64,000 nt of DNA, from the NCBI RefSeq assembly GCF_016775155.1, contig NZ_JAEUGD010000067.1, forward strand, positions 233,622-297,621. Reading direction: 5' to 3'. Source of the DNA: Fulvivirga marina (GTDB lineage: Bacteria > Bacteroidota > Bacteroidia > Cytophagales > Cyclobacteriaceae). Positions 1 through 64,000 of this stretch are shown one piece after another (positions within the stretch are counted from its first letter, which is position 1; the number at the start of each line of letters is the position of its first letter). Both the position numbers and the translations under genes were made by a program. Below the pieces are notes generated by a model. The model saw only the letters and a list, made by a program, of their open reading frames with translations. It did no database searches and was not told the origin of the DNA.

Positions 1-436
1 CGGGGATGGATATTCCCAGTGGGTTGTTTGACAGGTACAGTACTTCCAGCTGGTCCAGCCCGCTGAGGTCGGGAAGCGGGCCGCTCAGTTGGTTATAGTG
101 GAGGTAAAGTGCGCGCAAGCTTTTCAGGTCGTTCAATGACGCTGGCAAGTTGTTGATGAGGTTGTTATTGTTCAGGTCTATCTCTACGATGTCGCCATTT
201 TCTACACTTATGCAATGCCAGTCTACTATCTGATCGACTGAGGTTATGGTACTCCAGTCGGTTGGCCAGCCGGTCCGGTCGGTCCAGTTGGTGCCGCCCG
301 TGGACTGGTAGAGGTCGCGCAAGGCCTGGAGCTCTACGGAATCGGCTACTGATCCATTAGTTACCTGGGCTTCTGAATTATAACAACCTGCAAAAATTAA
401 TGCGGTGATAAGTATCTTTTTTATAATGTTTTTCAT
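1..436 (-). CDS. Leucine-rich-repeat lipoprotein, N-terminal part (cut by window edge)
   Basis: Read by hand on the minus strand: an ATG at 436-434 opens a frame that runs off the window start (145 codons visible). The first residues are a lipoprotein-like signal (hydrophobic ILITALIFAGC, Cys18). Then comes the usual cap of secreted bacterial LRR proteins (DLYQSTGGTNWTDRTGW, residues 42-58), followed by LRR units of the type L..L..L.L..N.LSG.LP. Such proteins are surface or secreted binding proteins; the ligand is unknown. It begins 11 bases after the stop of the upstream Rhs-like gene, so the two are probably co-transcribed. The LRR body is clearly richer in G+C than the neighbouring genes (33 of the first 60 bases), which suggests a different origin. 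The C-terminus is not visible. Confidence 0.8.
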   Translation of the reverse strand, partial: MKNIIKKILITALIFAGCYNSEAQVTNGSVADSVELQALRDLYQSTGGTNWTDRTGWPTDWSTITSVDQIVDWHCISVENGDIVEIDLNNNNLINNLPASLNDLKSLRALYLHYNQLSGPLPDLSGLDQLEVLYLSNNPLGISIP

Positions 437-447
437 TTTTCTGAAGC

Positions 448-2697
448 TTAATTTACGGCAGGAACTCCATTTAGTGGATGGTTGTACAATAGTTCCATTC
501 CGAAAAGGTCAGGATTGGCGTCGTCTATATTTTTTTCTGGCTCTATCTGAAGAGTACTGCTATTGATGTTCTCCAGCCAACCCCGAATATTGTATCGGTA
601 GTCTATAGATTGTTGAGGTACGTTATTTTCAACGTGCAAGTTCTTTTCAATCAACTCTCCCAGCTCGTTGTATTTATTTTTGGCTAGTAATACTTTCCCC
701 TGGGTTATACCATTTTCGATCATTTCATGATATCCTTGCATTAGCCTGCCTGCGTGATCATAGGTGTAACTTTTTTTCATCTCATAGGTATTACCTCCAT
801 TCGTGTGGCTACGTTTTGCTGCCAGAACCCAACCTGGAAAATTATATAGCATACTCTGTTTGTCTATACTTCCGCTGTAATTTTTTGTTATGGTTTGTAT
901 CACTCTATAACGGTTATCATAATAGGTCACTGAGTTTGCCCAGGTATTGTTTCCATCCAAAGTTTTTACTTTACTTCCTGTTATCTGGCCTTTGACTCTA
1001 TCAAATGCTGCTGATGGGAAGGTATATATGCCTTGAATGTTAGTCTCCTGACTTAGTTGTGTTGGGTCATAATCATAATCTGTCCCAAAGTCTGGTAAGC
1101 TTTTGAAAGCATAATTATCGTAATAGGTAACGGTGAGGTAATCACTTTCTATTACTCCTTTTGGAAAAGACAGGTCTGTATAGCCATGAACTGATGTGCC
1201 CATTTGCTCATACCATTCATCCTGATTGCTAGCGGCCGCATCATAAAAATTATTGACTACAGTTTGCATCTCTGCCTGGGTAACTGTTGCTGTATGGGTA
1301 TATATTCCGGTGGCTATAGGTCTGTTCAGTTGATCATATTTTGTGAAAGTCCACTCCTTACCCGTTGTAATATTAGCATCTCTTTGATTTCCGTCCTGGG
1401 TTAAAACTATTCTGTCTCTCTTATCATAGACCATGTACACCCAATCTGACCCGGGAACTCTTTTCCTGGCAATCCGGCCTCTTGCATCATATTTATAGGT
1501 AAAGGCATAATCAGATAGTAACTCTTCATCCAATGTGGTTCCGGAATTCAGTTTCTGACTGGCCTCCGGGGGCAAAACGAACCTCAAGTTTCCAATATCA
1601 TCATAGATGTAGTAGGTATCCGCCCACAACTCAATGGTGGATTCGGCACCATGGACCTGTACTCTTTTCAAGATGATGTGCCCGCGCTTATCGGTATACT
1701 CCTGGGTTTGATGGCTTGCTTCGTCAATAGATATTATTTTGGTGAGGCTACCGGCAAGGTAATCTCCGGATGTTTCGGGAAGTTCAGAATTCAGACCAGC
1801 TTTCCAAAGCTTTACTTTATCATTCGTCTCATTTACATGGTAAGCAAACTTAACGGTGTGGGGGTTAACACTAACTGTCCCATACTCAAACAGGTCTTTA
1901 ACAAATTTTACATTTAAACCGGTAATCTGTTCCGAGTATGCATATACACCGATACATAAATACCCATCTTTGATGTATGCATAATAAGTTCCTTTCTGTA
2001 GTGACCCCAATGACATATCAGGAATACCCCCATGAAGGAACCCAACCTGCCCAATCTTGAGCGTGGTGTTATCAAACCCTGCACTGAAACTTACTGATAA
2101 TACTTTATCTAAAACAGATACACTTACGCCTCCACCACCAGATACAGGATCCACAACATATTGGCCATAGTTTATGTAGGTATTAAAGTTTTCTATTTCA
2201 AAATCTGATACGAGGGGCTGCCAATCGCGTCCTGGCGCTCCTTGGGTCACCACCCTGTTTAATGGAGATGCCTCATAAACTGTTTCTGCGAAGGGGTATG
2301 CGTCTCTTGCATGATTGCCAGGGGTTCTATAAAATTCCTTTTGGGCTTCTTCATAATTTGCCTTGTATTTACCATCGTTGCTAATATGCCTATAGCTCAA
2401 ATAGCGTCTTGAAATTCTGCCGTTTGCATCATAATCCGTCGCTGAAACCAAATCTTTTTGGGCAGGACTTCCCCCTCTAATAACTTCTTGAACGCTACGA
2501 CCTAATCCATCAAAATAGGTGATTTTGGAATTTCTCAGGTTCAGAGAGTAGGTATCAAAGCTAGCTTCAGACGTTTCTTTTGTCAAGGAAATTCGTCTTT
2601 CAACAGAATTAACCTCTGTGGATGATTGGCTGTAAGTATTCTGTATTATTCCCGCTAAGCAGAATAGGATAAAGAGTTGTCTATAAATGCGTTTCAT
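448..2697 (-). CDS. Secreted YD-repeat (Rhs-type) protein, DUF6443-like, ends before Rhs core
   Basis: 749 aa with a Sec signal peptide (residues 1-24, ending YSQ). Residues about 55-150 match the DUF6443-type head of Bacteroidetes Rhs proteins (KITYFDGLGRSVQEVI, TDYDANGRISRRYL, later GAPGRDWQP). YD-type repeats follow (YIYDDIGNLRFVLPPEA, YKYDARGRIARKRVPG, YTYDHAGRLMQGYHE, NKYNELGELIEKNL, RYNIRGWLENINS). In full-length relatives the sequence goes on from a DLFGMELLYN-like motif into the Rhs core and a variable C-terminal toxin; here it stops 20 residues after the start of that motif. It is therefore either a natural split gene or a truncated one. It lies 72 bases after the 1207-aa Rhs-like gene in the same direction and 11 bases before an LRR gene. 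Confidence 0.85.
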   Translation of the reverse strand: MKRIYRQLFILFCLAGIIQNTYSQSSTEVNSVERRISLTKETSEASFDTYSLNLRNSKITYFDGLGRSVQEVIRGGSPAQKDLVSATDYDANGRISRRYLSYRHISNDGKYKANYEEAQKEFYRTPGNHARDAYPFAETVYEASPLNRVVTQGAPGRDWQPLVSDFEIENFNTYINYGQYVVDPVSGGGGVSVSVLDKVLSVSFSAGFDNTTLKIGQVGFLHGGIPDMSLGSLQKGTYYAYIKDGYLCIGVYAYSEQITGLNVKFVKDLFEYGTVSVNPHTVKFAYHVNETNDKVKLWKAGLNSELPETSGDYLAGSLTKIISIDEASHQTQEYTDKRGHIILKRVQVHGAESTIELWADTYYIYDDIGNLRFVLPPEASQKLNSGTTLDEELLSDYAFTYKYDARGRIARKRVPGSDWVYMVYDKRDRIVLTQDGNQRDANITTGKEWTFTKYDQLNRPIATGIYTHTATVTQAEMQTVVNNFYDAAASNQDEWYEQMGTSVHGYTDLSFPKGVIESDYLTVTYYDNYAFKSLPDFGTDYDYDPTQLSQETNIQGIYTFPSAAFDRVKGQITGSKVKTLDGNNTWANSVTYYDNRYRVIQTITKNYSGSIDKQSMLYNFPGWVLAAKRSHTNGGNTYEMKKSYTYDHAGRLMQGYHEMIENGITQGKVLLAKNKYNELGELIEKNLHVENNVPQQSIDYRYNIRGWLENINSSTLQIEPEKNIDDANPDLFGMELLYNHPLNGVPAVN

Positions 2698-2769
2698 TAC
2701 GTATTTTCAGTCAGGATATTATTGGATTTACCTAATTGTTGATGTTTTGATGTGGCAAGCATGGGTATG

Positions 2770-5700
2770 CTATTCACTTTTATAGTTATATATGAATTTG
2801 GAAAGTATGCTGTTATCACTGTCTTTGACCCATTCTAACCTGCCGAATGAATCATACTTGTAGTTTTTAGCCTGGCCATTAGGGTCTGCTATTGAAAGGA
2901 TTTCTCCCCGGTCTGAGTAATTGTAGGTGGTGACCATAGCATATGACAAGCTGTTCCTTAAAGCTGTTGCTTCCGCTGATGTCAAACCGGAATTGCTACC
3001 TTCAAAATCGACCCCAAAAATGCTTTCCACATCTGATAGTCTACCGTTTTCTATCACGGCTAAAAGGTGTTTTTGATTCGAACTCCATATAAAACTTGTG
3101 TAGTAACCATCTTCATTAAGCTCTACTATGTTGTTATGGTTGTTGTAGGTAATCTGCTTTCTTAGTTTGTAGTTGCTTTTGCCATAGCCCAAATCACTAT
3201 CAGGGTCAGGGGTCTCGTTTGCACCTAGTGTTTCATGCTGATAGTATTTGACAGGGAAATATTCATTATACATGATATATTCACCTTTAAGGGGGTCGGT
3301 GGTATGATGATAGAGCGAGGTGGCTACTTCTTGAACTAAGGAGGTTCCTGTTTTATGGACGTACCTTACATATCTTTGCTTGTCTTCACTATCCGTTATT
3401 TCTTTCCAAATCAACAAGTTGTCTGATGAATAGCCGTATTTGGTGTTTTCTGCATATGCTTCTCCATTCCCTCCATAGGTGGTGATTTTACTGTTCTCAA
3501 GCAATGAAAAGCCTATATCTACTTGGTAATACTTGTATGCCAGGGGATTACAGGGGATTTCCGGATCCCAGCTCGATAGACTATAGACACCACCGGGAAG
3601 TGGTAAAGATTTAATCTTTAAACCATATGTTGTATAAATTGTCTGCTTATAACTGTTCTCAACCTGCTTCACGAGATCGCCGTTCTCAGTATAGTCATAC
3701 TGGTAAAGCAAATTTCCATTGCTGTAGGAATAAGTGAGAGAAGGGGTACCATGAACCATTATCCGGGAGTTGCTACTTTCGGGGTTAAATGTAACACAAG
3801 AATATAGTACAATGGCATCGTAATTACTTTGGCTATCGGTGTTGTTTGAATAGACGTATACTGATTTTCCCGAGTTTCCTCTTTTTACTTCAACTCTCCC
3901 ATAGCCTACAAAGCTGCCGGCTGCACTATTGCTAAGCGGGTAGGCTGCATTGGAACTGTATACATTGAAGTAGGAAATCCCATCTTTTGAGGGGGTGGTT
4001 GTTGCTGTTAAGTAATGTGTGACTGGTTTGTTCATCAGTTTCCCTGAAGTAGAGCCGTCTGCATTTTGATATGAGTACTCTATTACCTGATCAATATTAT
4101 TAGTTCCATTTGAAATTACCTGCCTGTTAACCCTTAGACCTGCTCCATAATTCTTTTTATAGCTGTAGGTTGGATTTTTCTGCTTGATAGTTGCATGAGC
4201 TCTGGCGCCGGTAACTTCTCTGTCTACTTGATGGGCCCTTAATGTATATGTTCCTTTCGGTAAGGTGATGTCTGTTACACCTGAAGTACTGATGTCTGTA
4301 TTTGTACCGTCAGGCTTTATTAGTCTGACTATATAGGTGGGTTTGGGTGCAATATACGCTTCTCTGATTAACGTACCGGAAACCACATCTGTTGATGTTT
4401 GCATAGAGGTAGCAATAAGTGTATAGTTTGCGGCAGGCAGATTTAGTGCTATTTTATCTACTGGCGCGTATCCTCCTGCAACATTTATGGATTTTACATA
4501 TACACCAGTATCCTTATTTTTAATAACGAGGTTGTTTCCAACGTTTGAAGTATTGGGTCCTGTAATTGAATAATCGAGAAAAACACTTTTTTCGGTTCCA
4601 TATATTGTAAAGTCATCGGAGTTGGTAAATATGCCATTACAGCTGCTATATTTAGAATCACATACTTCTGCGGCTGTTACTTCGTTATAAGGATGGTTAA
4701 TATTTGTAGTGATCGAAAAAATTTCATTTTGTTCCACTTCAAATTCAACTGCTGTTAGCGAGCCGTTTCCACAGGGCGTAGCGGAGTTATAATCCCTGCA
4801 TATTTCAAGAGGACTGAAAGTATCGACTGTTTCAAAATTTGAGAAATGGTTGGCTCCAAAGTCAAAGGATGTGATGCCTCCTGTTGGATATTTTATTGAA
4901 GAAATTATGCCATATTTCATATAGTCCTCAACTGGGGAGTAATTGTCTCCCTCTGTTCCTATTAAAGGGGCTCCTGCTATTCCATAGCTTACTTTTGGGT
5001 AAAATCCTGAGTTAGTGGTTTTACCATTGTAAAAGCCCCATAGGTCTACGGCATCGGAAGTTCTTAAAGGGTACTCTGTGTGGTTATAATAGTCGATAAC
5101 ATAAGGGGGCTTAGGGGTTCCGTTGGCGGAGTTCTCTCTTACACTGGTCAGCCATAACTTATTAGCCAGGTTGTCATATAAAAATTTGAATGACCCTACA
5201 AGATATTCTATTCCGGCAGAGGATTTCTCTATTAGCTCAATTTGGTCTAATCGTGTCTTTAAATTGGTACCTGAAGCTGTATAGTCACTGCCTTCAAGCT
5301 TATCATCAACGGTATGAAATTTTACTAATGTGGCACTGTTATCAGGGTATGTTATGGTTATATCTTTCAAAAACAATCCATCAACTTCATGCTCAACAAC
5401 GCCTCCGAAACTATGCGGAGAAGCAGTTGATGATCCGGCAGGCAGGCAGTCTGTTCTATATACTGACCTGTACCCACCACTGAACGTTTTGAATTTATAG
5501 GTTTTTCTTGTGTAGCTAAATGTTATTTGTTCTCCCGACGGGTGTGTAATTGATTTTAAGTACCAACTGCTGGCTTGGGTATTAGTGACTCCTTCAGGAA
5601 AAAATAAAGACTTTGTCCATTCAATCCAACTCGCCTGCTCCACTCCCTGATCATAAGTGGTTCCGCCAAACTCGTAACTCACGCCATCTAATGTGGATAT

Positions 5701-6393
5701 GATCCAACTGTCATCATCTTGGGTGGGGAATTTATCAAAAATCAATTTGGTTTTACTATCTGTAATGATCTCTCTATCCTCATTGAAGAGAAATTTCCCA
5801 CTCAAACCATTGAAGTTAAAATAAAAGTTATCTGGTTCTGTATCATGCATGTTTGCCTCAAATAACATATCAGAAATGAAGGCTGCATTTTTTGATGTAT
5901 TGAGGTCCTGTGTATCGTCTTCCCATTGAATGCCACAACTAACACCAATTCCTTTCGGAATCTTTCTGCCTGTTATCTGATTCCCATTGAGGTAAGTAAT
6001 AGGCTGGGCTATTCCATACTTATCCTGGGTTCCTCCTTTACTTTTAAAATCTGTCAATCCATTGATAGACCGGGTAATCACTCCTCCTGCACTTAATGAC
6101 CATCCGGCACCTACCCAAGAGGATACTTCTTCTACCTTGACACCGCTGGCATGGTAGCTTAAGGAGATGGGTAGGGACAAATGACGACCTTCTACATTGT
6201 AAAGTGGTATGTTTATACTAGGTATACCGGTATATGTTCCTACCGGAATTTCTCCATATTTCCCCAGGGCTGCAGCATCGGGCGGCGGTGGGATACTAAC
6301 CTGAAATTTTTCAGACTGCGACAACCCATTTCGACCTATGAATAAAAGGAACAAACATATAAAGGTGAAGTAGGTGTATACTCGAACTCTCAT
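2770..6393 (-). CDS. Large secreted YD-repeat (Rhs/SpvB-like) protein
   Basis: 1207 aa; signal peptide 1-25 (hydrophobic FICLFLLFIG, cleavage near LSQS). The N-terminal part has the stretch typical of Bacteroidetes Rhs/SpvB-related proteins: GKYGEIPVGTYTGIPSINIP, then SLSYHASGVKVEEVSSWVGA with GWSLSAGGVITRSI. The middle has cysteine-containing regions without a fold I recognise. The C-terminus carries YD repeats (YNYSDRGEILSIADPNGQ, YKYDSFGRLEWV). Such proteins form large secreted beta-strand shells. There is no Rhs core or recognisable toxin tip. It is the first gene of the minus-strand group with the 749-aa DUF6443-like gene, and the pair arrangement suggests the two act together; that is inference. 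Confidence 0.85.
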   Translation of the reverse strand: MRVRVYTYFTFICLFLLFIGRNGLSQSEKFQVSIPPPPDAAALGKYGEIPVGTYTGIPSINIPLYNVEGRHLSLPISLSYHASGVKVEEVSSWVGAGWSLSAGGVITRSINGLTDFKSKGGTQDKYGIAQPITYLNGNQITGRKIPKGIGVSCGIQWEDDTQDLNTSKNAAFISDMLFEANMHDTEPDNFYFNFNGLSGKFLFNEDREIITDSKTKLIFDKFPTQDDDSWIISTLDGVSYEFGGTTYDQGVEQASWIEWTKSLFFPEGVTNTQASSWYLKSITHPSGEQITFSYTRKTYKFKTFSGGYRSVYRTDCLPAGSSTASPHSFGGVVEHEVDGLFLKDITITYPDNSATLVKFHTVDDKLEGSDYTASGTNLKTRLDQIELIEKSSAGIEYLVGSFKFLYDNLANKLWLTSVRENSANGTPKPPYVIDYYNHTEYPLRTSDAVDLWGFYNGKTTNSGFYPKVSYGIAGAPLIGTEGDNYSPVEDYMKYGIISSIKYPTGGITSFDFGANHFSNFETVDTFSPLEICRDYNSATPCGNGSLTAVEFEVEQNEIFSITTNINHPYNEVTAAEVCDSKYSSCNGIFTNSDDFTIYGTEKSVFLDYSITGPNTSNVGNNLVIKNKDTGVYVKSINVAGGYAPVDKIALNLPAANYTLIATSMQTSTDVVSGTLIREAYIAPKPTYIVRLIKPDGTNTDISTSGVTDITLPKGTYTLRAHQVDREVTGARAHATIKQKNPTYSYKKNYGAGLRVNRQVISNGTNNIDQVIEYSYQNADGSTSGKLMNKPVTHYLTATTTPSKDGISYFNVYSSNAAYPLSNSAAGSFVGYGRVEVKRGNSGKSVYVYSNNTDSQSNYDAIVLYSCVTFNPESSNSRIMVHGTPSLTYSYSNGNLLYQYDYTENGDLVKQVENSYKQTIYTTYGLKIKSLPLPGGVYSLSSWDPEIPCNPLAYKYYQVDIGFSLLENSKITTYGGNGEAYAENTKYGYSSDNLLIWKEITDSEDKQRYVRYVHKTGTSLVQEVATSLYHHTTDPLKGEYIMYNEYFPVKYYQHETLGANETPDPDSDLGYGKSNYKLRKQITYNNHNNIVELNEDGYYTSFIWSSNQKHLLAVIENGRLSDVESIFGVDFEGSNSGLTSAEATALRNSLSYAMVTTYNYSDRGEILSIADPNGQAKNYKYDSFGRLEWVKDSDNSILSKFIYNYKSE

Positions 6394-6582
6394 TCTGGTA
6401 GTAGTTATGTATATGTAAGTATTGGATTAATTTTTACACCATAAAAGGCATCGCTTTTTTGATGTTTCAACAAAATCGGGCGCTAAATTAAATTTTAAAA
6501 ATATATATATCCTCAAAATCATGTAAGAAATATTTAAATAAGTAATATAAAATTCATCCAACTGCCTTTTTGATGCTCATTG

Positions 6583-6879
6583 CTAAGTGTTTAGCCCTAC
6601 TTGATGTTTTTTTATATTTTGCTTGTATTTTTGAAGGTTATTTGCACAAAACAATGGCAACTTTGACAGTAATATTTCATACTCTTTTATAACTCTGTTG
6701 TATTGCTCCGTACCTGGTTTCAACTCCATTACTGATGTGTTCAGGAAGAAAAGCTGGTAGCGCAATCCTTTACTTCTCTGAATTGTTAAGGTTTGCATAT
6801 CAAAAAGGGCAACGTTAGAACCGTCCTTAATAAAGTATGTGTCTTTAATGGTTTTTGTATAATCGTATATTTTGATCAT
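6583..6879 (-). CDS. Small hypothetical protein (98 aa)
   Basis: 98 aa, no signal peptide, no recognised domain. The first 45 residues look like a compact beta-rich segment (KIYDYTKTIKDTYFIKDGSN, ALFDMQTLTIQR) and the rest is helical and lysine-rich. It starts six bases after the stop of the 104-aa gene upstream, so the two are almost certainly one transcript. Its neighbourhood (small unknown genes plus an XRE regulator) resembles accessory or mobile DNA. No function can be assigned. Confidence 0.6.
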   Translation of the reverse strand: MIKIYDYTKTIKDTYFIKDGSNVALFDMQTLTIQRSKGLRYQLFFLNTSVMELKPGTEQYNRVIKEYEILLSKLPLFCANNLQKYKQNIKKHQVGLNT

Positions 6880-6885
6880 GGTATA

Positions 6886-7200
6886 TTAGTTCCTCGGTAT
6901 GTTAACGGGGTCTTTGATCAGGAATAATTGCAGTGTTTCACGTAAATGCTTTAACTGTTCTACCTGTCCCTTCATGCTGTAATACATAAATTCAAAGCTG
7001 CGCTCATAAACCGTCAGTTGATCCGCTTTATTCATCAGTTCATACAAGCCGTTTTCGTAGATCAGTTGTGCAAAATCCATGTTGGTACTTTCGTAGGTCT
7101 CTGCAAGGCGACTCGTATCTTGCACCAGTTGGTTAAGAGCTTCCAGCAACTGCTGGTAACGTTGCACGGACTCCTCCCATGCCAGGGTGTTATTCTCCAT
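6886..7200 (-). CDS. Small all-helical hypothetical protein (104 aa)
   Basis: 104 aa, predicted almost wholly alpha-helical with heptad-like hydrophobic spacing (YQQLLEALNQLVQDTSRLAE; later QVEQLKHLRETLQLFL), so probably a coiled-coil or helical-bundle cytoplasmic protein. No signal peptide or known motif. Lies directly before the 98-aa gene with a six-base gap, forming a two-gene unit. The pairing of a helical protein with a small partner could be a structural or immunity-type pair, but nothing in the sequence proves it. Confidence 0.6.
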   Translation of the reverse strand: MENNTLAWEESVQRYQQLLEALNQLVQDTSRLAETYESTNMDFAQLIYENGLYELMNKADQLTVYERSFEFMYYSMKGQVEQLKHLRETLQLFLIKDPVNIPRN

Positions 7201-7347
7201 ATTTTTTAAAATTTATTAAGAGGCATCCAGGGGAGACACTTGCAGCTCCCCACGGACGACCACTAACTCAAACGCATTAAAATGGGTATTTTAAGTATTA
7301 TTCTTTGCTACGAATGCCATAGCAATGTGTGCTCTCAGTAGGATGTT

Positions 7348-7372
7348 GGGAGGTGTGCCCCACACACCTCCC
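7348..7372. terminator. GC-rich hairpin, possible terminator or small-RNA structure
   Basis: A 10-bp perfect stem (GGGAGGTGTG paired with CACACCTCCC, five-base loop) sits 20 bases beyond the stop of the 70-aa minus-strand gene. No clear T-run follows, so it is a weak terminator at best or another RNA structure. Confidence 0.4.
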
Positions 7373-7392
7373 GTTCACCCGTCAACCTAAAC

Positions 7393-7605
7393 CTAGTCTT
7401 TAGGGCCTGTAAATACGAAGCTGCAACTCTCCGCATCGTACTCAATTTTACACCCCTTTATTTCTGCAAGGGCTTCTATATATGCTATTGTTAGTTCAGT
7501 ATTTATTTCAAGTTTTTCTGCCAGCTCTTCCAACGTTCCTGTTTCCTTTGAGGCAATCAGGTCTTCCAACCGTATGAGCCGCCAGATAATTATTGGTCTT
7601 CCCAA
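7393..7605 (-). CDS. Small HTH-type DNA-binding protein (70 aa)
   Basis: 70 aa. Residues about 10-45 (RLEDLIASKETGTLEELAEK, then LEINTELTIAYIEALAEIKG) follow the pattern of the short winged HTH_11-like domain often seen in Bacteroidetes, in which a helix pair is followed by a beta wing (CKIEYDAESCSFVF). The usual recognition-helix residues (such as SERTLYR) are replaced by acidic and neutral ones, so DNA binding is not certain. It begins eight bases after the stop of the 116-aa gene, as part of the same minus-strand transcript. Confidence 0.6.
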   Translation of the reverse strand: MGRPIIIWRLIRLEDLIASKETGTLEELAEKLEINTELTIAYIEALAEIKGCKIEYDAESCSFVFTGPKD

Positions 7606-7613
7606 GGTGTATA

Positions 7614-7964
7614 TCAGCGCAGCTTAACGCCGGATAATTTTCTTTTAAAGCACTTCAAGGAGTACCGGATAGGCTTTCTGCTATGTCGCACGCTCATATT
7701 TTCCGGGGACTCTCCCGCTGGTTTAGCTTTTTCAGTAGCTACATATTGCGGATTGAAAAGTATCGTGGCTATGGAATGCTCATATCCTTGCTTAATAAAG
7801 GCAATCATCCCATTATTACTTGCCAGCATTTTCTCAAGTCGCTCATAAGCTAACCAGCATACGGAACAGCGCTTAAGTTGTAGATGCAAATACTCAAGAA
7901 TACCATCATATTCGGTGTGTAGGATTGTTTCCAGGCGCGGATAATTAACTAATTGGTTAGTCAT
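7614..7964 (-). CDS. Hypothetical protein (116 aa)
   Basis: 116 aa without signal peptide. The first half contains a cysteine pair in LQLKRCSVCWLAYERLEKML; the spacing (CxxC) followed by a helical stretch recalls a small zinc ribbon or anti-sigma-like CxxC, but a full ligand set is not visible. The C-terminus is strongly basic (RHSRKPIRYSLKCFKRKLSG), suggesting nucleic-acid or membrane contact. Divergent from the XRE regulator at 8051, with 86 bases between, and followed at once by the small HTH protein. Confidence 0.55.
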   Translation of the reverse strand: MTNQLVNYPRLETILHTEYDGILEYLHLQLKRCSVCWLAYERLEKMLASNNGMIAFIKQGYEHSIATILFNPQYVATEKAKPAGESPENMSVRHSRKPIRYSLKCFKRKLSGVKLR

Positions 7965-8050
7965 GGTAATTAATCATGTTAATTGTAAATTTGAAAAAGG
8001 GCTCTACATCAAAGGTTTGATTGCAGAATCTTTTGTAGTCAAAAACAACA

Positions 8051-8536
8051 ATGATTCAAAATTATAATATTGTAGTGAATAATACAACAATAGAGGAGAG
8101 AATTTATCACTTTCGCACAAGAAACCACTGGTCTCAGACCGAGCTGGGTGAGAAGATTAAAGAAATAACAGGCAAGCCTTTAGGCAGGGATGTGATCTCA
8201 AATTATGAAAAAGGCAGGCGAAAGGTGCCATCAGAACTGGTTCCGGTACTCGCCAAAATATTCGGTATATCTACTGATGAGCTGTTTTATAAGTATGAAG
8301 AGGTTGTTGCGAAAAGCCCAACACTTCAGGCTATTGAAGCATCGGAAAAGCTGGCAAAGAAAGACGTGACAGAGGCTTACCTGAAAGCGATGGAAGCTCT
8401 AAAACAATCACAAGTTGAGATTCAGGCATTACGTGATCAGGCTGAAACCTTCAAAAACGAAATGAACAGGTACAAAAAAGAAGCTGAGGAAGCGCAAGCC
8501 GTTATTGACAAGGTGAAGAAGAACCTCTCTTTATAA
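8051..8536 (+). CDS. XRE-family transcriptional regulator with coiled-coil tail
   Basis: 161 aa. Residues about 14-75 are a Cro/C1-type helix-turn-helix (RIYHFRTRNHWSQTELGEKI, GRDVISNYEKGRRKVPSELV, LAKIFGISTDELF). The remainder is a charged coiled coil (about residues 95-158), which probably gives dimerisation. Such stand-alone regulators often control the divergent neighbour; here that would be the 7964-7393 unit. No catalytic domain. The stop lies 10 bases from the stop of the convergent TPR gene. Confidence 0.9.
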   Translation: MIQNYNIVVNNTTIEERIYHFRTRNHWSQTELGEKIKEITGKPLGRDVISNYEKGRRKVPSELVPVLAKIFGISTDELFYKYEEVVAKSPTLQAIEASEKLAKKDVTEAYLKAMEALKQSQVEIQALRDQAETFKNEMNRYKKEAEEAQAVIDKVKKNLSL

Positions 8537-8545
8537 TCTAGTACA

Positions 8546-9877
8546 TTAGTCGGAACCATATCCGCTCTCTATTAGCGTTTGCTTAACACTATCTATCTGG
8601 CTCTGTGAGTTCCTGTAGTTTTCAGCAGTAATCTTCAAATTTTTGCGATATACTATTATTGTTCCCAAAAGAGCAAGGCAAGATAATAGTAAGGCACCTG
8701 TCGCTACCCATGAATAAAACTTTTCTTGTTGCTCATTTTTCAGGTTGGATTGGTATATAAACTCGTTGTAACCTTTTTTCACCGAATACTGAGCATAAAG
8801 TGTATTGAGCTTCGACTGAAGCTCGGCTAAAACTTTCTTGCTTTCGCGCGCTACTCCTAAATAATATAGTGATTTTTTAAATCCCTCATCAGTCCTCAAA
8901 GCCGGACTGTTTTCATAAACGGCTTGTATATTCTCTAATGCCACATCTAATTCATCATTTATTATATCTTCTTTTGATAGGTCTACTACCTGATCAAAAT
9001 AGCCAAGAGCTTCCTTAAAATCCCCTTTTTGCAACCCCACCTGACCAAGATAGTTTAGTGTAGGTCTGAGATCAGCATTCGCTATACTTTGCTTTAGGGC
9101 TAATGATTTTTCGAACCACGTTTTAGCCTGATCTATTTCCCCTTCTTCAAGGTAGGCCTCCCCAATATTGCCATAAATGAAAGCAGCTCTAATGGAATTT
9201 TTATCCAACAGAAGATCATATGATTTGCAGTAACTTTTACGAGCTTCTTTATATTTAGATTGCTTATAAAATAGTTTCCCATATAAATTATGAAGAATGC
9301 TTAACTTGCCTTGTACATCATTCTTTCGGCATAAAACTATTCCTTTATCGAAATAATTTTTCGCAATCTCATAAGCCGCACTATCTATAAACAAAAGTCC
9401 CATATTTTCATACAGACCCGGCAGCTTATCTTCTCTCTCTAGTTTTGCATATAAACCTTCCGCAACTTTAAAACATTCATACGCCTCTTTTGATAAGTAT
9501 GCAGTACGGTAAATATCTCCAATGTTGTTTAATACCTTCGCTTGAAACAGCGAATCACCAACTTGCTGATATAAATCAAGGGCATTAAAGAAAGCAGTGA
9601 CAGCTTCATCCAGATGCTTATCCATCTTCTTTAAATAGCCATAGCCCATGTGGTACTTCGCAAGGTATTCCTTATTACCTAGTTGCTCCGCTTGAACCTT
9701 TATACTCTCCAATAACTTATATGCAATAGCCGGATCAGCGTAATGTTTTGAATACTCCTGATAAGTTTCTTCAAGATTTCTTAGACCTTCTTTATCTTCA
9801 AAGAGAATTGATTCCGTTTCAGAACAGGAAATTAACAACATAAAGAATATTGCCATTGCGGGTAAAGCAAATTTCAT
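8546..9877 (-). CDS. TPR-repeat lipoprotein with C-terminal transmembrane segment
   Basis: 443 aa. Lipoprotein-type signal with Cys18 (MLLISC). Residues about 60-310 hold tandem tetratricopeptide repeats (AVTAFFNALDLYQQVGDSLF, KVLNNIGDIYRTAYLSKEAY, IYGNIGEAYLEEGEIDQAKT, LNYLGQVGLQKGDFKEALGY). A transmembrane helix follows near residue 395 (VATGALLLSCLALLGTIIVY) and a short basic tail. This is the architecture of Bacteroidetes TPR sensors that usually end in a LuxR or histidine-kinase domain; here the effector domain is absent, with only about 30 residues after the helix. It may be a scaffold or a shortened sensor. Confidence 0.85.
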   Translation of the reverse strand: MKFALPAMAIFFMLLISCSETESILFEDKEGLRNLEETYQEYSKHYADPAIAYKLLESIKVQAEQLGNKEYLAKYHMGYGYLKKMDKHLDEAVTAFFNALDLYQQVGDSLFQAKVLNNIGDIYRTAYLSKEAYECFKVAEGLYAKLEREDKLPGLYENMGLLFIDSAAYEIAKNYFDKGIVLCRKNDVQGKLSILHNLYGKLFYKQSKYKEARKSYCKSYDLLLDKNSIRAAFIYGNIGEAYLEEGEIDQAKTWFEKSLALKQSIANADLRPTLNYLGQVGLQKGDFKEALGYFDQVVDLSKEDIINDELDVALENIQAVYENSPALRTDEGFKKSLYYLGVARESKKVLAELQSKLNTLYAQYSVKKGYNEFIYQSNLKNEQQEKFYSWVATGALLLSCLALLGTIIVYRKNLKITAENYRNSQSQIDSVKQTLIESGYGSD

Positions 9878-10002
9878 AAAGCGGTAGGTTTCAAAATAGT
9901 ATCAGCAAATTTGTTGATATAAATTGATTGACCGAATATGAATTAGCTTTGTTACCTTACATGGATAAACAAAATCATACAACTTCACATTTCTTTAATC
10001 AC

Positions 10003-10167
10003 TTAATTCCCTTCTTCAACTGGTGGTTCGACATGTCCATCGTCACCTTCAGTGGCAACTTCAATAGTGTTTTTTACGCTGGGTATAACCTCTTCTTCGT
10101 TACATGACATGGTTAAAGCTCCAAATGTTGCAATTATAGCTACCGCAATTATTCCTTTTTTACTCAT
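10003..10167 (-). CDS. Tiny lipoprotein (54 aa)
   Basis: Found by reading the minus strand; short genes like this are easily missed. 54 codons from ATG at 10167 to TAA at 10003. The N-terminus is a clear lipoprotein signal (MSKKGIIAVAIIATFGALTM then SC, Cys22), followed by an acidic tail ending HVEPPVEEGN. A TAGGTTTG element (TAnnTTTG, 10201-10194 on the minus strand) lies 27 bases upstream of the start, which supports expression in this direction. Function unknown. Confidence 0.65.
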   Translation of the reverse strand: MSKKGIIAVAIIATFGALTMSCNEEEVIPSVKNTIEVATEGDDGHVEPPVEEGN

Positions 10168-10544
10168 AGTTTGTATGTTTTACTTAATAAGTGCAAACCT
10201 AGACCTTTCCAAGTAAAATATTTCAGTGAGTTTTAAGGCATAATTACACTAGTAACTAAGCACTTACAACTTACAACTTATGGCAAGAATGAAAAAAGTG
10301 CAATTAGCATAACTTTCTTGCTTTGTCTTAATCTCAGGGCTAAAAAAAGAGATATTACGAAACAGCGGGCCTGTACTTAAATGACTAGTAAACACAATAT
10401 GTTGTATCATTTTTTACAACAAGGTAAAAACATTACATGGTGTAGTCACATTACAATGAAAATTTTATATGTATAAATATGAAATTTTCATCTAACAATC
10501 TCGTTTCAAACTGTCATCAATTTAAAAATAATAATTTAGGTAAA
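10168..10544. other. Intergenic region, AT-rich, with a short tandem repeat
   Basis: No gene seen. It contains the minus-strand promoter element of the tiny lipoprotein, and a 7-bp tandem repeat (ACTTACA-like, near 10262-10280). The last part leads into the hairpin in front of the MerR-like gene. Confidence 0.5.
10194..10201 (-). promoter_or_regulatory. Bacteroidetes -7 element upstream of the tiny lipoprotein
   Basis: TAGGTTTG on the minus strand matches TAnnTTTG. No convincing -33 TTG at the usual distance, so the match is partial. Confidence 0.4.
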
Positions 10545-10571
10545 TTAAAAATACATTTTTTGTATTTTTAA
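10545..10571 (+). promoter_or_regulatory. Perfect inverted repeat at the start of the MerR-like gene
   Basis: TTAAAAATACA (10545-10555) and TGTATTTTTAA (10561-10571) form an 11-bp perfect palindrome with a five-base T loop, ending two bases before the ATG at 10574. It covers the place where a ribosome would bind. As DNA it could be the operator for autoregulation; as RNA it would hide the start codon region. Confidence 0.55.
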
Positions 10572-10573
10572 TC

Positions 10574-11461
10574 ATGCTAAAATCACTCGAAGATGTTTTT
10601 TCAATAGAAGGGACGGTAAAAGCTATTCAGTTTAACCGTATATTCAATGGAGAGCCTTTGCTTTCTGTAACCGACACGGGGGTACATAACCGTACTATTG
10701 ACACCTGGGATTCAAAGAAGCTGATTATAACACCCCGGAAAAATAAAGGTGTTCATCGTAAATTTAATTTCCTTGAATTTGTCTGGATCAGAGTTTTGGC
10801 TGACCTGCAAAACATTGGGGTAAAAAACAAGGTACTCAAGCGAACAAAAAGGGAGCTCTTCTTCCATGTAGATTTTAAAATCATGAATCGCCTCGTCCGG
10901 ATGGATAAGGAGTTGGTAGATGGCTGGCCAGATAGCTCTGATAAGGAGGAACTATTGGAGATAGTTAAGAGTGGAGTGAAAAGGAAGCGTGCCAGCAAGC
11001 AGTTTAACCTTTTTCAGCTTTTAGTGAGCAAGGCTATTTTTAGCAAGGAGCCTGTTAACCTTCTCATATTTAGTGATGGCGGCTGGCTTCCACTGTTTGA
11101 TGATATTGGAGTTTTCTCTACGGAGCTTAAAGAGAAGATACTTTACGAAAGTCATATTTGCATCTCCCTTACAAGGATTATCAGGGAGTTTTTCGCCCAT
11201 CCAAAAGCCGGGCTTATTATTAATGAGCTCAATTTATTCACCCCAGTGGAGTTAAAAGTTTTGCAAATCATCAGTTCCGGTGAGTATAATACCATTGAGG
11301 TTACTCTACTTGATGATAACAAGAGGCTATTGGAAAAATCAGCATATTCGGGATTGAAGCTAGTTGATTACCTGGTAGAAGGTAATTACAAAAATATCCG
11401 GCTTAATGCCCCTGGTGGTATGATGGTGATTGTGGAGAATACTAAAATATCCGTCAGTTAA
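10574..11461 (+). CDS. MerR-like HTH transcriptional regulator with unknown C-terminal domain
   Basis: 295 aa. Residues about 20-85 have the MerR pattern: a short first helix, then RTIDTWDSKKLIITPRKNKG with VHRKFNFLEFVWIRVLADLQ and NIGV, comparable to the usual R-x-W-E-x-x-G-L-I/L-x-P-x-R/xxxYRxY arrangement. The remaining 200 residues show no known ligand-binding fold. The gene stands alone; the hairpin abutting the start suggests self-control. Codon use and AT content are similar to neighbours. The regulator class is fairly sure, the target is not known. Confidence 0.7.
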   Translation: MLKSLEDVFSIEGTVKAIQFNRIFNGEPLLSVTDTGVHNRTIDTWDSKKLIITPRKNKGVHRKFNFLEFVWIRVLADLQNIGVKNKVLKRTKRELFFHVDFKIMNRLVRMDKELVDGWPDSSDKEELLEIVKSGVKRKRASKQFNLFQLLVSKAIFSKEPVNLLIFSDGGWLPLFDDIGVFSTELKEKILYESHICISLTRIIREFFAHPKAGLIINELNLFTPVELKVLQIISSGEYNTIEVTLLDDNKRLLEKSAYSGLKLVDYLVEGNYKNIRLNAPGGMMVIVENTKISVS

Positions 11462-11576
11462 AGGGATTGAGATATTTTTATTATCCAGTATATCTGTATC
11501 TAATTCAAGTCGGAAGGAGGTTTTTCCTATAAAAAATTAATTAAATTCAGAGGCACAGCGTCATATCTGGGCGTTG

Positions 11577-12054
11577 TTATTGCTTTTGTTTTAATTGGTA
11601 ATAGATAAAGATTACTATTGGCCCATAAATCATTAGATGATATTTGAATTTGGTATGTAAATATTTTTTTCCCTTGATCCACATTACGCTTATTCTAGAT
11701 AATTCAAAATACACACGCTTTGTTGTCTTGAAGAACTGGAAATCGATGGGATGATGATTTTCATATTTTTTCAGAATAGTGTCATAGCGACAAGAGATGT
11801 CTTCAATTCTACTTTGAGGACCGGGAACATTTTCAAAGGTTTTAACCATCCGTAATTCATTATACAATTCTCCAACTTCTAAACTGCATTGGTGAAATTT
11901 CTCACTTCTTATAGAATAGTTCTTTGCACTCTCAAACTGGCTATAGATCAAAATTAAGATAGATAAAGCGGTTGACACAAAGCATAATTCATTTAGCTTT
12001 TATCCTTTTTGCTCTTCTAACTTTTTTGAAGTATAGCTTGAGATATTTAAACAT
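11577..12054 (-). pseudogene. SLATT-domain (2TM effector-type) gene with damaged 5' end
   Basis: The open part (11577-11978, GTG start, 133 aa) matches the second half of a SLATT domain: transmembrane segment STALSILILIYSQFESAKNY then SIRSEKFHQCSLEVGELYNE, YDTILKKYENHHPIDF and a second hydrophobic stretch at the C-terminus. SLATT proteins are predicted pore-forming effectors of nucleotide-dependent defence systems. The N-terminal half is missing: a good start (ATG at 12054, MFKYLKLYFKKVRRAKRIKA) reads in another frame and stops at a TGA near 11989, and the first transmembrane helix is absent. The frames differ by one, so this looks like a deletion plus frameshift. No partner (SMODS cyclase, reverse transcriptase, SLOG) lies nearby. 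The family call is from motif recall and needs a profile search. Confidence 0.6.
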
Positions 12055-12070
12055 GTTGAATTTAATTGCA

Positions 12071-12185
12071 GCTAACAGCCAGCTATCATCCGTAAGCTGG
12101 ACATTTCAAATATCTATAAAAGTATCTCATCCCACCAGCCTTTGCAAATAGCTCCGTTAGCTTACGGATGATAGTGTTTGTTAGC
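12071..12185. repeat. Pair of long inverted arms around a 60-base core (MITE-like or terminator)
   Basis: Arms 12071-12098 and 12159-12185 are inverted repeats; a 16-bp core (12083-12098 against 12159-12174, CTATCATCCGTAAGCT) is perfect and the outer GCTAACA ends also match. The spacing and length (115 bp in all) fit a miniature inverted-repeat element. It lies between the unknown 1187-aa gene and the SLATT remnant, and could also act as a transcription barrier after the former. No clear target-site duplication is visible. Confidence 0.6.
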
Positions 12186-12224
12186 GTATTTTATATTATT
12201 AAAACAAGTGGTTTAATCTAAAAA

Positions 12225-15200
12225 TTATGCTTCCAGCCCACCTGAGACAATTTGAGCAACCGCACTTCCTGCCATAAGTACGCAACGGAATGCTATGATT
12301 TTCTCTGCTTGACTTTCAACATTTACCTCAACTAACTCGGCTATTTCATTGACTCCATAGGCTATTTCGGCAGCACTCGCCCAAATCTCAGCTGTATCTT
12401 CACCTCCATCTGCTATAGCTGCTATAGCTGCTACAGCTTCTCCAACACCGATAATCGCTGAAAATATTCCTCTCATATAAGGAAGCTGATCGGCACCAGC
12501 TCTGGTTGTAGTATAGTTACAAATAGCGGCATTGAGAATACCAAGTCCTGTATTTGCTCCACCTATTATCATATCTGATGCCGACTCATGGTCACAAATG
12601 AGCTCCAGAATTCCTTCAATCGCCCAAACAATTGAATCTGTACGATAAGCTGCACTGAGATTATCAATGGCCTCTCCTATCGTTATTTCTACCTCTCCTT
12701 TTTTTGCCAATTTATATTCTTTTTCTGCCGCATTGAGCAGCACTGTGGTGATCAGTCTCCCGATGTACGCACCGCCAAGTATCATGCGAAATGTTCCGGC
12801 ATAGCCGTCACCTTCTTGGTCACCACCCTGCTCGCTAAGAGCTTTACCTGCTATGCTCTTAGGTACTTCTATCAATTCTTCATCTGACTTGGGGGGAGAT
12901 GGGAATTTATTTGCTGACTGATTTAAAGTTGCAATTCCGCTAGAGATTTGGCCGTCTGTAAGAAAATCGGCCGCCTGACCATTTCCATTAGTCGCAATGT
13001 CATACATCAATGCTGTTGGGACAGCTTGAAGAAGGCAAATCAAGTTTAAGATGGTCAAATCTTCGCCATCAGAGATGAATTCAAAAAGAGCCGTCAATAG
13101 GGGTATTTCCAGTTTTGTATTGATATCGTTTGAAAAGTCACTAATAAGTCCATTGACTTCCGGACCTGCAGCCTCCACAACTTCTCCGGTATCTACCACG
13201 ATTGTGCCTAAATCTCCCAACAAATTCCCCACGACTTCTCGTAGGGAGTCATTTCCATCGATGAGGTTCACCAGGTCTTCAGAAAAATCGGCAGCAAGAT
13301 TTAGTAAGCCTCCACCTAAGTTATCTACCGCTGTAGAAAATGACTCAGAGTCATGGTTTCCATTTTGGTCTCTGGGAGATGAGCTCGAATGCCGGGCTTT
13401 AGCAGCTAAAGAAGCTTTATTGTTATTTGATTGTGATCCTGAATTTGACCCTGAAAAATGGGACTGACCCCAATGAACTCTTGGGTCAGTACTATCCAGA
13501 CCTGGAGATTGACCTGTATTTGTCTGAGAGTTATTAGCGTTATTTGCCATTGTTGTTGGAGAATTATCTGGAATTTGCCCCGTCAACTTGTCAGCATCAT
13601 TTTTAATCATATCCCCATAGTAGACTATCCACTCTCCGAGCATAACCAATGCTTGCTTTGATACTTCTCCTGCAGAATCTAACAGGCTCTTATAGAAGCT
13701 AACCAGTTGTTTTTGAATCGTAAGAATATTATCCCAGTCAAATAAAAACGCCAACCAGTGGTATAGATCTTCAAAAACTGTTAATACAGCATTGAATAAG
13801 GCACAGGCGCAATTAGCAACATCTTCAGCTACTGCAATTATGGCGTGAAAAACGCTTTCGCCAATTTTAACTGCTAAATGCCAGACATCATCTGCTGCTT
13901 GTACAATCCAGGCAACTGCATCTTCAAAACCATGACCAACAGCTTGAACCAGGTCACCTATTTCTGCCAAAATCCAATCCGAGGGTATTTCTTCAATTGC
14001 TTGATGAGATTGACCAGTCTTCGAAGCACCAGAAACGACACTGTTGGCATTTTGAATGCCTGAGGCGATGCTATCTGCTGTTGTATCAGAAACATTACTG
14101 TTTAGCAAGCTTTGTGTTTGTCCCTGACCGTTGGTAATCTTAACGTTTTGCAGATCTGAGCCGGTCTTATAGGAAGTCATCTTGTCTCGAACCCCTTGAG
14201 TCGGATCTACTACTTTGGGACTCTGATCCGTTATTGAATCATCAACAACAGAAAAACTATAGCTAGGGGCCCCAAGGCTATGTACGTTTTGCATAATGGT
14301 AATAGCACCTGAAGCATCAGTATCTACTATAAGAGGGTTGTCCTTTGAGACGGTGCTGTATCTGCCATTTACCTGAAGAGTTACTGTATTACTTGGGGTT
14401 ATTTGAACTGTAGCGTTGGTTCCTTTTTGGTAGCCATTTGCGTCTGGCTGAGTAACCTGCAAGCGTGTTGTGTATGTTTTCAGTGAAACATAGGCATTGG
14501 TAGATGGAAGGTGAATTTTCGTTTGGTTCCAGCTTCCATTCCCACTAGCATCAGTGGCTAAATGAACCAAGCTCTCTTCTTCTGTTATGGGGTCTGAAAT
14601 AACGGCAAATAGGGACTTCAATTGTCGGTTTTCGCTTAAATATGGCGAAATATTCTTCACATTGCTCAGTAAGGGCAAGGGAGTAGACCAGTTGGACAAA
14701 CTTCCATCTTGTGCTATAGAAGCACTCAAATGAAAGGCCTGACCTGATTGATTCACTCCCCAAATTGAAAGTAAGCTCCCATCAGAAACGGCATGCAGGT
14801 GGGTTACATCGCTTAGGTATGTTTGACCAGATGGATTAGAGGCCACTATAGTGCCCAAAAAATAATTTTTGTCGTTTTGTGATGTGTTATGTGCAGGGAA
14901 TAATACCAAGTTGCCTCCGTCTGCTACTAAAAGGGTAGTGAAAGAATTTCCAGAATCTTCCTGCAAAGCAACAGCTGCTATGGCAGTTGCTTCATTACTG
15001 ACTTGATAAAAACGTGCTGGAAACTGTGAAGAACGAGGTTTAAAAGTAAGGCTGACTTGGGGGCTGCCACCAATGGTCTGAGAATAGAGCTTGTATATTC
15101 CTGGCATAACAGTGCCCTGTGGCTGTCCCACATCACTACCTAGCAACGTATCGTAATCCTGCTCAGGAATCAAATAAGTCCAAATTTGTGAAGGTGCAGG

Positions 15201-15788
15201 GAATTCCAAACTCACTTCAAAAGGTAGCTCCAACTTATTGCCCGGATCGACTACCGTAATCGCTGCAAAAGGTTCAGACCCACTCACAATGGCAAGATAC
15301 ACCTCTGCAATACTTAGTGTGGAAGCTACCAATTGTGGCTTTTGACTATCGTAAAAGTCAAATGCACGCTCTGTCCAAACAATTGTTGAAGGATCACTTA
15401 TCCAACTGGCTTTTGCATCGCTGCTCAGCGTTGTGATAAAAACCTGATCATAGCTGGAATCTCCCGAAGTTTGGGTGACAGCAATGGCAATTGTGATGTC
15501 TCCAGGCATGCCTGAATTAGTAGCCTGTGTGGCGTCAAAAAGCTTTGCAGTGACGGTAGCGTTCTCAGCAGCGGGAATGCCAGTGCCTATTTCCAGTGTT
15601 TCCCATCCGGTTTCATGGTCATCCTGACCTATGGTAGCTCTAAAAATACCACTGTCGTCAATTGAAAACATGATGGCTTGATGATCTGTAGTCTTTGCTA
15701 TGGCGAGTGCAGACTGGGCCGCTAGCGGCTGAGCCGCTAGGTGGTTCTCCATGAATTGTGCGGTTGCATTAATGCTATATGCGCTCAT
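12225..15788 (-). CDS. Very large protein of unknown function: propeller-like N-terminus, helical C-terminus
   Basis: 1187 aa using ATG at 15788 (MSAYSINATAQFMENH); an in-frame start upstream at 15863 would overlap the previous gene and is less likely. No signal peptide. Residues about 1-430 consist of repeated beta motifs that look like a propeller (DDSGIFRATIGQDDHETGWE; later SDGSLLSIWGVNQSGQAFHL). About 455-540 is an Ig-like beta region. About 600-745 is a run of amphipathic and hydrophobic helices (ILAEIGDLVQAVGHGFEDAV; DLYHWLAFLFDWDNILTIQK). A Gly/Ser/Asn-rich linker near 770-830 leads into more hydrophobic helices to the end. The helical motifs recall, from memory, large unknown proteins of fungi. 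A secreted or injected membrane-active protein is possible. It follows the 566-aa gene, probably in one operon. Confidence 0.85.
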   Translation of the reverse strand: MSAYSINATAQFMENHLAAQPLAAQSALAIAKTTDHQAIMFSIDDSGIFRATIGQDDHETGWETLEIGTGIPAAENATVTAKLFDATQATNSGMPGDITIAIAVTQTSGDSSYDQVFITTLSSDAKASWISDPSTIVWTERAFDFYDSQKPQLVASTLSIAEVYLAIVSGSEPFAAITVVDPGNKLELPFEVSLEFPAPSQIWTYLIPEQDYDTLLGSDVGQPQGTVMPGIYKLYSQTIGGSPQVSLTFKPRSSQFPARFYQVSNEATAIAAVALQEDSGNSFTTLLVADGGNLVLFPAHNTSQNDKNYFLGTIVASNPSGQTYLSDVTHLHAVSDGSLLSIWGVNQSGQAFHLSASIAQDGSLSNWSTPLPLLSNVKNISPYLSENRQLKSLFAVISDPITEEESLVHLATDASGNGSWNQTKIHLPSTNAYVSLKTYTTRLQVTQPDANGYQKGTNATVQITPSNTVTLQVNGRYSTVSKDNPLIVDTDASGAITIMQNVHSLGAPSYSFSVVDDSITDQSPKVVDPTQGVRDKMTSYKTGSDLQNVKITNGQGQTQSLLNSNVSDTTADSIASGIQNANSVVSGASKTGQSHQAIEEIPSDWILAEIGDLVQAVGHGFEDAVAWIVQAADDVWHLAVKIGESVFHAIIAVAEDVANCACALFNAVLTVFEDLYHWLAFLFDWDNILTIQKQLVSFYKSLLDSAGEVSKQALVMLGEWIVYYGDMIKNDADKLTGQIPDNSPTTMANNANNSQTNTGQSPGLDSTDPRVHWGQSHFSGSNSGSQSNNNKASLAAKARHSSSSPRDQNGNHDSESFSTAVDNLGGGLLNLAADFSEDLVNLIDGNDSLREVVGNLLGDLGTIVVDTGEVVEAAGPEVNGLISDFSNDINTKLEIPLLTALFEFISDGEDLTILNLICLLQAVPTALMYDIATNGNGQAADFLTDGQISSGIATLNQSANKFPSPPKSDEELIEVPKSIAGKALSEQGGDQEGDGYAGTFRMILGGAYIGRLITTVLLNAAEKEYKLAKKGEVEITIGEAIDNLSAAYRTDSIVWAIEGILELICDHESASDMIIGGANTGLGILNAAICNYTTTRAGADQLPYMRGIFSAIIGVGEAVAAIAAIADGGEDTAEIWASAAEIAYGVNEIAELVEVNVESQAEKIIAFRCVLMAGSAVAQIVSGGLEA

Positions 15789-15828
15789 TTTTCTTTTTGT
15801 TAAGTCGTTTTTAAAGAAAGCGTGGGAA

Positions 15829-17529
15829 TTAATTTCCTTGATCTCGGTACATAATAGAAACAACTAGGTTTGCACCAGGATTGATGAATAGGCTTGAGTA
15901 ACTAAAAACGTTGTTCCCTGGGAGGACAAAGTTGTTTATGCTGCTAAGGTTTGATGAAATATCCGTTTTGAGTGTTGACGAAACATCTTTGGATATATCG
16001 GTTCTTATGCCATCAAAATCATCTTCGAAAGTTACCCCGGCCAATGCAGCTAAGAACTCCACCAAGCCACTCGGTCCATCTGTTGTCGGAGATTCATCAA
16101 AATCAGAGTCAGCTACTTCCAAATCGATCGTTCCTTGATTACTATCAAGTTTTAAGTTGAAGGAAGCACTCCAGGGAAATGTGGTCGGTGATAGCTTAGC
16201 AGTGCCGTTTCCTAATAAAGCAGTGTTATAAAATGCTCCGCAAGAAATAATCATAGTGCCATTTAGTACTAATTGACAAATCGTCTCAGCATTGCTAGCA
16301 ACTGTCACTTTAACTGCAAATGAATTATTGACACTTGCATTTCCGCTCCAGGACCATGCTGACAGAGTTCCTCCCCCTTTTCCATCATTCTCTGTATCCT
16401 TAGTGTAGCTGAAGGAGGCAATTTGGTTATTATTATCAGAGTTCGCGGTCACTGTAGACATTGCAGGGATGGAATTATCGCTGGTCTTATTAAAATCCGG
16501 GTACTCACCTGCTCCTCCCGGCCCAACTATATCGTAATAAAAACTTAAATCCGCCAAAGCATCTGTGCCTGCAAAAACTTCTCCTATTGTTGTTCCTAAA
16601 GGCTCTTGCCGCACAAGAAAGAGTCCTGTAGCATTAGCATCGGTAAATGCATAGTTGTCAAAGCAATTGACTAGCGTTAGAGCATCTCCTGGAAGAGTCC
16701 TGTTTTCAGTCATCATAGCAATGGCTAATGCACTTAGTTCTTTTTGTTGTGTATTTGCCAATACTGCGATTCCTGCCGCAGTTGGGGTAATTGCCGGAGG
16801 GGATGAAGCTGGCTTGGAAGTGGTTTGAGTTATTAAGCTTGCCAAGGGCACATTTCCTTTTTCTTCTTGACTCTTTAAGTAGTCTCCGAGACAGGTCATT
16901 AAGAATTGCCAGGAGGTTTGATCGATTCCTGTAGGAATATCGGGGTTTAATTGTGCATATGGCGTCAAGGTTGACATATCGGCTACTATTTGTTGTACGG
17001 AGAAAATGTCGCCATAGTCTTTGTTGAGAATATTTAGCTTTTCCTGTACATTCGCTGGGATCTTACTGTTTTCTAAATTTTGTAAAGTGAGAGAAACGGT
17101 CATAGGGATTTTCCAAATTTCATCTACAGTTGTACTGTCCGAAGTAGGGTCTTTTTGGGTATAATTCGCATTAATAAGTTTATCGTTTAAAATTGCTCCC
17201 GCAGCAAAAGTGAGTGTTAAGATGACTGTATTATTCCCCTTGGCTGAATCAGTGGATAGATCGATCATCTCAACGCGTAAGTCACCTGAAACAACATCAT
17301 AAACTGGCATCCATGTGCCCTGAAAAGTAAGCTGTGCTTTTGATGGATCGTTGGTAGGCTCCCAGTTCCCCCCATTGTTGATATAGTACAATGAAATTTC
17401 GGGGGCATCTGCTACTAGCACTTCTGCCAAAGCCGCATTCAACTGTTGTTGTGGAATGATGCAGGCCATGTCTAAATTGGACAAAACCATTTGTGAAAAA
17501 TCGATGTAATCTGAATTATTGGTTTTCAT
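15829..17529 (-). CDS. Beta-rich protein of unknown function, partner of the 1187-aa gene
   Basis: 566 aa, no signal peptide. The sequence is largely beta-type and Ser/Thr/Asn-rich, with a Pro/Ala linker near residue 240 (SKPASSPPAITPTAAGIAVL). The C-terminus ends FVLPGNNVFSYSSLFINPGA before NLVVSIMYRDQ. Alternating beta strands with a central helix recall lipid-binding TULIP-type proteins (such as the P47/OrfX group), but this is a weak impression and no catalytic motif is seen. The stop lies 40 bases before the start of the 1187-aa gene, so they are probably translated together. The upstream DNA (17530-17820) is AT-rich and could hold the promoter. Confidence 0.8.
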   Translation of the reverse strand: MKTNNSDYIDFSQMVLSNLDMACIIPQQQLNAALAEVLVADAPEISLYYINNGGNWEPTNDPSKAQLTFQGTWMPVYDVVSGDLRVEMIDLSTDSAKGNNTVILTLTFAAGAILNDKLINANYTQKDPTSDSTTVDEIWKIPMTVSLTLQNLENSKIPANVQEKLNILNKDYGDIFSVQQIVADMSTLTPYAQLNPDIPTGIDQTSWQFLMTCLGDYLKSQEEKGNVPLASLITQTTSKPASSPPAITPTAAGIAVLANTQQKELSALAIAMMTENRTLPGDALTLVNCFDNYAFTDANATGLFLVRQEPLGTTIGEVFAGTDALADLSFYYDIVGPGGAGEYPDFNKTSDNSIPAMSTVTANSDNNNQIASFSYTKDTENDGKGGGTLSAWSWSGNASVNNSFAVKVTVASNAETICQLVLNGTMIISCGAFYNTALLGNGTAKLSPTTFPWSASFNLKLDSNQGTIDLEVADSDFDESPTTDGPSGLVEFLAALAGVTFEDDFDGIRTDISKDVSSTLKTDISSNLSSINNFVLPGNNVFSYSSLFINPGANLVVSIMYRDQGN

Positions 17530-17851
17530 GGCAAAAATCTTATTCTCAATTAAATGATGCTGATAAATTTATATTCCTTACTTTATAGTTAACACAATTG
17601 ACACTAACATCTTGATGACAGTATGCTTGTTATTTAATATATAACTATGTATCCGTAATTCATTTGAATGACAGACTTACCCAAACACAATCGCTTACAA
17701 ACGATTAAAATCGGATATAACAAACACTTTAACATACTCTATGCTCAACAACTACCTTCAAAACTTTCCCAAATACACATGCAACTTTCCAGAAGTCGTT
17801 TTTACGTTGGTGAGCGAAATTTAAAGCTAGCCAATGAGTAATGACTTTGTC
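17530..17851. other. AT-rich intergenic region upstream of the unknown gene pair
   Basis: No gene seen. Likely contains the minus-strand promoter for the 566/1187-aa operon, but no clean TAnnTTTG element was found. Confidence 0.4.
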
Positions 17852-18040
17852 AATACCCAACCTTGGGTATATTGCACTTCGACAAGCTCAGTGACCGAGG
17901 TAAGGTTAGAAATTCTCCCTTGAGGGAGATGTCTGAAAGACAGAGGGTGTATTGTGATGTAAATAATAGACAACCCTGTGGTCCTCCCGAAAGTCTTCGT
18001 GACGGGTCTCTCAAGGCACATTCTTAGCTAAGAGAGGGAC
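17852..18040. repeat. Intergenic palindromic repeat cluster
   Basis: Contains a hairpin at 17852-17871 (AATACCCAA-cc-TTGGGTATT), the motif CTTCGACAAGCTCAGTGACC near 17878, and a CTCCC/GGGAG stem at 17915-17927. The CTTCGACAAGCTCAGTGACC motif is familiar from dispersed intergenic repeats in Bacteroidetes (recalled, not searched). An open frame of 64 codons here is an artefact of the repeats. Confidence 0.5.
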
Positions 18041-18101
18041 TCTGGATCAAGTCCGGGTTGACACAACTTTTGTTATGGGCATAAAACAAAAAAGCTTGAA
18101 T

Positions 18102-18174
18102 CCAGCTATTCGGGATTTGTAACCAGCTATTCGGGATTTGTAATCCCGAAGCTATATCGTAGGATTTGTAATCC
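18102..18174. repeat. REP-like hairpins, downstream of the transposase gene
   Basis: A 21-bp unit occurs twice in direct tandem (18102-18122 and 18123-18143). The second copy forms TTCGGGATT-tgt-AATCCCGAA (18130-18150). A further hairpin GGATT-tgt-AATCC is at 18162-18174. The stem sequences differ but the loop core ATTTGTAAT is the same, which is typical of elements mobilised by a REP-associated transposase. Confidence 0.7.
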
Positions 18175-18182
18175 GACACCCC

Positions 18183-18713
18183 TCAACCAAAAACATTCAA
18201 CTCCAGCCTTCCTTTACGAACTCCATAAAAATCTCCGGCACTACTCAACAAATAATCTTCTTCTTTTTCCACAACACCTGCCTTTACAGGATTCATATGG
18301 ATATAATTGACTTTGATATCGTAAAATTCAATGCTCATTATCTCTTCTCCGTGATAGCCTTCTTCCCAGAACCAAATTCTATTATTGTACTTTAAAACAT
18401 GCAACAGCCATTCTCTTCTACTCTCTTTGTTGTTAGCTTCAATTGCATTATATATTGCTTTTGATGTATACTTTTTCAAATCCCTGATTACATCGCTAAG
18501 ATTTTCGTTTTTGGCTCGTATTATTAAATGGCAGTGGTTACTCATCACAACCCACGCATATATTTCAAGGCCTTTTACATTTTGACAATGCTTTAAACTG
18601 GCCAACAAAATATCTACATACTCAAGACGTGTAAATACATCTACCCACTGATGCACTGTAAATGTCACATAATGTACAGCCCCCTGATCTCGAACTACAT
18701 ATGCATATCCCAT
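18183..18713 (-). CDS. REP-associated tyrosine transposase (IS200-like Y1, RAYT)
   Basis: 176 aa. Contains the HUH motif of Y1 transposases (SNHCHLIIRA, His60 and His62) and the conserved C-terminal block (VNYIHMNPVKAGVVEKEEDY, then LLSSAGDFYG) whose tyrosine region serves as nucleophile. Length and motifs fit the single-copy RAYT family rather than an insertion sequence with ends of its own. These enzymes act on short single-stranded hairpins. Hairpins of the expected kind lie on both sides of the gene (18102-18174 and 18778-18822), which supports an active or recently active RAYT/REP unit. The gene looks intact. Confidence 0.92.
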   Translation of the reverse strand: MGYAYVVRDQGAVHYVTFTVHQWVDVFTRLEYVDILLASLKHCQNVKGLEIYAWVVMSNHCHLIIRAKNENLSDVIRDLKKYTSKAIYNAIEANNKESRREWLLHVLKYNNRIWFWEEGYHGEEIMSIEFYDIKVNYIHMNPVKAGVVEKEEDYLLSSAGDFYGVRKGRLELNVFG

Positions 18714-18777
18714 ACTGCTAATTTAGCGTGCCACGTTGAAAACCCTACTAATCATTTTTTTATTATGTATGTGTGTC

Positions 18778-18822
18778 GCGTTGCAAACGCTACGATAAGG
18801 CTTCGACATTACAAATGTCGAA
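18778..18822. repeat. REP-like hairpins, upstream of the transposase gene
   Basis: Two hairpins: GCGTTTGCAACGC-like arms at 18778-18790 (GCGTtgcAAACGC) and TTCGACATT-aca-AATGTCGAA at 18802-18822. The second shares the loop core (ATTACAAAT) with the hairpins on the other side of the transposase, in reverse orientation. Confidence 0.65.
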
Positions 18823-18829
18823 GAGCTAG

Positions 18830-19222
18830 GTTAACTATCATGATTTAGGAGGTGGTGGATATAATATTATTGTAATCAGGGATCATAAATTCGATCAATT
18901 TAATCTAAAATCAAATTGGATAGCAATCAACCCGGTTTTGGCAAGATATTTAGGTTGGAGCCCCATGCCTAACAAGTTGTTTGCATGGCAAAACACGCAA
19001 GGTGAATTAATTGCGGAATCCATTTATTGGGCAAATGGAAATATTAATATGACACCTCGAAAAGATGGAGAAGTTGGGGAAGGCTGGTTTGTCGTGATTT
19101 CTAGATTAGATCAGATTAGAATTGCCGAGAAGAATTTGTGTCTTCAAAAGAAATTAAACCGATTTATGTACAAAGAGTCAGTTCTAATGAAAAATCAAAT
19201 ATTTGATGTAGTAAAAATATAA
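18830..19222 (+). pseudogene. 5'-truncated gene fragment next to REP hairpins
   Basis: An open frame runs from just after the TAG at 18827 to the stop at 19222 (130 codons) without any ATG start in its first half. Residues such as YHDLGGGGYNIIVIRDHKFD and LGWSPMPNKLFAWQNTQGEL, then GEVGEGWFVVIS, look like true coding sequence of an unknown soluble protein. The 5' end coincides with the REP hairpin at 18802-18822, so the beginning of the gene was probably lost when the repeat/transposase unit arose. A TTG at 18938 could start a 94-aa remnant. No family recognised. Confidence 0.5.
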
Positions 19223-19295
19223 AAAAGGCTTAGGTGTTTCCGACTTTTACTGGAACGAAATTTCTCGAACTCCAACATAAAACCCCTAAAAAACA

Positions 19296-19324
19296 AAAAG
19301 GAAGCCGAAAATCAGCTTCCTTTT
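19296..19324 (-). terminator. Rho-independent terminator after tRNA-Met
   Basis: Perfect 10-bp stem (AAAAGGAAGC / GCTTCCTTTT) followed on the minus strand by TTTTTGTTTTTT. It lies seven bases beyond the 3' end of the tRNA. Confidence 0.85.
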
Positions 19325-19331
19325 GTCGTAG

Positions 19332-19404
<73 letters not shown>

Positions 19405-19525
19405 ATATATTTTTAGTATTTTTATCGCTCTTTTTGTGAAGGTAAAAGCACTCGTTTAATGCTTTTTTATATCCCTCTCGCTCAATTGGAATACAAAAGT
19501 AGGTGGAAGATATTTAAAAATCAAG

Positions 19526-19533
19526 TACCTTTG
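19526..19533 (+). promoter_or_regulatory. Bacteroidetes -7 element of era
   Basis: TACCTTTG matches TAnnTTTG and lies 22 bases before the era ATG. No good TTG at -33. Confidence 0.45.
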
Positions 19534-19555
19534 CAAAAATAAATTTTAAACCCTC

Positions 19556-20440
19556 ATGTCAACCACTCCTCACAAGGCCGGATTCGTAAGTATTATTGGT
19601 AAACCCAACGTAGGGAAATCTACCCTTATGAACCAATTAGTGGGGGAAAGGCTCTCCATCATCACTTCCAAAGCCCAAACTACACGCCACAGAATAATGG
19701 GTATTTTAAGTGGAGAAAATTTTCAAATTATTTATTCCGACACCCCTGGAATTATAAAACCGGAATACGAACTACACAGTTCCATGATGAAATTCGTCAG
19801 CTCTTCGCTCGAAGATGCCGATGTAGTTTTGTTCATGACCGACATCTATGAAAAATTTGACGAGGCACTGGCCGCCCATCTGAAAAGGATCGATGCCCCC
19901 GTCATTTTCATTCTCAATAAAATTGACCAGGCTAAGGGCACACAAGGCGAAGACAAGCTTGCCTACTGGAAGGAGCTGGTTAAAGCCGACAAATACCTGA
20001 TGGTTTCAGCTCTTGAAGGACTGGGAATCAAAGAGCTTTTTGATGCCATTGTAGAACTGCTACCTGAGCACCCCGCCTATTTCCCAAAAGATGAACTCAC
20101 CGATAAACCGGAAAAATTCTTTGTAGAAGAAATAATCCGTGAGAAGATATTTATAAATTACAAAAAGGAAGTACCCTATAGCACAGAGGTTGTGGTAACC
20201 GAGTTTAAGGAAGACGAAAACATCATACGGATAAGGGCTGAAATATATGTGGAGCGAAAAAGCCAGAAGGGTATTATTATCGGCAAAGGCGGTGAGGCCT
20301 TAAAGAAAGTTGGGATCCAGTCCCGGGCCGATCTGGAAAAATTCTTCAACAAGCAAATCCACCTGGAGACATTTGTAAAGGTTGCCGAAAACTGGAGAAA
20401 ACAGGAGTTGAGCCTAAAAAGGTTTGGATATAAAAAGTAA
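19556..20440 (+). CDS. era: GTPase Era
   Basis: 294 aa, normal for Era. GTPase domain 1-170 with G1 GKPNVGKST (15-23), G2 region TTRHRIMG, G3 DTPG and G4 NKID; C-terminal KH RNA-binding domain with IIGKGGEALKKVG (about 241-253). Era binds 16S rRNA and helps mature the 30S subunit at the membrane. It is the first gene of a plus-strand run with a VWA protein and der. Confidence 0.97.
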   Translation: MSTTPHKAGFVSIIGKPNVGKSTLMNQLVGERLSIITSKAQTTRHRIMGILSGENFQIIYSDTPGIIKPEYELHSSMMKFVSSSLEDADVVLFMTDIYEKFDEALAAHLKRIDAPVIFILNKIDQAKGTQGEDKLAYWKELVKADKYLMVSALEGLGIKELFDAIVELLPEHPAYFPKDELTDKPEKFFVEEIIREKIFINYKKEVPYSTEVVVTEFKEDENIIRIRAEIYVERKSQKGIIIGKGGEALKKVGIQSRADLEKFFNKQIHLETFVKVAENWRKQELSLKRFGYKK

Positions 20441-20469
20441 TTGGAAATCATAAACAAACTTGCCCCTCA

Positions 20470-23121
20470 ATGATGAAAGTATTTTACTTCCTTCTATCTA
20501 TTTTATTGTCCTTAATCTGGGTACAACTGCAAGCCCAGTCTATATCACACCGAACAGCCGAAGCCCTCGATGCCTATACTCAGGTTACCAATAAAAGCAT
20601 CGAGAATCTCACTCAAGGTATAAGCTGCCTGAAAGGTTTCCAGCATGCTGTTACTCTTTATAAAGAACGTCAGCACGAATATAATTTCAGAAGTTATAAA
20701 TCAGCCTGCATTGATTTTGTAGATGACTTTCTCCTACAAAAACAAAAGGAAAAAGCCACTCAACTAACGGCTACCGAAAGGGCTATATTGAACCACCCCT
20801 ACAATGCCATGCTTAAGGTATATGGCACCATTGTAGAAAAGTGTCGCGAGCTGGAAACTTATGTCAACCTCCAGGATTATGCCAATGATGTGGACATGGC
20901 GTGGGCTGAAAACAAACTGCAGGAAATCCAAAAGGAGTATGAAAACTTCAGAACAGCCAAGCGTAAGCTGGATGCTGCTATTGATAATACTTATAGAAAA
21001 TACCAGCCTTACAACCCGGGCAACATCCACCATGTGGCTGAGCAACGCATGAGGGATATCATGAAACTTGAAGCAGACATGATGGACCTGTGGGCCTATA
21101 ACCTCAGGCCTAAAATACCCATTAATGGCATCCCTAACGCTGCAGTGATCCGAAACCTCAACCTGATTGACTCTACATTTCGCTGGACTGCCATCCCGAA
21201 AGTGAGTTTATTCTATAAAAAATTTGTATATCACGCATTCTATGGAGCGCAAGGAAACAAACGATACTGGCTTGATAGAAATATCTACAAAAACCAACTT
21301 ACCGATGAGCATGCTAACTCCGGGTATAAGGCTTTTCTCAATGATCTTAACAATGGTGCCCTGCCTTTCTTCAATAGGTTTTGCACATACAATGATAACT
21401 TCCGGGGGATTGCGCTTACTGGCTATTGTCCCTCCTTTGTACTTCCTGAAGAACCTGTTAAAATCGAATTGGAACCAGTAAGGTATGACACCCTTACTTT
21501 AAACCCGATTACACCATCGCCCGAGAGAAGTGGCATCTCTCAGGAAACAGCATATGCACTTAACAGCTACATCGAATTTGTTAACCATGCTGTGAGAGTG
21601 TGTAACAGCATCCCTCATGTTATGATTAACTATAACCATTCGGTCAACAATGCCTTTCATGCTCAGCGAAACCCTTTCCAATTTCACTATACTTACCCTG
21701 ACATTCCCTTGTCGTACTATAAAAGTGCACTCTTCAACAGCAAGTATATTCCCAAAACCTACCGCACCACGTTAAACAAACAGGTAACACAGATCTGGCA
21801 GATTTTTGATGAACTACAGCAATCACTGAAACAACTGGAGCTGATGACTTACGAAAAAAGTAACACTCAGCATATATATGAATTTATCTACAGCCGCCTG
21901 AGAAGAGTCAGCCATCTAATAGACCAGTTCAACCATCAAACCGATGCGCTCTACAACAATATCAAAAGCATCTATGAAAGCTACCCCAAAGATATGTCTG
22001 CTCCATGGATGACAACCGGCACGGATATGACTGCCCTGATGGACGAAAGCAGAGCAATCATTACCGCCATGTACAGTTACATCAGAGACAGTTCAGGAGT
22101 ACTCCCCACCACGGACAGACTCAACGAAAAGGCCAGGGAAGCCTTTTTAAACAAACACGCCAACCTGGATGGTATCAATGCCAGTAAATACGGAACATAC
22201 CCCAGCAAAATTGAAAAATATTATAATGAAATAATTGATGGGGCTAAAGAAATAGGCGAACTGGCACGAACAGGTTTTGGCGCCAACCCTTATAGCGATG
22301 GCAAAAGGGGCACTTCTCCCTCCTACACTTACAAAGAGTTTGTATACAAGTACAACCATTTAATTCAGCTCTATTTTGACCATCTTGTGGAAATACCCGA
22401 TGCAGAAAGGCCCAAATCGGAGTTTTTCAATCCGCATATAGATTTTGAGCCGGTATCATTGCTCAAGCATCAGAAAAAAATGACTTTCTACACCTTTATT
22501 CCCCCTGCGGGTATGGATAATCAAGGCGAGCAACCAGAGGTTGAGCAAGTCGATGAGCTATATGTTTCTATGGAAGGTTATGCTTTAAACCACCTGGTTT
22601 TGCTGCTGGACGTTTCATCATCTATGAGAAACCAGAACAAGCTACCACTGCTCAAAAAATCTCTAAAAAGGCTATTATCCATCATGCGTGAGGAAGATAA
22701 GATGTCAATCGTGATCTATTCGGAAAATGCAAGAGCAGTGTTGAAGGGAGTTTCGTGTCAGAATAAAAAAGTAATTAAAGAGCTGGACAAACTAAGCTCA
22801 GAGGGAACCACAAACATCAAAAATGGTGTTGAGCTGGCTTATAAAATAGCAGACAAATTTCACATAGAAGGCGGCAACAATAGGATTATCCTGGCTACAG
22901 ACGGTCAGTTTAATATTCCTGAATCACTTTATGAGTTAATCAGTGAAAAAGCTGAAAATGATATAATTATGTCTGTATTTTACTACGGAAACAAAAATGT
23001 AATGCCTAAAAAAATGGCTAAGATGGCAGAAGCGGGTAACGGGAAGTTTTCACATGTTACTACCGAAAATACCGACCTGATATTGGTCAAGGAAGCTAAA
23101 GCAAAACGGTTGGAACAGTAG
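20470..23121 (+). CDS. Secreted/periplasmic VWA-domain protein
   Basis: 883 aa; signal peptide 1-22 (cleavage at LQAQS). Residues 30-690 are mostly alpha-helical, with two copies of a similar region: AEALDAYTQVTNKSIENLTQ near residue 30 and AYALNSYIEFVNHAVRVCNS near 360, so an internal duplication is likely. Residues about 705-870 form a von Willebrand A domain with a full MIDAS (DVSSS, Asp714, Ser716, Ser718; Thr in SEGTTNIKNG; Asp in ATDGQF). VWA domains bind metal and protein partners; the partner is unknown here. It is placed between era and der, 29 bases after era. Confidence 0.85.
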   Translation: MMKVFYFLLSILLSLIWVQLQAQSISHRTAEALDAYTQVTNKSIENLTQGISCLKGFQHAVTLYKERQHEYNFRSYKSACIDFVDDFLLQKQKEKATQLTATERAILNHPYNAMLKVYGTIVEKCRELETYVNLQDYANDVDMAWAENKLQEIQKEYENFRTAKRKLDAAIDNTYRKYQPYNPGNIHHVAEQRMRDIMKLEADMMDLWAYNLRPKIPINGIPNAAVIRNLNLIDSTFRWTAIPKVSLFYKKFVYHAFYGAQGNKRYWLDRNIYKNQLTDEHANSGYKAFLNDLNNGALPFFNRFCTYNDNFRGIALTGYCPSFVLPEEPVKIELEPVRYDTLTLNPITPSPERSGISQETAYALNSYIEFVNHAVRVCNSIPHVMINYNHSVNNAFHAQRNPFQFHYTYPDIPLSYYKSALFNSKYIPKTYRTTLNKQVTQIWQIFDELQQSLKQLELMTYEKSNTQHIYEFIYSRLRRVSHLIDQFNHQTDALYNNIKSIYESYPKDMSAPWMTTGTDMTALMDESRAIITAMYSYIRDSSGVLPTTDRLNEKAREAFLNKHANLDGINASKYGTYPSKIEKYYNEIIDGAKEIGELARTGFGANPYSDGKRGTSPSYTYKEFVYKYNHLIQLYFDHLVEIPDAERPKSEFFNPHIDFEPVSLLKHQKKMTFYTFIPPAGMDNQGEQPEVEQVDELYVSMEGYALNHLVLLLDVSSSMRNQNKLPLLKKSLKRLLSIMREEDKMSIVIYSENARAVLKGVSCQNKKVIKELDKLSSEGTTNIKNGVELAYKIADKFHIEGGNNRIILATDGQFNIPESLYELISEKAENDIIMSVFYYGNKNVMPKKMAKMAEAGNGKFSHVTTENTDLILVKEAKAKRLEQ

Positions 23122-23240
23122 GCAAAACAGTAAAGAGACAAAAACAAGTACACAATTAATTAGAGAATAGGGTTTGGAGTTGTTAGTTTCGCAGTTACAT
23201 TTTTGTAAAAGCCTGTTAATTACTCCCAATATAAAAGGAT

Positions 23241-24545
23241 ATGGCAAATATAGTAGCTATTGTAGGACGCCCCAATGTAGGCAAATCGACACTTTTTAAC
23301 CGCTTGATAGAAAAGCGTAAAGCAATCATGGATGATGAAAGCGGGGTGACGAGAGACCGTCATTATGGCTATGCAGAGTGGACGGGAAAGCACTTTACGG
23401 TAATTGATACCGGTGGTTATGTAACCGGCTCGGAAGATAAATTTGAATCAGAGATCCGGCACCAGGTAGAACTGGCTCTCGAAGAGGCCACTGTAATACT
23501 ATTTATGGTAGATAGCTTTGCTGGCCTTACAGATTTGGATAAGGACTTTGCCAAGGTACTGAGAACATCCAACAAACCCGTTTACCTGGTAGCAAATAAA
23601 GCTGACACTACAGAGCGCATCCATATGGCTAGCGAATTTTATGCGTTGGGCATGGGTGAGATCTATCCCATATCTTCAGCCAGTGGTTCTGGTACAGGTG
23701 AGCTGCTTGACCAAGTTGTTAAAAACTTTGATGAGGGTGAAGAGAACCCTGAAGAAGGTATTCCCCGTATAGCTATCCTTGGCCGCCCTAATGTTGGTAA
23801 ATCATCTTTCCTCAATGCATTGCTAGGTAAGGAGCGTACTATTGTAACTGATGAAGCTGGCACAACACGTGACTCTATAAATACGCATTATAAACTTTAC
23901 GGCAAGGACTTTATTCTTACAGATACAGCAGGTATCAGAAAAAAATCCAAAGTCAAGGAGGATATCGAATTCTATTCTGTTCTCAGGTCAATCCAGGCCC
24001 TTCAGGATAGCGATGTCTGCATTTTTATAGTAGACGCTGAAAGGGGCCTTGAGGCCCAGGATATGAGTATCATCAACCTGGCATTAAAATACAGAAAAGG
24101 CATTATGATCATGGTCAACAAGTGGGACCTGATTGAAAAAGAAAACAATACGGCTGAAAAATACCGAAAAGCTATTTTACAAAAACTGGGACAGCTGGAT
24201 TATATTCCGATCATTTTCACCTCTGTAGTCAAGAAACAGAGGATATTCCAGGCCATTGAAAAAGCCATCGAGATCTATGACAACAGAACCTCAAAGATCT
24301 CTACTTCAAAGCTTAACGATGCCATACTGCCCGAGATAGAACACAACCCTCCACCGGCAATAAAAGGTAAATATATCAAAATAAAGTACATCACTCAGTT
24401 ATCAGCTCAAACTCCCGCTTTTGCATTTTTCTGCAATTTGCCTCAGTATATTAAGGCTCCATACGAGCGATTTTTAGAAAATAAAATAAGAAAACATTTT
24501 AACCTCGAAGGCGTACCAATTCGTCTATTTTTCAGAAAAAAATGA
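23241..24545 (+). CDS. der: Ribosome biogenesis GTPase Der (EngA)
   Basis: 434 aa. Two tandem GTPase domains: first P-loop GRPNVGKST (9-17), G3 DTGG, G4 NKAD; second P-loop GRPNVGKSS (about 180), DTAG, NKWD. The C-terminal KH-like domain ends with the conserved NLEGVPIRLFFRKK. Der acts in assembly of the 50S subunit. Full length and intact. Confidence 0.97.
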   Translation: MANIVAIVGRPNVGKSTLFNRLIEKRKAIMDDESGVTRDRHYGYAEWTGKHFTVIDTGGYVTGSEDKFESEIRHQVELALEEATVILFMVDSFAGLTDLDKDFAKVLRTSNKPVYLVANKADTTERIHMASEFYALGMGEIYPISSASGSGTGELLDQVVKNFDEGEENPEEGIPRIAILGRPNVGKSSFLNALLGKERTIVTDEAGTTRDSINTHYKLYGKDFILTDTAGIRKKSKVKEDIEFYSVLRSIQALQDSDVCIFIVDAERGLEAQDMSIINLALKYRKGIMIMVNKWDLIEKENNTAEKYRKAILQKLGQLDYIPIIFTSVVKKQRIFQAIEKAIEIYDNRTSKISTSKLNDAILPEIEHNPPPAIKGKYIKIKYITQLSAQTPAFAFFCNLPQYIKAPYERFLENKIRKHFNLEGVPIRLFFRKK

Positions 24546-24611
24546 CATGGATTTGACCTTTACATGTTTTTGTATCTATATTTACCCCTTCAAATCAAAA
24601 CCTGTGAAAAA

Positions 24612-24854
24612 ATGAAAAAACTATTGACATTATTTTTAGCTCTAGGATTCACTTTCGCATTTGTTGCTTGTGGTAACAATGCTTCAACAGAGGAATCAGC
24701 AGAAGAAACTACTACGACTGAAGAAGTTGTAGAAGAAACTACTGAAGAAGAAGTAGAAGTTGTAGAAGAAGCTGCTGAAGAAGTAGAAGAAGGTGCTGTA
24801 GAAGAAGTAGAAGAGACTGTAGAAGAAGTTGATTCAGTTGAGAACGCTGAGTAA
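24612..24854 (+). CDS. Small highly acidic lipoprotein
   Basis: 80 aa from ATG at 24612 (a longer frame begins at 24564 but would precede a normal lipoprotein signal). Signal MKKLLTLFLALGFTFAFVAC with Cys20, then an almost pure Glu/Val/Thr tail of GAAGAAGTA-type codons (EEVVEETTEEEVEVVEEAAE). Low-complexity tails of this kind are common in Bacteroidetes lipoproteins of unknown role and may bind cations or serve as a spacer. Followed by a strong terminator. Confidence 0.8.
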   Translation: MKKLLTLFLALGFTFAFVACGNNASTEESAEETTTTEEVVEETTEEEVEVVEEAAEEVEEGAVEEVEETVEEVDSVENAE

Positions 24855-24872
24855 TTTTCTTTGAAACTCATA

Positions 24873-24910
24873 AGAAAGGGCTTTGGTTTTCCAAAGCCCT
24901 TTCTGTTTAT
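24873..24910 (+). terminator. Rho-independent terminator
   Basis: Perfect 14-bp stem AGAAAGGGCTTTGG / CCAAAGCCCTTTCT (24873-24904) with a TTTT loop, followed by TGTTTAT. It separates the acidic lipoprotein from the convergent acetylesterase gene and could act on both strands. Confidence 0.85.
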
Positions 24911-24962
24911 ATAGACTTTTACATGGCATCGAATGCAGGTAAGAACTGTCAAAGTATGATCT

Positions 24963-26921
24963 CTACTTTTGGGTGATGCCCTTCCAGTCATCCGTTCTAA
25001 AAGGTACTGCGGGCAGTCCCTCAGAGTTTATCAGGTTGCATTCAGGGTTATCGGCCCACGCATAGCGCACTGACTTGGGTGACTTCACTTTGTCAGAATA
25101 AACTACTACTTCGCCCCCGTCAATCTCAGCCTTAGCCCAATAAAATTGTTTATCTTCTCCGGCTATAGCAAAACCACTAATCTCTTTTCCACCTTTGGTT
25201 GAAAGCCCTGAACCAATACTTGTAAAACTGATACGCACTCTGTCTTCCTCTATTTTAAAACTTTTGTATTGCGGCCCTGAAGCTATAACATTCTGCTTAT
25301 AAACAAGCTTGTTGGCGATTAAAGCCAAACGCCGTCCCACTTCCTGCTTGTTTTTTGGGTGAATATCATTAGCCTCTCCAATGTCAATGATACAGGCCAT
25401 GCCCGCATTAGGCTGCAATAATGTCAATGTCTGAGCTTCTCTAAGCTCTGCCCAATCACTCTCCATAGGAAGAGGCTTCGCATTATGGAAATTGGCTAAT
25501 TGCACATATAAGAAAGGGGTATCGCCTTGCTCCCATTGCTTTCTCCAGTCATTTATCAGCATCGGAAACAGTTTCCGGTAATTATATGCCTGCTCAACAT
25601 TTGCTTCTCCCTGATACCAAAGAAATCCTTTAATACCATAAGGAATAAGCGGGTTGATCATTGCATTGAACAGTAGTTCAGGGTAATAGTGATAATTTTG
25701 TATTTCAGGAATTGCCGGTTCAAGCCCTTCCTTATACAGCCATGTGCCTGCTAAAGAGATTATAGAAGAGCTGTCAGTAATATATATTTTTTCTGCCGGA
25801 GGGTTTAGCCCACCTCCTCCCCACAACAATGCCATTCTGATCGAAATGGTATTTTCTCCACTTTCAACCAGGTCAGCCGGAATGGTATAATCGTGGGTAG
25901 GGTTGGCATTCCAGATATTCTTACAAATTTCCGTACCATTGAAATAAAGTGAATAATTCATCTCCGGACGCCCCAAATTGATCGTCAGATCTTTACCGGA
26001 AAAGGCCTTCGGCAGCATTACTTTTTTACGCAGCCAAACCATTCCTTCGTATGAGCCCATCCCAAAATCTCTGAACACCCCGGGCATTTCAATTTCCTTC
26101 CAGGTTGAGTCATCGTATTCCGATAGAGGAACAGTCTTATCCGTATTATTTTGCGGGTTAAACACAATCTCCCAAAAACGGACGGCATGCAGGCTGTCTG
26201 TAACCAAATGGTTATAGGTAAGTGTATCGTTGGCTTGCACTCTCTGTCTTGTGATGGGAGAAGAGAGCAGCATTGCCCTGCTTGTCCATGACTCTACAGG
26301 TGTACCTCCCCATGCACTCTGAATGATACCTATGGGAACATTTTGCTCCCGATGTATTTTGCGCGCAAAATAATATGCAACAGCTGACAGCCGTCTCACA
26401 CTGGCTGTATCGCAAATCTTCCAGTAGCCTGAAGAAATATCTTCCAATGGAGCTAGTTTCATATCGTGCTCTACAATAAGAAAGCGGATATCAGGATAAT
26501 CAGCCTTGGCAATTTCATTGCTTGCATCCATTGCCTGTTGCACCTGCCATTCCATATTGGATTGCCCTGAGGCCAACCAAACATCTCCGATCAGGATATT
26601 AGTTAACTCGATACTTTGATTCGGCTTACCCTTTTCGTACAACTTGAGTGTATAAGGTCCTCCTGCTTTAAACTCCGGAAAATCAACCCTCCATTTTCCC
26701 TGCTCATCAGCTTGTGTTGTTATCTGAACTCCCCCTAACTCAGCCGTAATGAGCGCTCCCGACGCTGAGTTTCCCCAAACAGGGATTTTCATATCTCTTT
26801 GTAAAACCATGCCTTCTCCAAATACTTTAGGCAATGTGATCTGCCCATGGCTTTGGTAAAAGAGACACAATACTAAAATCGTGATCGCTGCTCTTAATTT
26901 TATTCTAACTGTTACTGTCAT
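24963..26921 (-). CDS. Sialate O-acetylesterase-type carbohydrate esterase (SASA/SGNH)
   Basis: 652 aa; signal peptide to about residue 26. The SASA esterase fold is shown by LPKVFGEGMVLQRDMKIPVW (N-terminal beta domain), GDVWLASGQSNMEWQ with the nucleophile Ser121, AWGGTPVESW, GFLWYQGEANVEQA, and the C-terminal catalytic pair in NDIHPKNKQEVGRRLA. An inserted jelly-roll-like region (about 260-400, EYDDSTWKEIEMPGVF, MVWLRKKVMLPKAF) is usual in the larger members. It removes O-acetyl groups from sugars. Located just after the GH5 gene, so the substrate is probably an acetylated plant or algal glycan rather than sialic acid (inference). Confidence 0.9.
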   Translation of the reverse strand: MTVTVRIKLRAAITILVLCLFYQSHGQITLPKVFGEGMVLQRDMKIPVWGNSASGALITAELGGVQITTQADEQGKWRVDFPEFKAGGPYTLKLYEKGKPNQSIELTNILIGDVWLASGQSNMEWQVQQAMDASNEIAKADYPDIRFLIVEHDMKLAPLEDISSGYWKICDTASVRRLSAVAYYFARKIHREQNVPIGIIQSAWGGTPVESWTSRAMLLSSPITRQRVQANDTLTYNHLVTDSLHAVRFWEIVFNPQNNTDKTVPLSEYDDSTWKEIEMPGVFRDFGMGSYEGMVWLRKKVMLPKAFSGKDLTINLGRPEMNYSLYFNGTEICKNIWNANPTHDYTIPADLVESGENTISIRMALLWGGGGLNPPAEKIYITDSSSIISLAGTWLYKEGLEPAIPEIQNYHYYPELLFNAMINPLIPYGIKGFLWYQGEANVEQAYNYRKLFPMLINDWRKQWEQGDTPFLYVQLANFHNAKPLPMESDWAELREAQTLTLLQPNAGMACIIDIGEANDIHPKNKQEVGRRLALIANKLVYKQNVIASGPQYKSFKIEEDRVRISFTSIGSGLSTKGGKEISGFAIAGEDKQFYWAKAEIDGGEVVVYSDKVKSPKSVRYAWADNPECNLINSEGLPAVPFRTDDWKGITQK

Positions 26922-26994
26922 TGTTTTTAAAATTTACAAAAACAACGATAGATTAACTCCTCAAGGAGTATTGTCATATCGCATAAAATAAAAA

Positions 26995-27034
26995 GTATGG
27001 TATGGCAGTTCTTAAAAGCGCTGTCATACCATAC
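26995..27034 (-). terminator. Terminator or attenuator between GH5 and esterase genes
   Basis: A 14-bp stem (GTATGGTATGGCAG paired with CTGTCATACCATAC, one G-T) followed on the minus strand by TTTTTATTTTA. It would stop or reduce read-through from the GH5 gene into the esterase gene. Confidence 0.75.
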
Positions 27035-27043
27035 CAACATTTT

Positions 27044-29641
27044 TTATCTTACTACTAACTTTTTAGTGTAATTAACTTTTTCTGACGTAACCGTTACCAG
27101 ATAAACCCCTTCCCTTAGCTGTGTCTTAAGGTTTAATGTTCCACTTGCAGTTACTACTTTTTTGTGTACCAACCGTCCCTTGTTATCAAAAACGCCGATG
27201 GTGGCGTTTTCCATAGTTTTGGGTATGGTTATCGAGAAGTTTCCTTCCAGTGACGGATTAGGGTAAATAACAATACCACTTGCTGCTACATCTGCCTCCG
27301 TCAATTTACCTGATTCCGGCTGAACCACCCTGGCCGATAATCCTCCGGAAGTAGCATAGCTTATGTAGCCAGCACAATGCAGCCACTCGCTGTTAGATCC
27401 TCCACAGCTGCTATTTTGCCAAACCCCTGTATTAGTAGACTGGTTCTCCGACTGGTAGGTTGTTCCGCCTATAGTAACATAGTCTATCTGTACATCTCTT
27501 CCTCCATTGTCATTGGTGAAATGCACCGATACGGCCCCCTCACCGGAAGCGGTGTAATTAGCATAGGATGTGGTCAAAGTCCAGGTAGCTACTGTTTGGC
27601 CTCCTACTTGTAAATCTATAGTTTCATCTCCTTTAGTTCCCCTGGCACGTATCACAATGCCAGCTGCATTATAGGGCGACAAATAGCTTCCTGCAATAAC
27701 CTGCTGACTAATACCCGGTCCCTGCCATGCTACAGCCACATTGTCTCCGCCACTCCCTTCTTTGTGCAATACTTCCACGTAATATTTCTGCCCTGCATTC
27801 AGTGTAATACTTGCTGATTGCTGGGTGTTGTATTTGGTCCATTGCCTTGGGTTAGTCCAGCCACTCACATAAGCAATCCTCGATTTATTACCAGGATTAT
27901 CATCTGTACCGAGGTATAGCTCCGTATTATCGTCCCCTGCTATCCAAAATGTATAACTTCCTGAAGTTGCAGGATGAATATACCCACGTATCCTGGTTCC
28001 ATAGTTACTACCCCAATTGGTTGGTCCTTCCAGCGACGACAGTTGCTCACTTCCTGAAGGGTTATTAGGGTAATTGCTACTTGAAGTCAGGTTACTGATT
28101 GCAGTCCCACTTACTCCGGTCCAATATTCCCTTAAAATCGTACCGGAGCCTCCGCCAGTACCTCCATTAACAGTCACCTTAAATGTATGTGTACTATTAC
28201 AGCCTTGCGCATTGGTATAGGTAGCCACATAATCACCTGCCTGGCTGGGCTGGATATTGGAAATTGTAACCTCTCTCGTGTTGGCACTAAATGAATTGGG
28301 ACCACTCCAGCTCCACGATCCTCCCTGAGTAGGCCACGGTCCAAACTTTATGCTACCTCCAGCATCCAGGGTTCCACTGGATGTTTGAATCCATGACCCC
28401 CCGTTGACCTGAACATAGGGTGTAATCTCGGATGGAGTACAGCTTGCTCCAACACCTTCCATAATGGCATCAACATTACCCTGATCAACCACATTTCCGG
28501 TACTGCGATCAAATAGTGCTGATTCAATCCCTCCATGATCCCAGTAAACCGGAATTATTCCATGACTGACTGCAGACTGCACAACATACTTATGATAATA
28601 CCTTCTAGATGCTAAATGAAGTGACTCTTCAGGAATGCCCGAACGCCTCGTTGCCGAAAACTCACCAATAATAACAGGAATACCATTGTCTATAAACTTG
28701 CTTTTCATCAACGCAAAACGCTCATCCACATGACTCTCTTCACCCCAATCAGCATTACGCGAAGTATTTACTGTAGAATGATATCCATTACCCCAATAGT
28801 AAAACATATTGCCCCAACTTGCATCCTCGCTCATCAGACAAAATTGATATGGGTCATAATAATGCACTTCAACCATCATGCGGTTTGAAATCTGATCGGC
28901 TGGCAAAGTATTCATCAGGTCATTGGTCATTCCAATATCTGTTCTTGGCCCCTGGACAATCAATGTCCGTGAACTGTTATTCCCACCTGTTGCACGTACA
29001 GCATTAACAAATGTCTGATGGTATGATAACAAGACTGACATTTCAGTAGCATTCTCTGCATCAGGCTCATTCGCACTGGCAAAAAGTAAATGCTCATCAT
29101 AGTTCTTAAAGTTATTGGCAATCTGTGTCCAGTAAGCCTGTTGCTTCTCATTTACAACCTGCTGCTGTGCCGTAGTCACATTGTTTTCCAACCACCCATT
29201 ATCCCAGTGAATGTTAATTATCACATACAGATTACTATTAATACAGTAATCAACCACTTGTTTTACTCTGGACATCCAGGCAGCATCAATTTGATGCGTA
29301 TTCGGATCTGCATACTGGTCCCATGAAATAGGAAGGCGGACTGTATTGAAACCGGCAGCTTTCACACCATTCATAAGTTGTTGGTTTGCCTGAGGGTTAC
29401 CCCAGTTGGTTTCTCCACCTATTGCCTCCAGGGTATTGCCAAGGTTCCAGCCAACTTTCATATTAGCAGCAACCTGAGAGGCTGTTGGCAACTGTGAGAA
29501 AACTGTTGTAGACATTAATAATCCAATGACGAGAAGCATTAAGCTTCGCACACTATTAAAATGCGCTTTTAATAAAGCGGCGGTAGTACTTCTTGCCCGA
29601 AGGAGAAATACTAATAAATCATAGGAAAAGGTTCTAATCAT
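27044..29641 (-). CDS. T9SS-secreted multidomain GH5 glycanase (PA14, CBM60-like)
   Basis: 865 aa. N-terminal hydrophobic signal (MLLVIGLLMSTTVFSQ) preceded by an unusually long basic stretch, so the true start may be an internal ATG near residue 35. GH5 catalytic domain about 55-395: KVGWNLGNTLEA, acid/base Glu192 in ANEPDAEN, nucleophile Glu327 in IGEFSATRR. Then an Ig/PKD-like domain (about 410-500), a PA14-type domain (about 505-645), a CBM60-like xylan-binding module (about 650-770, VIRARGTKGDETIDLQVGGQ) and a T9SS sorting domain (about 785-865, YPNPSLEGNFSITIP to KKLVVR). Predicted endo-glucanase, xyloglucanase or related beta-glycanase at the cell surface or outside; exact substrate uncertain. 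Confidence 0.92.
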   Translation of the reverse strand: MIRTFSYDLLVFLLRARSTTAALLKAHFNSVRSLMLLVIGLLMSTTVFSQLPTASQVAANMKVGWNLGNTLEAIGGETNWGNPQANQQLMNGVKAAGFNTVRLPISWDQYADPNTHQIDAAWMSRVKQVVDYCINSNLYVIINIHWDNGWLENNVTTAQQQVVNEKQQAYWTQIANNFKNYDEHLLFASANEPDAENATEMSVLLSYHQTFVNAVRATGGNNSSRTLIVQGPRTDIGMTNDLMNTLPADQISNRMMVEVHYYDPYQFCLMSEDASWGNMFYYWGNGYHSTVNTSRNADWGEESHVDERFALMKSKFIDNGIPVIIGEFSATRRSGIPEESLHLASRRYYHKYVVQSAVSHGIIPVYWDHGGIESALFDRSTGNVVDQGNVDAIMEGVGASCTPSEITPYVQVNGGSWIQTSSGTLDAGGSIKFGPWPTQGGSWSWSGPNSFSANTREVTISNIQPSQAGDYVATYTNAQGCNSTHTFKVTVNGGTGGGSGTILREYWTGVSGTAISNLTSSSNYPNNPSGSEQLSSLEGPTNWGSNYGTRIRGYIHPATSGSYTFWIAGDDNTELYLGTDDNPGNKSRIAYVSGWTNPRQWTKYNTQQSASITLNAGQKYYVEVLHKEGSGGDNVAVAWQGPGISQQVIAGSYLSPYNAAGIVIRARGTKGDETIDLQVGGQTVATWTLTTSYANYTASGEGAVSVHFTNDNGGRDVQIDYVTIGGTTYQSENQSTNTGVWQNSSCGGSNSEWLHCAGYISYATSGGLSARVVQPESGKLTEADVAASGIVIYPNPSLEGNFSITIPKTMENATIGVFDNKGRLVHKKVVTASGTLNLKTQLREGVYLVTVTSEKVNYTKKLVVR

Positions 29642-30041
29642 AGTTTATAGAGTTTAAGTTGAACAATAAAAATTATTGCAGAAATCGTTTGCAGGTATAA
29701 TCGAACAAACTGCTCTAAGACACCCGGCAGTTATGTAATCACTTAGATGGTTGTTTTAGGTTTGATGTAAGGCCTGAATGCAAAGTTTCAGTTCACCCAG
29801 AGAACGACTCTATACTAAGTCAAATACACACTGCAAGATATTCTTTATCTCATCTGTAGGGGGTGCTCTATGTTTCCAATGTAGGACGTGTATGTTTCAT
29901 TAGCATTACTTGGGCTTTCTCAGTGTACTATTTTGTGGGATCGATCATCATGTGCCATGCCAAAATAAAATAAGTTACGCCTAAAATATTCAGCCTGGTC
30001 TATTTCTAAAAAACAGTTATTTTTGAGGAATTTTTCAGCAT
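29642..30041. other. Intergenic region between GH5 and sprT-like genes
   Basis: 400 bases between divergent genes. I see no coding sequence, tRNA or strong hairpin. It should contain the promoters of both genes; no perfect TAnnTTTG was found. Confidence 0.4.
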
Positions 30042-30662
30042 ATGAGTGAAGCACGTTTTAAGTCTGCAGTTCAAAAATTTTTACCGGAGCACTCCATAGA
30101 TTATTGCTATTCTCTTTGGGTAGAATATGGATTTACTTTTAAAATCAAGAATAAACGTGCTTCCAAACTTGGTGATTACAGGTATGACCCCAAGCTTAAA
30201 CTACATACCATTACTGTAAACAATGATCTAAACCCTTATTCCTTCCTCATCACGTACATCCACGAGGTCGCTCATCTGATTACCTTCAATGAATATAAAA
30301 GAACCGTAAAGCCACATGGCCAAGAGTGGAAAAACAATTTCAAAAAACTGATGCTACCAGTAATGAGCAATCATATCTTTCCTGACAACGTCTTGCGAAA
30401 ACTTGCTCAATATCTTAAAAACCCGAAAGCCTCCTCTTGTAACGATCACCAACTAATGAGGGCTCTACAGGAGCATGACGAAAACAGATCTGGTGTAAGC
30501 CTTAGTGAAATCTCAACCGGGCAGCTTTTCAGGTTCAGAAAACGAATATTCAGAAAAGAAACCTTACGCAGAACCCGGTATGTATGCTGCGAAATGAAAA
30601 CAAAAAGAAAATACCTCATCTCAAAAGCAGCTGAGGTAGAACCTGTACGGGAAAGTGCTTAG
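30042..30662 (+). CDS. SprT-like zinc metalloprotease
   Basis: 206 aa. Zinc-binding HEVAH (His74, Glu75, His78) followed by HGQEWKNNFKKL, the SprT-family pattern. The C-terminal part would be the zinc-ribbon region; only one CxxxxxxC-like pair is visible, so the ribbon may be degenerate. SprT/Spartan-like proteins are linked to DNA-protein crosslink repair, but bacterial roles are poorly known. Stands alone, divergent from the GH5 operon. Confidence 0.85.
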   Translation: MSEARFKSAVQKFLPEHSIDYCYSLWVEYGFTFKIKNKRASKLGDYRYDPKLKLHTITVNNDLNPYSFLITYIHEVAHLITFNEYKRTVKPHGQEWKNNFKKLMLPVMSNHIFPDNVLRKLAQYLKNPKASSCNDHQLMRALQEHDENRSGVSLSEISTGQLFRFRKRIFRKETLRRTRYVCCEMKTKRKYLISKAAEVEPVRESA

Positions 30663-30736
30663 GAACTAAAGATAGTAGTAAAATATCCACCCAAAGTTTA
30701 ACTGTAATGTTAAATACAACTCCTTATTTTCAAATG

Positions 30737-31951
30737 CTATTTCAAAGGCTCAAACCTTCCCAGTACATCTTCCACATAAGGGAAAAATCCTGAACCATGA
30801 TCTGCACCTTCAATAGCAATAAATGCAATGGTTTCTGATGAGGCTCCGGCTGCTATTAAATTAGCATAGGTGTCAATAGAGTTCTGATAAGGCACAGTTA
30901 TATCTGCAGTACCATGATACATGAACATCTTGTTTAGAGGGACCCAGCTATCAAGGCTATTCTCTTCTAAGGCATTCCTCATATCATCGTACTTAGGATC
31001 GGTATCCACCAGATTTAAAAAATCAGGGGCTATAAAGTCTGCAACTACCGTATCCAACTTATTGTTGATGGAACTGCCTGACATGCTACCATCAAAATAC
31101 CCGGGTATCTCAGTAGCATATGGTTCCTGAAAGAAGTCAGACAATGGCTGATTCCATCCGTAAGTATTTTTAAAAGACAGGGCTACATAAGCCATGTAAT
31201 AAGGCTGGTGATATGTCTCCAGAGAGAAGAAATACTCCTGCATACCTTTTATGTCGTAACCACCCGCAGCTGGTGCGGAAGCCACAAGATCAAAGCCTTC
31301 TAATCCATTTTCTTCGATAGCTTTATGGGTTGCCATGGTGGCAAACCCTCCTTCCGAGTAGCCTGACAGGAAGGTTTTTCCATTAAAGTTATATCCTTCC
31401 AGGCTAGCAAGCTCTTTTGCGGCAATCATCATATCCATTACCGAGCTTGCTGTAATATCGGCGCGGTAGTAAGGATGTAGTATATTACTGGAACTACCAA
31501 ACCCAATAAAATCAGGAATCAGGAAAATATACCCTGCACTAGCTACACTGGCTAAAAAGCCATAGGTCTGCGTATCTACAGTAGGTGCATCACTATGCTT
31601 GACCATGGTACCATGCTGAAAACTCATCATAGGCATCTCTTCTCCAGTTTCGGGAAAAGCCACTAAACCAGAAGCTATAATCTCCTGGCCGAGGTAATCA
31701 GTTTTATAGGTAATCGTGTAAATTTTAATATCGTAGTTTAGATAAGCCGCTAGTTCCGGATAACCAGCAAAATTGGCTAGGGTGACCATTTCTGATTTTG
31801 ACCTTGAAAACAAGACGTCACTGCTTTCAAGCTGTACAACCTCCGGTACTATATCTCCATCGTCATCGCCACCACAACTTGAAAGGAGAAGAACTAATAA
31901 AACGTATGCAAAGTATGTAGAGTAAGAGTAAAAATTTCTGAATAATTTCAT
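30737..31951 (-). CDS. Lipase-like alpha/beta-hydrolase lipoprotein
   Basis: 404 aa. Lipoprotein signal with LLLSSCGGDDDGD (Cys27) and an acidic linker suitable for surface export in Bacteroidetes. Alpha/beta-hydrolase fold related to secretory lipases (LIP family): MSFQHGTMV oxyanion region, IPDFIGFGSS, nucleophile Ser199 in GYSEGG, acid and His near GTADITVPYQNSIDTYANLI and EGADHGSG. Esterase or lipase activity on an outer substrate is likely. It is the last gene of the nagK-murQ operon, nine bases after the 190-aa gene. Confidence 0.85.
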   Translation of the reverse strand: MKLFRNFYSYSTYFAYVLLVLLLSSCGGDDDGDIVPEVVQLESSDVLFSRSKSEMVTLANFAGYPELAAYLNYDIKIYTITYKTDYLGQEIIASGLVAFPETGEEMPMMSFQHGTMVKHSDAPTVDTQTYGFLASVASAGYIFLIPDFIGFGSSSNILHPYYRADITASSVMDMMIAAKELASLEGYNFNGKTFLSGYSEGGFATMATHKAIEENGLEGFDLVASAPAAGGYDIKGMQEYFFSLETYHQPYYMAYVALSFKNTYGWNQPLSDFFQEPYATEIPGYFDGSMSGSSINNKLDTVVADFIAPDFLNLVDTDPKYDDMRNALEENSLDSWVPLNKMFMYHGTADITVPYQNSIDTYANLIAAGASSETIAFIAIEGADHGSGFFPYVEDVLGRFEPLK

Positions 31952-31960
31952 CTTTAATTT

Positions 31961-32533
31961 TTAGTATAAGGATATTCTTCTTTGTATAAGCTGATCCACT
32001 AAAAGAAAAAATCTTTGGGGACTCAACGTACGCCATTTATCAATTTGCAAACTTCCTCCCATATTCACAAAAGAATCTACATTGAAATTCTTTAGTTCAT
32101 CTTGCACAAACTCGGGAAAATTAACAGCGGCAATCCACCCTTCTTCCACTTCTTCAAACCACTCTTCATAATAACAGTCATCAGAACCATGAAAGTTAAA
32201 TATATTCTCTCCTATTAGTATAAACTTGTTAACTCCTTCATGTAGCAGGGCCTCTATTACATTGCGCTTGAGGTGCATAATGTCATTATTTATGGTATCA
32301 TTCCACTCCCCGATAAACTCTATGATGGCATAGCCTTCGTCATAGCTCGCATACAATATTTTCAAATAAAGCGTCTCCGACCCCATAAAATCCCAGGCAG
32401 GATCTATGTAATAACCATAAATATTCTCAGAATAAAGGTCATAATTATACTCTTTCCCGTGAAAGGGAGAGCGCTCATCTTCTGCCGGATTATATAAATG
32501 AAGCCACCTATAATATGGTTCAATTTCGTGCAT
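31961..32533 (-). CDS. Conserved-looking hypothetical protein in murQ operon (190 aa)
   Basis: 190 aa, no signal peptide, rich in Tyr, Trp and acidic residues (YYRWLHLYNPAEDERSPFHG at the start). Its start overlaps the 3' end of murQ by 14 bases, so the two are translationally coupled. No fold recognised. Its fixed place after murQ suggests a link to amino-sugar recycling or to a cell-envelope check, but this is inference only. Confidence 0.8.
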   Translation of the reverse strand: MHEIEPYYRWLHLYNPAEDERSPFHGKEYNYDLYSENIYGYYIDPAWDFMGSETLYLKILYASYDEGYAIIEFIGEWNDTINNDIMHLKRNVIEALLHEGVNKFILIGENIFNFHGSDDCYYEEWFEEVEEGWIAAVNFPEFVQDELKNFNVDSFVNMGGSLQIDKWRTLSPQRFFLLVDQLIQRRISLY

Positions 32534-33335
32534 TCTTCCTAATAAAATCTATCACTTTCCTCACTGATCCATGTTCTTTCAAAAGCTCTTCTGCCTCCTC
32601 ACGGCCTATTGATAATTCTTCCATCAACATGCGCGTGCCCCTGTCTACCAATTTATTATTACTTAACTGCATATCCACCATTTTGTTTCCTTTCACACGG
32701 CCCATTTGTATCATCACAGCGGTGGATATCATGTTGAGCACGAGTTTCTGAGCTGTACCCGCTTTCATGCGCGTACTTCCTGTAACAAATTCCGGTCCTA
32801 CTACTACTTCTATGGGGAAAGTTACAGACCTACCCAGTTCAGAATCTCTGTTGCATGTGATACAACCTGTAACCAACCCATGCTCCATTGCCGCTTTCAC
32901 TCCACCAATAACATAAGGTGTACGGCCAGAAGCAGCAATACCGATCACTACGTCTTTATGATTGATCTGATGCTCCTGCATATCTTTCCATGCCTGCTCA
33001 GTATCATCCTCAGCAAACTCCACTGCCTTGCGAATAGCCTGATCACCTCCGGCTATAATACCCACCACCACACCATGTGGCATACCAAAAGTCGGGGGTA
33101 TCTCGGAAGCATCAACCACCCCAAGACGGCCACTGGTTCCCGCCCCGATGTAAAAAAGGCGCCCTCCCTTTTTAAGCTGCTTCACTATTTCCGGCACCAG
33201 AGCTTCAATTTGAGGCATAGAACGCATTACGGCTTTGGGCACAGTATTATCTTCGTTATTAATATTTATAAGAATGTCTCGAATAGACATTTCCTCAAGG
33301 TTATCAAAATTTGAAGGTGATTCGGTTGTATTCAT
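32520..33335 (-). CDS. murQ: N-acetylmuramic acid 6-phosphate etherase MurQ
   Basis: 271 aa, somewhat shorter than the E. coli enzyme. SIS-domain protein with the MurQ signature FYIGAGTSGRLGVVDASEIP then PTFGMP, and VGPEFVTGSTRMKAGTAQKL. It cleaves the lactyl ether of MurNAc-6-phosphate to give GlcNAc-6-phosphate in the cytoplasm. Start overlaps the stop of the kinase gene by four bases (ATGA type), which indicates coupled synthesis. Confidence 0.95.
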   Translation of the reverse strand: MNTTESPSNFDNLEEMSIRDILININNEDNTVPKAVMRSMPQIEALVPEIVKQLKKGGRLFYIGAGTSGRLGVVDASEIPPTFGMPHGVVVGIIAGGDQAIRKAVEFAEDDTEQAWKDMQEHQINHKDVVIGIAASGRTPYVIGGVKAAMEHGLVTGCITCNRDSELGRSVTFPIEVVVGPEFVTGSTRMKAGTAQKLVLNMISTAVMIQMGRVKGNKMVDMQLSNNKLVDRGTRMLMEELSIGREEAEELLKEHGSVRKVIDFIRKNARN

Positions 33336-34180
33336 CGCATTACACTATTTTGATGATATAAAGTCAGTCCTGCTATAGGACTCTCTACTATGTTCCTGAC
33401 TGCTATGCCCCTGTCGTTGGCCACCTGCCGCAATATGTTGCTGTAATAAAAGGCTACTGATCCTGTAAAATGTACGGGCAATTGCCTGAACTGGTCATAC
33501 TTTTCTACGTTCTTTTCGAAAAACAGTTCAAACCCCTGATATACAAGTCGGTAAAGTACCGGATGCTTGATGTTCTGAAAGATGAACTTTGAAAAACCGG
33601 CCATATACCTTGCTGCAAAGGGCTTTTGATAAACATTTTCAAGTATACCATTCCTATCCAGATCAAAGCGTTTGACTAGTTTGCCCTCCAGTTCTTCTCC
33701 CAACTCTCCCCTGATAAACGAACCCAGCAGTTTTTTACCAAGCCATGCTCCACTTCCCTCATCACCCATAATAAATCCAAGCGAGGGTACATTAGAAACA
33801 ATATTGTCTCCATCATAATAACAAGAGTTTGCACCTGTACCAAGGATACAGGCTATACCCGGATTATAGCCACATAAAGATCTTGCCGCCCCTATCAGGT
33901 CATGATCTACAGTAACTACAGCATTCGGAAAGGCCTCTTCAAAAACACTTTTAAGTGCCTGTATATTAGACTCTGAAGAACAGCCTGCTCCATAAAAAAA
34001 AAGCTGGTGTACTGGTACAGAAATCTTAGGCTTTAAAGATTCCATGATTTCATTTCTTATAGTCTCTGTTTTTTGATGATATGGATTAATCCCCAATGTT
34101 TGAAATTGCTGAATATTACCATCCGTATCAATCAACCTCCAATCGGCTTTGCTCGCACCACTATCGGCTATCAAGATCAT
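33332..34180 (-). CDS. N-acetylglucosamine kinase-type sugar kinase (BadF/BadG/NagK family)
   Basis: 282 aa. ASKHA ATPase fold: phosphate-1 loop LIADSGASKADWRLID (3-18), ACILGTGANSCYYDG, GFIMGDEGSGAWLGKKLLG. This group phosphorylates GlcNAc and in many Bacteroidetes also MurNAc-related sugars. Being the first gene of a murQ operon, it likely feeds MurQ or uses recycled wall sugars. Divergent from the metalloprotease lipoprotein, with 68 bases between. Confidence 0.9.
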   Translation of the reverse strand: MILIADSGASKADWRLIDTDGNIQQFQTLGINPYHQKTETIRNEIMESLKPKISVPVHQLFFYGAGCSSESNIQALKSVFEEAFPNAVVTVDHDLIGAARSLCGYNPGIACILGTGANSCYYDGDNIVSNVPSLGFIMGDEGSGAWLGKKLLGSFIRGELGEELEGKLVKRFDLDRNGILENVYQKPFAARYMAGFSKFIFQNIKHPVLYRLVYQGFELFFEKNVEKYDQFRQLPVHFTGSVAFYYSNILRQVANDRGIAVRNIVESPIAGLTLYHQNSVMR

Positions 34181-34248
34181 TATATCGAAAAATGTTTTGT
34201 CAGTTAATATTAATTGCGTACAATTTAGGTTTTACTAACAACTAAGTT

Positions 34249-35028
34249 ATGAAGATTAACCTTTTCAAGTACTTTACAGCATTAAGTTTAATCCTTTTTT
34301 CAATATTCATTATTGGGTGTAGTGACGATGATGAAAATGAGATAAACAATAATCCAGCAAACGATCAGAATGTCGGGGTTTCTGCCAATAGTTTTCTATC
34401 TTCCGATACTTATGACAACCTCATCATAGAGGTACAATATGCAAGGGGCTATGCACCTCCTACTGCTGCCATCAACAACCTTCAAACATTTTTGGAGCAA
34501 TACCTCAACAAGCCTGCGGGCATAAGTGTGATCACCAACGAGATTAATGCTCCCGGACAAACTCAATATTCGGTCAGCGATATCCAGGCTATTGAGGATA
34601 ACAACAGAACTCAGTTTACCGATGGTAAAACCATAGCCGCTTACTTTTTCTTTGCTGATAGTGGTTACAGTGAAGACACCAACGAGGCAAAAGTATTAGG
34701 AATCGCCTATCGAAACACCTCTATGGCGCTTTTCCAGAAAACCATTGAAGATCTATCCGGCGGGCTGGGCCAGCCATCTACTAACCTGCTAACCTCTACG
34801 GTCATGAACCATGAGTTTGGACATATTCTAGGACTGGTCAACAATGGGACCTCTATGGTATCACAACACCAGGATGTTGACCACGGTCATCACTGCAATG
34901 CGAAGGACTGCCTGATGTATTGGGCTGCTGAAACAGGTTCTGGCATTGCAGGTCTACTTGGTATGAGCTCCCCACCCGGACTGGATGCTCAATGTATATC
35001 GGATCTTAAAGCAAATGGAGGAAAGTAA
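34249..35028 (+). CDS. Metzincin-like metalloprotease lipoprotein
   Basis: 259 aa. Lipoprotein signal (IFIIGCSDDDEN, Cys24) with an acidic surface-export-type linker. Zinc site HEFGHILGLVNNG (His188, Glu189, His192); downstream HCNAKDCLMYW supplies paired cysteines and a Met that may be the Met-turn. The third zinc ligand of classic metzincins (HExxHxxGxxH) is not at the usual place, since N or G stands there; the histidines in QHQDVDHGHH could take this role. Probably an outer-membrane anchored protease. The gene stands alone. Confidence 0.8.
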   Translation: MKINLFKYFTALSLILFSIFIIGCSDDDENEINNNPANDQNVGVSANSFLSSDTYDNLIIEVQYARGYAPPTAAINNLQTFLEQYLNKPAGISVITNEINAPGQTQYSVSDIQAIEDNNRTQFTDGKTIAAYFFFADSGYSEDTNEAKVLGIAYRNTSMALFQKTIEDLSGGLGQPSTNLLTSTVMNHEFGHILGLVNNGTSMVSQHQDVDHGHHCNAKDCLMYWAAETGSGIAGLLGMSSPPGLDAQCISDLKANGGK

Positions 35029-35134
35029 GGATACTGGATCTGGCTGTTGGTGGTTGCTCTGATGCAATTAACGCTAAATGACGAATACCATTGGCCGTCC
35101 ACAAACGAAGATGCATGCTACCAGAAGTCAAAAA

Positions 35135-35377
35135 CTAACTCAACCTTCCCACTGCCTTAAACTTGTCAAATACATTAGCGTTGTGTGGGGCATCGGCAAG
35201 TTCATCGGTCAGGTCCTGCCCTGCCCAATGCTCATAGTGCTTGCCATCACGCCATAATTTGGATTTGGTCACATCATAAATGATACCTTTATAAGCGACC
35301 CATACATCATCTTTGTCTTGCCCATTTCTCAGGGCTAATTGGCCAATTGTATAAAAAGAAAGGTTACCTAACTCCAC
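35135..35377 (-). CDS. Cytochrome b5-like heme-binding domain protein (80 aa)
   Basis: 80 aa, a single cytochrome b5-like heme/steroid-binding domain: FYTIGQLALRNGQDKDDVWV AYKG-IIYDVTKSKLW as the core, HYEHW and PHNANVF as the histidine-containing segments. Small stand-alone forms occur in many bacteria; they may carry heme or a related ligand. No neighbour suggests a redox partner. Confidence 0.8.
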   Translation of the reverse strand: MELGNLSFYTIGQLALRNGQDKDDVWVAYKGIIYDVTKSKLWRDGKHYEHWAGQDLTDELADAPHNANVFDKFKAVGRLS

Positions 35378-35447
35378 TTTTAACAGGTTAAAATTATTTT
35401 ACATAACTTTCAAATTCAAAAAAACGCAAAACAAACATAACCAGCTA

Positions 35448-36674
35448 ATGAAAACCATAAAACCAGCTTTATTTCTGATAGTCATCTTCATGGGGTGTCA
35501 GCCTAAACCTGCTGAAGAAACTAATCAAATAACTGACGCCGACCTTCAGGAAAGAGCTTATGAACTAGCACATAAATTTATCATTACAGATGGTCATATA
35601 GACCTGCCATACAGACTGAAAGAAGACAATTTTAATGTAGAAGCAGATAAGGAGATATTGATCAAAACCGAAAAAGGTGATTTTGATTATGAAAGGGCCA
35701 AGAAGGGAGGTCTGGATGCTCCCTTTATGTCTATTTATATTCCTGCATCGTATCAGGAAACTGGCGGAGCCAAGGAACTCGCTGACAGTCTGATCAATAT
35801 GGTGAAGGGAATTACCTTGGCTTACCCTGATAAATTTGAAATTGCTACTTCCCCCGAACAGGTAAAGGAGCAATTCGCATCGGGTAAAATCTCATTACCC
35901 ATGGGCATGGAAAATGGTGCTCCTATTGGCAGTGATCTCAGCAATGTAGCTTATTTCCATGAACGTGGCATCCGGTATATCACTCTTACACATTCTAAGG
36001 ACAACCTCATCTGCGACTCCTCATATGACACCACACGTACATGGAATGGCCTTAGCCCCTTTGGTCGTGAAGTAGTAAATGAAATGAACCAGGTCGGTAT
36101 CATGATCGATGTTTCTCATATCTCTGACAGTACTTTCTATCAGGTAATGGAGCTAAGCAAGGCTCCTGTTATTGCCTCGCACTCGTCATGTAGGCACTTC
36201 ACACCAGGTTTTGAGCGCAACATGTCTGATGACATGATCAAGCTTTTAGGTGAGAAGAATGGTGTTATTCAGATCAATTTTGGCTCTACCTTCTTGGATC
36301 AACGGTCCAGGGACGTAAGGCAGCATATTGCGGATTACCTATTGACTAACAGTCTTCATGCAGAAGATTCTGTTGCTCAGGCTTATATATCCAGCTACTC
36401 TGAAGAAAACCCAGTCTACAGTAATATTCAGAAAGCTGCTGATCATATCGATCGTGTCGTTAAGATCGCCGGAATTGACCATGTAGGCCTGGGATCTGAT
36501 TTTGACGGTGTTGGTGATACGCTTCCTGAAGGATTAAAAGATGTTTCTCAATACCCTAACCTGATCTATGAATTGCTCAAAAGAGGTTACTCTGATGAAG
36601 ATATTGAAAAGATCTGTTATAAGAATGTTTTCAGAGTGTGGAATGAAACAGCTAAAGTAGCAGCTTCTCACTAA
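35448..36674 (+). CDS. Membrane dipeptidase (M19, renal dipeptidase family) lipoprotein
   Basis: 408 aa. Lipoprotein signal (LFLIVIFMGCQPKPAE, Cys17). M19 fold with the metal ligands in DGHIDLPY (His and Asp), the bridging Glu in MGMENGAPIG, histidines in IDVSHISD and VIASHSSCRHFTPG, and DHVGLGSDFDGVGDTLPEGL near the C-terminus. Hydrolyses dipeptides in the periplasm or at the outer surface. Ends with a terminator. Confidence 0.93.
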   Translation: MKTIKPALFLIVIFMGCQPKPAEETNQITDADLQERAYELAHKFIITDGHIDLPYRLKEDNFNVEADKEILIKTEKGDFDYERAKKGGLDAPFMSIYIPASYQETGGAKELADSLINMVKGITLAYPDKFEIATSPEQVKEQFASGKISLPMGMENGAPIGSDLSNVAYFHERGIRYITLTHSKDNLICDSSYDTTRTWNGLSPFGREVVNEMNQVGIMIDVSHISDSTFYQVMELSKAPVIASHSSCRHFTPGFERNMSDDMIKLLGEKNGVIQINFGSTFLDQRSRDVRQHIADYLLTNSLHAEDSVAQAYISSYSEENPVYSNIQKAADHIDRVVKIAGIDHVGLGSDFDGVGDTLPEGLKDVSQYPNLIYELLKRGYSDEDIEKICYKNVFRVWNETAKVAASH

Positions 36675-36690
36675 AACACTTAGCGGAACT

Positions 36691-36750
36691 AAAAGAGCTA
36701 CCTCAAAAGCTGACTAATTTCATATGCTTGTGGGATAGCTCTTTTTTATT
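36691..36750 (+). terminator. Rho-independent terminator after the dipeptidase gene
   Basis: AAAAGAGCTA (36691-36700) pairs with TAGCTCTTTT (36736-36745), followed by TTATTT. The loop is long (about 35 bases), so the stem may include further pairs. Confidence 0.7.
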
Positions 36751-36851
36751 TGTTCAATGCAATAGAGTATCGTTCAATTATCACTGTAAAACAGCTACGG
36801 GCCATTCTTATATGACTTAGACCTCTTTTAATATTAAATCAGGATTATTCC

Positions 36852-39800
36852 CTACTTGCTATCATTTTCCTGCTTACCATACCCTGAAGGGTTGACTCCA
36901 AACAATTTTTTAAAGCAATTTCTAAAATACTGCAGATCCTGAAAACCAACATTATATGTAACTTCTGCAATGGTAAGTTCATTTTGTTCCAGTAACTGTG
37001 CTGCCCTTTTTAGTCTTATGGTGCGAATAAATTCATTAGCAGATTGCCCAGTTAACGCTTTAAGCTTTCTATATACCTGCATACGGCTCATCCCAATATC
37101 TCTGCCGAAGTCTTCAGCAGAGTATTCAAAGTTAGCCATATTCTGCTCTACACTGTCCAAAGCCATTTGAATGAATTTCTCATCAGAAGAAGAGAGTTTT
37201 ACTTTTTTGGGTTCAACATTTAGCTCACGGTTATCGCTAAACATTTTTTTTAGCTGCTCTCTCGAATCAATTAGGTTTCTGACTTTTAATTTCAACACCT
37301 GAGCATTAAAAGGTTTGGTAATATAATCATCGGCTCCACTTTCCAAACCCTCAATTCGGTTCACCAGCGAAGTTCGTGCAGTTAATAAAATCACTGGTAT
37401 ATGCGACGTTCGAGCATTTTCCCTCAATTTTGCACAAAGGCTAATGCCATCCATTCCCGGCATCATTACATCACTTACTATCACATCTGGATACTCCTCT
37501 TCGGCCAGCTTAATACCCTGTTCTCCATTTGCAGCCTCTAATACAATGTATTTATCGTTAAATATTGACTTAATGAAGGACCTTACCTCAGTGTTATCTT
37601 CTACCAAAAGCAACTTTTTCTTGCTTAAATTAACAGGCTCCTGAAATTGTTCTTTTCGCAATTCCTCATGATCCCAGTCATCGGGCTCCAACTCAATTAC
37701 TTTGGGGTTATAATGGCTTAACTGCTCACTGTCCTCAAAGTTTTTAACAATTTCCGACTGATCGAAATGATCACACCCCAAGGGGATCCTTACTATAAAT
37801 CTTGTGAATTTACCAACTTCACTTTCTACCTCAATTTTACCGCGATGCATATGCACCAGGGTACGTACCAAGGCCAACCCTATTCCAATTCCCCCTTCAG
37901 CTTCATTATCAGAATAAAACCTGTCAAATATCTTGTTTAGCTTTTCTACTTCTATTCCTTTGCCTGTATCTTCAACGATAATAGTGATTTGCTTTTCATA
38001 CTCTATAACCTGCAAACGTATTGTCCCTCCTTTAGGAGTATGCTTAAAAGCATTAGAGAGCAGGTTGAACAATATTTTTTCAAGCTGATTACGATCGTAA
38101 TAGGTATTAATAATCTTGGACGACGAAAGAAACTCAAAATTCACACCTCGTTGTTTCGCATGTTCATCAAACATAAGCTTTATCCCTTTGATGAATTTTA
38201 CAATGTCGCCTTCAGCTACCTGTAGCTTAAGTTTCCCAGACTCTGCTTTCCTAAAATCGAGAAGTTGATTAGCTAGCCTTAACAGTCTCATTGCATTTTG
38301 ATTGATAACCGTTAATTCATCTCTCATATATTTACCTCCCTTCCCAGAATTGATGATTTTCTCCAAAGGTCCGAGGATCAAAGTCAGAGGAGTACGAAAT
38401 TCATGTGAAATGTTTGTAAAAAATTTAAGTTTGGCTTTGTTCAGTTTTTCCAGGTTTTCTCGCTCAATCCGCTCTAGCCTGATATTGTTTTCATAATTGG
38501 TTCTAATAATGATCATTCTCCTGAATAAAAGTAAGGCTAGGAGGCATATAATGATATAGCCTGTAAAAGCCCAACTTGTTTTCCACCATGGCGGAGAAAT
38601 GATCAGTTCCACACGACTCGGAACTTCGCTCCAAACGCCATCGCCATTACTGGCTTTGACTTCAAAGAAATATGTGCCATGCTTTAGGTTGGTATAGTTG
38701 GCAAATCGCCGGTCGGCATCTGTATATTTCCATTCTTTGTCAAAACCAATTAATCTGTAGGCATACTCATTCTTTTCAGGGGCTGAGAAATGCAGGGCAG
38801 CAAATTCAAATGAAATTGAATTTTCATTAAAGCGAAGGTGAACCTTCTCTGCCTCTGATATGGGTTCATTCAAAACCACGTGGCCGTTAAACTCCTTATT
38901 GGGTTCAACAATATTATTAAAGATCATAAAATCTCTAATGATCACAGGAGGGGCAAAAGGATTAAGGTTAATGGCTTCAGGCTGTATGATATTGAACCCA
39001 CTGGACCCTCCAAAGATCAACTGTCCTTTAGAGTCTTTATAACAAACATTATTGTAGAAGAACCCTCCCTGGATTCTGTCCCGTCGGTCATAGCTGTTAA
39101 CTATCACATTATCAACAGCCGCAGGGTTGATTACAGTGATACCATTCCAGTGGGATAACCATAGTCTTCCTTCTTTATCTTCAAGGATACCTACCACTAC
39201 GTTATTCTTCAGGCCATTTTTACTATAATTTACAAACTGCTTCTTTTTCCTGTCAAAACGGTTTAATCCTCCCTCGGTCCCTGTCCAGAGATGTCCCTTT
39301 TGATCTTCATGAATTACATTGATAAAATCATTGCTAAGTTGATTTTGCTTATGTGTGTACACCTCTAATGAAGAATTACCAGAGTCAGTACTCATTTTAA
39401 TAAGTCCTTTTCCCCGGGTTCCGATCCACAAGTCTCCATCAAGGGTTTGGTGCATTACTACCAAAGGAGCCTTTCTGAGTTCCGGCTGATCATATATGAT
39501 GGCTTCACCATTGGTATCTATTTTATTCAGACCGCCACTCCATGTTCCTACCCACATGCCTCCATCTTTATCCGGGGTGAGGGACATGATATAGTTATCA
39601 GATATTTTGTTGGTGCCGGTACCATTAAAGTTATAGTGTCTGTAATTATCAATAATGGTTTGCCCCTTTTTTAAATCCCTTTCGTTGAAGATGAATACGC
39701 CATCTCCGGCTGTTCCCAGCCAAACATTACCGTTATCTTGCACATACATAGTTTGTATAAAATATGTAAAGTCATTTTCTTCATTTACCCGGAGGCTATA

Positions 39801-41063
39801 ACGATGAAACATCTCCTGAGGGTCATGTCCGGAAATAGATTTGCTTTCGGGGGAGAACTCATATAAGCCTCCTCCCATTGTACTTAACCAATATTGTGCA
39901 TTGCTCCTTGTACTTCCCTGAATACCTGTGATAATGCCTTTTGTGCGATCAAAGATGCTGGTATCGTAGAGTTCAAAATTCTTATTGTAAGTATCAAACT
40001 TATTGATCCCTTTTTTTGTGCCTACCCATAAAACACCTCCTCTATCAATCAACATAGAGGTTACCGTATTGTGGCTCAGGTTATCTCGCTTATTAAAATC
40101 ACCAAAGAATCTGATAAACTTATTTGCAGAAGGATCAAATATAGAAAGTCCCATCTCTGACCCTAAAAGTATGTAGTTACTACTTTTTTTGTATGTATAA
40201 ATAGATCGAAAAAAACTAAAGCTGGACGGACGATCCTCATATACATAGTTATTTATTTTTCCCTCTTTAAAAATTTTCAAACCTTTCTTCGTAGACCAAC
40301 AGATAATTTCCCGCTTATCCTGCATAAAACCGGTTATACCATAGATATAGTTATCAAGATCCTGATTCGTGGAACTATCAGAAAAATAAAAATGGTCAAA
40401 TCCACCGCCTATATTATTCAGATCAATTCTGCTCACTCCTCTTTCCGTACCTACCCAAAGAGAGTTATCGATGCTGGCATGCAGAGAGGTTACAAAGTTA
40501 AAACACAGGCTACTTGGTTTATCTGGCTGATGGTAAAAGACCTGAAAGGTATCTGTTGATCTGTCATACCTATTAAGTCCATTCTGTGTCCCAATCCAGA
40601 TCATTCCCTTTGCATCTGCTGTAATGCTCCAGATATTATTATCACTTATACTGTTTCGGACCGGGTCATGTGAATAGTTGTGAAACTTCCCAGTCTTTTT
40701 GTCATAGCTATAAAGCCCACCTATAAGGGTACCGATCCAAATCATATGATCTGGAGTTTCATAAAGAGCTGTTATCTTATTGCTCTTCAGTTTAAACTCC
40801 GAAGCGTTACCTGACTGGAATACAGTAGTGGAGTAGCCGTCATACATGACCAGCCCTGACCAGGTACCCAGCCAAAGATAACCCTCATGGTCTTGCAGCA
40901 TGCAGTTGATTGATCTTTGAGAGAGGCCCAGATCCTTAGACAGGTGATCAAAGATAATCTCCTTATCTGCCAATTCAGAGGGCTGCGATTGTACCTGACT
41001 GTATAAGCCTATTACAACAATTAACCTCACCCATATCTTAAAAATCCTCATAACAGTATGCAT
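36852..41063 (-). CDS. Hybrid two-component system (HTCS): sensor kinase, receiver and AraC domain in one protein
   Basis: 1403 aa from ATG at 41063 (an ATG at 41051 is an equally good start). Signal peptide to about residue 27. Residues 30-720 have two-bladed Reg_prop propellers (repeats like GMIWIGTQNGLNRYDRSTDT, SLWVGTERGVSRID), then a Y_Y_Y domain (about 735-835), one transmembrane helix (about 840-860), HisKA with His887 in ISHEFRTPLTLI, HATPase (DTGKGI, GIGIGLALVRTLV), a receiver with Asp1198 in VSDVMMPGMDG and an AraC-type HTH at the C-terminus. It senses a periplasmic sugar oligomer and regulates carbohydrate genes; no PUL is directly adjacent, so the target may be elsewhere (the GH5 locus is 7 kb away). 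Confidence 0.96.
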   Translation of the reverse strand: MHTVMRIFKIWVRLIVVIGLYSQVQSQPSELADKEIIFDHLSKDLGLSQRSINCMLQDHEGYLWLGTWSGLVMYDGYSTTVFQSGNASEFKLKSNKITALYETPDHMIWIGTLIGGLYSYDKKTGKFHNYSHDPVRNSISDNNIWSITADAKGMIWIGTQNGLNRYDRSTDTFQVFYHQPDKPSSLCFNFVTSLHASIDNSLWVGTERGVSRIDLNNIGGGFDHFYFSDSSTNQDLDNYIYGITGFMQDKREIICWSTKKGLKIFKEGKINNYVYEDRPSSFSFFRSIYTYKKSSNYILLGSEMGLSIFDPSANKFIRFFGDFNKRDNLSHNTVTSMLIDRGGVLWVGTKKGINKFDTYNKNFELYDTSIFDRTKGIITGIQGSTRSNAQYWLSTMGGGLYEFSPESKSISGHDPQEMFHRYSLRVNEENDFTYFIQTMYVQDNGNVWLGTAGDGVFIFNERDLKKGQTIIDNYRHYNFNGTGTNKISDNYIMSLTPDKDGGMWVGTWSGGLNKIDTNGEAIIYDQPELRKAPLVVMHQTLDGDLWIGTRGKGLIKMSTDSGNSSLEVYTHKQNQLSNDFINVIHEDQKGHLWTGTEGGLNRFDRKKKQFVNYSKNGLKNNVVVGILEDKEGRLWLSHWNGITVINPAAVDNVIVNSYDRRDRIQGGFFYNNVCYKDSKGQLIFGGSSGFNIIQPEAINLNPFAPPVIIRDFMIFNNIVEPNKEFNGHVVLNEPISEAEKVHLRFNENSISFEFAALHFSAPEKNEYAYRLIGFDKEWKYTDADRRFANYTNLKHGTYFFEVKASNGDGVWSEVPSRVELIISPPWWKTSWAFTGYIIICLLALLLFRRMIIIRTNYENNIRLERIERENLEKLNKAKLKFFTNISHEFRTPLTLILGPLEKIINSGKGGKYMRDELTVINQNAMRLLRLANQLLDFRKAESGKLKLQVAEGDIVKFIKGIKLMFDEHAKQRGVNFEFLSSSKIINTYYDRNQLEKILFNLLSNAFKHTPKGGTIRLQVIEYEKQITIIVEDTGKGIEVEKLNKIFDRFYSDNEAEGGIGIGLALVRTLVHMHRGKIEVESEVGKFTRFIVRIPLGCDHFDQSEIVKNFEDSEQLSHYNPKVIELEPDDWDHEELRKEQFQEPVNLSKKKLLLVEDNTEVRSFIKSIFNDKYIVLEAANGEQGIKLAEEEYPDVIVSDVMMPGMDGISLCAKLRENARTSHIPVILLTARTSLVNRIEGLESGADDYITKPFNAQVLKLKVRNLIDSREQLKKMFSDNRELNVEPKKVKLSSSDEKFIQMALDSVEQNMANFEYSAEDFGRDIGMSRMQVYRKLKALTGQSANEFIRTIRLKRAAQLLEQNELTIAEVTYNVGFQDLQYFRNCFKKLFGVNPSGYGKQENDSK

Positions 41064-41066
41064 CAC

Positions 41067-41938
41067 ACCTGTGACTTTAAAGTAATGGGACGGACCTGCA
41101 ATTTACCGTTTTATTATTTTACTAGAAACAATAATACACTCATTCTCAACCCTCATTCGATGCCACAGGCTTATCCAACTAACACCATAAGCCTAATCAT
41201 TTTCCGAACATTCCTCTTTTAGAAGACAGTTCAAGAAGGCTCTGATATTTTAGTTATGAATCTTGAGATTAAAATAGTGGCCGGCATTCCTGCCGGCCAA
41301 CTCAACCCTATGAAGATAAGATCTACACCCTCGGGAGGTATCAACAGGTTATTATAAATCAATACCAAGCTTAAAGCAAAATTATCCCGTCAATTACCTC
41401 GGAGAACATATTCTTAATCTTGGCTTGAAATTGGGATATTTGATTGATTTGCGGCAGAGGTAAAACGCACAAATAGAAAGGGCAAATATTAAAAAGCACA
41501 GTTATGTGGTGAATTTTAGCACAACATGCTAAAGAAAGATTTTAATTACGAAAGTCATAACTATAACTATAGCCACCAGAAGGACTACTTCTATGATCCG
41601 CAAGGTCATGACCTTAAAAGCATAGGGCTTTTTGTAAAAGCTTTTAATTGCAGTTAAGGTGCTCAAAAAAAAATCTTTCATGTCGGAGAAATTATTAAGT
41701 GGACAATATCCACTATATCATGCATTTAGACGACTGGGAAAATGCACAAAGAAGGCTGGTAAATCTCTATTACATTAGTAACCTGACTAACAGCGCGTAA
41801 CAGGGTCAATGAAAAGTAAGGCTTAAGAATAAAATGATTTGCTCAAAAAACAAAAACCCTCCGTTACGGGAGGGTTAATTTGCTCAAAATAAAAATTTAA
41901 TAAACCTATGACATGATTATTAGCCTGTAGTCTAATAA
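41067..41938. other. Long intergenic region with small frames and a GC-rich hairpin
   Basis: 870 bases without a convincing gene. It holds a perfect GC-rich hairpin TGGCCGGCA-ttcc-TGCCGGCCA (41278-41299), a 43-codon plus-strand frame at 41526-41657 (MLKKDFNYESHNYNYSHQKD onward, Tyr/His-rich) and a 26-codon frame near 41722. These could be decayed gene pieces. It also contains the promoter of the HTCS gene and the terminator of the 226-aa protein. Confidence 0.5.
41855..41876 (-). terminator. Rho-independent terminator after the 226-aa protein
   Basis: AACCCTCC / GGAGGGTT stem; on the minus strand it is followed by TTTTTGTTTTTT. It lies about 60 bases beyond the stop at 41939. Confidence 0.8.
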
Positions 41939-42619
41939 TTAGAACTTCCCGAATTTCAGAGTCAGAAAATAGTTTAGTTTATCAAACTCATTAGCACCGG
42001 TACCAAGTAGTTTAAGGTCTTCGGCAAACCTTTTTGAAACTCCACAATTTAATCTAAAGTGCTTTGATACATTCAACTCCAACGCCACTCCTGGTTCCAC
42101 ATACCAAAACACATCCTCATCAATGATTTCCTCATCATTATAGTAGTTTTCTTCCCAGTCATCATGAAACCCTAACCAACCAGCTCCACCTGTCAGTGGG
42201 AAAGTAACATGTACTAAGTGATTAGAAAAAATGATAGGCTCCAAAAACATACCCCCATAACCTCCGAGCAGTACCGCATTTCTCCCGGGTACTAGGTTGT
42301 CAAACTCAGCGGTGGGTATCACACCGTATCCTTCAAAACCTATGGCCAGGGTGCGGTTGATGATCCAACCACCCCTAACGCCGCCCATCACAAGAGTTTT
42401 ATCCCTGAACTCAGAACTTTTAAATGATACTGCTCCAAAGCCCCCAGAGTGATAACGCCCTCCTGATAAAGTTTTGATATCATCTTTATTATAGTCGTGA
42501 TATTCAGCTTCTGAAATTACGACCTCCTCATACGTAGTGTCATCATTGTAATGATAATCCTGAGCATACACAACAACACCCATTAAAGAAATAGCAGCAA
42601 CAATAAGTATTCTTCTCAT
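41939..42619 (-). CDS. Putative outer-membrane beta-barrel protein (226 aa)
   Basis: 226 aa; signal peptide MRRILIVAAISLMGVVVYAQ. Alternating aromatic/polar strands and a C-terminus ending YFLTLKFGKF, with terminal Phe, fit a small eight-strand outer-membrane barrel. An acidic loop DDWEENYYNDEEIIDED stands in the middle. No enzyme motif. Alone in its transcription unit, with a terminator. Confidence 0.75.
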   Translation of the reverse strand: MRRILIVAAISLMGVVVYAQDYHYNDDTTYEEVVISEAEYHDYNKDDIKTLSGGRYHSGGFGAVSFKSSEFRDKTLVMGGVRGGWIINRTLAIGFEGYGVIPTAEFDNLVPGRNAVLLGGYGGMFLEPIIFSNHLVHVTFPLTGGAGWLGFHDDWEENYYNDEEIIDEDVFWYVEPGVALELNVSKHFRLNCGVSKRFAEDLKLLGTGANEFDKLNYFLTLKFGKF

Positions 42620-42833
42620 TTGTAATAATGTTAAAATTTTGAGTCCTCAAACTTTGAAAGGTATTAAAGCCAAAGCTTGTACAGCCTATAACACAAAGAC
42701 ATGTGTTAAATTAAAGGGTTTCCATGCTGTTCATATTATTTTAGAAACCGTCCGTCACTAGCTATAAGCATTTTGCCACTAATGCTAATCCTGGCGCTAA
42801 CTATCTCGTTATTAACAATATGAGACTATAAGA

Positions 42834-43076
42834 ATGGAACTGCAAAGAAAATATTACAGAGTAACAAGCATAATTATTATATCGCTGTTCATGGTTTCGA
42901 TAAGTTACTATCAGCAAATATTTTTCAAGCAGATCTCTTCGTTTGCCTGCAAATACCTTCCCAAGCATACCTTCTTTATGACAACTCCTCCTCCATTTGT
43001 ACTCCCACCTGCTCCAAAGGTGGTTACCGTTCATTTTTCAGATACCGATAACTCCAGCTCCACTAAAAATATTTAG
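42834..43076 (+). CDS. Possible small membrane protein (80 aa)
   Basis: 80 aa with one transmembrane segment near the start (VTSIIIISLFMVSISYY) and a proline-rich tail (TTPPPFVLPPAPKVVTVHFS). An overlapping frame on the other strand is less plausible. The next gene starts 56 bases later in the same direction. Coding status is uncertain. Confidence 0.45.
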   Translation: MELQRKYYRVTSIIIISLFMVSISYYQQIFFKQISSFACKYLPKHTFFMTTPPPFVLPPAPKVVTVHFSDTDNSSSTKNI

Positions 43077-43131
43077 AAAAGTAACAATCCATTGTTGGCA
43101 ATAAATAAAATCTATTAATTTGGCGGTTCAT

Positions 43132-43374
43132 ATGTTTGGCCTATTTAAAAAGAAAAAGCGGAAGTCGGGGCTACCCGAATTAAAAGACCTGGACAGCGTC
43201 CCCTTGGCAGAAGGAGATCTTGTAGAAGCACTAAGATATGACCTTGGCAAATGCAAACTACTGGTTATAGATAGTTCCTACGTTTATGAATCAGTTGCTA
43301 CAGGTGAAAAAGTAAGTTGGTTAAAAATGATCGATGCCTCGACTGAGAATCAGAAGGTAAAAAAAATAATTTAA
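43132..43374 (+). CDS. Small basic/acidic hypothetical protein (80 aa)
   Basis: 80 aa from the ATG at 43132 (MFGLFKKKKRKSGLPELKDL); a longer frame would start at a TTG upstream. The MFGLFKKKK start suggests a membrane-peripheral or ribosome-associated protein. The core LPELKDLDSVPLAEGDLVEA is followed by a beta-rich end. No known domain. Possibly co-transcribed with the small membrane protein before it. Confidence 0.65.
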   Translation: MFGLFKKKKRKSGLPELKDLDSVPLAEGDLVEALRYDLGKCKLLVIDSSYVYESVATGEKVSWLKMIDASTENQKVKKII

Positions 43375-43510
43375 CCCTGTTTCCTTGCAAATTGCTCTCA
43401 TCCTTTGGAATTCCGCCATTTCTTAAAAACATAAGATTGTCAGGAAATTAAAAACCGTAATTATTATTGTGGGGATAGCTTATTACATTTTTATTCTATC
43501 CATTTTCCTA

Positions 43511-43518
43511 TAACTTTG
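43511..43518 (+). promoter_or_regulatory. Bacteroidetes -7 element of carB
   Basis: TAACTTTG matches TAnnTTTG, about 50 bases before the ATG at 43569. No PyrR-type leader was seen. Confidence 0.45.
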
Positions 43519-43568
43519 TGCCAATTTATACAAAAGTCATTTATTTAACTCTACACAATCACCAGTAA

Positions 43569-46382
43569 ATGCCAAGAGATAGAAGCATCAGGTCAGTTCT
43601 AATTATTGGAAGCGGGCCTATTGTCATCGGTCAAGCATGTGAATTCGATTACTCAGGTTCTCAAGCATCACGTTCATTAAGAGAAGAGGGAATAGAGGTT
43701 ATTTTGATTAACTCTAACCCTGCAACAATCATGACCGATAAGGTCACAGCAGATCACATCTATCTTAAGCCACTTACCAAACAATCAATCAAGGAAATTT
43801 TGCAAAAGCATAATGTGGATGCTGTGCTTCCTACTATGGGGGGACAGACTGCATTAAACCTGGCGATTGATTGTCAAAAAGCAGGTATTTGGGAACACTT
43901 CGGTGTTAAAATCATAGGTGTTGATATTGACGCTATAGAAACTACAGAAGACAGGGAAAAATTCCGACTTAAAATGAACGAGTTGGGTGTTCATGTCTGT
44001 AAAGGGGAAACTGCCACCTCATTTCTTCAAGGTAAAGAAATAGCACAGGAGATAGGCTTCCCGTTGGTTATCAGGCCGTCTTATACACTGGGAGGCTCTG
44101 GTGGTGGTTTTGTAAATACACCAGAAGAATTTGAAAAGGCACTTACCCATGGTTTACATACATCACCTATTCACGAGGTGCTTATTGAACAAAGTATACT
44201 TGGGTGGAAAGAATATGAATTAGAACTACTTAGAGATAATAATGGAAACATCATTATCATCTGCTCAATAGAGAATTTTGACCCTATGGGGGTTCACACC
44301 GGAGACTCTATTACTGTAGCTCCTGCCATGACGCTCCCTGATACCGTATACCAGGAAATGCGCGACCTTGCTATCAAAATGATGAATGGCATAGGTATGT
44401 TTGCCGGAGGCTGTAATGTACAGTTTGCCGTTAACCCGGAAAACGATGACATCGTCGGTATTGAGATCAACCCAAGGGTATCAAGATCGTCAGCTCTGGC
44501 ATCAAAGGCAACAGGTTATCCAATTGCTAAAATCGCAGCCAAACTAGCCATCGGATACAACCTTGATGAATTAAAAAATGCTATTACAGGCACCACTTCT
44601 GCATATTTCGAGCCTGCTCTTGACTATGTAATTGTAAAAATACCTCGTTGGAACTTCGACAAATTCCAGGGTTCAAACAAAAAGCTTGGTCTACAGATGA
44701 AATCTGTTGGAGAAGTTATGGGTATCGGAAGGAACTTCCAGGAAGCACTACAAAAGGCTTGTCAATCGCTTGAAATAAAAAGGAATGGGCTTGGCGCCGA
44801 TGGTAAAGAGATTACAAAGCAAGAGGAAATACTGGAAAGTCTGGAGCATCCTAGCTGGAACCGTTTGTTTCACATATACGATGCTTTCAAGCTTGGTATC
44901 CCTTTCAAAACAGTTCAGAACCTCACAAAGATCGATAAGTGGTTCCTTATTCAGATTGAAGAGTTGATCGTTCTGGAAAACGAAATATCAAAATACACAA
45001 TAGATAATATCCCAGTCGCTCTTTTAAGATCTGCTAAAGAAAAAGGTTACGCCGACCGCCAGTTGGGGCACCTGATGAAATGCTGGGAGAGCGAAGTTCA
45101 TAATAAAAGAAAAGAACTTGGCATCAACAGAGTTTATAAGCTTGTGGACACTTGTGCAGCGGAATTTGAAGCACAAACACCTTACTACTATTCTGCCTTC
45201 GGTCAAGAAAATGAATCACCGGTTTCTGACAAGAAAAAAATAGTAGTGTTAGGTTCTGGCCCTAACAGAATTGGTCAGGGTATTGAGTTTGATTACTCCT
45301 GTGTTCATGGCATTTTGGCAGCCAAAGAATGTGGTTACGAAACGATCATGATCAATTGTAACCCTGAGACGGTTTCTACTGACTTCGATGTGGCTGACAA
45401 GCTTTACTTTGAACCGGTTTTCTGGGAACATATCTACGATATCATTCAACATGAAAAGCCAGAAGGTGTAATAGTACAGCTAGGAGGACAAACCGCCCTT
45501 AAGCTGGCAGAGAAACTTGAAAAGTATGGCATTAAAATATTAGGCACCAACTTTGACTCGCTTGACCTTGCAGAGGACAGGGGTAGCTTCTCTAACATTC
45601 TTAAGGAAAATAACATCCCTTACCCTCAATTTGGGGTAGCTGAGGATGCGGAAACAGCTATTGAACTCTCAAAAGAGATTGGTTTCCCTCTATTGGTAAG
45701 ACCTTCTTATGTATTGGGTGGTCAAAGTATGAAAATCGTTATTAATGAAAAAGAGCTTGAATCTCACATCATTGATATACTGAAAAAGATACCTGGCAAC
45801 AAGGTGCTTCTCGACCACTTCCTTGATGGAGCCATTGAGGCTGAAGCGGATGCCATCTGCGATGGAGAAGATGTGCATATCATTGGTATCATGCAGCACA
45901 TAGAGCCCGCAGGTATACACTCAGGAGACTCTTATGCAGTTTTACCTCCTTATAATTTAGGAGACTTCGTTATTCGCCAAATTGAGTCTTATACTAAAAA
46001 GATAGCACTAGCACTAAATACGGTAGGCCTTATCAATATACAATTTGCCATTAAAGACGATAAAGTATATATCATAGAGGCTAACCCAAGAGCATCTCGT
46101 ACAGTTCCATTCATTTGTAAGGCATATGATGAACCATACGTTAATTATGCTGTTAAAGTAATGTTGGGAGAGAAAAAGGTTAAGGATTTCAACTTTAACC
46201 CTAAGAAACATGGGTATGCTATTAAGGAGCCGGTGTTCTCATTTAACAAATTCCCGAATGTGAATAAAGAACTTGGGCCAGAGATGAAGTCCACAGGAGA
46301 AGCAATCTATTTCATCGATGATCTTATGGACGACTATTTCTTAAAAATATACTCTGAACGAAACTTATACCTGAGTAAATAA
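43569..46382 (+). CDS. carB: Carbamoyl-phosphate synthase large subunit, lacking the C-terminal allosteric domain
   Basis: 937 aa. Two ATP-grasp halves: first carboxyphosphate part with VLIIGSGPIVIGQACEFDYS at 10-29, second carbamate part with KIVVLGSGPNRIGQGIEFDY near 560; ATP-grasp motifs RPSYTLGGSGGGFV and RPSYVLGGQSMKIV. The E. coli protein has about 1073 residues with a final MGS-like domain that binds UMP and ornithine. Here the protein ends about ten residues beyond FIDDLMDDYF, so this regulatory domain is absent. That shortened form is, as I recall, usual in Bacteroidetes. carA is not adjacent. Confidence 0.95.
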   Translation: MPRDRSIRSVLIIGSGPIVIGQACEFDYSGSQASRSLREEGIEVILINSNPATIMTDKVTADHIYLKPLTKQSIKEILQKHNVDAVLPTMGGQTALNLAIDCQKAGIWEHFGVKIIGVDIDAIETTEDREKFRLKMNELGVHVCKGETATSFLQGKEIAQEIGFPLVIRPSYTLGGSGGGFVNTPEEFEKALTHGLHTSPIHEVLIEQSILGWKEYELELLRDNNGNIIIICSIENFDPMGVHTGDSITVAPAMTLPDTVYQEMRDLAIKMMNGIGMFAGGCNVQFAVNPENDDIVGIEINPRVSRSSALASKATGYPIAKIAAKLAIGYNLDELKNAITGTTSAYFEPALDYVIVKIPRWNFDKFQGSNKKLGLQMKSVGEVMGIGRNFQEALQKACQSLEIKRNGLGADGKEITKQEEILESLEHPSWNRLFHIYDAFKLGIPFKTVQNLTKIDKWFLIQIEELIVLENEISKYTIDNIPVALLRSAKEKGYADRQLGHLMKCWESEVHNKRKELGINRVYKLVDTCAAEFEAQTPYYYSAFGQENESPVSDKKKIVVLGSGPNRIGQGIEFDYSCVHGILAAKECGYETIMINCNPETVSTDFDVADKLYFEPVFWEHIYDIIQHEKPEGVIVQLGGQTALKLAEKLEKYGIKILGTNFDSLDLAEDRGSFSNILKENNIPYPQFGVAEDAETAIELSKEIGFPLLVRPSYVLGGQSMKIVINEKELESHIIDILKKIPGNKVLLDHFLDGAIEAEADAICDGEDVHIIGIMQHIEPAGIHSGDSYAVLPPYNLGDFVIRQIESYTKKIALALNTVGLINIQFAIKDDKVYIIEANPRASRTVPFICKAYDEPYVNYAVKVMLGEKKVKDFNFNPKKHGYAIKEPVFSFNKFPNVNKELGPEMKSTGEAIYFIDDLMDDYFLKIYSERNLYLSK

Positions 46383-46407
46383 GTATAATTACTAAAAGAG
46401 TAAAAAT

Positions 46408-46662
46408 ATGTTGAAATTTCTGATTATTGTTTTTTTGGTCGGGTTTCTGTTCTTCAAACTGCTTGGCTTGTTTTTCAGGGTTTTAGTTGGAAGATCAGCC
46501 GCTGACAGATCTGGAAGTAGAACTTACCAAAGTCAACAATACCAATCCGGAAGGAGCAACGAAGGGAACGTAAATATAGATTACGTGCCTAACAACGGAT
46601 CGAAAAAGTCTTCCAAACCCTTTAAAGGTGGAGAATACGTCGATTATGAAGAAATAAAATAA
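46408..46662 (+). CDS. DUF4834 family small membrane protein
   Basis: 84 aa. One transmembrane segment (FLIIVFLVGFLFFKLLGLFF) followed by a polar, Ser/Gln-rich tail that ends GEYVDYEEIK, matching the Bacteroidetes DUF4834 pattern. Function unknown. It lies 25 bases after carB. Confidence 0.8.
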   Translation: MLKFLIIVFLVGFLFFKLLGLFFRVLVGRSAADRSGSRTYQSQQYQSGRSNEGNVNIDYVPNNGSKKSSKPFKGGEYVDYEEIK

Positions 46663-46687
46663 ATTATAACAAAATTGTATATTTTAG

Positions 46688-46740
46688 ACCCCGTTTCGGT
46701 TCACCAATATTGGTAATATCCGAAACGGGGTTTCTTATTT
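46688..46740 (+). terminator. Rho-independent terminator after DUF4834 gene
   Basis: ACCCCGTTTCGG (46688-46699) pairs perfectly with CCGAAACGGGGT (46720-46731), followed by TTCTTATTT. The dapF gene starts eight bases later. Confidence 0.85.
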
Positions 46741-46747
46741 TAATTTA

Positions 46748-47533
46748 GTGATGGATAATATCAAATTTTATAAATATCAGGCTACCGGTAATGACTTCAT
46801 ACTGATTGACAATAGAAGTACTAAATACAGTCTTTCGTCTAAACAGATCCAAAAACTGTGCGATCGGAAATTTGGTATCGGTGCCGATGGACTAATACTG
46901 ATCCAGGACCATGACGATTATGACTTTGAAATGGTTTATTATAACCCAGATGGCAGCCAAAGCCTGTGCGGCAATGGTAGCCGTTGTGCCGTTAACTTTG
47001 CAAATCATTTAGGCATAGTTGAAAAATCCACTCGTTTCCTGGCCTATGACGGCGAACATCAGGCAGAGATACTCGAAAATGAAGAAGTAAGGTTAAAAAT
47101 GGCCAACGTACAAAATGTCAGGTTAATGGCAGATGGTATGTTTATTGATACAGGGTCTCCACACCTGGTCAAATATGTAATTAACGTTAAAAATTACCGG
47201 GTGTATGATGAAGGGAAAGAAATCCGCAACGGCGGGTTATTTAAAGAAAGCGGAGTGAATGTAAACTTTGTTGAAGTTACGGGTAACTCTGAGATTTTTG
47301 CCAGAACTTACGAAAGAGGCGTTGAAAACGAAACCCTCTCATGCGGAACCGGAGTCACTGCGGCTGCCATTTCTGCCAACCAAAAAGGTCTTGAAAGCCC
47401 AATTACGGTTAATACCTTAGGCGGAACATTAGCTGTTGAGTTTAAAAAACATGACGACGGAAGTTATTCCGAGGTTTACCTAATAGGCCCCGCTGAAAAG
47501 GTTTTTGAGGGCACCATTGAAATGCCAGCTTAA
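46748..47533 (+). CDS. dapF: Diaminopimelate epimerase
   Basis: 261 aa. Two half-domains each with a catalytic cysteine: SLCGNGSRC (about Cys74) and LSCGTGVTAAA (about Cys199); NDFILIDNR at the N-terminus binds substrate. It converts LL- to meso-diaminopimelate for peptidoglycan and lysine. It follows a terminator, so it has its own promoter or is transcribed with secA. Confidence 0.95.
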   Translation: MMDNIKFYKYQATGNDFILIDNRSTKYSLSSKQIQKLCDRKFGIGADGLILIQDHDDYDFEMVYYNPDGSQSLCGNGSRCAVNFANHLGIVEKSTRFLAYDGEHQAEILENEEVRLKMANVQNVRLMADGMFIDTGSPHLVKYVINVKNYRVYDEGKEIRNGGLFKESGVNVNFVEVTGNSEIFARTYERGVENETLSCGTGVTAAAISANQKGLESPITVNTLGGTLAVEFKKHDDGSYSEVYLIGPAEKVFEGTIEMPA

Positions 47534-47598
47534 TAGATAAAAGATTTAATTAAAAACACCTTAACTTTAAGGTCGAAAGATAGAAAACAGGAGCGATT

Positions 47599-50500
47599 AT
47601 GTTAAAGTTTATTGCAAAGATATTCGGTACAAAGTCTGAGAAAGACATCAAGACTTTAATGCCGCTGGTTGACAAAATCAATCAGGAATATGCTCAGTAC
47701 GCGAGCATTAGCGACGACGAACTAAGAAATAAAACCACTGATATACAGGACCAAATAAATGCAGCACTCAAAGGTATTGATGACAAAATAGCCGCGCTGC
47801 ATCAAAAAGTTGAAGACAACCCAGATCTCGACATTCATGAAAAAGAAGAGGTCTTTTCAGAAATAGATAAACTGGAGGAGACTAGAAATAAAGACCTTGA
47901 AAAAGTCTTGATGGATGTACTTCCTCCCGCCTTTGCTGTAGTGAAAGAAACTGCCAGAAGATTCAAAGAGAATGAAAAACTGGAGGTAACTGCTACAATG
48001 CATGACAAAACCATCGCTGCAGAAAAATCAAATGTAGAAATCCATGGAGAAAAAGCTATATGGCATAACAAATGGCTTGCTGCTGGCACAGAAGTGACCT
48101 GGGAAATGCTTCACTATGACGTACAGCTTATTGGTGGTATCGTTTTGCATCAGGGGAAAATCGCTGAAATGGCTACGGGTGAAGGTAAAACCCTAGTAGC
48201 AACTTTACCTGCATTCTTAAACGCCCTGGCAAAGAGAGGCGTACATGTTGTTACCGTAAACGATTACCTGGCAAAAAGGGACAGTGAGTGGATGGCTCCG
48301 ATTTTTGAGTTCCATGGCCTTAGAGTGGATTGTATTGATAAACATGAGCCTAACTCAGACGCCAGAAGAAAAGCCTACCTTGCGGATATCACATATGGAA
48401 CTAATAATGAATTCGGATTCGACTACTTGAGAGATAATATGTCTCGTGACCCGCAGGAGCTTGTGCAAAGAAAGCATCATTATGCCATGGTCGATGAAGT
48501 TGACTCGGTTCTTATTGACGAAGCACGAACACCACTAATCATTTCAGGACCTGTACCACGCGGAGATGAACACGAATTTTATGATTTAAAACCGCGAATT
48601 AGTAAACTGGTAGAGGCACAGAAAAAAGCTACTTCCCAGTTTTTAGTTGAAGCCAAAAAGTTGCTTTCAGACCAAAATGAAAAAGAAGGTGGTTTAGCTC
48701 TTTTTAGGGCTTACAGGGGTTTGCCAAAACACAAACCATTGATCAAGTACCTGAGTGAGCCCGGGATTAGACAGATATTACAAAAAACCGAGAACTATTA
48801 CCTTCAGGACAACCAAAAAATGATGCCTGAGGCTGATGAGCCTTTATTCTTTACCATAGATGAAAAACATAATAGCATCGAGTTAACAGAAAAAGGTATT
48901 GACCTGATTACTGGAGAAGGTGAAGATCAAAATTTCTTTATTATGCCTGATATTGGCACTGAGGTCGCTCAACTAGAAAAAGATGAGCAAATGACCGATG
49001 AAGAAAAGGTGGCTAAAAAAGATGAAATCATCAAAGACTATGCTGTGAAGTCGCAGCGTATACACTCTGTTAACCAACTTCTGAAAGCTTATACCTTATT
49101 TGAAAAAGATACAGAATATATTCTTGTTGATGGTAAGGTTAAAATCGTTGATGAGCAGACAGGTCGTGTAATGGATGGTCGAAGATATTCCGATGGTCTA
49201 CATCAAGCTATTGAAGCTAAAGAAAATGTAAAAGTTGAAGATGCAACGCAAACTTATGCTACCGTAACTTTGCAGAACTATTTCAGGATGTACCACAAAC
49301 TTGCAGGTATGACGGGTACAGCTGAAACAGAAGCTGGTGAATTCTGGGAGATCTACGAGCTTGACGTTGTAGTAATACCTACCAACAAGCCTATTGCCAG
49401 GGCGGATAAGCAAGACATGGTTTATAAAACCGTTCGAGAGAAATTCAATGCAGTGGTAGATGAGGTTGTAAGCCTGACCGAGCAGGGTCGTCCTGTATTG
49501 GTAGGTACTACTTCTGTAGAAATTTCTGAGTTATTGAGCAGAATGCTCAACATGAGAAAAATCAAGCATCAGGTGCTTAACGCAAAGCAACACCAAAGAG
49601 AGGCTGAAGTTGTAGCTGAAGCAGGAAAACCTGGCACAGTAACCATCGCCACAAACATGGCAGGTAGAGGTACCGACATTAAATTATCTCCTGAGTCCAA
49701 AGCTGCCGGTGGACTCGCTATTGTAGGTACGGAAAGGCACGAATCCAGACGTGTAGACAGACAGTTAAGAGGTCGTTCTGGCCGTCAGGGAGACCCAGGT
49801 TCTTCGCAGTTCTTCGTATCACTGGAAGATAATCTGATGAGGATGTTTATGCCAGAGCGTATTGCACGTATTATGGATAAACTCGGATTACAGGAAGGTG
49901 AAGTTATTTCACACTCCATGGTAACTAAGTCTATAGAAAGAGCTCAAAAGAAAGTAGAAGAAAACAACTTCGGCATTAGAAAAAGACTACTGGAATATGA
50001 TGATGTAATGAACTCTCAAAGGGAAGTGATTTACAAGAGAAGGAGAAACGCGTTGTTTGGCGAGCGACTTCAACTCGACATCATGACCATGCTTTTTGAT
50101 ACATGTGAGGACATCGTTGTCAACACTAAAGGAGGAGAGAACTTTGAAAGCTTTAAACTTACTGTACTTGGAGTATTAGGTATTGATTTCGAAATTTCGA
50201 AAGAAGAGTTTGAGAAAATATCAACAGAACAATTAACAGACAAGCTCTACAATCAGACCTACGAATTCTATAAACGCAAAAACAAAGGCATTGCTGAAAA
50301 ATCATTACCTATCATCAAAAATATTGATGAAACCAGAGGTGCCAATATTGAAAATATCATGGTGCCATTTACGGATGGTAAAAAGCAAATTGGCGTAGCT
50401 GCCAATCTGAAAAAATGTGTTGAGACGGAAAACATGGAGTTAGTAAAAGCCATGGAAAAAATGGCAACTTTAGCCATCATTGACCAACTATGGAAAGATC

Positions 50501-50949
50501 ACCTCCGTGAGATGGACGACTTAAAACAAAGTGTTCAAAATGCTGTCTACGAACAAAAAGACCCGCTTTTGATCTACAAATTTGAAGGTTTTGAGCTATT
50601 CAAAAGGTTTATTGCCAAAGTAAATGAAGACACTATATCATTCTTGGTAAAGGCCGATATTCCCATCCAGGAACCTGAGCAAGTACAAGAAGCAAGGTCT
50701 CAAAGAAAACAACAGCTAAAAGAACAAAAAGATGAATCTCGCTCATTACTAAGTGGTGGTGGCAGCGACAATGCCCAAACCAACAGACCTCCTGCAGAAA
50801 AAACCATGCCTATAAAGTCAGAAAAGATTGTAGGCCGCAATGATAAGGTTACTGTGCAGTACATGGACGGTCATATTGAAAAAGATGTGAAGTTCAAGAA
50901 AGTAGAGGAAGATATCAGAAATAATAAATGTGTATTAGTTGAAGATTAA
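47599..50949 (+). CDS. secA: Preprotein translocase ATPase SecA
   Basis: 1116 aa, longer than the E. coli protein (901) and normal for Bacteroidetes, due to an insertion at about 330-480 (KAQKKATSQFLVEAKKLLSD onward). Walker A MATGEGKT near residue 192-199, Walker B VDEVDSVLIDEART near 297, and the second ATPase half TNMAGRGTDIKL near 685 with GRSGRQGDPGSS. The C-terminal zinc-binding cysteine motif of the E. coli protein is not present; instead the end is a Gly/Ser linker then YMDGHIEKDVKFKKVEEDIR. Drives export through SecYEG. Confidence 0.97.
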   Translation: MLKFIAKIFGTKSEKDIKTLMPLVDKINQEYAQYASISDDELRNKTTDIQDQINAALKGIDDKIAALHQKVEDNPDLDIHEKEEVFSEIDKLEETRNKDLEKVLMDVLPPAFAVVKETARRFKENEKLEVTATMHDKTIAAEKSNVEIHGEKAIWHNKWLAAGTEVTWEMLHYDVQLIGGIVLHQGKIAEMATGEGKTLVATLPAFLNALAKRGVHVVTVNDYLAKRDSEWMAPIFEFHGLRVDCIDKHEPNSDARRKAYLADITYGTNNEFGFDYLRDNMSRDPQELVQRKHHYAMVDEVDSVLIDEARTPLIISGPVPRGDEHEFYDLKPRISKLVEAQKKATSQFLVEAKKLLSDQNEKEGGLALFRAYRGLPKHKPLIKYLSEPGIRQILQKTENYYLQDNQKMMPEADEPLFFTIDEKHNSIELTEKGIDLITGEGEDQNFFIMPDIGTEVAQLEKDEQMTDEEKVAKKDEIIKDYAVKSQRIHSVNQLLKAYTLFEKDTEYILVDGKVKIVDEQTGRVMDGRRYSDGLHQAIEAKENVKVEDATQTYATVTLQNYFRMYHKLAGMTGTAETEAGEFWEIYELDVVVIPTNKPIARADKQDMVYKTVREKFNAVVDEVVSLTEQGRPVLVGTTSVEISELLSRMLNMRKIKHQVLNAKQHQREAEVVAEAGKPGTVTIATNMAGRGTDIKLSPESKAAGGLAIVGTERHESRRVDRQLRGRSGRQGDPGSSQFFVSLEDNLMRMFMPERIARIMDKLGLQEGEVISHSMVTKSIERAQKKVEENNFGIRKRLLEYDDVMNSQREVIYKRRRNALFGERLQLDIMTMLFDTCEDIVVNTKGGENFESFKLTVLGVLGIDFEISKEEFEKISTEQLTDKLYNQTYEFYKRKNKGIAEKSLPIIKNIDETRGANIENIMVPFTDGKKQIGVAANLKKCVETENMELVKAMEKMATLAIIDQLWKDHLREMDDLKQSVQNAVYEQKDPLLIYKFEGFELFKRFIAKVNEDTISFLVKADIPIQEPEQVQEARSQRKQQLKEQKDESRSLLSGGGSDNAQTNRPPAEKTMPIKSEKIVGRNDKVTVQYMDGHIEKDVKFKKVEEDIRNNKCVLVED

Positions 50950-50952
50950 TTC

Positions 50953-51462
50953 ATGATCAAACAATTAACCTACTGTCTAGTTATCTCTATAGTGGCATTC
51001 GGCTGTAAAACCAGTTCCGTCATCAGTTCTACTGATACGGAAAAGTATAAAGAGGATCTATCACAACTTCGCCCAAAGTATGAAAAGCCTGAGGTTGCCG
51101 TGGATTCAAGCTCTACAGAAACTGTTAAGGACTTTAGTGATGTTTCTCCCACAAACGATGTAACTGCTAAGTTAGATGCTATACTGGACGAGATTGATGA
51201 ACTTAGGAAGGATATAAGCTACATTGATGGTTTCACCATTCAGGTTTACTCTGGCACTAACAGCGAAGAAGCACGGTTAGCGAGAGGAAAGGTATACTCG
51301 ATACTTCCGGAATCAAGCCCGAAATTAAAGTTTGACGAACCGAATTTTAAAGTAAAAGTTGGCGAGTACTACTCAAGAATAGAAGCCAGAAGGTCATATT
51401 CTCAGCTGAAAAAGAAATTCCCTGGCGCTATAATTATACCCCAAAGAATTTACCTTCATTAA
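50953..51462 (+). CDS. SPOR-domain lipoprotein
   Basis: 169 aa. Lipoprotein signal (VISIVAFGCKTS, Cys18). After an acidic linker, residues about 95-165 form a SPOR-like peptidoglycan-binding domain (FTIQVYSGTNSEEARLARGK, VKVGEYYSRIEARRSYSQLK, then FPGAIIIPQRI). Such proteins gather at the septum on denuded glycan. It starts three bases after the secA stop and its own stop touches the next ATG, so all three genes form one operon. Confidence 0.85.
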   Translation: MIKQLTYCLVISIVAFGCKTSSVISSTDTEKYKEDLSQLRPKYEKPEVAVDSSSTETVKDFSDVSPTNDVTAKLDAILDEIDELRKDISYIDGFTIQVYSGTNSEEARLARGKVYSILPESSPKLKFDEPNFKVKVGEYYSRIEARRSYSQLKKKFPGAIIIPQRIYLH

Positions 51463-52656
51463 ATGTCATTAAAACAGCAAATAAAGGAGCTTGCGGCCCG
51501 CAATGCCAACGATATTATCAATATCAGACGTCATATTCATGCCAACCCTGAGCTTTCGTATCAGGAATTCAAAACGGCCAAATATGTAGCTGAGCAGTTA
51601 AAAGCTATAGGTATTACTCCCAAAGAAGGGGTCGCAGAGACCGGACTTACCGCAGTTATCGAAGGCAAAAATCCTGACTCAAAAGTGTTAGCCCTACGAG
51701 CTGACATGGATGCTTTGCCCATTCTTGAAGCCAATGATGTGAAGTATAAGTCAAAAAATGAAGGAGTAATGCATGCCTGTGGACATGATGCTCATACCTC
51801 CTCACTACTTGGAACCGCAAAAATACTTCATGATCTAAAAGATCAGTTTGAAGGCTCTGTAAAGCTGATCTTTCAGCCTGGAGAAGAGAGAAATCCGGGA
51901 GGCGCTTCTTTAATGATCAAAGATGGTGCGTTGAAAAACCCAGCCCCGGGGTGCATCTTTGGGCAACATGTAATGCCACTATTACCTGTTGGAAAAGTAG
52001 GTTTTCGTGAAGGAATGTACATGGCAAGCTGCGATGAAATCTACCTCACGGTAAAAGGCAAAGGAGGGCATGCTGCCGTTCCTGAATTGACTGTAGACCC
52101 CGTGCTGATTGCTTCTAACATTATTGTATCTCTTCAACAGATTATCAGCAGAAACGCCAGCCCTAAAACCCCAACCGTACTGTCATTTGGAAAAGTCATT
52201 GCCAACGGTGCTACCAACATCATTCCTGATGAGGTAAATATTGCAGGGACCTTCAGAGCAATGGATGAAGAGTGGAGAGCCGATGCACATGCAAAAATCA
52301 TAACTATGGCTGAAAACATCGCAACCGCTATGGGAGGGAGATGCCAAGTAGAAATATCAAAGGGATATCCATTCCTGGTCAATAACCCGGAAATTACCAA
52401 ACAAGCCCGGGCTTCGGCGGAAGAGTTTCTTGGAAAGGAAAACGTTGTCAACCTAGATCTTTGGATGGGAGCAGAGGACTTTGCTTATTACACACACGAG
52501 GTTCCGGCATGTTTTTATAGGCTAGGAACCAGAAATGAGGCAAAAGGCATTACTTCATATGTTCATACCCCTACATTTGATATTGATGAAGATGCTTTGG
52601 AAATAGGAGCTGGAATGATGGCTTGGATAGCCCTAAACAAGCTGCAAAACATGTAA
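51463..52656 (+). CDS. M20-family amidohydrolase (N-acyl-amino acid / hippurate hydrolase type)
   Basis: 397 aa. M20D features: RRHIHANPELSYQEF at the N-terminus, ALRADMDALPI, MHACGHDAH with metal-binding residues, QPGEERNPGGA with the catalytic Glu, the dimerisation domain with GKGGHAAVP, and MGAEDFAYYTHEVPACFYRL. It hydrolyses amide bonds of N-acylated amino acids or related compounds; the substrate cannot be told from sequence. The ATG follows directly on the SPOR gene stop (TAAATG). Confidence 0.92.
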   Translation: MSLKQQIKELAARNANDIINIRRHIHANPELSYQEFKTAKYVAEQLKAIGITPKEGVAETGLTAVIEGKNPDSKVLALRADMDALPILEANDVKYKSKNEGVMHACGHDAHTSSLLGTAKILHDLKDQFEGSVKLIFQPGEERNPGGASLMIKDGALKNPAPGCIFGQHVMPLLPVGKVGFREGMYMASCDEIYLTVKGKGGHAAVPELTVDPVLIASNIIVSLQQIISRNASPKTPTVLSFGKVIANGATNIIPDEVNIAGTFRAMDEEWRADAHAKIITMAENIATAMGGRCQVEISKGYPFLVNNPEITKQARASAEEFLGKENVVNLDLWMGAEDFAYYTHEVPACFYRLGTRNEAKGITSYVHTPTFDIDEDALEIGAGMMAWIALNKLQNM

Positions 52657-52688
52657 TTGTATTTTTGATTATTTCCAAAAAAAACTAA

Positions 52689-52720
52689 AAAGCCTAAGGC
52701 ATTTTTCAGCTTTAGGCTTT
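52689..52720. terminator. Bidirectional terminator between M20 and Na/Pi genes
   Basis: AAAGCCTAA / TTAGGCTTT stem with A-rich left and T-rich right flanks serves two convergent genes. Confidence 0.8.
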
Positions 52721-52746
52721 CTCATTATTCACTTTTTTGTTATTAA

Positions 52747-54459
52747 TTACGCAACCATATCTTCTTCGTCCTTAGCCAATTCACCTGTAATGGCCTCCGA
52801 CACATTGATTATATGATCCCCTACACGCTCAATCAGGTTATATAGATCAGAGTAGACAATACCACTCATGATATCATAATCACCTTTTTCAATATTTTTG
52901 AGATGTTTCTTTCTAAGTCTGTCGCGCTTTTTATTAATAGCAGCCTCATGTTCAATAGCAACGTTAAGGTTTACCTGATCATATTCCATACTGAGATTAG
53001 TGATCATTACCTTAAACGCATCATCGATAAGCTCTAGCATCTCCTGCAAATTCTTGATCTGACGCTCAGAGAACCATGCATCGCTTTCATTTTTTCTTTC
53101 AACAGCCAGCGACATTTGGAAGAATAGATCACCTATCCTTTCCAAGTCATTGATAATTGACAACATTCCTCGAAGTCTCAGAGAAGACTCGCTACTTAAG
53201 TTGGAGGTCGAAACCTTAGACAAGTAGTCAGCTATCTCCAGTTCTACTCTATCCGTAATTTCTTCATACTTCTTGATGCGCTTCATCAGCTTAGTCCTCG
53301 CCTTCATTTTCCTCTTTTCAATCAGAGTCTGTACAAAACCAGACATCCTTGAAGTAAGCTCGGCAAATTTTGCAATTTCCTTTCCAGCCTCCTCCAGGGA
53401 TATTTCAGGGGTAGCCATAATTGGTGTACTAATGTACTCCAGTCGAAACTCTTCATCTTCACCTTTAGAACTCACATACTTGATCACCACTTCCGAAATC
53501 TGTTTAACAAAGCCTACCAAAAGCAACACATTAATAATATTAAATACTGAATGGAATATCGACAAAGCAACTGGCACCGCTTCCGGAGTATCAAATGGAG
53601 AAACATTATGATACTTTACCATATAAGCATCTATGCCATTAAGGAATAACGGAAATGCCAGCAACATCCACAATACACCAAATATGTTAAATATAAAATG
53701 TGCTCGTGCTGCTCTTTTAGCATGAATATTACCCACCAATGCAGCTATATTGGCTGTTATAGTAGTTCCTATATTTTCTCCCAGTACCATGGCTGCTGCA
53801 AGATCAAAAGATATCCACCCTTGGTTAGCCATAACTAGGGTAAGTGCCATACTGGCACTTGACGATTGTACTACAACAGTTAATATGGTACCAATAGCAA
53901 TAAACAATAGAGTAGAAAAAATACCCGCGTCGGTGTAGCTACTTAAAAACTCCAGTACCTGTGGGTTTGACTTTAAATCAGGTACCGCACTTTTCAATGC
54001 CTCTAATCCCATAAATAATAAAGCAAAACCGATAATAACCTCGCCCCATGACTTCCAGCGGTTCTTAGAAGAGAATAATAGAGGAAATCCAAAAGCGATA
54101 ATAGGGAGAGCTACGGCAGCGATCTTCACCTTGAACCCTACTATCGATATGATCCAGGCTGTTATTGTAGTTCCTATATTAGCTCCCATTATGACGCCTA
54201 TAGACTCCACCAGAGAAAGTAAGCCAGCATTAACAAAGCTCACTACCATAACCGTTGTGGCTGAAGAGGACTGAACAAGTGAGGTAAGTAAAAACCCGGT
54301 TATTACCCCCATAAACCGGTTTGAGGTCATTGCCCGAAGTATCTGTCGCATTCTGCCACCAGCTACTTTCTGTATGCCCTCACTCATAACTTTCATCCCA
54401 TAGATAAAAAAACCAAGGGAACCTACCAGGGTGAGGACATCAAAGAAATCAAATTTCAT
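52747..54459 (-). CDS. Na+/phosphate cotransporter with PhoU-like C-terminal domain
   Basis: 570 aa. Two inverted NptA-type membrane repeats with the QSSSATT/QSSSAS signature (LVQSSSATTVMVVSFVNAG near 65 and VVQSSSASMALTLVMANQGW near 205), about eight to ten transmembrane helices up to residue 330; then a PhoU-like helical domain (residues about 370-560, SLRLRGMLSIINDLERIGDL). Takes up phosphate with sodium, and the PhoU-like part may regulate it. Divergent from pstS; no Pho box was found on its own side. Confidence 0.93.
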   Translation of the reverse strand: MKFDFFDVLTLVGSLGFFIYGMKVMSEGIQKVAGGRMRQILRAMTSNRFMGVITGFLLTSLVQSSSATTVMVVSFVNAGLLSLVESIGVIMGANIGTTITAWIISIVGFKVKIAAVALPIIAFGFPLLFSSKNRWKSWGEVIIGFALLFMGLEALKSAVPDLKSNPQVLEFLSSYTDAGIFSTLLFIAIGTILTVVVQSSSASMALTLVMANQGWISFDLAAAMVLGENIGTTITANIAALVGNIHAKRAARAHFIFNIFGVLWMLLAFPLFLNGIDAYMVKYHNVSPFDTPEAVPVALSIFHSVFNIINVLLLVGFVKQISEVVIKYVSSKGEDEEFRLEYISTPIMATPEISLEEAGKEIAKFAELTSRMSGFVQTLIEKRKMKARTKLMKRIKKYEEITDRVELEIADYLSKVSTSNLSSESSLRLRGMLSIINDLERIGDLFFQMSLAVERKNESDAWFSERQIKNLQEMLELIDDAFKVMITNLSMEYDQVNLNVAIEHEAAINKKRDRLRKKHLKNIEKGDYDIMSGIVYSDLYNLIERVGDHIINVSEAITGELAKDEEDMVA

Positions 54460-54586
54460 AGCGCTAATTGGTAAAGGTCAAAACCTGAGCGATTTAAAAC
54501 TAAACCTCAGATCAAATGTTATAAATTTTGAAAGGGGCAAAGTAATAGAAATTATTCAGAGAATAGAAGCTTTACGTTTCTTTTAG

Positions 54587-54614
54587 TTAACATAAACTTA
54601 ACATTAACTTAACA
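54587..54614 (+). promoter_or_regulatory. Pho box: three TTAACA repeats upstream of pstS
   Basis: TTAACA occurs at 54587, 54598 and 54609, exactly 11 bases apart, and the five spacer bases end in AAC in both gaps. This matches the Bacillus PhoP box (TTAACA-N5-TTAACA) and resembles the 11-bp periodicity of the E. coli PhoB box. It lies directly upstream of the pstS promoter. The responding regulator is not encoded in this window. Confidence 0.8.
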
Positions 54615-54624
54615 TCAAATATCC

Positions 54625-54653
54625 TTGACGCAATGGGCTTAAGGGTAATTTTG
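54625..54653 (+). promoter_or_regulatory. pstS promoter: -33 TTG and -7 TAATTTTG
   Basis: TTG at 54625-54627, 18 bases, then TAATTTTG (54646-54653), fitting TTG-N17-23-TAnnTTTG. It ends 23 bases before the pstS ATG and begins 31 bases after the third TTAACA repeat. Confidence 0.7.
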
Positions 54654-54676
54654 CAGAAATTTTAAATAAAAAAAGC

Positions 54677-55645
54677 ATGAAATTCAAGGCAAATTTAATC
54701 CTTATTCTATTTGCAGGAAGCTTCTTAATTTCTTCTTGTGGCCAAAAATCATCTGATTCAAATGATTCAAAATCTGAAAATCAAATTGAGGGAGAAGTAA
54801 AAATTGATGGTTCAAGCACCGTTTATCCTATCACTGAAGCTGTTGCTGAAGAATTTAGAGCCGAACAACCAGACATTCAGGTAACTGTAGGAGTTTCAGG
54901 AACTGGAGGTGGCTTCAAAAAGTTTTGCCGTGGCGAAATTGACATTAATGATGCTTCAAGACCAATAAAGGATAAGGAAAAAACAGCTTGTTCAGGCGAG
55001 AACATAGATTTCGTTGAGCTAACTGTTGCTTATGATGGATTAGCAGTTGTAATTAACCCTGAAAACGACTGGGTTGACCACTTTACTGTTGAAGAGCTTA
55101 AAAAAATATGGGAACCTGCTGCACAGGGAGCAATAACAAAGTGGAGCCAAATCAGACCTGAGTGGCCAGATGAAGAATTTAGCCTTTACGGTCCTGGTGT
55201 TGCTTCAGGAACTTACGATTACTTTACTGAAGCTATCGTTGGAGAAAGTGGCGCTAGCAGAGGTGATTATACTGCAAGTGAAGACGATAATGTTTTGGTT
55301 CAGGGAATTGCCGGGGACAAAAATGCTATTGGGTTCTTTGGACTTGCATACTTCGAAGAAAACCAGGACAAATTGAAACTCATAGCTGTAAAACATGAAG
55401 GCGAGCCTGTATTACCATCTTTGGAAACTGTAAAGAGTGGTGAATACGCTCCTCTTTCAAGACCTATCTTCATATATATTAACAGAGGAGCAGCTGACAG
55501 ACCCGCCGTGAAAGCTTTTGTAGACTTCTACCTTGAAGTGGCTCCGGAACTAGTTCAGGATGTAGGGTACATTCCCCTTCCGAATGAAGAGTATCAAAAA
55601 GAAAAATCCGAGTTTGAAAGCTTTGTTCAAACAGCAAAACAATAA
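54677..55645 (+). CDS. pstS: Phosphate ABC transporter substrate-binding protein PstS
   Basis: 322 aa. Lipoprotein signal ([20 protein letters not shown], Cys21). PBP fold with phosphate-contacting loops [15 protein letters not shown] and [20 protein letters not shown], then [14 protein letters not shown]. It binds phosphate in the periplasm for PstCAB. First gene of the pst operon, directly under the Pho box promoter. Confidence 0.95.
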
Positions 55646-55657
55646 ATTATTGAATTG

Positions 55658-55679
55658 TGCCAGGTGTCAAAGCCTGGCA
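55658..55679 (+). promoter_or_regulatory. Hairpin between pstS and pstC
   Basis: TGCCAGG / CCTGGCA stem with an eight-base loop, in the 51-base gap between stop and start. There is little T after it, so it may stabilise the pstS message or partly attenuate downstream genes rather than stop transcription. Confidence 0.55.
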
Positions 55680-55696
55680 TATTACTTTAAGCTATT

Positions 55697-56575
55697 TTGA
55701 AAAATACTGGAGAAAAAATTATTGAGGGCGCTTTAGCATTTAGCGGCCTCATTACCATTCTCACTACGTTAGGAATTATCTGGGTACTGGTCTCTGAATC
55801 ATTCAGTTTCTTTCAGGTAGTGTCGGTTTCAGACTTTATTACAGACACAGAATGGACTCCCCTATTTACCCAAAAACATTATGGGATACTACCACTTCTT
55901 GCAGGAACATTTCTCACCACGGCAATTGCAATTCTTACTGCAATGCCTATTGGAATTTCCATTGCGGTATATTTAAGTGAGTATGCTCCCAAAAATTTCC
56001 GAAAAAGCATAAAACCTGCGCTCGAAGTGCTTGCTGCCGTACCTACTGTAGTTTACGGTTTTTTTGCGCTAACTGTAGTAACTCCTTTTTTGCAAAGCAT
56101 TATTCCAGGTTTAGGTAGTTTTAATGCGTTATCAGCGGGTCTTGTTATGGGAATTATGATTATTCCAATGATCTCATCCCTTAGCGAAGATGCGCTACAC
56201 TCACTACCGAAATCACTTCGTGAAGCCTCATATGGTATGGGAGCTACTCGATTCCAAACGGCATTTAAAGTGGCCGTACCGGCAGCATCATCAGGCATCA
56301 TTGTTTCAATCATTCTGGCTATAGCCCGTGCAATAGGAGAAACTATGATTGTAGCCATTGCTGCAGGTCAACAACCCATTCTAACCCTGGATCCAAGAGA
56401 TGCTGTTGAAACCATTACTGCATATATTGTTCAGGTAAGCCTAGGGGATGTTCCTCACGGGTCACTTGCATACAAAACCATATTTGCAGCAGGTATTACA
56501 TTATTTATTTTCACATTTATCCTTAATAACATCAGTTTCTGGATAAAGAAAAAATACCAGGAAAAGTATGACTAA
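55697..56575 (+). CDS. pstC: Phosphate ABC transporter permease PstC
   Basis: 292 aa, starting at TTG 55697; the in-frame TAA just upstream (55688) excludes an earlier start, and the next ATG is far inside the membrane domain. Six transmembrane helices; the cytoplasmic EAA loop EASYGMGATRFQTAFKVAVP contacts PstB. Its end overlaps pstA by eight bases. Confidence 0.93.
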   Translation: MKNTGEKIIEGALAFSGLITILTTLGIIWVLVSESFSFFQVVSVSDFITDTEWTPLFTQKHYGILPLLAGTFLTTAIAILTAMPIGISIAVYLSEYAPKNFRKSIKPALEVLAAVPTVVYGFFALTVVTPFLQSIIPGLGSFNALSAGLVMGIMIIPMISSLSEDALHSLPKSLREASYGMGATRFQTAFKVAVPAASSGIIVSIILAIARAIGETMIVAIAAGQQPILTLDPRDAVETITAYIVQVSLGDVPHGSLAYKTIFAAGITLFIFTFILNNISFWIKKKYQEKYD

Positions 56576-57425
56576 GCTTAAGCAAAACAGGATCATAGAC
56601 TCCACTTTTAAATACTTCGGCATTTTCTGCACGTTTTTTGGGTTGATAGTTCTGGCAATATTTATTTTTAATATTCTTACAGAAGGTGTTCAACGCATCA
56701 ATTGGGACTTCCTTAGCAATCTACCTTCACGAAGGCCAGCCAAAGCAGGTATATTAACAGCATGGACAGGTACAGCATGGATACTAGGTCTAACGGCAAT
56801 CATTTCGATACCTCTTGGTGTGGCAGCCGGTGTTTACTTGGAAGAGTACGGTAAAAAGAACAGGCTTGCATCAATCATTGAAATCAATATTGCCAACCTG
56901 GCCGGTGTTCCTTCTATCATTTATGGCCTGCTTGGTCTCGAAATCTTCGTAAGAACATTGAACTTTGGAGGCAGCCTGCTTGCCGGTGCTTTTACACTAG
57001 CATTACTTATATTACCTATTATTATTGTAGCCACCAGAGAAGCTCTTAAAGCTGTTCCTAAATCTTTGAGAGAAGCGTCTTTTGGAATGGGGGCAACCAA
57101 ATGGCAAACCATATGGTACCAGACACTTCCTGCTGCTTCAGGAGGCATTTTAACAGGGATCATCCTGGCCCTTTCTCGAGCTGTTGGAGAAACTGCCCCA
57201 TTGATTGTGATTGGTGCACTCGCCTACGTTCCTTTTGTGGCCTCAACCCCCATGGACGAGTTTACAGTGCTGCCCATGCAAATATTTAACTGGGTATCCA
57301 GACCGCAGCATGGGTTTGTCATCAATGCCGCAGCAGCAATTATTATTTTATTACTTATTACCTTTATAATGAATGGAATAGCTATTTATTTACGTAATAA
57401 ATGGCAGAAAAAAGTAAACTGGTAA
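56568..57425 (+). CDS. pstA: Phosphate ABC transporter permease PstA
   Basis: 285 aa, six transmembrane helices, EAA loop EASFGMGATKWQTIWYQTLP. Translationally coupled to pstC by an eight-base overlap and followed after 15 bases by pstB. Confidence 0.94.
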   Translation: MTKLKQNRIIDSTFKYFGIFCTFFGLIVLAIFIFNILTEGVQRINWDFLSNLPSRRPAKAGILTAWTGTAWILGLTAIISIPLGVAAGVYLEEYGKKNRLASIIEINIANLAGVPSIIYGLLGLEIFVRTLNFGGSLLAGAFTLALLILPIIIVATREALKAVPKSLREASFGMGATKWQTIWYQTLPAASGGILTGIILALSRAVGETAPLIVIGALAYVPFVASTPMDEFTVLPMQIFNWVSRPQHGFVINAAAAIIILLLITFIMNGIAIYLRNKWQKKVNW

Positions 57426-57440
57426 GTTTATATTATAAGA

Positions 57441-58193
57441 ATGAAACATATTGAAGCAAATAATGTCAACGCTTATTATGGCGAAAACCATGTGTTGAAA
57501 GATATTTCCCTGACTATGAAAGCTAATACGGTAACGGCATTCATTGGCCCTTCCGGCTGTGGAAAATCTACATTCCTACGTTGCCTTAACCGCATGAATG
57601 ATTACATAGACGGATTCAGAAAAGAAGGTGATATTTTTATTGAAGGAAATGATATTTATGATAAAAAGGTCAGAGTTGAAGAGCTAAGGCAAAAGGTGGG
57701 TATGGTATTCCAAAAGCCAAATCCATTCCCTAAAACAATTTTCGAGAACGTTGCTTACGGATTGAAAATACAAGGGATCAAAAACAAAAATATATTGGAA
57801 GAAGCAGTGGAACGCTCTCTACAACAGGCCGCTCTATGGAATGAGGTAAAAGACTCTCTGCATAAGTCTGCACTTTCACTGTCAGGCGGACAGCAACAAA
57901 GAGTATGTATAGCCCGAGCATTAGCGGTAGAACCTTCAACCCTTCTTATGGATGAGCCTGCTTCTGCCCTCGACCCTATTTCAACGGCCAAGATCGAAGA
58001 TCTTATTGCAGAGTTAAAAGACAACTATACCATAGTAATTGTAACTCACAATATGCAACAGGCTGCAAGGGTAAGTGATAAAACAGCTTTCTTTTATATG
58101 GGTAACCTCATAGAATACGACAAAACAAAAGAGTTATTTACGAACCCTAAAAATGAGAGAACAGAAAACTACATCACAGGAAGATTTGGGTAA
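57441..58193 (+). CDS. pstB: Phosphate ABC transporter ATPase PstB
   Basis: 250 aa. Walker [10 protein letters not shown] (33-41), PstB-type Q-loop ([12 protein letters not shown]), signature LSGGQQQR, Walker [14 protein letters not shown]-loop IVTHNMQQA. Couples ATP hydrolysis to phosphate import through PstCA. Confidence 0.97.
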
Positions 58194-58249
58194 AAAGAAC
58201 CACCTCAGTTAAACTCATTTAAAACACAATACCTATACGCTACAGACAT

Positions 58250-58924
58250 ATGTCACATTTAGATCCGGAAATAGACTCATTAAAGAACACGCTCCTTGAA
58301 ATGTTGGAGCTGGTAACATCACAATTGGTTAAATGCAAAGAAGCTACTTTTGATGCGGACGCTGACTTAGCCAAAGAGGTGATCTCCATGGAAAAAAGAG
58401 TAAACTCACTTGAACTTGCCATAGACAAACGATGTGAGAACATTTTGGCACTCTACAATCCCGTGGCAACAGATCTGCGTTTTGTACTGGCCGCTTTTAA
58501 AATAAGCAATGACCTGGAGCGTATAGGCGATAATGCTGAGGGTATTGCCAACTTCCTCTTTGATGTTATGGAAAAAGCTGAAGACGACATGATTGAAAAA
58601 TTTAAGCTCAACATGATGTACGATGTGACTATTTCCATGCTTCATGACATGGAAGAGGCAATGGAGAATGAGGATACTAAGCTAGCCAGAAAGATCTTCA
58701 AAAAGGATGATCAATTGAATGAGAATAACAAAAATGCATCAAAAACTGCTGCAGAACTTATAGAGAAATACCCTAATAAAATAAAGCTCATCCTTAAACT
58801 TTTCTCGATAGTAAGAAAGTTAGAGCGTGTAGGTGATTTGACAAAGAACGTTGGGGAAGAACTTATTTTTCACATCGAAGCCAAAGTCCTTAAACATAAA
58901 AAGGACCAGAAAAAGAAAAAGTAA
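58250..58924 (+). CDS. phoU: Phosphate signalling protein PhoU
   Basis: 224 aa, two three-helix bundles with the metal-binding repeats (NDLERIGDNAEGIAN and VRKLERVGDLTKNVGEE). PhoU links PstSCAB to the histidine kinase and lowers pho expression when phosphate is plentiful. It ends the pst operon; a terminator follows. No phoR/phoB genes are in the window. Confidence 0.95.
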   Translation: MSHLDPEIDSLKNTLLEMLELVTSQLVKCKEATFDADADLAKEVISMEKRVNSLELAIDKRCENILALYNPVATDLRFVLAAFKISNDLERIGDNAEGIANFLFDVMEKAEDDMIEKFKLNMMYDVTISMLHDMEEAMENEDTKLARKIFKKDDQLNENNKNASKTAAELIEKYPNKIKLILKLFSIVRKLERVGDLTKNVGEELIFHIEAKVLKHKKDQKKKK

Positions 58925-58954
58925 CCTGTTATCTAAGGTACATGAGCGAATTTA

Positions 58955-58989
58955 AAAGACCAGCCTCATTAATTATGTTGCTGGTCTTT
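58955..58989 (+). terminator. Terminator after phoU
   Basis: AAAGACCAGC (58955-58964) pairs with GCTGGTCTTT (58980-58989), then CAATTCTT. Confidence 0.75.
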
Positions 58990-59015
58990 CAATTCTTAGA
59001 TAAGATGCTGAATAC

Positions 59016-59032
59016 TTAACAATTAATTAACC
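59016..59032 (+). promoter_or_regulatory. Pho box: two TTAAC repeats upstream of the second Na/Pi cotransporter
   Basis: TTAACA (59016-59021) and TTAACC (59027-59032), spaced by 11 bases as in the pstS box. The distance to the TAnnTTTG element (59064) is the same as in pstS: last repeat end to TA is 32 positions in both. Confidence 0.75.
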
Positions 59033-59063
59033 TACAGGAAATATATAGGATTTATAATAAACC

Positions 59064-59071
59064 TACCTTTG
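59064..59071 (+). promoter_or_regulatory. -7 element of the second Na/Pi cotransporter
   Basis: TACCTTTG matches TAnnTTTG. No TTG at -33, as expected for an activator-dependent promoter. Confidence 0.6.
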
Positions 59072-59099
59072 CACCTTCATTTAAGCCCCGCCGTTAGCT

Positions 59100-60233
59100 T
59101 TGGTTAAAATCATCACAGATACATTAATTTCAAACAGGTGGCTGTTGATAAGAATAGCGATCATCATTGCATCGATATTCCTGTTCTTGTTTTCGATTGA
59201 CCTGATGAGTGATTCTTTCAAGCATCTCAGTAAAGAAGCTATAGAATCCATTCTCAAAGCTGCATCAAACCCGTTCATTGGCCTTTTCATAGGATTACTT
59301 ATTACAGCCCTGATACAAAGCAGCTCTACCAGTACAACATTGATTGTAGCAGCTGTTGCCTCTGGCTCCATAAATTTAGTAGATGCTGTACCCATGATTA
59401 TGGGCGCAAATATTGGCACCACAATTACAAGTACTATTATTTCGCTTAGCTACATTGGCAATAGGGAACAATTCAGAAAGGCTCTTTCCGCCGCTGTAGT
59501 TCATGACTTTTTCAATATTCTAGTGGTAATGATACTTTTCCCACTTGAGCTAAAGTATGAATTCCTATCCTCAATGGCCGATAAAATTTCGTCTACATTG
59601 ATTGGAATAGATGCTACTGAAGCGATCCATCAGGCACCATTTAAATTAATCGACTTTTCCCCTATCACAAGTCTATATACGTCCATCATTGACATTGCCA
59701 TAATCAACCTATTATTCTCCTTCTTACTATTATTTGCTTCAATAAAAATACTATCAAGGATTATATCAAAGCTTCTCATAGGAGAGTCTGAAGAAAAACT
59801 ACAAAAATACATTTTCAATAATACAGGCATGTCATTTCTATGGGGCACTTTCGTGACCTCCATTATCCAGTCGAGTTCAATAAGCACATCATTGGTGATT
59901 CCGTTTGTAGCAACCGACAAGATATCCCTAAGAAAAATAACCCCGTTTATAATAGGCGCCAATGTTGGAACTACAATAACAGCTTTTATAGCTGTATTTT
60001 TTAAGTCTTACGAACTGGTAAGCATAGCCATTGTACACCTTACTTTTAACATTATAGGTGTAATGATCTTTTTACCATTCCCATGGCTAAGAGAGGTTCT
60101 CACCAAAATGGCTGAAAAGTTTAGCGCGCTAGCATCCAATTACCGATTCACGGTTATCATTTATATACTAATGATATTCTTTATCATTCCTTTCTGCCTT
60201 ATCTATTTCACCAAAGGATTTGAAAGCCTATGA
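59100..60233 (+). CDS. Na+/phosphate cotransporter without PhoU domain
   Basis: 377 aa, starting at TTG 59100 because an in-frame TAA lies at 59082-59084 and no ATG occurs before the first helix. NptA-type repeats: ALIQSSSTSTTLIVAAVASG near 68 and SIIQSSSISTSLVIPFVATD near 260, MGANIGTTIT and GANVGTTIT. Unlike the 570-aa homologue it ends after the membrane part. It is under a Pho box and co-transcribed with the porin gene 49 bases downstream. Confidence 0.92.
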   Translation: MVKIITDTLISNRWLLIRIAIIIASIFLFLFSIDLMSDSFKHLSKEAIESILKAASNPFIGLFIGLLITALIQSSSTSTTLIVAAVASGSINLVDAVPMIMGANIGTTITSTIISLSYIGNREQFRKALSAAVVHDFFNILVVMILFPLELKYEFLSSMADKISSTLIGIDATEAIHQAPFKLIDFSPITSLYTSIIDIAIINLLFSFLLLFASIKILSRIISKLLIGESEEKLQKYIFNNTGMSFLWGTFVTSIIQSSSISTSLVIPFVATDKISLRKITPFIIGANVGTTITAFIAVFFKSYELVSIAIVHLTFNIIGVMIFLPFPWLREVLTKMAEKFSALASNYRFTVIIYILMIFFIIPFCLIYFTKGFESL

Positions 60234-60282
60234 TATACTAATCTTTAATTAAACTCATACATAATTAAACTCATACACAATC

Positions 60283-61434
60283 ATGAACAAGTTAAAATAT
60301 GTTCTACTAGCATTATTTATTTTCCCTTTATTATCCTATGCTCAGGATACAACTTCTAACAGCTTTGGAAAAGGGATAAAGATTGCAGCTAAAGATTCTT
60401 CTTTCTACATGAAATTTAGCACCAGGTTTCAAACACTATATGATGGAAACCTAAACCTTGAAACAGACGAATGGACTGACAAGATGCTGATCAGAAGAGC
60501 CCGACTTAAGTTTGAAGGGTTCGCCTACGATCCCAGGCTTGAATACAAAGTAGAATTAGCCATTAGTAACCGCGATAATGGGAAAATTAATGCAGAATCA
60601 AATCTTGCAGCAAACATTGTACTTGATGCGGTATTAAAGTATCAATTTGCCCCAGGCTGGGAAGTTTGGTTTGGACAAACAAAACTACCTGGCAACAGAG
60701 AGCGTGTAATATCTTCTCAAAAACTACAGTTTGTTGACCGTAGCCAGGTAAACTCCAAATATAATATTGATAGGGGCCAAGGTATACAGATACACCATGA
60801 GCACAATGTAGGTAATGCTGTTTTGAGAGAGATTGGGTCAATTTCCATGGGAGAAGGAAGGAACCTTACCATCGACAACATTGGTGGTTATGAATATACC
60901 GGAAGGGTAGAATATTTACCCTTTGGTAAATTCGCCAGCAGCGGAGACTATTTTGGGTCCGATCTTAAAAGAGAAAGTACCCCTAAACTGTCTATAGGCG
61001 TTACTTACGATCAGAACAACAACGCCCCTCGTGAACGTGGCTTTGCAGGAGACTTCTTGAGCGAACACCATGACCTTAAGACATACTTTGTAGATGCTAT
61101 GTTTAAATACCAAGGTTTTTCCGGCATGTTTGAGTATGCTAACAAAAGAACAGATGGCTCTCCGGTCACTTCCGAAGGAGCCTTTTATACTGGTACAGGT
61201 GTAAACTTCCAGATGGGATATTTATTCCAAAATAACTTCGAAATAGCCGGTCGCTATACAGACATAACTCCTGAAAAAGTTACAGGCTACGAAGGCATAA
61301 CTGAATTAACACTAGGTGTTTCAAAATATTTTGTAGGCCATAGCTTAAAAATTCAAAGCGACTTATCGCATGTAGATAATGAATTTAGCGATAACGAATT
61401 GAGATACCGCTTTCAGGTGGAGTTGGCCTTCTAA
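60283..61434 (+). CDS. Phosphate-selective porin (OprO/OprP family)
   Basis: 383 aa; signal peptide to about residue 21 (LLSYAQD). Sixteen-strand porin pattern with FYMKFSTRFQTLYDGNLNLE, MLIRRARLKFEGFAYDPRLE, GWEVWFGQTKLPGNRERVIS (the typical central region) and a C-terminal strand ending RYRFQVELAF with final Phe. It lets phosphate or polyphosphate cross the outer membrane. Part of the Pho-controlled unit. A 15-base direct repeat (60246-60280) lies in front of it. Confidence 0.92.
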   Translation: MNKLKYVLLALFIFPLLSYAQDTTSNSFGKGIKIAAKDSSFYMKFSTRFQTLYDGNLNLETDEWTDKMLIRRARLKFEGFAYDPRLEYKVELAISNRDNGKINAESNLAANIVLDAVLKYQFAPGWEVWFGQTKLPGNRERVISSQKLQFVDRSQVNSKYNIDRGQGIQIHHEHNVGNAVLREIGSISMGEGRNLTIDNIGGYEYTGRVEYLPFGKFASSGDYFGSDLKRESTPKLSIGVTYDQNNNAPRERGFAGDFLSEHHDLKTYFVDAMFKYQGFSGMFEYANKRTDGSPVTSEGAFYTGTGVNFQMGYLFQNNFEIAGRYTDITPEKVTGYEGITELTLGVSKYFVGHSLKIQSDLSHVDNEFSDNELRYRFQVELAF

Positions 61435-61509
61435 ATGTACTTTGAGGAATCCTGCTATTTTGCTTATCTTGGTTCAAAAATCAAAACGTGAGTGAGAAAA
61501 AAAGGATTT

Positions 61510-61854
61510 ATGAGCTTTTTTAAACTGGATAGTTTATTTGAACATCTAGCCGCATTTATAGAATCAAAGATAGATATATATAAGATAGAGCTTAGGGAGG
61601 AAGCTTCCAAAGCTCTATCCAAGCTGATGGTTGGATTACTTTTATTCAGCCTCGGCTTTTTTTTTATTATGTTTCTCAGTATGGCTGCCGGCTATTACTT
61701 CAGCGCACTGTTGGGAAGCTTTTTTTATGGCTTTTTGATCATTTCAGGAATTTATTTGTTATTGTTTACGCTGATATTCCTTCTAAAAGAAAAATTGGGA
61801 TTGAAAGAGTTTTTTGATAAGCAAATAGACAGTTGGCTAAATTCTAACAAATAA
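61510..61854 (+). CDS. Phage-holin-family / YqjE-like small membrane protein
   Basis: 114 aa from ATG at 61510, which is preceded by AAAGGA (a GTG six codons earlier is also possible). Amphipathic N-terminal helix SLFEHLAAFIESKIDIYKIE, then two transmembrane helices (LMVGLLLFSLGFFFIMFLSM; FLIISGIYLLLFTLIFLL). This is the Actinobacterial-holin-X/YqjE pattern; these proteins are not phage-derived despite the name. The function is unclear, perhaps membrane or stress related. The next gene starts three bases later. Confidence 0.8.
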   Translation: MSFFKLDSLFEHLAAFIESKIDIYKIELREEASKALSKLMVGLLLFSLGFFFIMFLSMAAGYYFSALLGSFFYGFLIISGIYLLLFTLIFLLKEKLGLKEFFDKQIDSWLNSNK

Positions 61855-61856
61855 AT

Positions 61857-62246
61857 ATGATACCGGAAGCCACATCGAATAAGAAGAGAAGAGAAGAACT
61901 GGAACAAGACTCACAAAGGCACAAAGAGGCATTTGAGGTTGAACTGTCAGAAGTTATTGACAAAACAAAACGTATTGCCACATCTGCACTGGTCGTGGGA
62001 GGTAGCTTTGCTCTCACCTACTACCTCATAAAGAAACTGACCAGCAAAGATTCAGAAAAAAAAACAAACGTTGATAAAAATACAGAGAGCGTTACAATTC
62101 AGAAAAACCCTTCTTTATTTTCAACAGTCGGAAACGTTATTTTAACAGAAATGGCTGTATTTTTGCTCGACTTGGCCAAAGAAAGGCTAATAAATTATAT
62201 CGAAAATCTCAATTCCAGGGAAGATGAACATTCTAAAGGCGCTTGA
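61857..62246 (+). CDS. Small hypothetical membrane protein (129 aa)
   Basis: 129 aa. Charged helical N-terminus (NKKRREELEQDSQRHKEAFE), one membrane segment at about 40-58 (ALVVGGSFALTYYLIKKLTS) and a second hydrophobic helix near 100. It follows the holin-like gene at once and overlaps the GGGP synthase gene by 23 bases; this trio looks like one operon. No family recognised. Confidence 0.7.
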   Translation: MIPEATSNKKRREELEQDSQRHKEAFEVELSEVIDKTKRIATSALVVGGSFALTYYLIKKLTSKDSEKKTNVDKNTESVTIQKNPSLFSTVGNVILTEMAVFLLDLAKERLINYIENLNSREDEHSKGA

Positions 62247-62985
62247 AGAAAGAACTCAAAAAGGACAAAAATCTTTAGCCGTACTCATAGACCCGGATAA
62301 TGTCGATGACACCTCCTCTATCAATAGTCTGCTCAATCTTGCCAAGGAATGTTATGTTGATTATTTCTTCGTAGGAGGTAGCCTAATTACTAATAACAAC
62401 TTGGACAGGATTATCAAAACTATTAAGACCAGTTGCGAAATCCCTGTGGTACTGTTTCCTGGAAGCAACATGCATCTTGATCTTAGTGCAGATGGTATTC
62501 TATTTCTCAGCCTTATCTCCGGTCGAAATGCAGACCTTCTCATTGGACAACATGTAATAGCAGCTCCAATTTTAAAAAACAGCGGTATTGAGGTCTTGCC
62601 TACAGGTTATATGCTCATTAACTCTGAGCGCACCTCGGCAGTCTCATATATGAGCAACACCTCTCCCATACCACCTGATAAATACTCCGTAGCAGCCTGT
62701 ACAGCCATGGCAGGAGAAATGTTAGGCCTGAAACTCATCTTTATGGATGCGGGAAGTGGAGCACGGGAAGCCATAACCCCTAAAATGATCAGCCAAGTCA
62801 AAAAAGTAATAGATGTCCCACTTATCATTGGGGGGGGTATAGATTCGGCCATAAAAGCTAAAACCTCTATAGAAGCAGGGGCTGATATGATTGTAATAGG
62901 AAATGCGATAGAAAAAAACCCCAATCTATTGATTGAGGTTTCTGAAAAAATTTATGATTTCAACAGATCCTTAAATATTCATTAA
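62224..62985 (+). CDS. Geranylgeranylglyceryl-phosphate synthase-type prenyltransferase (GGGPS/PcrB family)
   Basis: 253 aa TIM barrel: LAVLIDPDNVDD at strand 1, DYFFVGGSLITNN, VVLFPGSNMHLDLSADGILF, PTGYMLINS, YMDAGSG-like (FMDAGSGAREAI) and IIGGGIDSAIKAKTSIEAGA for phosphate binding. It joins a prenyl diphosphate to glycerol-1-phosphate to give an ether lipid; in Bacteroidetes the product is likely geranylgeranyl- or related ether-linked. Convergent with and overlapping the AraC gene by 15 bases. Confidence 0.9.
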   Translation: MNILKALEERTQKGQKSLAVLIDPDNVDDTSSINSLLNLAKECYVDYFFVGGSLITNNNLDRIIKTIKTSCEIPVVLFPGSNMHLDLSADGILFLSLISGRNADLLIGQHVIAAPILKNSGIEVLPTGYMLINSERTSAVSYMSNTSPIPPDKYSVAACTAMAGEMLGLKLIFMDAGSGAREAITPKMISQVKKVIDVPLIIGGGIDSAIKAKTSIEAGADMIVIGNAIEKNPNLLIEVSEKIYDFNRSLNIH

Positions 62986-63894
62986 GGTTTCTCTCTTTCT
63001 CATTTTTCCTGCAGGTATACCATACATCATCTTAAATCTTCTACAGAAGTAAGCTGTGTCCTTATAACCACAAGCACGACCAATATCCCTGATACTCATT
63101 TTTGTTGTTCTAAGTAATTTAACAGCATATTCCATACGCTGATACTCAATATAATCCTGAGGATTAATACCCGTAAGCGTTTTAAAGTACTGACCTACAT
63201 AATCTTCGGAAACATCTGCCACGTCAGACAATGTTTTGTTGGTCAACTCACCTCCAAGATTATCTTTGATATACTTAAACAATTTGATCAAACGGGGATC
63301 CTTGAAGTAGGTACTGTTTGTAGCCATCTGCTCAACAAAAAGCCTCTTCTGAAGGATGTGACGAATAACCTCAACTACCAACAACTCCGTTTTTAACTTC
63401 ACCACTCGCTGATTACCTTCAAGTCGGGTCTCCTGTTCTTTTACGATGTCATATATCGTGCTGTTCACTTTAGAGTTTTCTAAAGTAAAGGCCGGTATAT
63501 CTAGCGCCGTAAAGAAATTAACCGTATCAAATACTTTTGTTTCAAAAACAATAGATGTAAAATCAGCTACAGGTACACCTGAAATATCCTCAGGGTTCGT
63601 CTTAAAATATTCCGTTTGCTTATAACTAAACTCTTCCAGAGATAACTCGGGACTTCTATCATCTACCTCACCAAATGAAAGAGGTGTATACCTCATGGCA
63701 GGGATAAATAGCGCATGACCTTCCTTCAACAACTCATTATCCTTTCCAAATCTGACAATTCCTTTTTTGAGAATAAGAATTGTGTTTTCGGTTTCTTCGT
63801 AATCCTTAATAGAAAAAGGGTGTGATACTTTTATATTATTGGACTTTACGAACTTAATTCCTAAGGATTCAATTATTTTATTGTAATCTTCCAT
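62971..63894 (-). CDS. AraC-family transcriptional regulator
   Basis: 307 aa from ATG at 63894 (a GTG one codon earlier is less likely). N-terminal cupin-like sensory domain (VRFGKDNELLKEGHALFIPA). C-terminal AraC HTH pair at about 200-300: LSDVADVSEDYVGQYFKTLT and IRDIGRACGYKDTAYFCRRF. Its effector and target are unknown. Its 3' end overlaps the GGGP synthase gene on the opposite strand. Confidence 0.93.
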   Translation of the reverse strand: MEDYNKIIESLGIKFVKSNNIKVSHPFSIKDYEETENTILILKKGIVRFGKDNELLKEGHALFIPAMRYTPLSFGEVDDRSPELSLEEFSYKQTEYFKTNPEDISGVPVADFTSIVFETKVFDTVNFFTALDIPAFTLENSKVNSTIYDIVKEQETRLEGNQRVVKLKTELLVVEVIRHILQKRLFVEQMATNSTYFKDPRLIKLFKYIKDNLGGELTNKTLSDVADVSEDYVGQYFKTLTGINPQDYIEYQRMEYAVKLLRTTKMSIRDIGRACGYKDTAYFCRRFKMMYGIPAGKMRKRETLMNI

Positions 63895-64000
63895 CACGTT
63901 ACTGTATTAAACCAACCCCAAATATAAATAAGTTCAACCAAATATTCATGCACTTTTCCAAGTTACATATAATTTTTTTTAGAATTGAGAAGAAATTAGC

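Follow-up and report, generated by a model that had tools for sequence, protein, structure and literature searches.

Genes and promoters of the pst locus

The window, that is, the whole stretch of Fulvivirga marina DNA that was analysed (64,000 nucleotides), carries on its forward strand the genes for the phosphate-binding protein PstS (PBP_like_2; 54677..55645), the permeases PstC (55697..56575, matching TIGR02138 above the cut-off here) and PstA (56568..57425, named by gene order), the ATPase PstB (57441..58193) and PhoU (58250..58924; PF01895). These are followed on the same strand by the gene of a second Na/Pi cotransporter (PF02690; 59100..60233), whose start codon, TTG as listed, is uncertain, and by a gene of the phosphate-selective porin family, Porin_O_P (60283..61434), which is possibly on one transcript with the second Na/Pi transporter and whose gene order is shared with three loci of the same genus (L183-L185).

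By direct reading, pstS is preceded by three head-to-tail TTAACA units with an 11-bp period (54587-54592, 54598-54603 and 54609-54614), which form Pho box 1 (54587..54614, forward strand); this box is kept in pstS promoters of the same genus and of other Bacteroidota. The second Na/Pi transporter is preceded by Pho box 2 (59016..59032, forward strand), a TTAACA-N5-TTAACC pair with TTAACA at 59016-59021 and TTAACC at 59027-59032. Divergent from pstS, on the reverse strand, lies the gene of the first Na/Pi cotransporter, with a PhoU domain (52747..54459), homologues of which carry their own box elsewhere (L171, L198, L201, L202).

The consensus TAnnTTTG is described at -12 to -5 of Bacteroidota promoters in the accessible text of a published study (PMC9723704), and such a -7 element was found after both boxes on the forward strand, as TAATTTTG at 54646-54653 for pstS and as TACCTTTG at 59064-59071 for the second Na/Pi transporter. 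Counted from the final base of the last hexamer to the T of the TA in TAnnTTTG, the distance, hereafter d, is 32 at both promoters (54614 to 54646; 59032 to 59064). The claim of a preliminary description, that TTAACA repeats stand at equal spacing in two promoters, was exact, with coordinates and distance confirmed. A possible -33 element, TTG, lies 21 positions before the TA of the pstS -7 element (54625..54627, forward strand); by eye, this putative element is present in the pstS loci L042 and L043 and absent in L044, L045 and L047.

The repeats against chance

In the window, the pattern TTAAC-N6-TTAAC followed by TAnnTTTG within the searched gap gave two matches, which are the two promoters, and 100 dinucleotide shuffles of the window gave a mean of 0.00. 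The bare repeat pair, with at most one mismatch, was observed 5 times in the window versus 2.69 expected, and 17 of 100 shuffles reached 5. In the whole genome it gave 34 matches versus 27 for the reversed control, and 16 of the 30 sites fetched from these 34 were intergenic by a simple ORF call. Being so near the reversed control, the bare TTAACA pair was rejected as a genome-wide marker. Equal frequency of the repeats elsewhere, which the preliminary description had named as an argument against its own reading, is thus the case for the bare pair, but no longer once the promoter register is included: the bare pair is weak evidence, and the pair in promoter register is beyond chance.

When the units were relaxed and the spacing was allowed to vary, 10 matches were obtained in this genome versus 5 reversed; according to spacings derived by hand from the match lengths, d = 32 occurred only in the two promoters of the window. 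The other eight matches, at d from 26 to 38, are not claimed as further members, including one at d = 33 before the gene of a permease that looks NhaD-like by eye (L033).

Conservation and spacing in Bacteroidota

Both promoters hold d = 32 in all four genomes of the genus that have a close pstS, and the pair of box 2 with this spacing is kept in three same-genus genomes besides that of F. marina (L183-L185); no strict pair occurs within the 160 bp analysed upstream of L186 and L188, the two orthologues from beyond the genus. A fixed-d search of these four genomes returned 16 matches with at most two mismatches versus 10 reversed, and all seven matches with at most one mismatch were these two promoters.

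Across 295 Bacteroidia genomes the motif was matched 108 times, in 88 genomes, whereas the reversed control gave 16 matches and a decoy with a 12-bp period gave 20. Among the 108, d was 20-23 in 63, 31-33 in 24 and 24-30 in only 4, a distribution on which a binomial test assumes independent matches, related genomes not being independent even after the merging of similar sequences. A short-spacing scan added 24 matches versus 4 reversed, with 12 of the 24 at d = 10 (spacings by hand from sequence for L351, L353, L356, L374, L380, L394 and L293); DUF47 or PstS genes lie downstream of 7 of these 12. Altogether 82 distinct in-register promoters were annotated, duplicates being merged and some near-identical ones left out (two from G309, one from G181 and two from G135). 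One of them (L271) came from a family scan, in which match lengths were counted by eye and d = 22 is the lower edge. The set comprises 26 phosphate-related promoters (pstS of the window included), 15 of DUF1573 genes and 41 other or unassigned; the boxed phosphate genes include those for DUF47, Na/Pi, PiT and porin proteins.

Loci were also chosen by gene, without use of the box. A strict pair was present upstream of 15 of 20 pstS genes and of 14 of the 30 best-scoring DUF47 loci, leaving 5 and 16, respectively, with no strict pair, versus 3 of 37 for other ORFs of the same loci, which are less AT-rich (GC 0.385 vs 0.30-0.33). The pstS set leaves out eleven distant PstS rows (L051-L061; 21-30% identical) together with truncated loci and duplicates, and the DUF47 set, like the phoB set below, consists of the best-scoring 30 loci and is not random. 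When at least 11 of 12 letters were required, 44 of 89 DUF47 genes (90 loci of 95 rows, one of the 90 being without an ORF) had the pair at offset 11; the remaining offsets between 7 and 21 gave 0-5 each, and offset 22 gave 9. A second pstS set, obtained from 30 pstC loci of which 13 had no usable pstS upstream, gave 9 of 17 at offset 11 versus 0-2 at other offsets. The pstC genes themselves were rejected as a poor gene-first probe, with only 5 of 30 upstream stretches scoring at least 11, partly because pstS often intervenes.

Among the 12 gene-first pstS loci that have a box together with a TTTG core within range, d was 32 in nine, 21 in two and 43 in one; in locus L045, another TTTG gives d = 42. 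In gene-first DUF47 loci, d was 20-22 in 12 of 12 rows. The expected conservation before pstS orthologues is borne out by the strict pair in 15 of 20. The fixed distance of 32 that had been proposed is retained by the four genomes of the genus and by nine of the twelve pstS loci, but class-wide it gives way to steps of about 11 bp (10, 21, 32, occasionally 43). The broader proposal, a PhoB/PhoP-like box shared in the phylum, stands for many pstS orthologues and phosphate genes, in register with TAnnTTTG, though for box 2 the conservation is limited to the genus among the orthologues examined.

In principle, the repeats could merely look like a Pho box and be tandem repeats arisen by chance or UP-like, AT-rich upstream sequence, as the bare pair is near chance in this genome and TTAA is AT-rich, promoters likewise. 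This reading is already contradicted by the data above, namely enrichment at the 11-bp offset only and not at 7-10 or 12-21, the collapse with the decoy period and the multimodal spacing to the promoter; the box is also present at DUF47 genes of many families, and we consider such an origin extremely unlikely.

It was likewise considered whether the pst operon and its box were acquired from Bacillus-like bacteria, the box being a relic of the source. Close PstS proteins are patchy (18 of 58 genomes with any match at 1e-10; ten rows, the present one included, at least 55% identical), and PstS of Paenibacillus is 46-55% identical. However, the best PstS relatives are Bacteroidota, and the box is coupled to TAnnTTTG and is found, too, before phosphate genes of unrelated families (DUF47, Na/Pi, PiT, porin). 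Of 17 pstS upstream regions from Paenibacillus/Bacillus, one has a strict TTAAY pair at 11 bp, a count that understates the boxes there, since TTAACA/TTTACA pairs at 11 bp can be seen by eye. An origin of box and operon in Firmicutes is not supported by the PstS relatives and the strict-pair counts, and its probability is judged very small.

A PhoB-like protein as candidate regulator

A PhoB-like protein is present in 175 of 198 genomes. For the candidate of F. marina, PhoB is the best-matching model, and the label PhoB-like is used because the scores lie below the curated cut-offs (TIGR02154, 229.5 of 296.2 bits; NF053854, 215.2 of 270 bits). A kinase gene follows it (L190:4949-6007), with PnpS (296.4 bits) and PhoR (265.8 bits) as its best models, the cut-offs being 400 and 334.2. 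The recognition helix reads RTVDVHIRKVREKI, compared with RTVDVHIRRLRKAL in E. coli PhoB. The E. coli residues R193, T194, V197, H198, R200 and R203, which we take to be the contact residues of the helix, are identical in this protein and in seven other Bacteroidia PhoB-like proteins, and R201 is replaced by K.

The gene of this candidate has no strict sense pair upstream. Before phoB genes in general, strict sense pairs were found in only 6 of the best-scoring 30 loci, one of which was too short, and autoregulation of phoB as a general rule was set aside as weak. Visual inspection does show degenerate pairs upstream of phoB genes, for example ATAAC-N6-TTAAC, and in L266 a box at d = 21 precedes phoB-phoR-sixA-like-ppk.

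A box score of at least 11 was obtained for 53 of 80 DUF47 genes in genomes with PhoB, and, on either strand, in three of nine genomes with DUF47 but without a PhoB match (G298 and G311 being assigned by elimination). Two of the three boxed genomes without PhoB are 56-67% complete and one is 98% complete; without the two genomes under 70%, the box remains in one of seven. These counts are no more than suggestive of a loss of PhoB accompanied by loss of the box.

A second box family

The TTAACA hexamer by itself is not a sign of phosphate genes. Pairs of nearly the same geometry also precede DUF1573, DUF4369/thioredoxin-like and MoxR genes, where they form a second box family at d = 22 that is probably read by RprY. 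An alternative reader of the boxes is a different member of the OmpR family, in the first place the RprY-like protein, whose hexamer seems to be almost identical; the phosphate genes would then be a branch of an envelope/redox regulon. The regulator named PhoP in Riemerella has a motif with a conserved TTTAACA and shifts moxR promoter DNA, according to the accessible text (PMC9603813), and a TTTAACATCTCATTAACA box adjoins the rprXY-like genes of F. marina itself (L191:3990).

The two groups of boxes nevertheless differ in flanking bases and in spacing. The second unit follows a C in 17 of 26 phosphate promoters versus 7 of 56 others, and the first unit follows a T in 3 of 26 versus 26 of 56. 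DUF1573 boxes have d = 22 in 14 of 16, whereas phosphate boxes have d = 20-21 in 15 of 26 and 32 in 6 of 26, and the promoters at d = 10 are mostly those of DUF47 or PstS (7 of 12). By coordinates compared by eye, phoB-like genes lie within 5 kb of DUF47 in 10 genomes and of pstC in 8, and the recognition helix of the RprY-like protein is different (RSMDVFISKLRKYL). The RprY-type combination taken from DUF1573 boxes, with unit 1 preceded by T, unit 2 by A and d = 22, is not that of the window: there d is 32, unit 1 is preceded by G or C, and units 2 and 3 of box 1 are preceded by C, though unit 2 of box 2 is preceded by A. A common RprY-like reader is therefore regarded as unlikely.

A probable Bacteroidota Pho box on an 11-bp lattice

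What the sequences establish is the presence of the boxes, with their register and conservation at phosphate genes, and of a PhoB-like protein with an adjoining, putatively PhoR-like kinase. The arrays comprise at least two head-to-tail units at an 11-bp period, stand upstream of pst and phosphate-uptake genes, are conserved among orthologues and show a multimodal d near 10, 21 and 32, with no single distance. The unit consensus is (c/g)TTAACAT, with (c/g)TTAACAT-N3-CTTAACAT as the predicted pair. With good confidence, boxes 1 and 2 can be read from these sequence features as operators of PhoB, the Bacteroidota activator of the phosphate-starvation response.

Under low phosphate, the PhoR-like kinase would phosphorylate PhoB, which would bind head-to-tail on the 11-bp (c/g)TTAACAT units and help RNA polymerase to initiate at the adjoining TAnnTTTG promoter, possibly through contact with the sigma or alpha subunit. 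The predicted output is increased pstSCAB-phoU and increased second Na/Pi transporter and porin. The array would be phased on the promoter, with the last unit ending about 10, 21 or 32 positions before the TA, one protomer apart. At d = 32, as at both promoters of the window, it would end near -44, with the -33 element lying just downstream; an array at d = 21 would overlap -33, and d = 10 would correspond roughly to the position of the E. coli box.

A more general proposal, for which we see about an even chance, is that OmpR-family activators of Bacteroidota work on an 11-bp lattice anchored on TAnnTTTG. Shifts of the PhoB array by entire protomers (d about 10, 21, 32) may leave activation intact, polymerase being engaged from three stacked positions, and an RprY-like paralogue with nearly the same hexamer may be kept apart by flanking bases and d = 22. 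If the lattice is true, this would be a promoter grammar in which the unit length of the operator is the permitted step of the activator position.

Bacteroidota are abundant in the gut, in soil and in the sea, and their phosphate response is known from mutants and omics; the operator sequence of a Bacteroidota Pho box was not found in the open-licence PMC literature, and closed-access work may exist. Box and register together provide a rule by which Pho regulons can be searched for in genomes not yet studied, with the caution that TTAACA repeats alone mix phosphate with other regulons. Such a cis-element of strict geometry on the unusual TAnnTTTG promoter also gives a handle on how OmpR-family activators engage the sigma factor of the phylum.

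Comparison with known systems

The PhoP box of Bacillus subtilis is TTAACA-N5-TTAACA, a form that box 1 matches exactly and from which box 2 departs in ending TTAACC. The two systems share the hexamer and its 11-bp head-to-tail repetition at pst genes. In contrast to Bacillus, the box here stands at a conserved step from TAnnTTTG and not on a -35/-10 (TATAAT) promoter, the units occupy a 10/21/32 lattice before the -7 element, and the best model for the regulator is PhoB.

In Bacteroides fragilis PhoRB, a PhoB of the same class acts at the pst promoter; as given in the accessible text, which names no box sequence, it binds that promoter in vitro (EMSA with a 512-bp fragment) and is required for pstC expression (PMC3547664). 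The DAP-seq motif of Riemerella anatipestifer PhoP has the core TTTAACA, the same hexamer core in a bacterium of the same class. However, the targets named in the accessible text (moxR, the Bat operon, GLPGLI proteins) resemble the second, non-phosphate class of boxes, and the word pst is absent from the text of that paper (PMC9603813).

The E. coli Pho box consists of direct repeats placed 10 bp upstream of the -10 element (PMC1906773, PMC4415409, accessible parts). It resembles the present one in its 11-bp head-to-tail units, in a nearly identical PhoB recognition helix and in a distance close to that of the d = 10 class; it differs in unit sequence, and the more frequent positions in Bacteroidota are one or two units farther from the promoter. 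The cyanobacterial SphR box is CTTAACCT, with 8-bp units and 3-bp linkers (PMC1906773, accessible part): its unit is very close to (c/g)TTAACAT, its period is likewise 11 bp, and two or three units stand at pst and phoA genes. Compared with the SphR box as described there, the Bacteroidota box is set apart by its strict promoter register, on a promoter of the Bacteroidota type.

Repeat boxes at two phosphate promoters

Two promoters with TTAACA direct repeats at identical spacing had been claimed in the preliminary description, and the sequence matches this claim exactly. Box 1, upstream of pstS, has units at 54587, 54598 and 54609; box 2, before a Na/Pi cotransporter gene, has units at 59016 and 59027, the second reading TTAACC. 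The TAnnTTTG -7 elements begin with their T at 54646 and 59064, and d, counted from the 3' end of the final unit to this T, is 32 in both; a TTG at 54625 is a possible -33 element of the pstS promoter. The combination of repeat pair and promoter occurs at these two sites and nowhere else in the window (mean of 0.00 in 100 shuffles), while the bare pair occurs at about chance level in the 6.78-Mb genome (34 matches against 27 for a reversed control, the pattern read reversed). Behind box 1 the gene order is pstS-pstC-pstA-pstB-phoU, with another Na/Pi gene, which carries a PhoU domain, divergent from pstS; behind box 2 the cotransporter is followed by a Porin_O_P gene.

The nearest named relative of PstS comes from Fulvivirga kasyanovii (92%). 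PstS of at least 80% identity was found in 4 of 15 same-genus genomes, the own genome counted (with G001, G002 and G014), and all four retain the pair and d = 32 at both promoters. Searched at a constant d of 32 with two mismatches tolerated, these four gave 16 matches versus 10 reversed, the seven with at most one mismatch all being box 1 or box 2 promoters. As contrary evidence, the strict pair, TTAA(C/T) twice at 11 bp, is absent from the 160 bp upstream of the two orthologues of the second transporter that turned up outside the genus (L186, L188).

Distribution across Bacteroidia

A scan of 295 Bacteroidia genomes, non-independent through kinship, for TTAACA-N5-TTAACA-N{11,41}-TAnnTTTG returned 108 matches in 88 genomes, against 16 for the reversed control and 20 for an otherwise identical decoy with a 12-bp period. 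Values of d were clustered rather than spread, with 20-23 in 63 of the 108, 31-33 in 24 and 24-30 in 4; merging similar sequences left 93, with d = 20-22 in 46 and 31-33 in 23. A short-spacing scan, sharing 5 of its 24 matches with the main one, placed 12 at d = 10 (reversed control, 4). Within the own family (98 genomes), the looser TTAAC-N6-TTAAC gave top values of d = 22 (28) and d = 32 (11), as counted by eye and with 22 at the edge of the scanned range.

Loci were also picked by protein, ignoring the box, and the strict pair was sought within 200 bp upstream. It was present for pstS in 15/20, the phosphate-related DUF47 set in 14/30 and phoB in 6/30, versus 3/37 control ORFs of these loci (Fisher p of 4e-7 for pstS and 4e-4 for DUF47), the pstS set including four non-independent same-genus loci and the control ORFs being less AT-rich. 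When at least 11 of 12 letters were required, the box stood at offset 11 in 44 of 89 DUF47 upstream regions, with 0-5 at each remaining offset from 7 to 21 and 9 at offset 22, equal to two periods; a separate count for the opposite strand gave 17 at offset 11. A second pstS set gave offset 11 in 9/17 versus 0-2 elsewhere, and 5 of 30 pstC upstream stretches carried the box. Many DUF47, pstC and phoB genes in these sets have no recognisable box before them. In genomes lacking a PhoB match, the DUF47 box was still found in 3/9, two of these three being badly incomplete. By eye, the DUF47 repeats of four genomes of genus g132 (L279, L283, L285, L287) apparently lie on the opposite strand, as TTAAGGAAT...TTAAG, which suggests that box orientation is reversible.

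From last unit to TTTG core, the step is 32 in nine pstS loci, 21 in two and 43 in one (an alternative second TTTG in L045 would give 42); it is 20, 21 or 22 in all 12 DUF47 rows, and 21 and 22 for phoB, the controls giving one value, 42. At unchanged step, TAnnTTTG is replaced by TTACTTTG in one Cytophagales locus and by TTnnTTTG or AATCTTTG in some DUF47 promoters.

Proposed placement on RNA polymerase

TAnnTTTG is reported to occupy -12 to -5 (excerpt of PMC9723704). Computed from this, the last unit falls at -49 to -44 for d = 32, directly upstream of the -33 element, and at -38 to -33 for d = 21. E. coli PhoB is described as binding 10 bp upstream of -10 (excerpt of PMC1906773), about the position of the Bacteroidota unit at d = 10. 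Values of 10, 21 and 32 fit one lattice whose step is the unit length, and this common lattice leads us to propose that PhoB arrays may be phased on RNA polymerase, where they could shift by whole protomers.

Genes behind the boxes

Phosphate genes lie downstream of 26 of 82 distinct annotated in-register promoters, as called by BLAST against a small reference set and by reading translations, with Pfam for eleven proteins outside the window. They comprise DUF47 (10), PiT (4), Na/Pi (4), PiT-like (3), PstS (2, the window's own and, by eye, a fragment of 60 residues), Porin_O_P (1, by eye), PhoB (1) and a SixA-like phosphatase (1). One of the 26, at locus L266, has its box at d = 21 ahead of a phoB-phoR-sixA-like-ppk cluster. 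At d = 10, DUF47 or PstS follows in 7/12. Among the remaining 56 promoters, 15 precede DUF1573 genes; others precede several DUF4369/thioredoxin-like proteins, DoxX/MauE proteins, a MoxR-type ATPase, and genes left without a call.

C precedes the second unit in 17/26 phosphate promoters versus 7/56 others, T precedes the first in 3/26 versus 26/56, and DUF1573 boxes have d = 22 in 14/16. Since flanking bases and d differ between the promoter sets, one hexamer appears to serve at least two box families in Bacteroidia. The second, in which T typically precedes unit 1, A typically precedes unit 2 and d is mostly 22, accompanies DUF1573, DUF4369/thioredoxin-like and MoxR genes (L180, L181, L182, L205, L207, L232, L250, L252, L254, L257-L259) and is probably an RprY-type regulon. 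Riemerella PhoP, for which a motif with core TTTAACA and binding at moxR are reported (excerpt of PMC9603813), may be read as having a motif of this second family.

In several genomes of the own family, a conserved protein of ~377 aa stands behind a box at d = 21-23 (L130:1572-2702, L132, L134, L136, L167, L168); it is a candidate divergent phosphate transporter, the one protein tested, from L130, matching PHO4 weakly (20 bits; cut-off 33.7). Boxes at d = 22 in GC-richer surroundings precede a family of small secreted-looking proteins (KTITIVNGDTTISE or similar; L156, L157, L159; L140, L144, L146, L151), with a sigma-factor-like protein, by eye, at L151. At L429 (G210:C7:144043), a TTAACA pair at d = 3, off the lattice, lies before a polyphosphate kinase-like gene (by eye).

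Candidate regulators

Two OmpR-family regulators were weighed as readers of the box. The own genome's best PhoB-like protein (G000:C6:103273) is followed by a PhoR-like kinase and has PhoB as its top model, with a score under the curated cut-off. Its recognition helix, RTVDVHIRKVREKI, is nearly identical to that of E. coli PhoB, RTVDVHIRRLRKAL, for whose residues we presume the contact roles usually assigned. The PhoB-like family is present in 175/198 Bacteroidia genomes, and a raw count from the coordinates of the matches listed puts its gene no more than 5 kb from DUF47 in at least 10 genomes and from pstC in at least 8. A second own PhoB-like protein (L111, G000:C63:169006-169620) has an altered helix, RSVDTYITNLTQKI, and is perhaps a paralogue no longer reading the box.

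The own RprY-like regulator has the recognition helix RSMDVFISKLRKYL and RprY as top model (268.9 of 370, below cut-off), and a TTTAACATCTCATTAACA box adjoins its kinase gene. At L191:2638-4031 (G000:C16, ~182.6-184.0 kb), a pyrophosphatase-like gene, by eye a lipoprotein inorganic pyrophosphatase, is divergent from the rprXY-like operon, with two TTAA-repeat boxes between.

Comparison with known systems

In the parts of the sources consulted, B. fragilis PhoB binds its own pst promoter and is required for pstC expression (PMC3547664), and phosphate depletion raises phoB and many phosphate genes in Flavobacterium johnsoniae (PMC8115612). Because no Bacteroidota Pho box sequence was found in the open-licence literature (titles and abstract starts), the TTAACA box is regarded as a new form of known Pho boxes; less expected are a register that moves in steps and what appears to be a second regulon with look-alike boxes. 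Among the Pho boxes compared, the nearest in sequence is the cyanobacterial one, CTTAACCT, with its 11-bp step (excerpt of PMC1906773).
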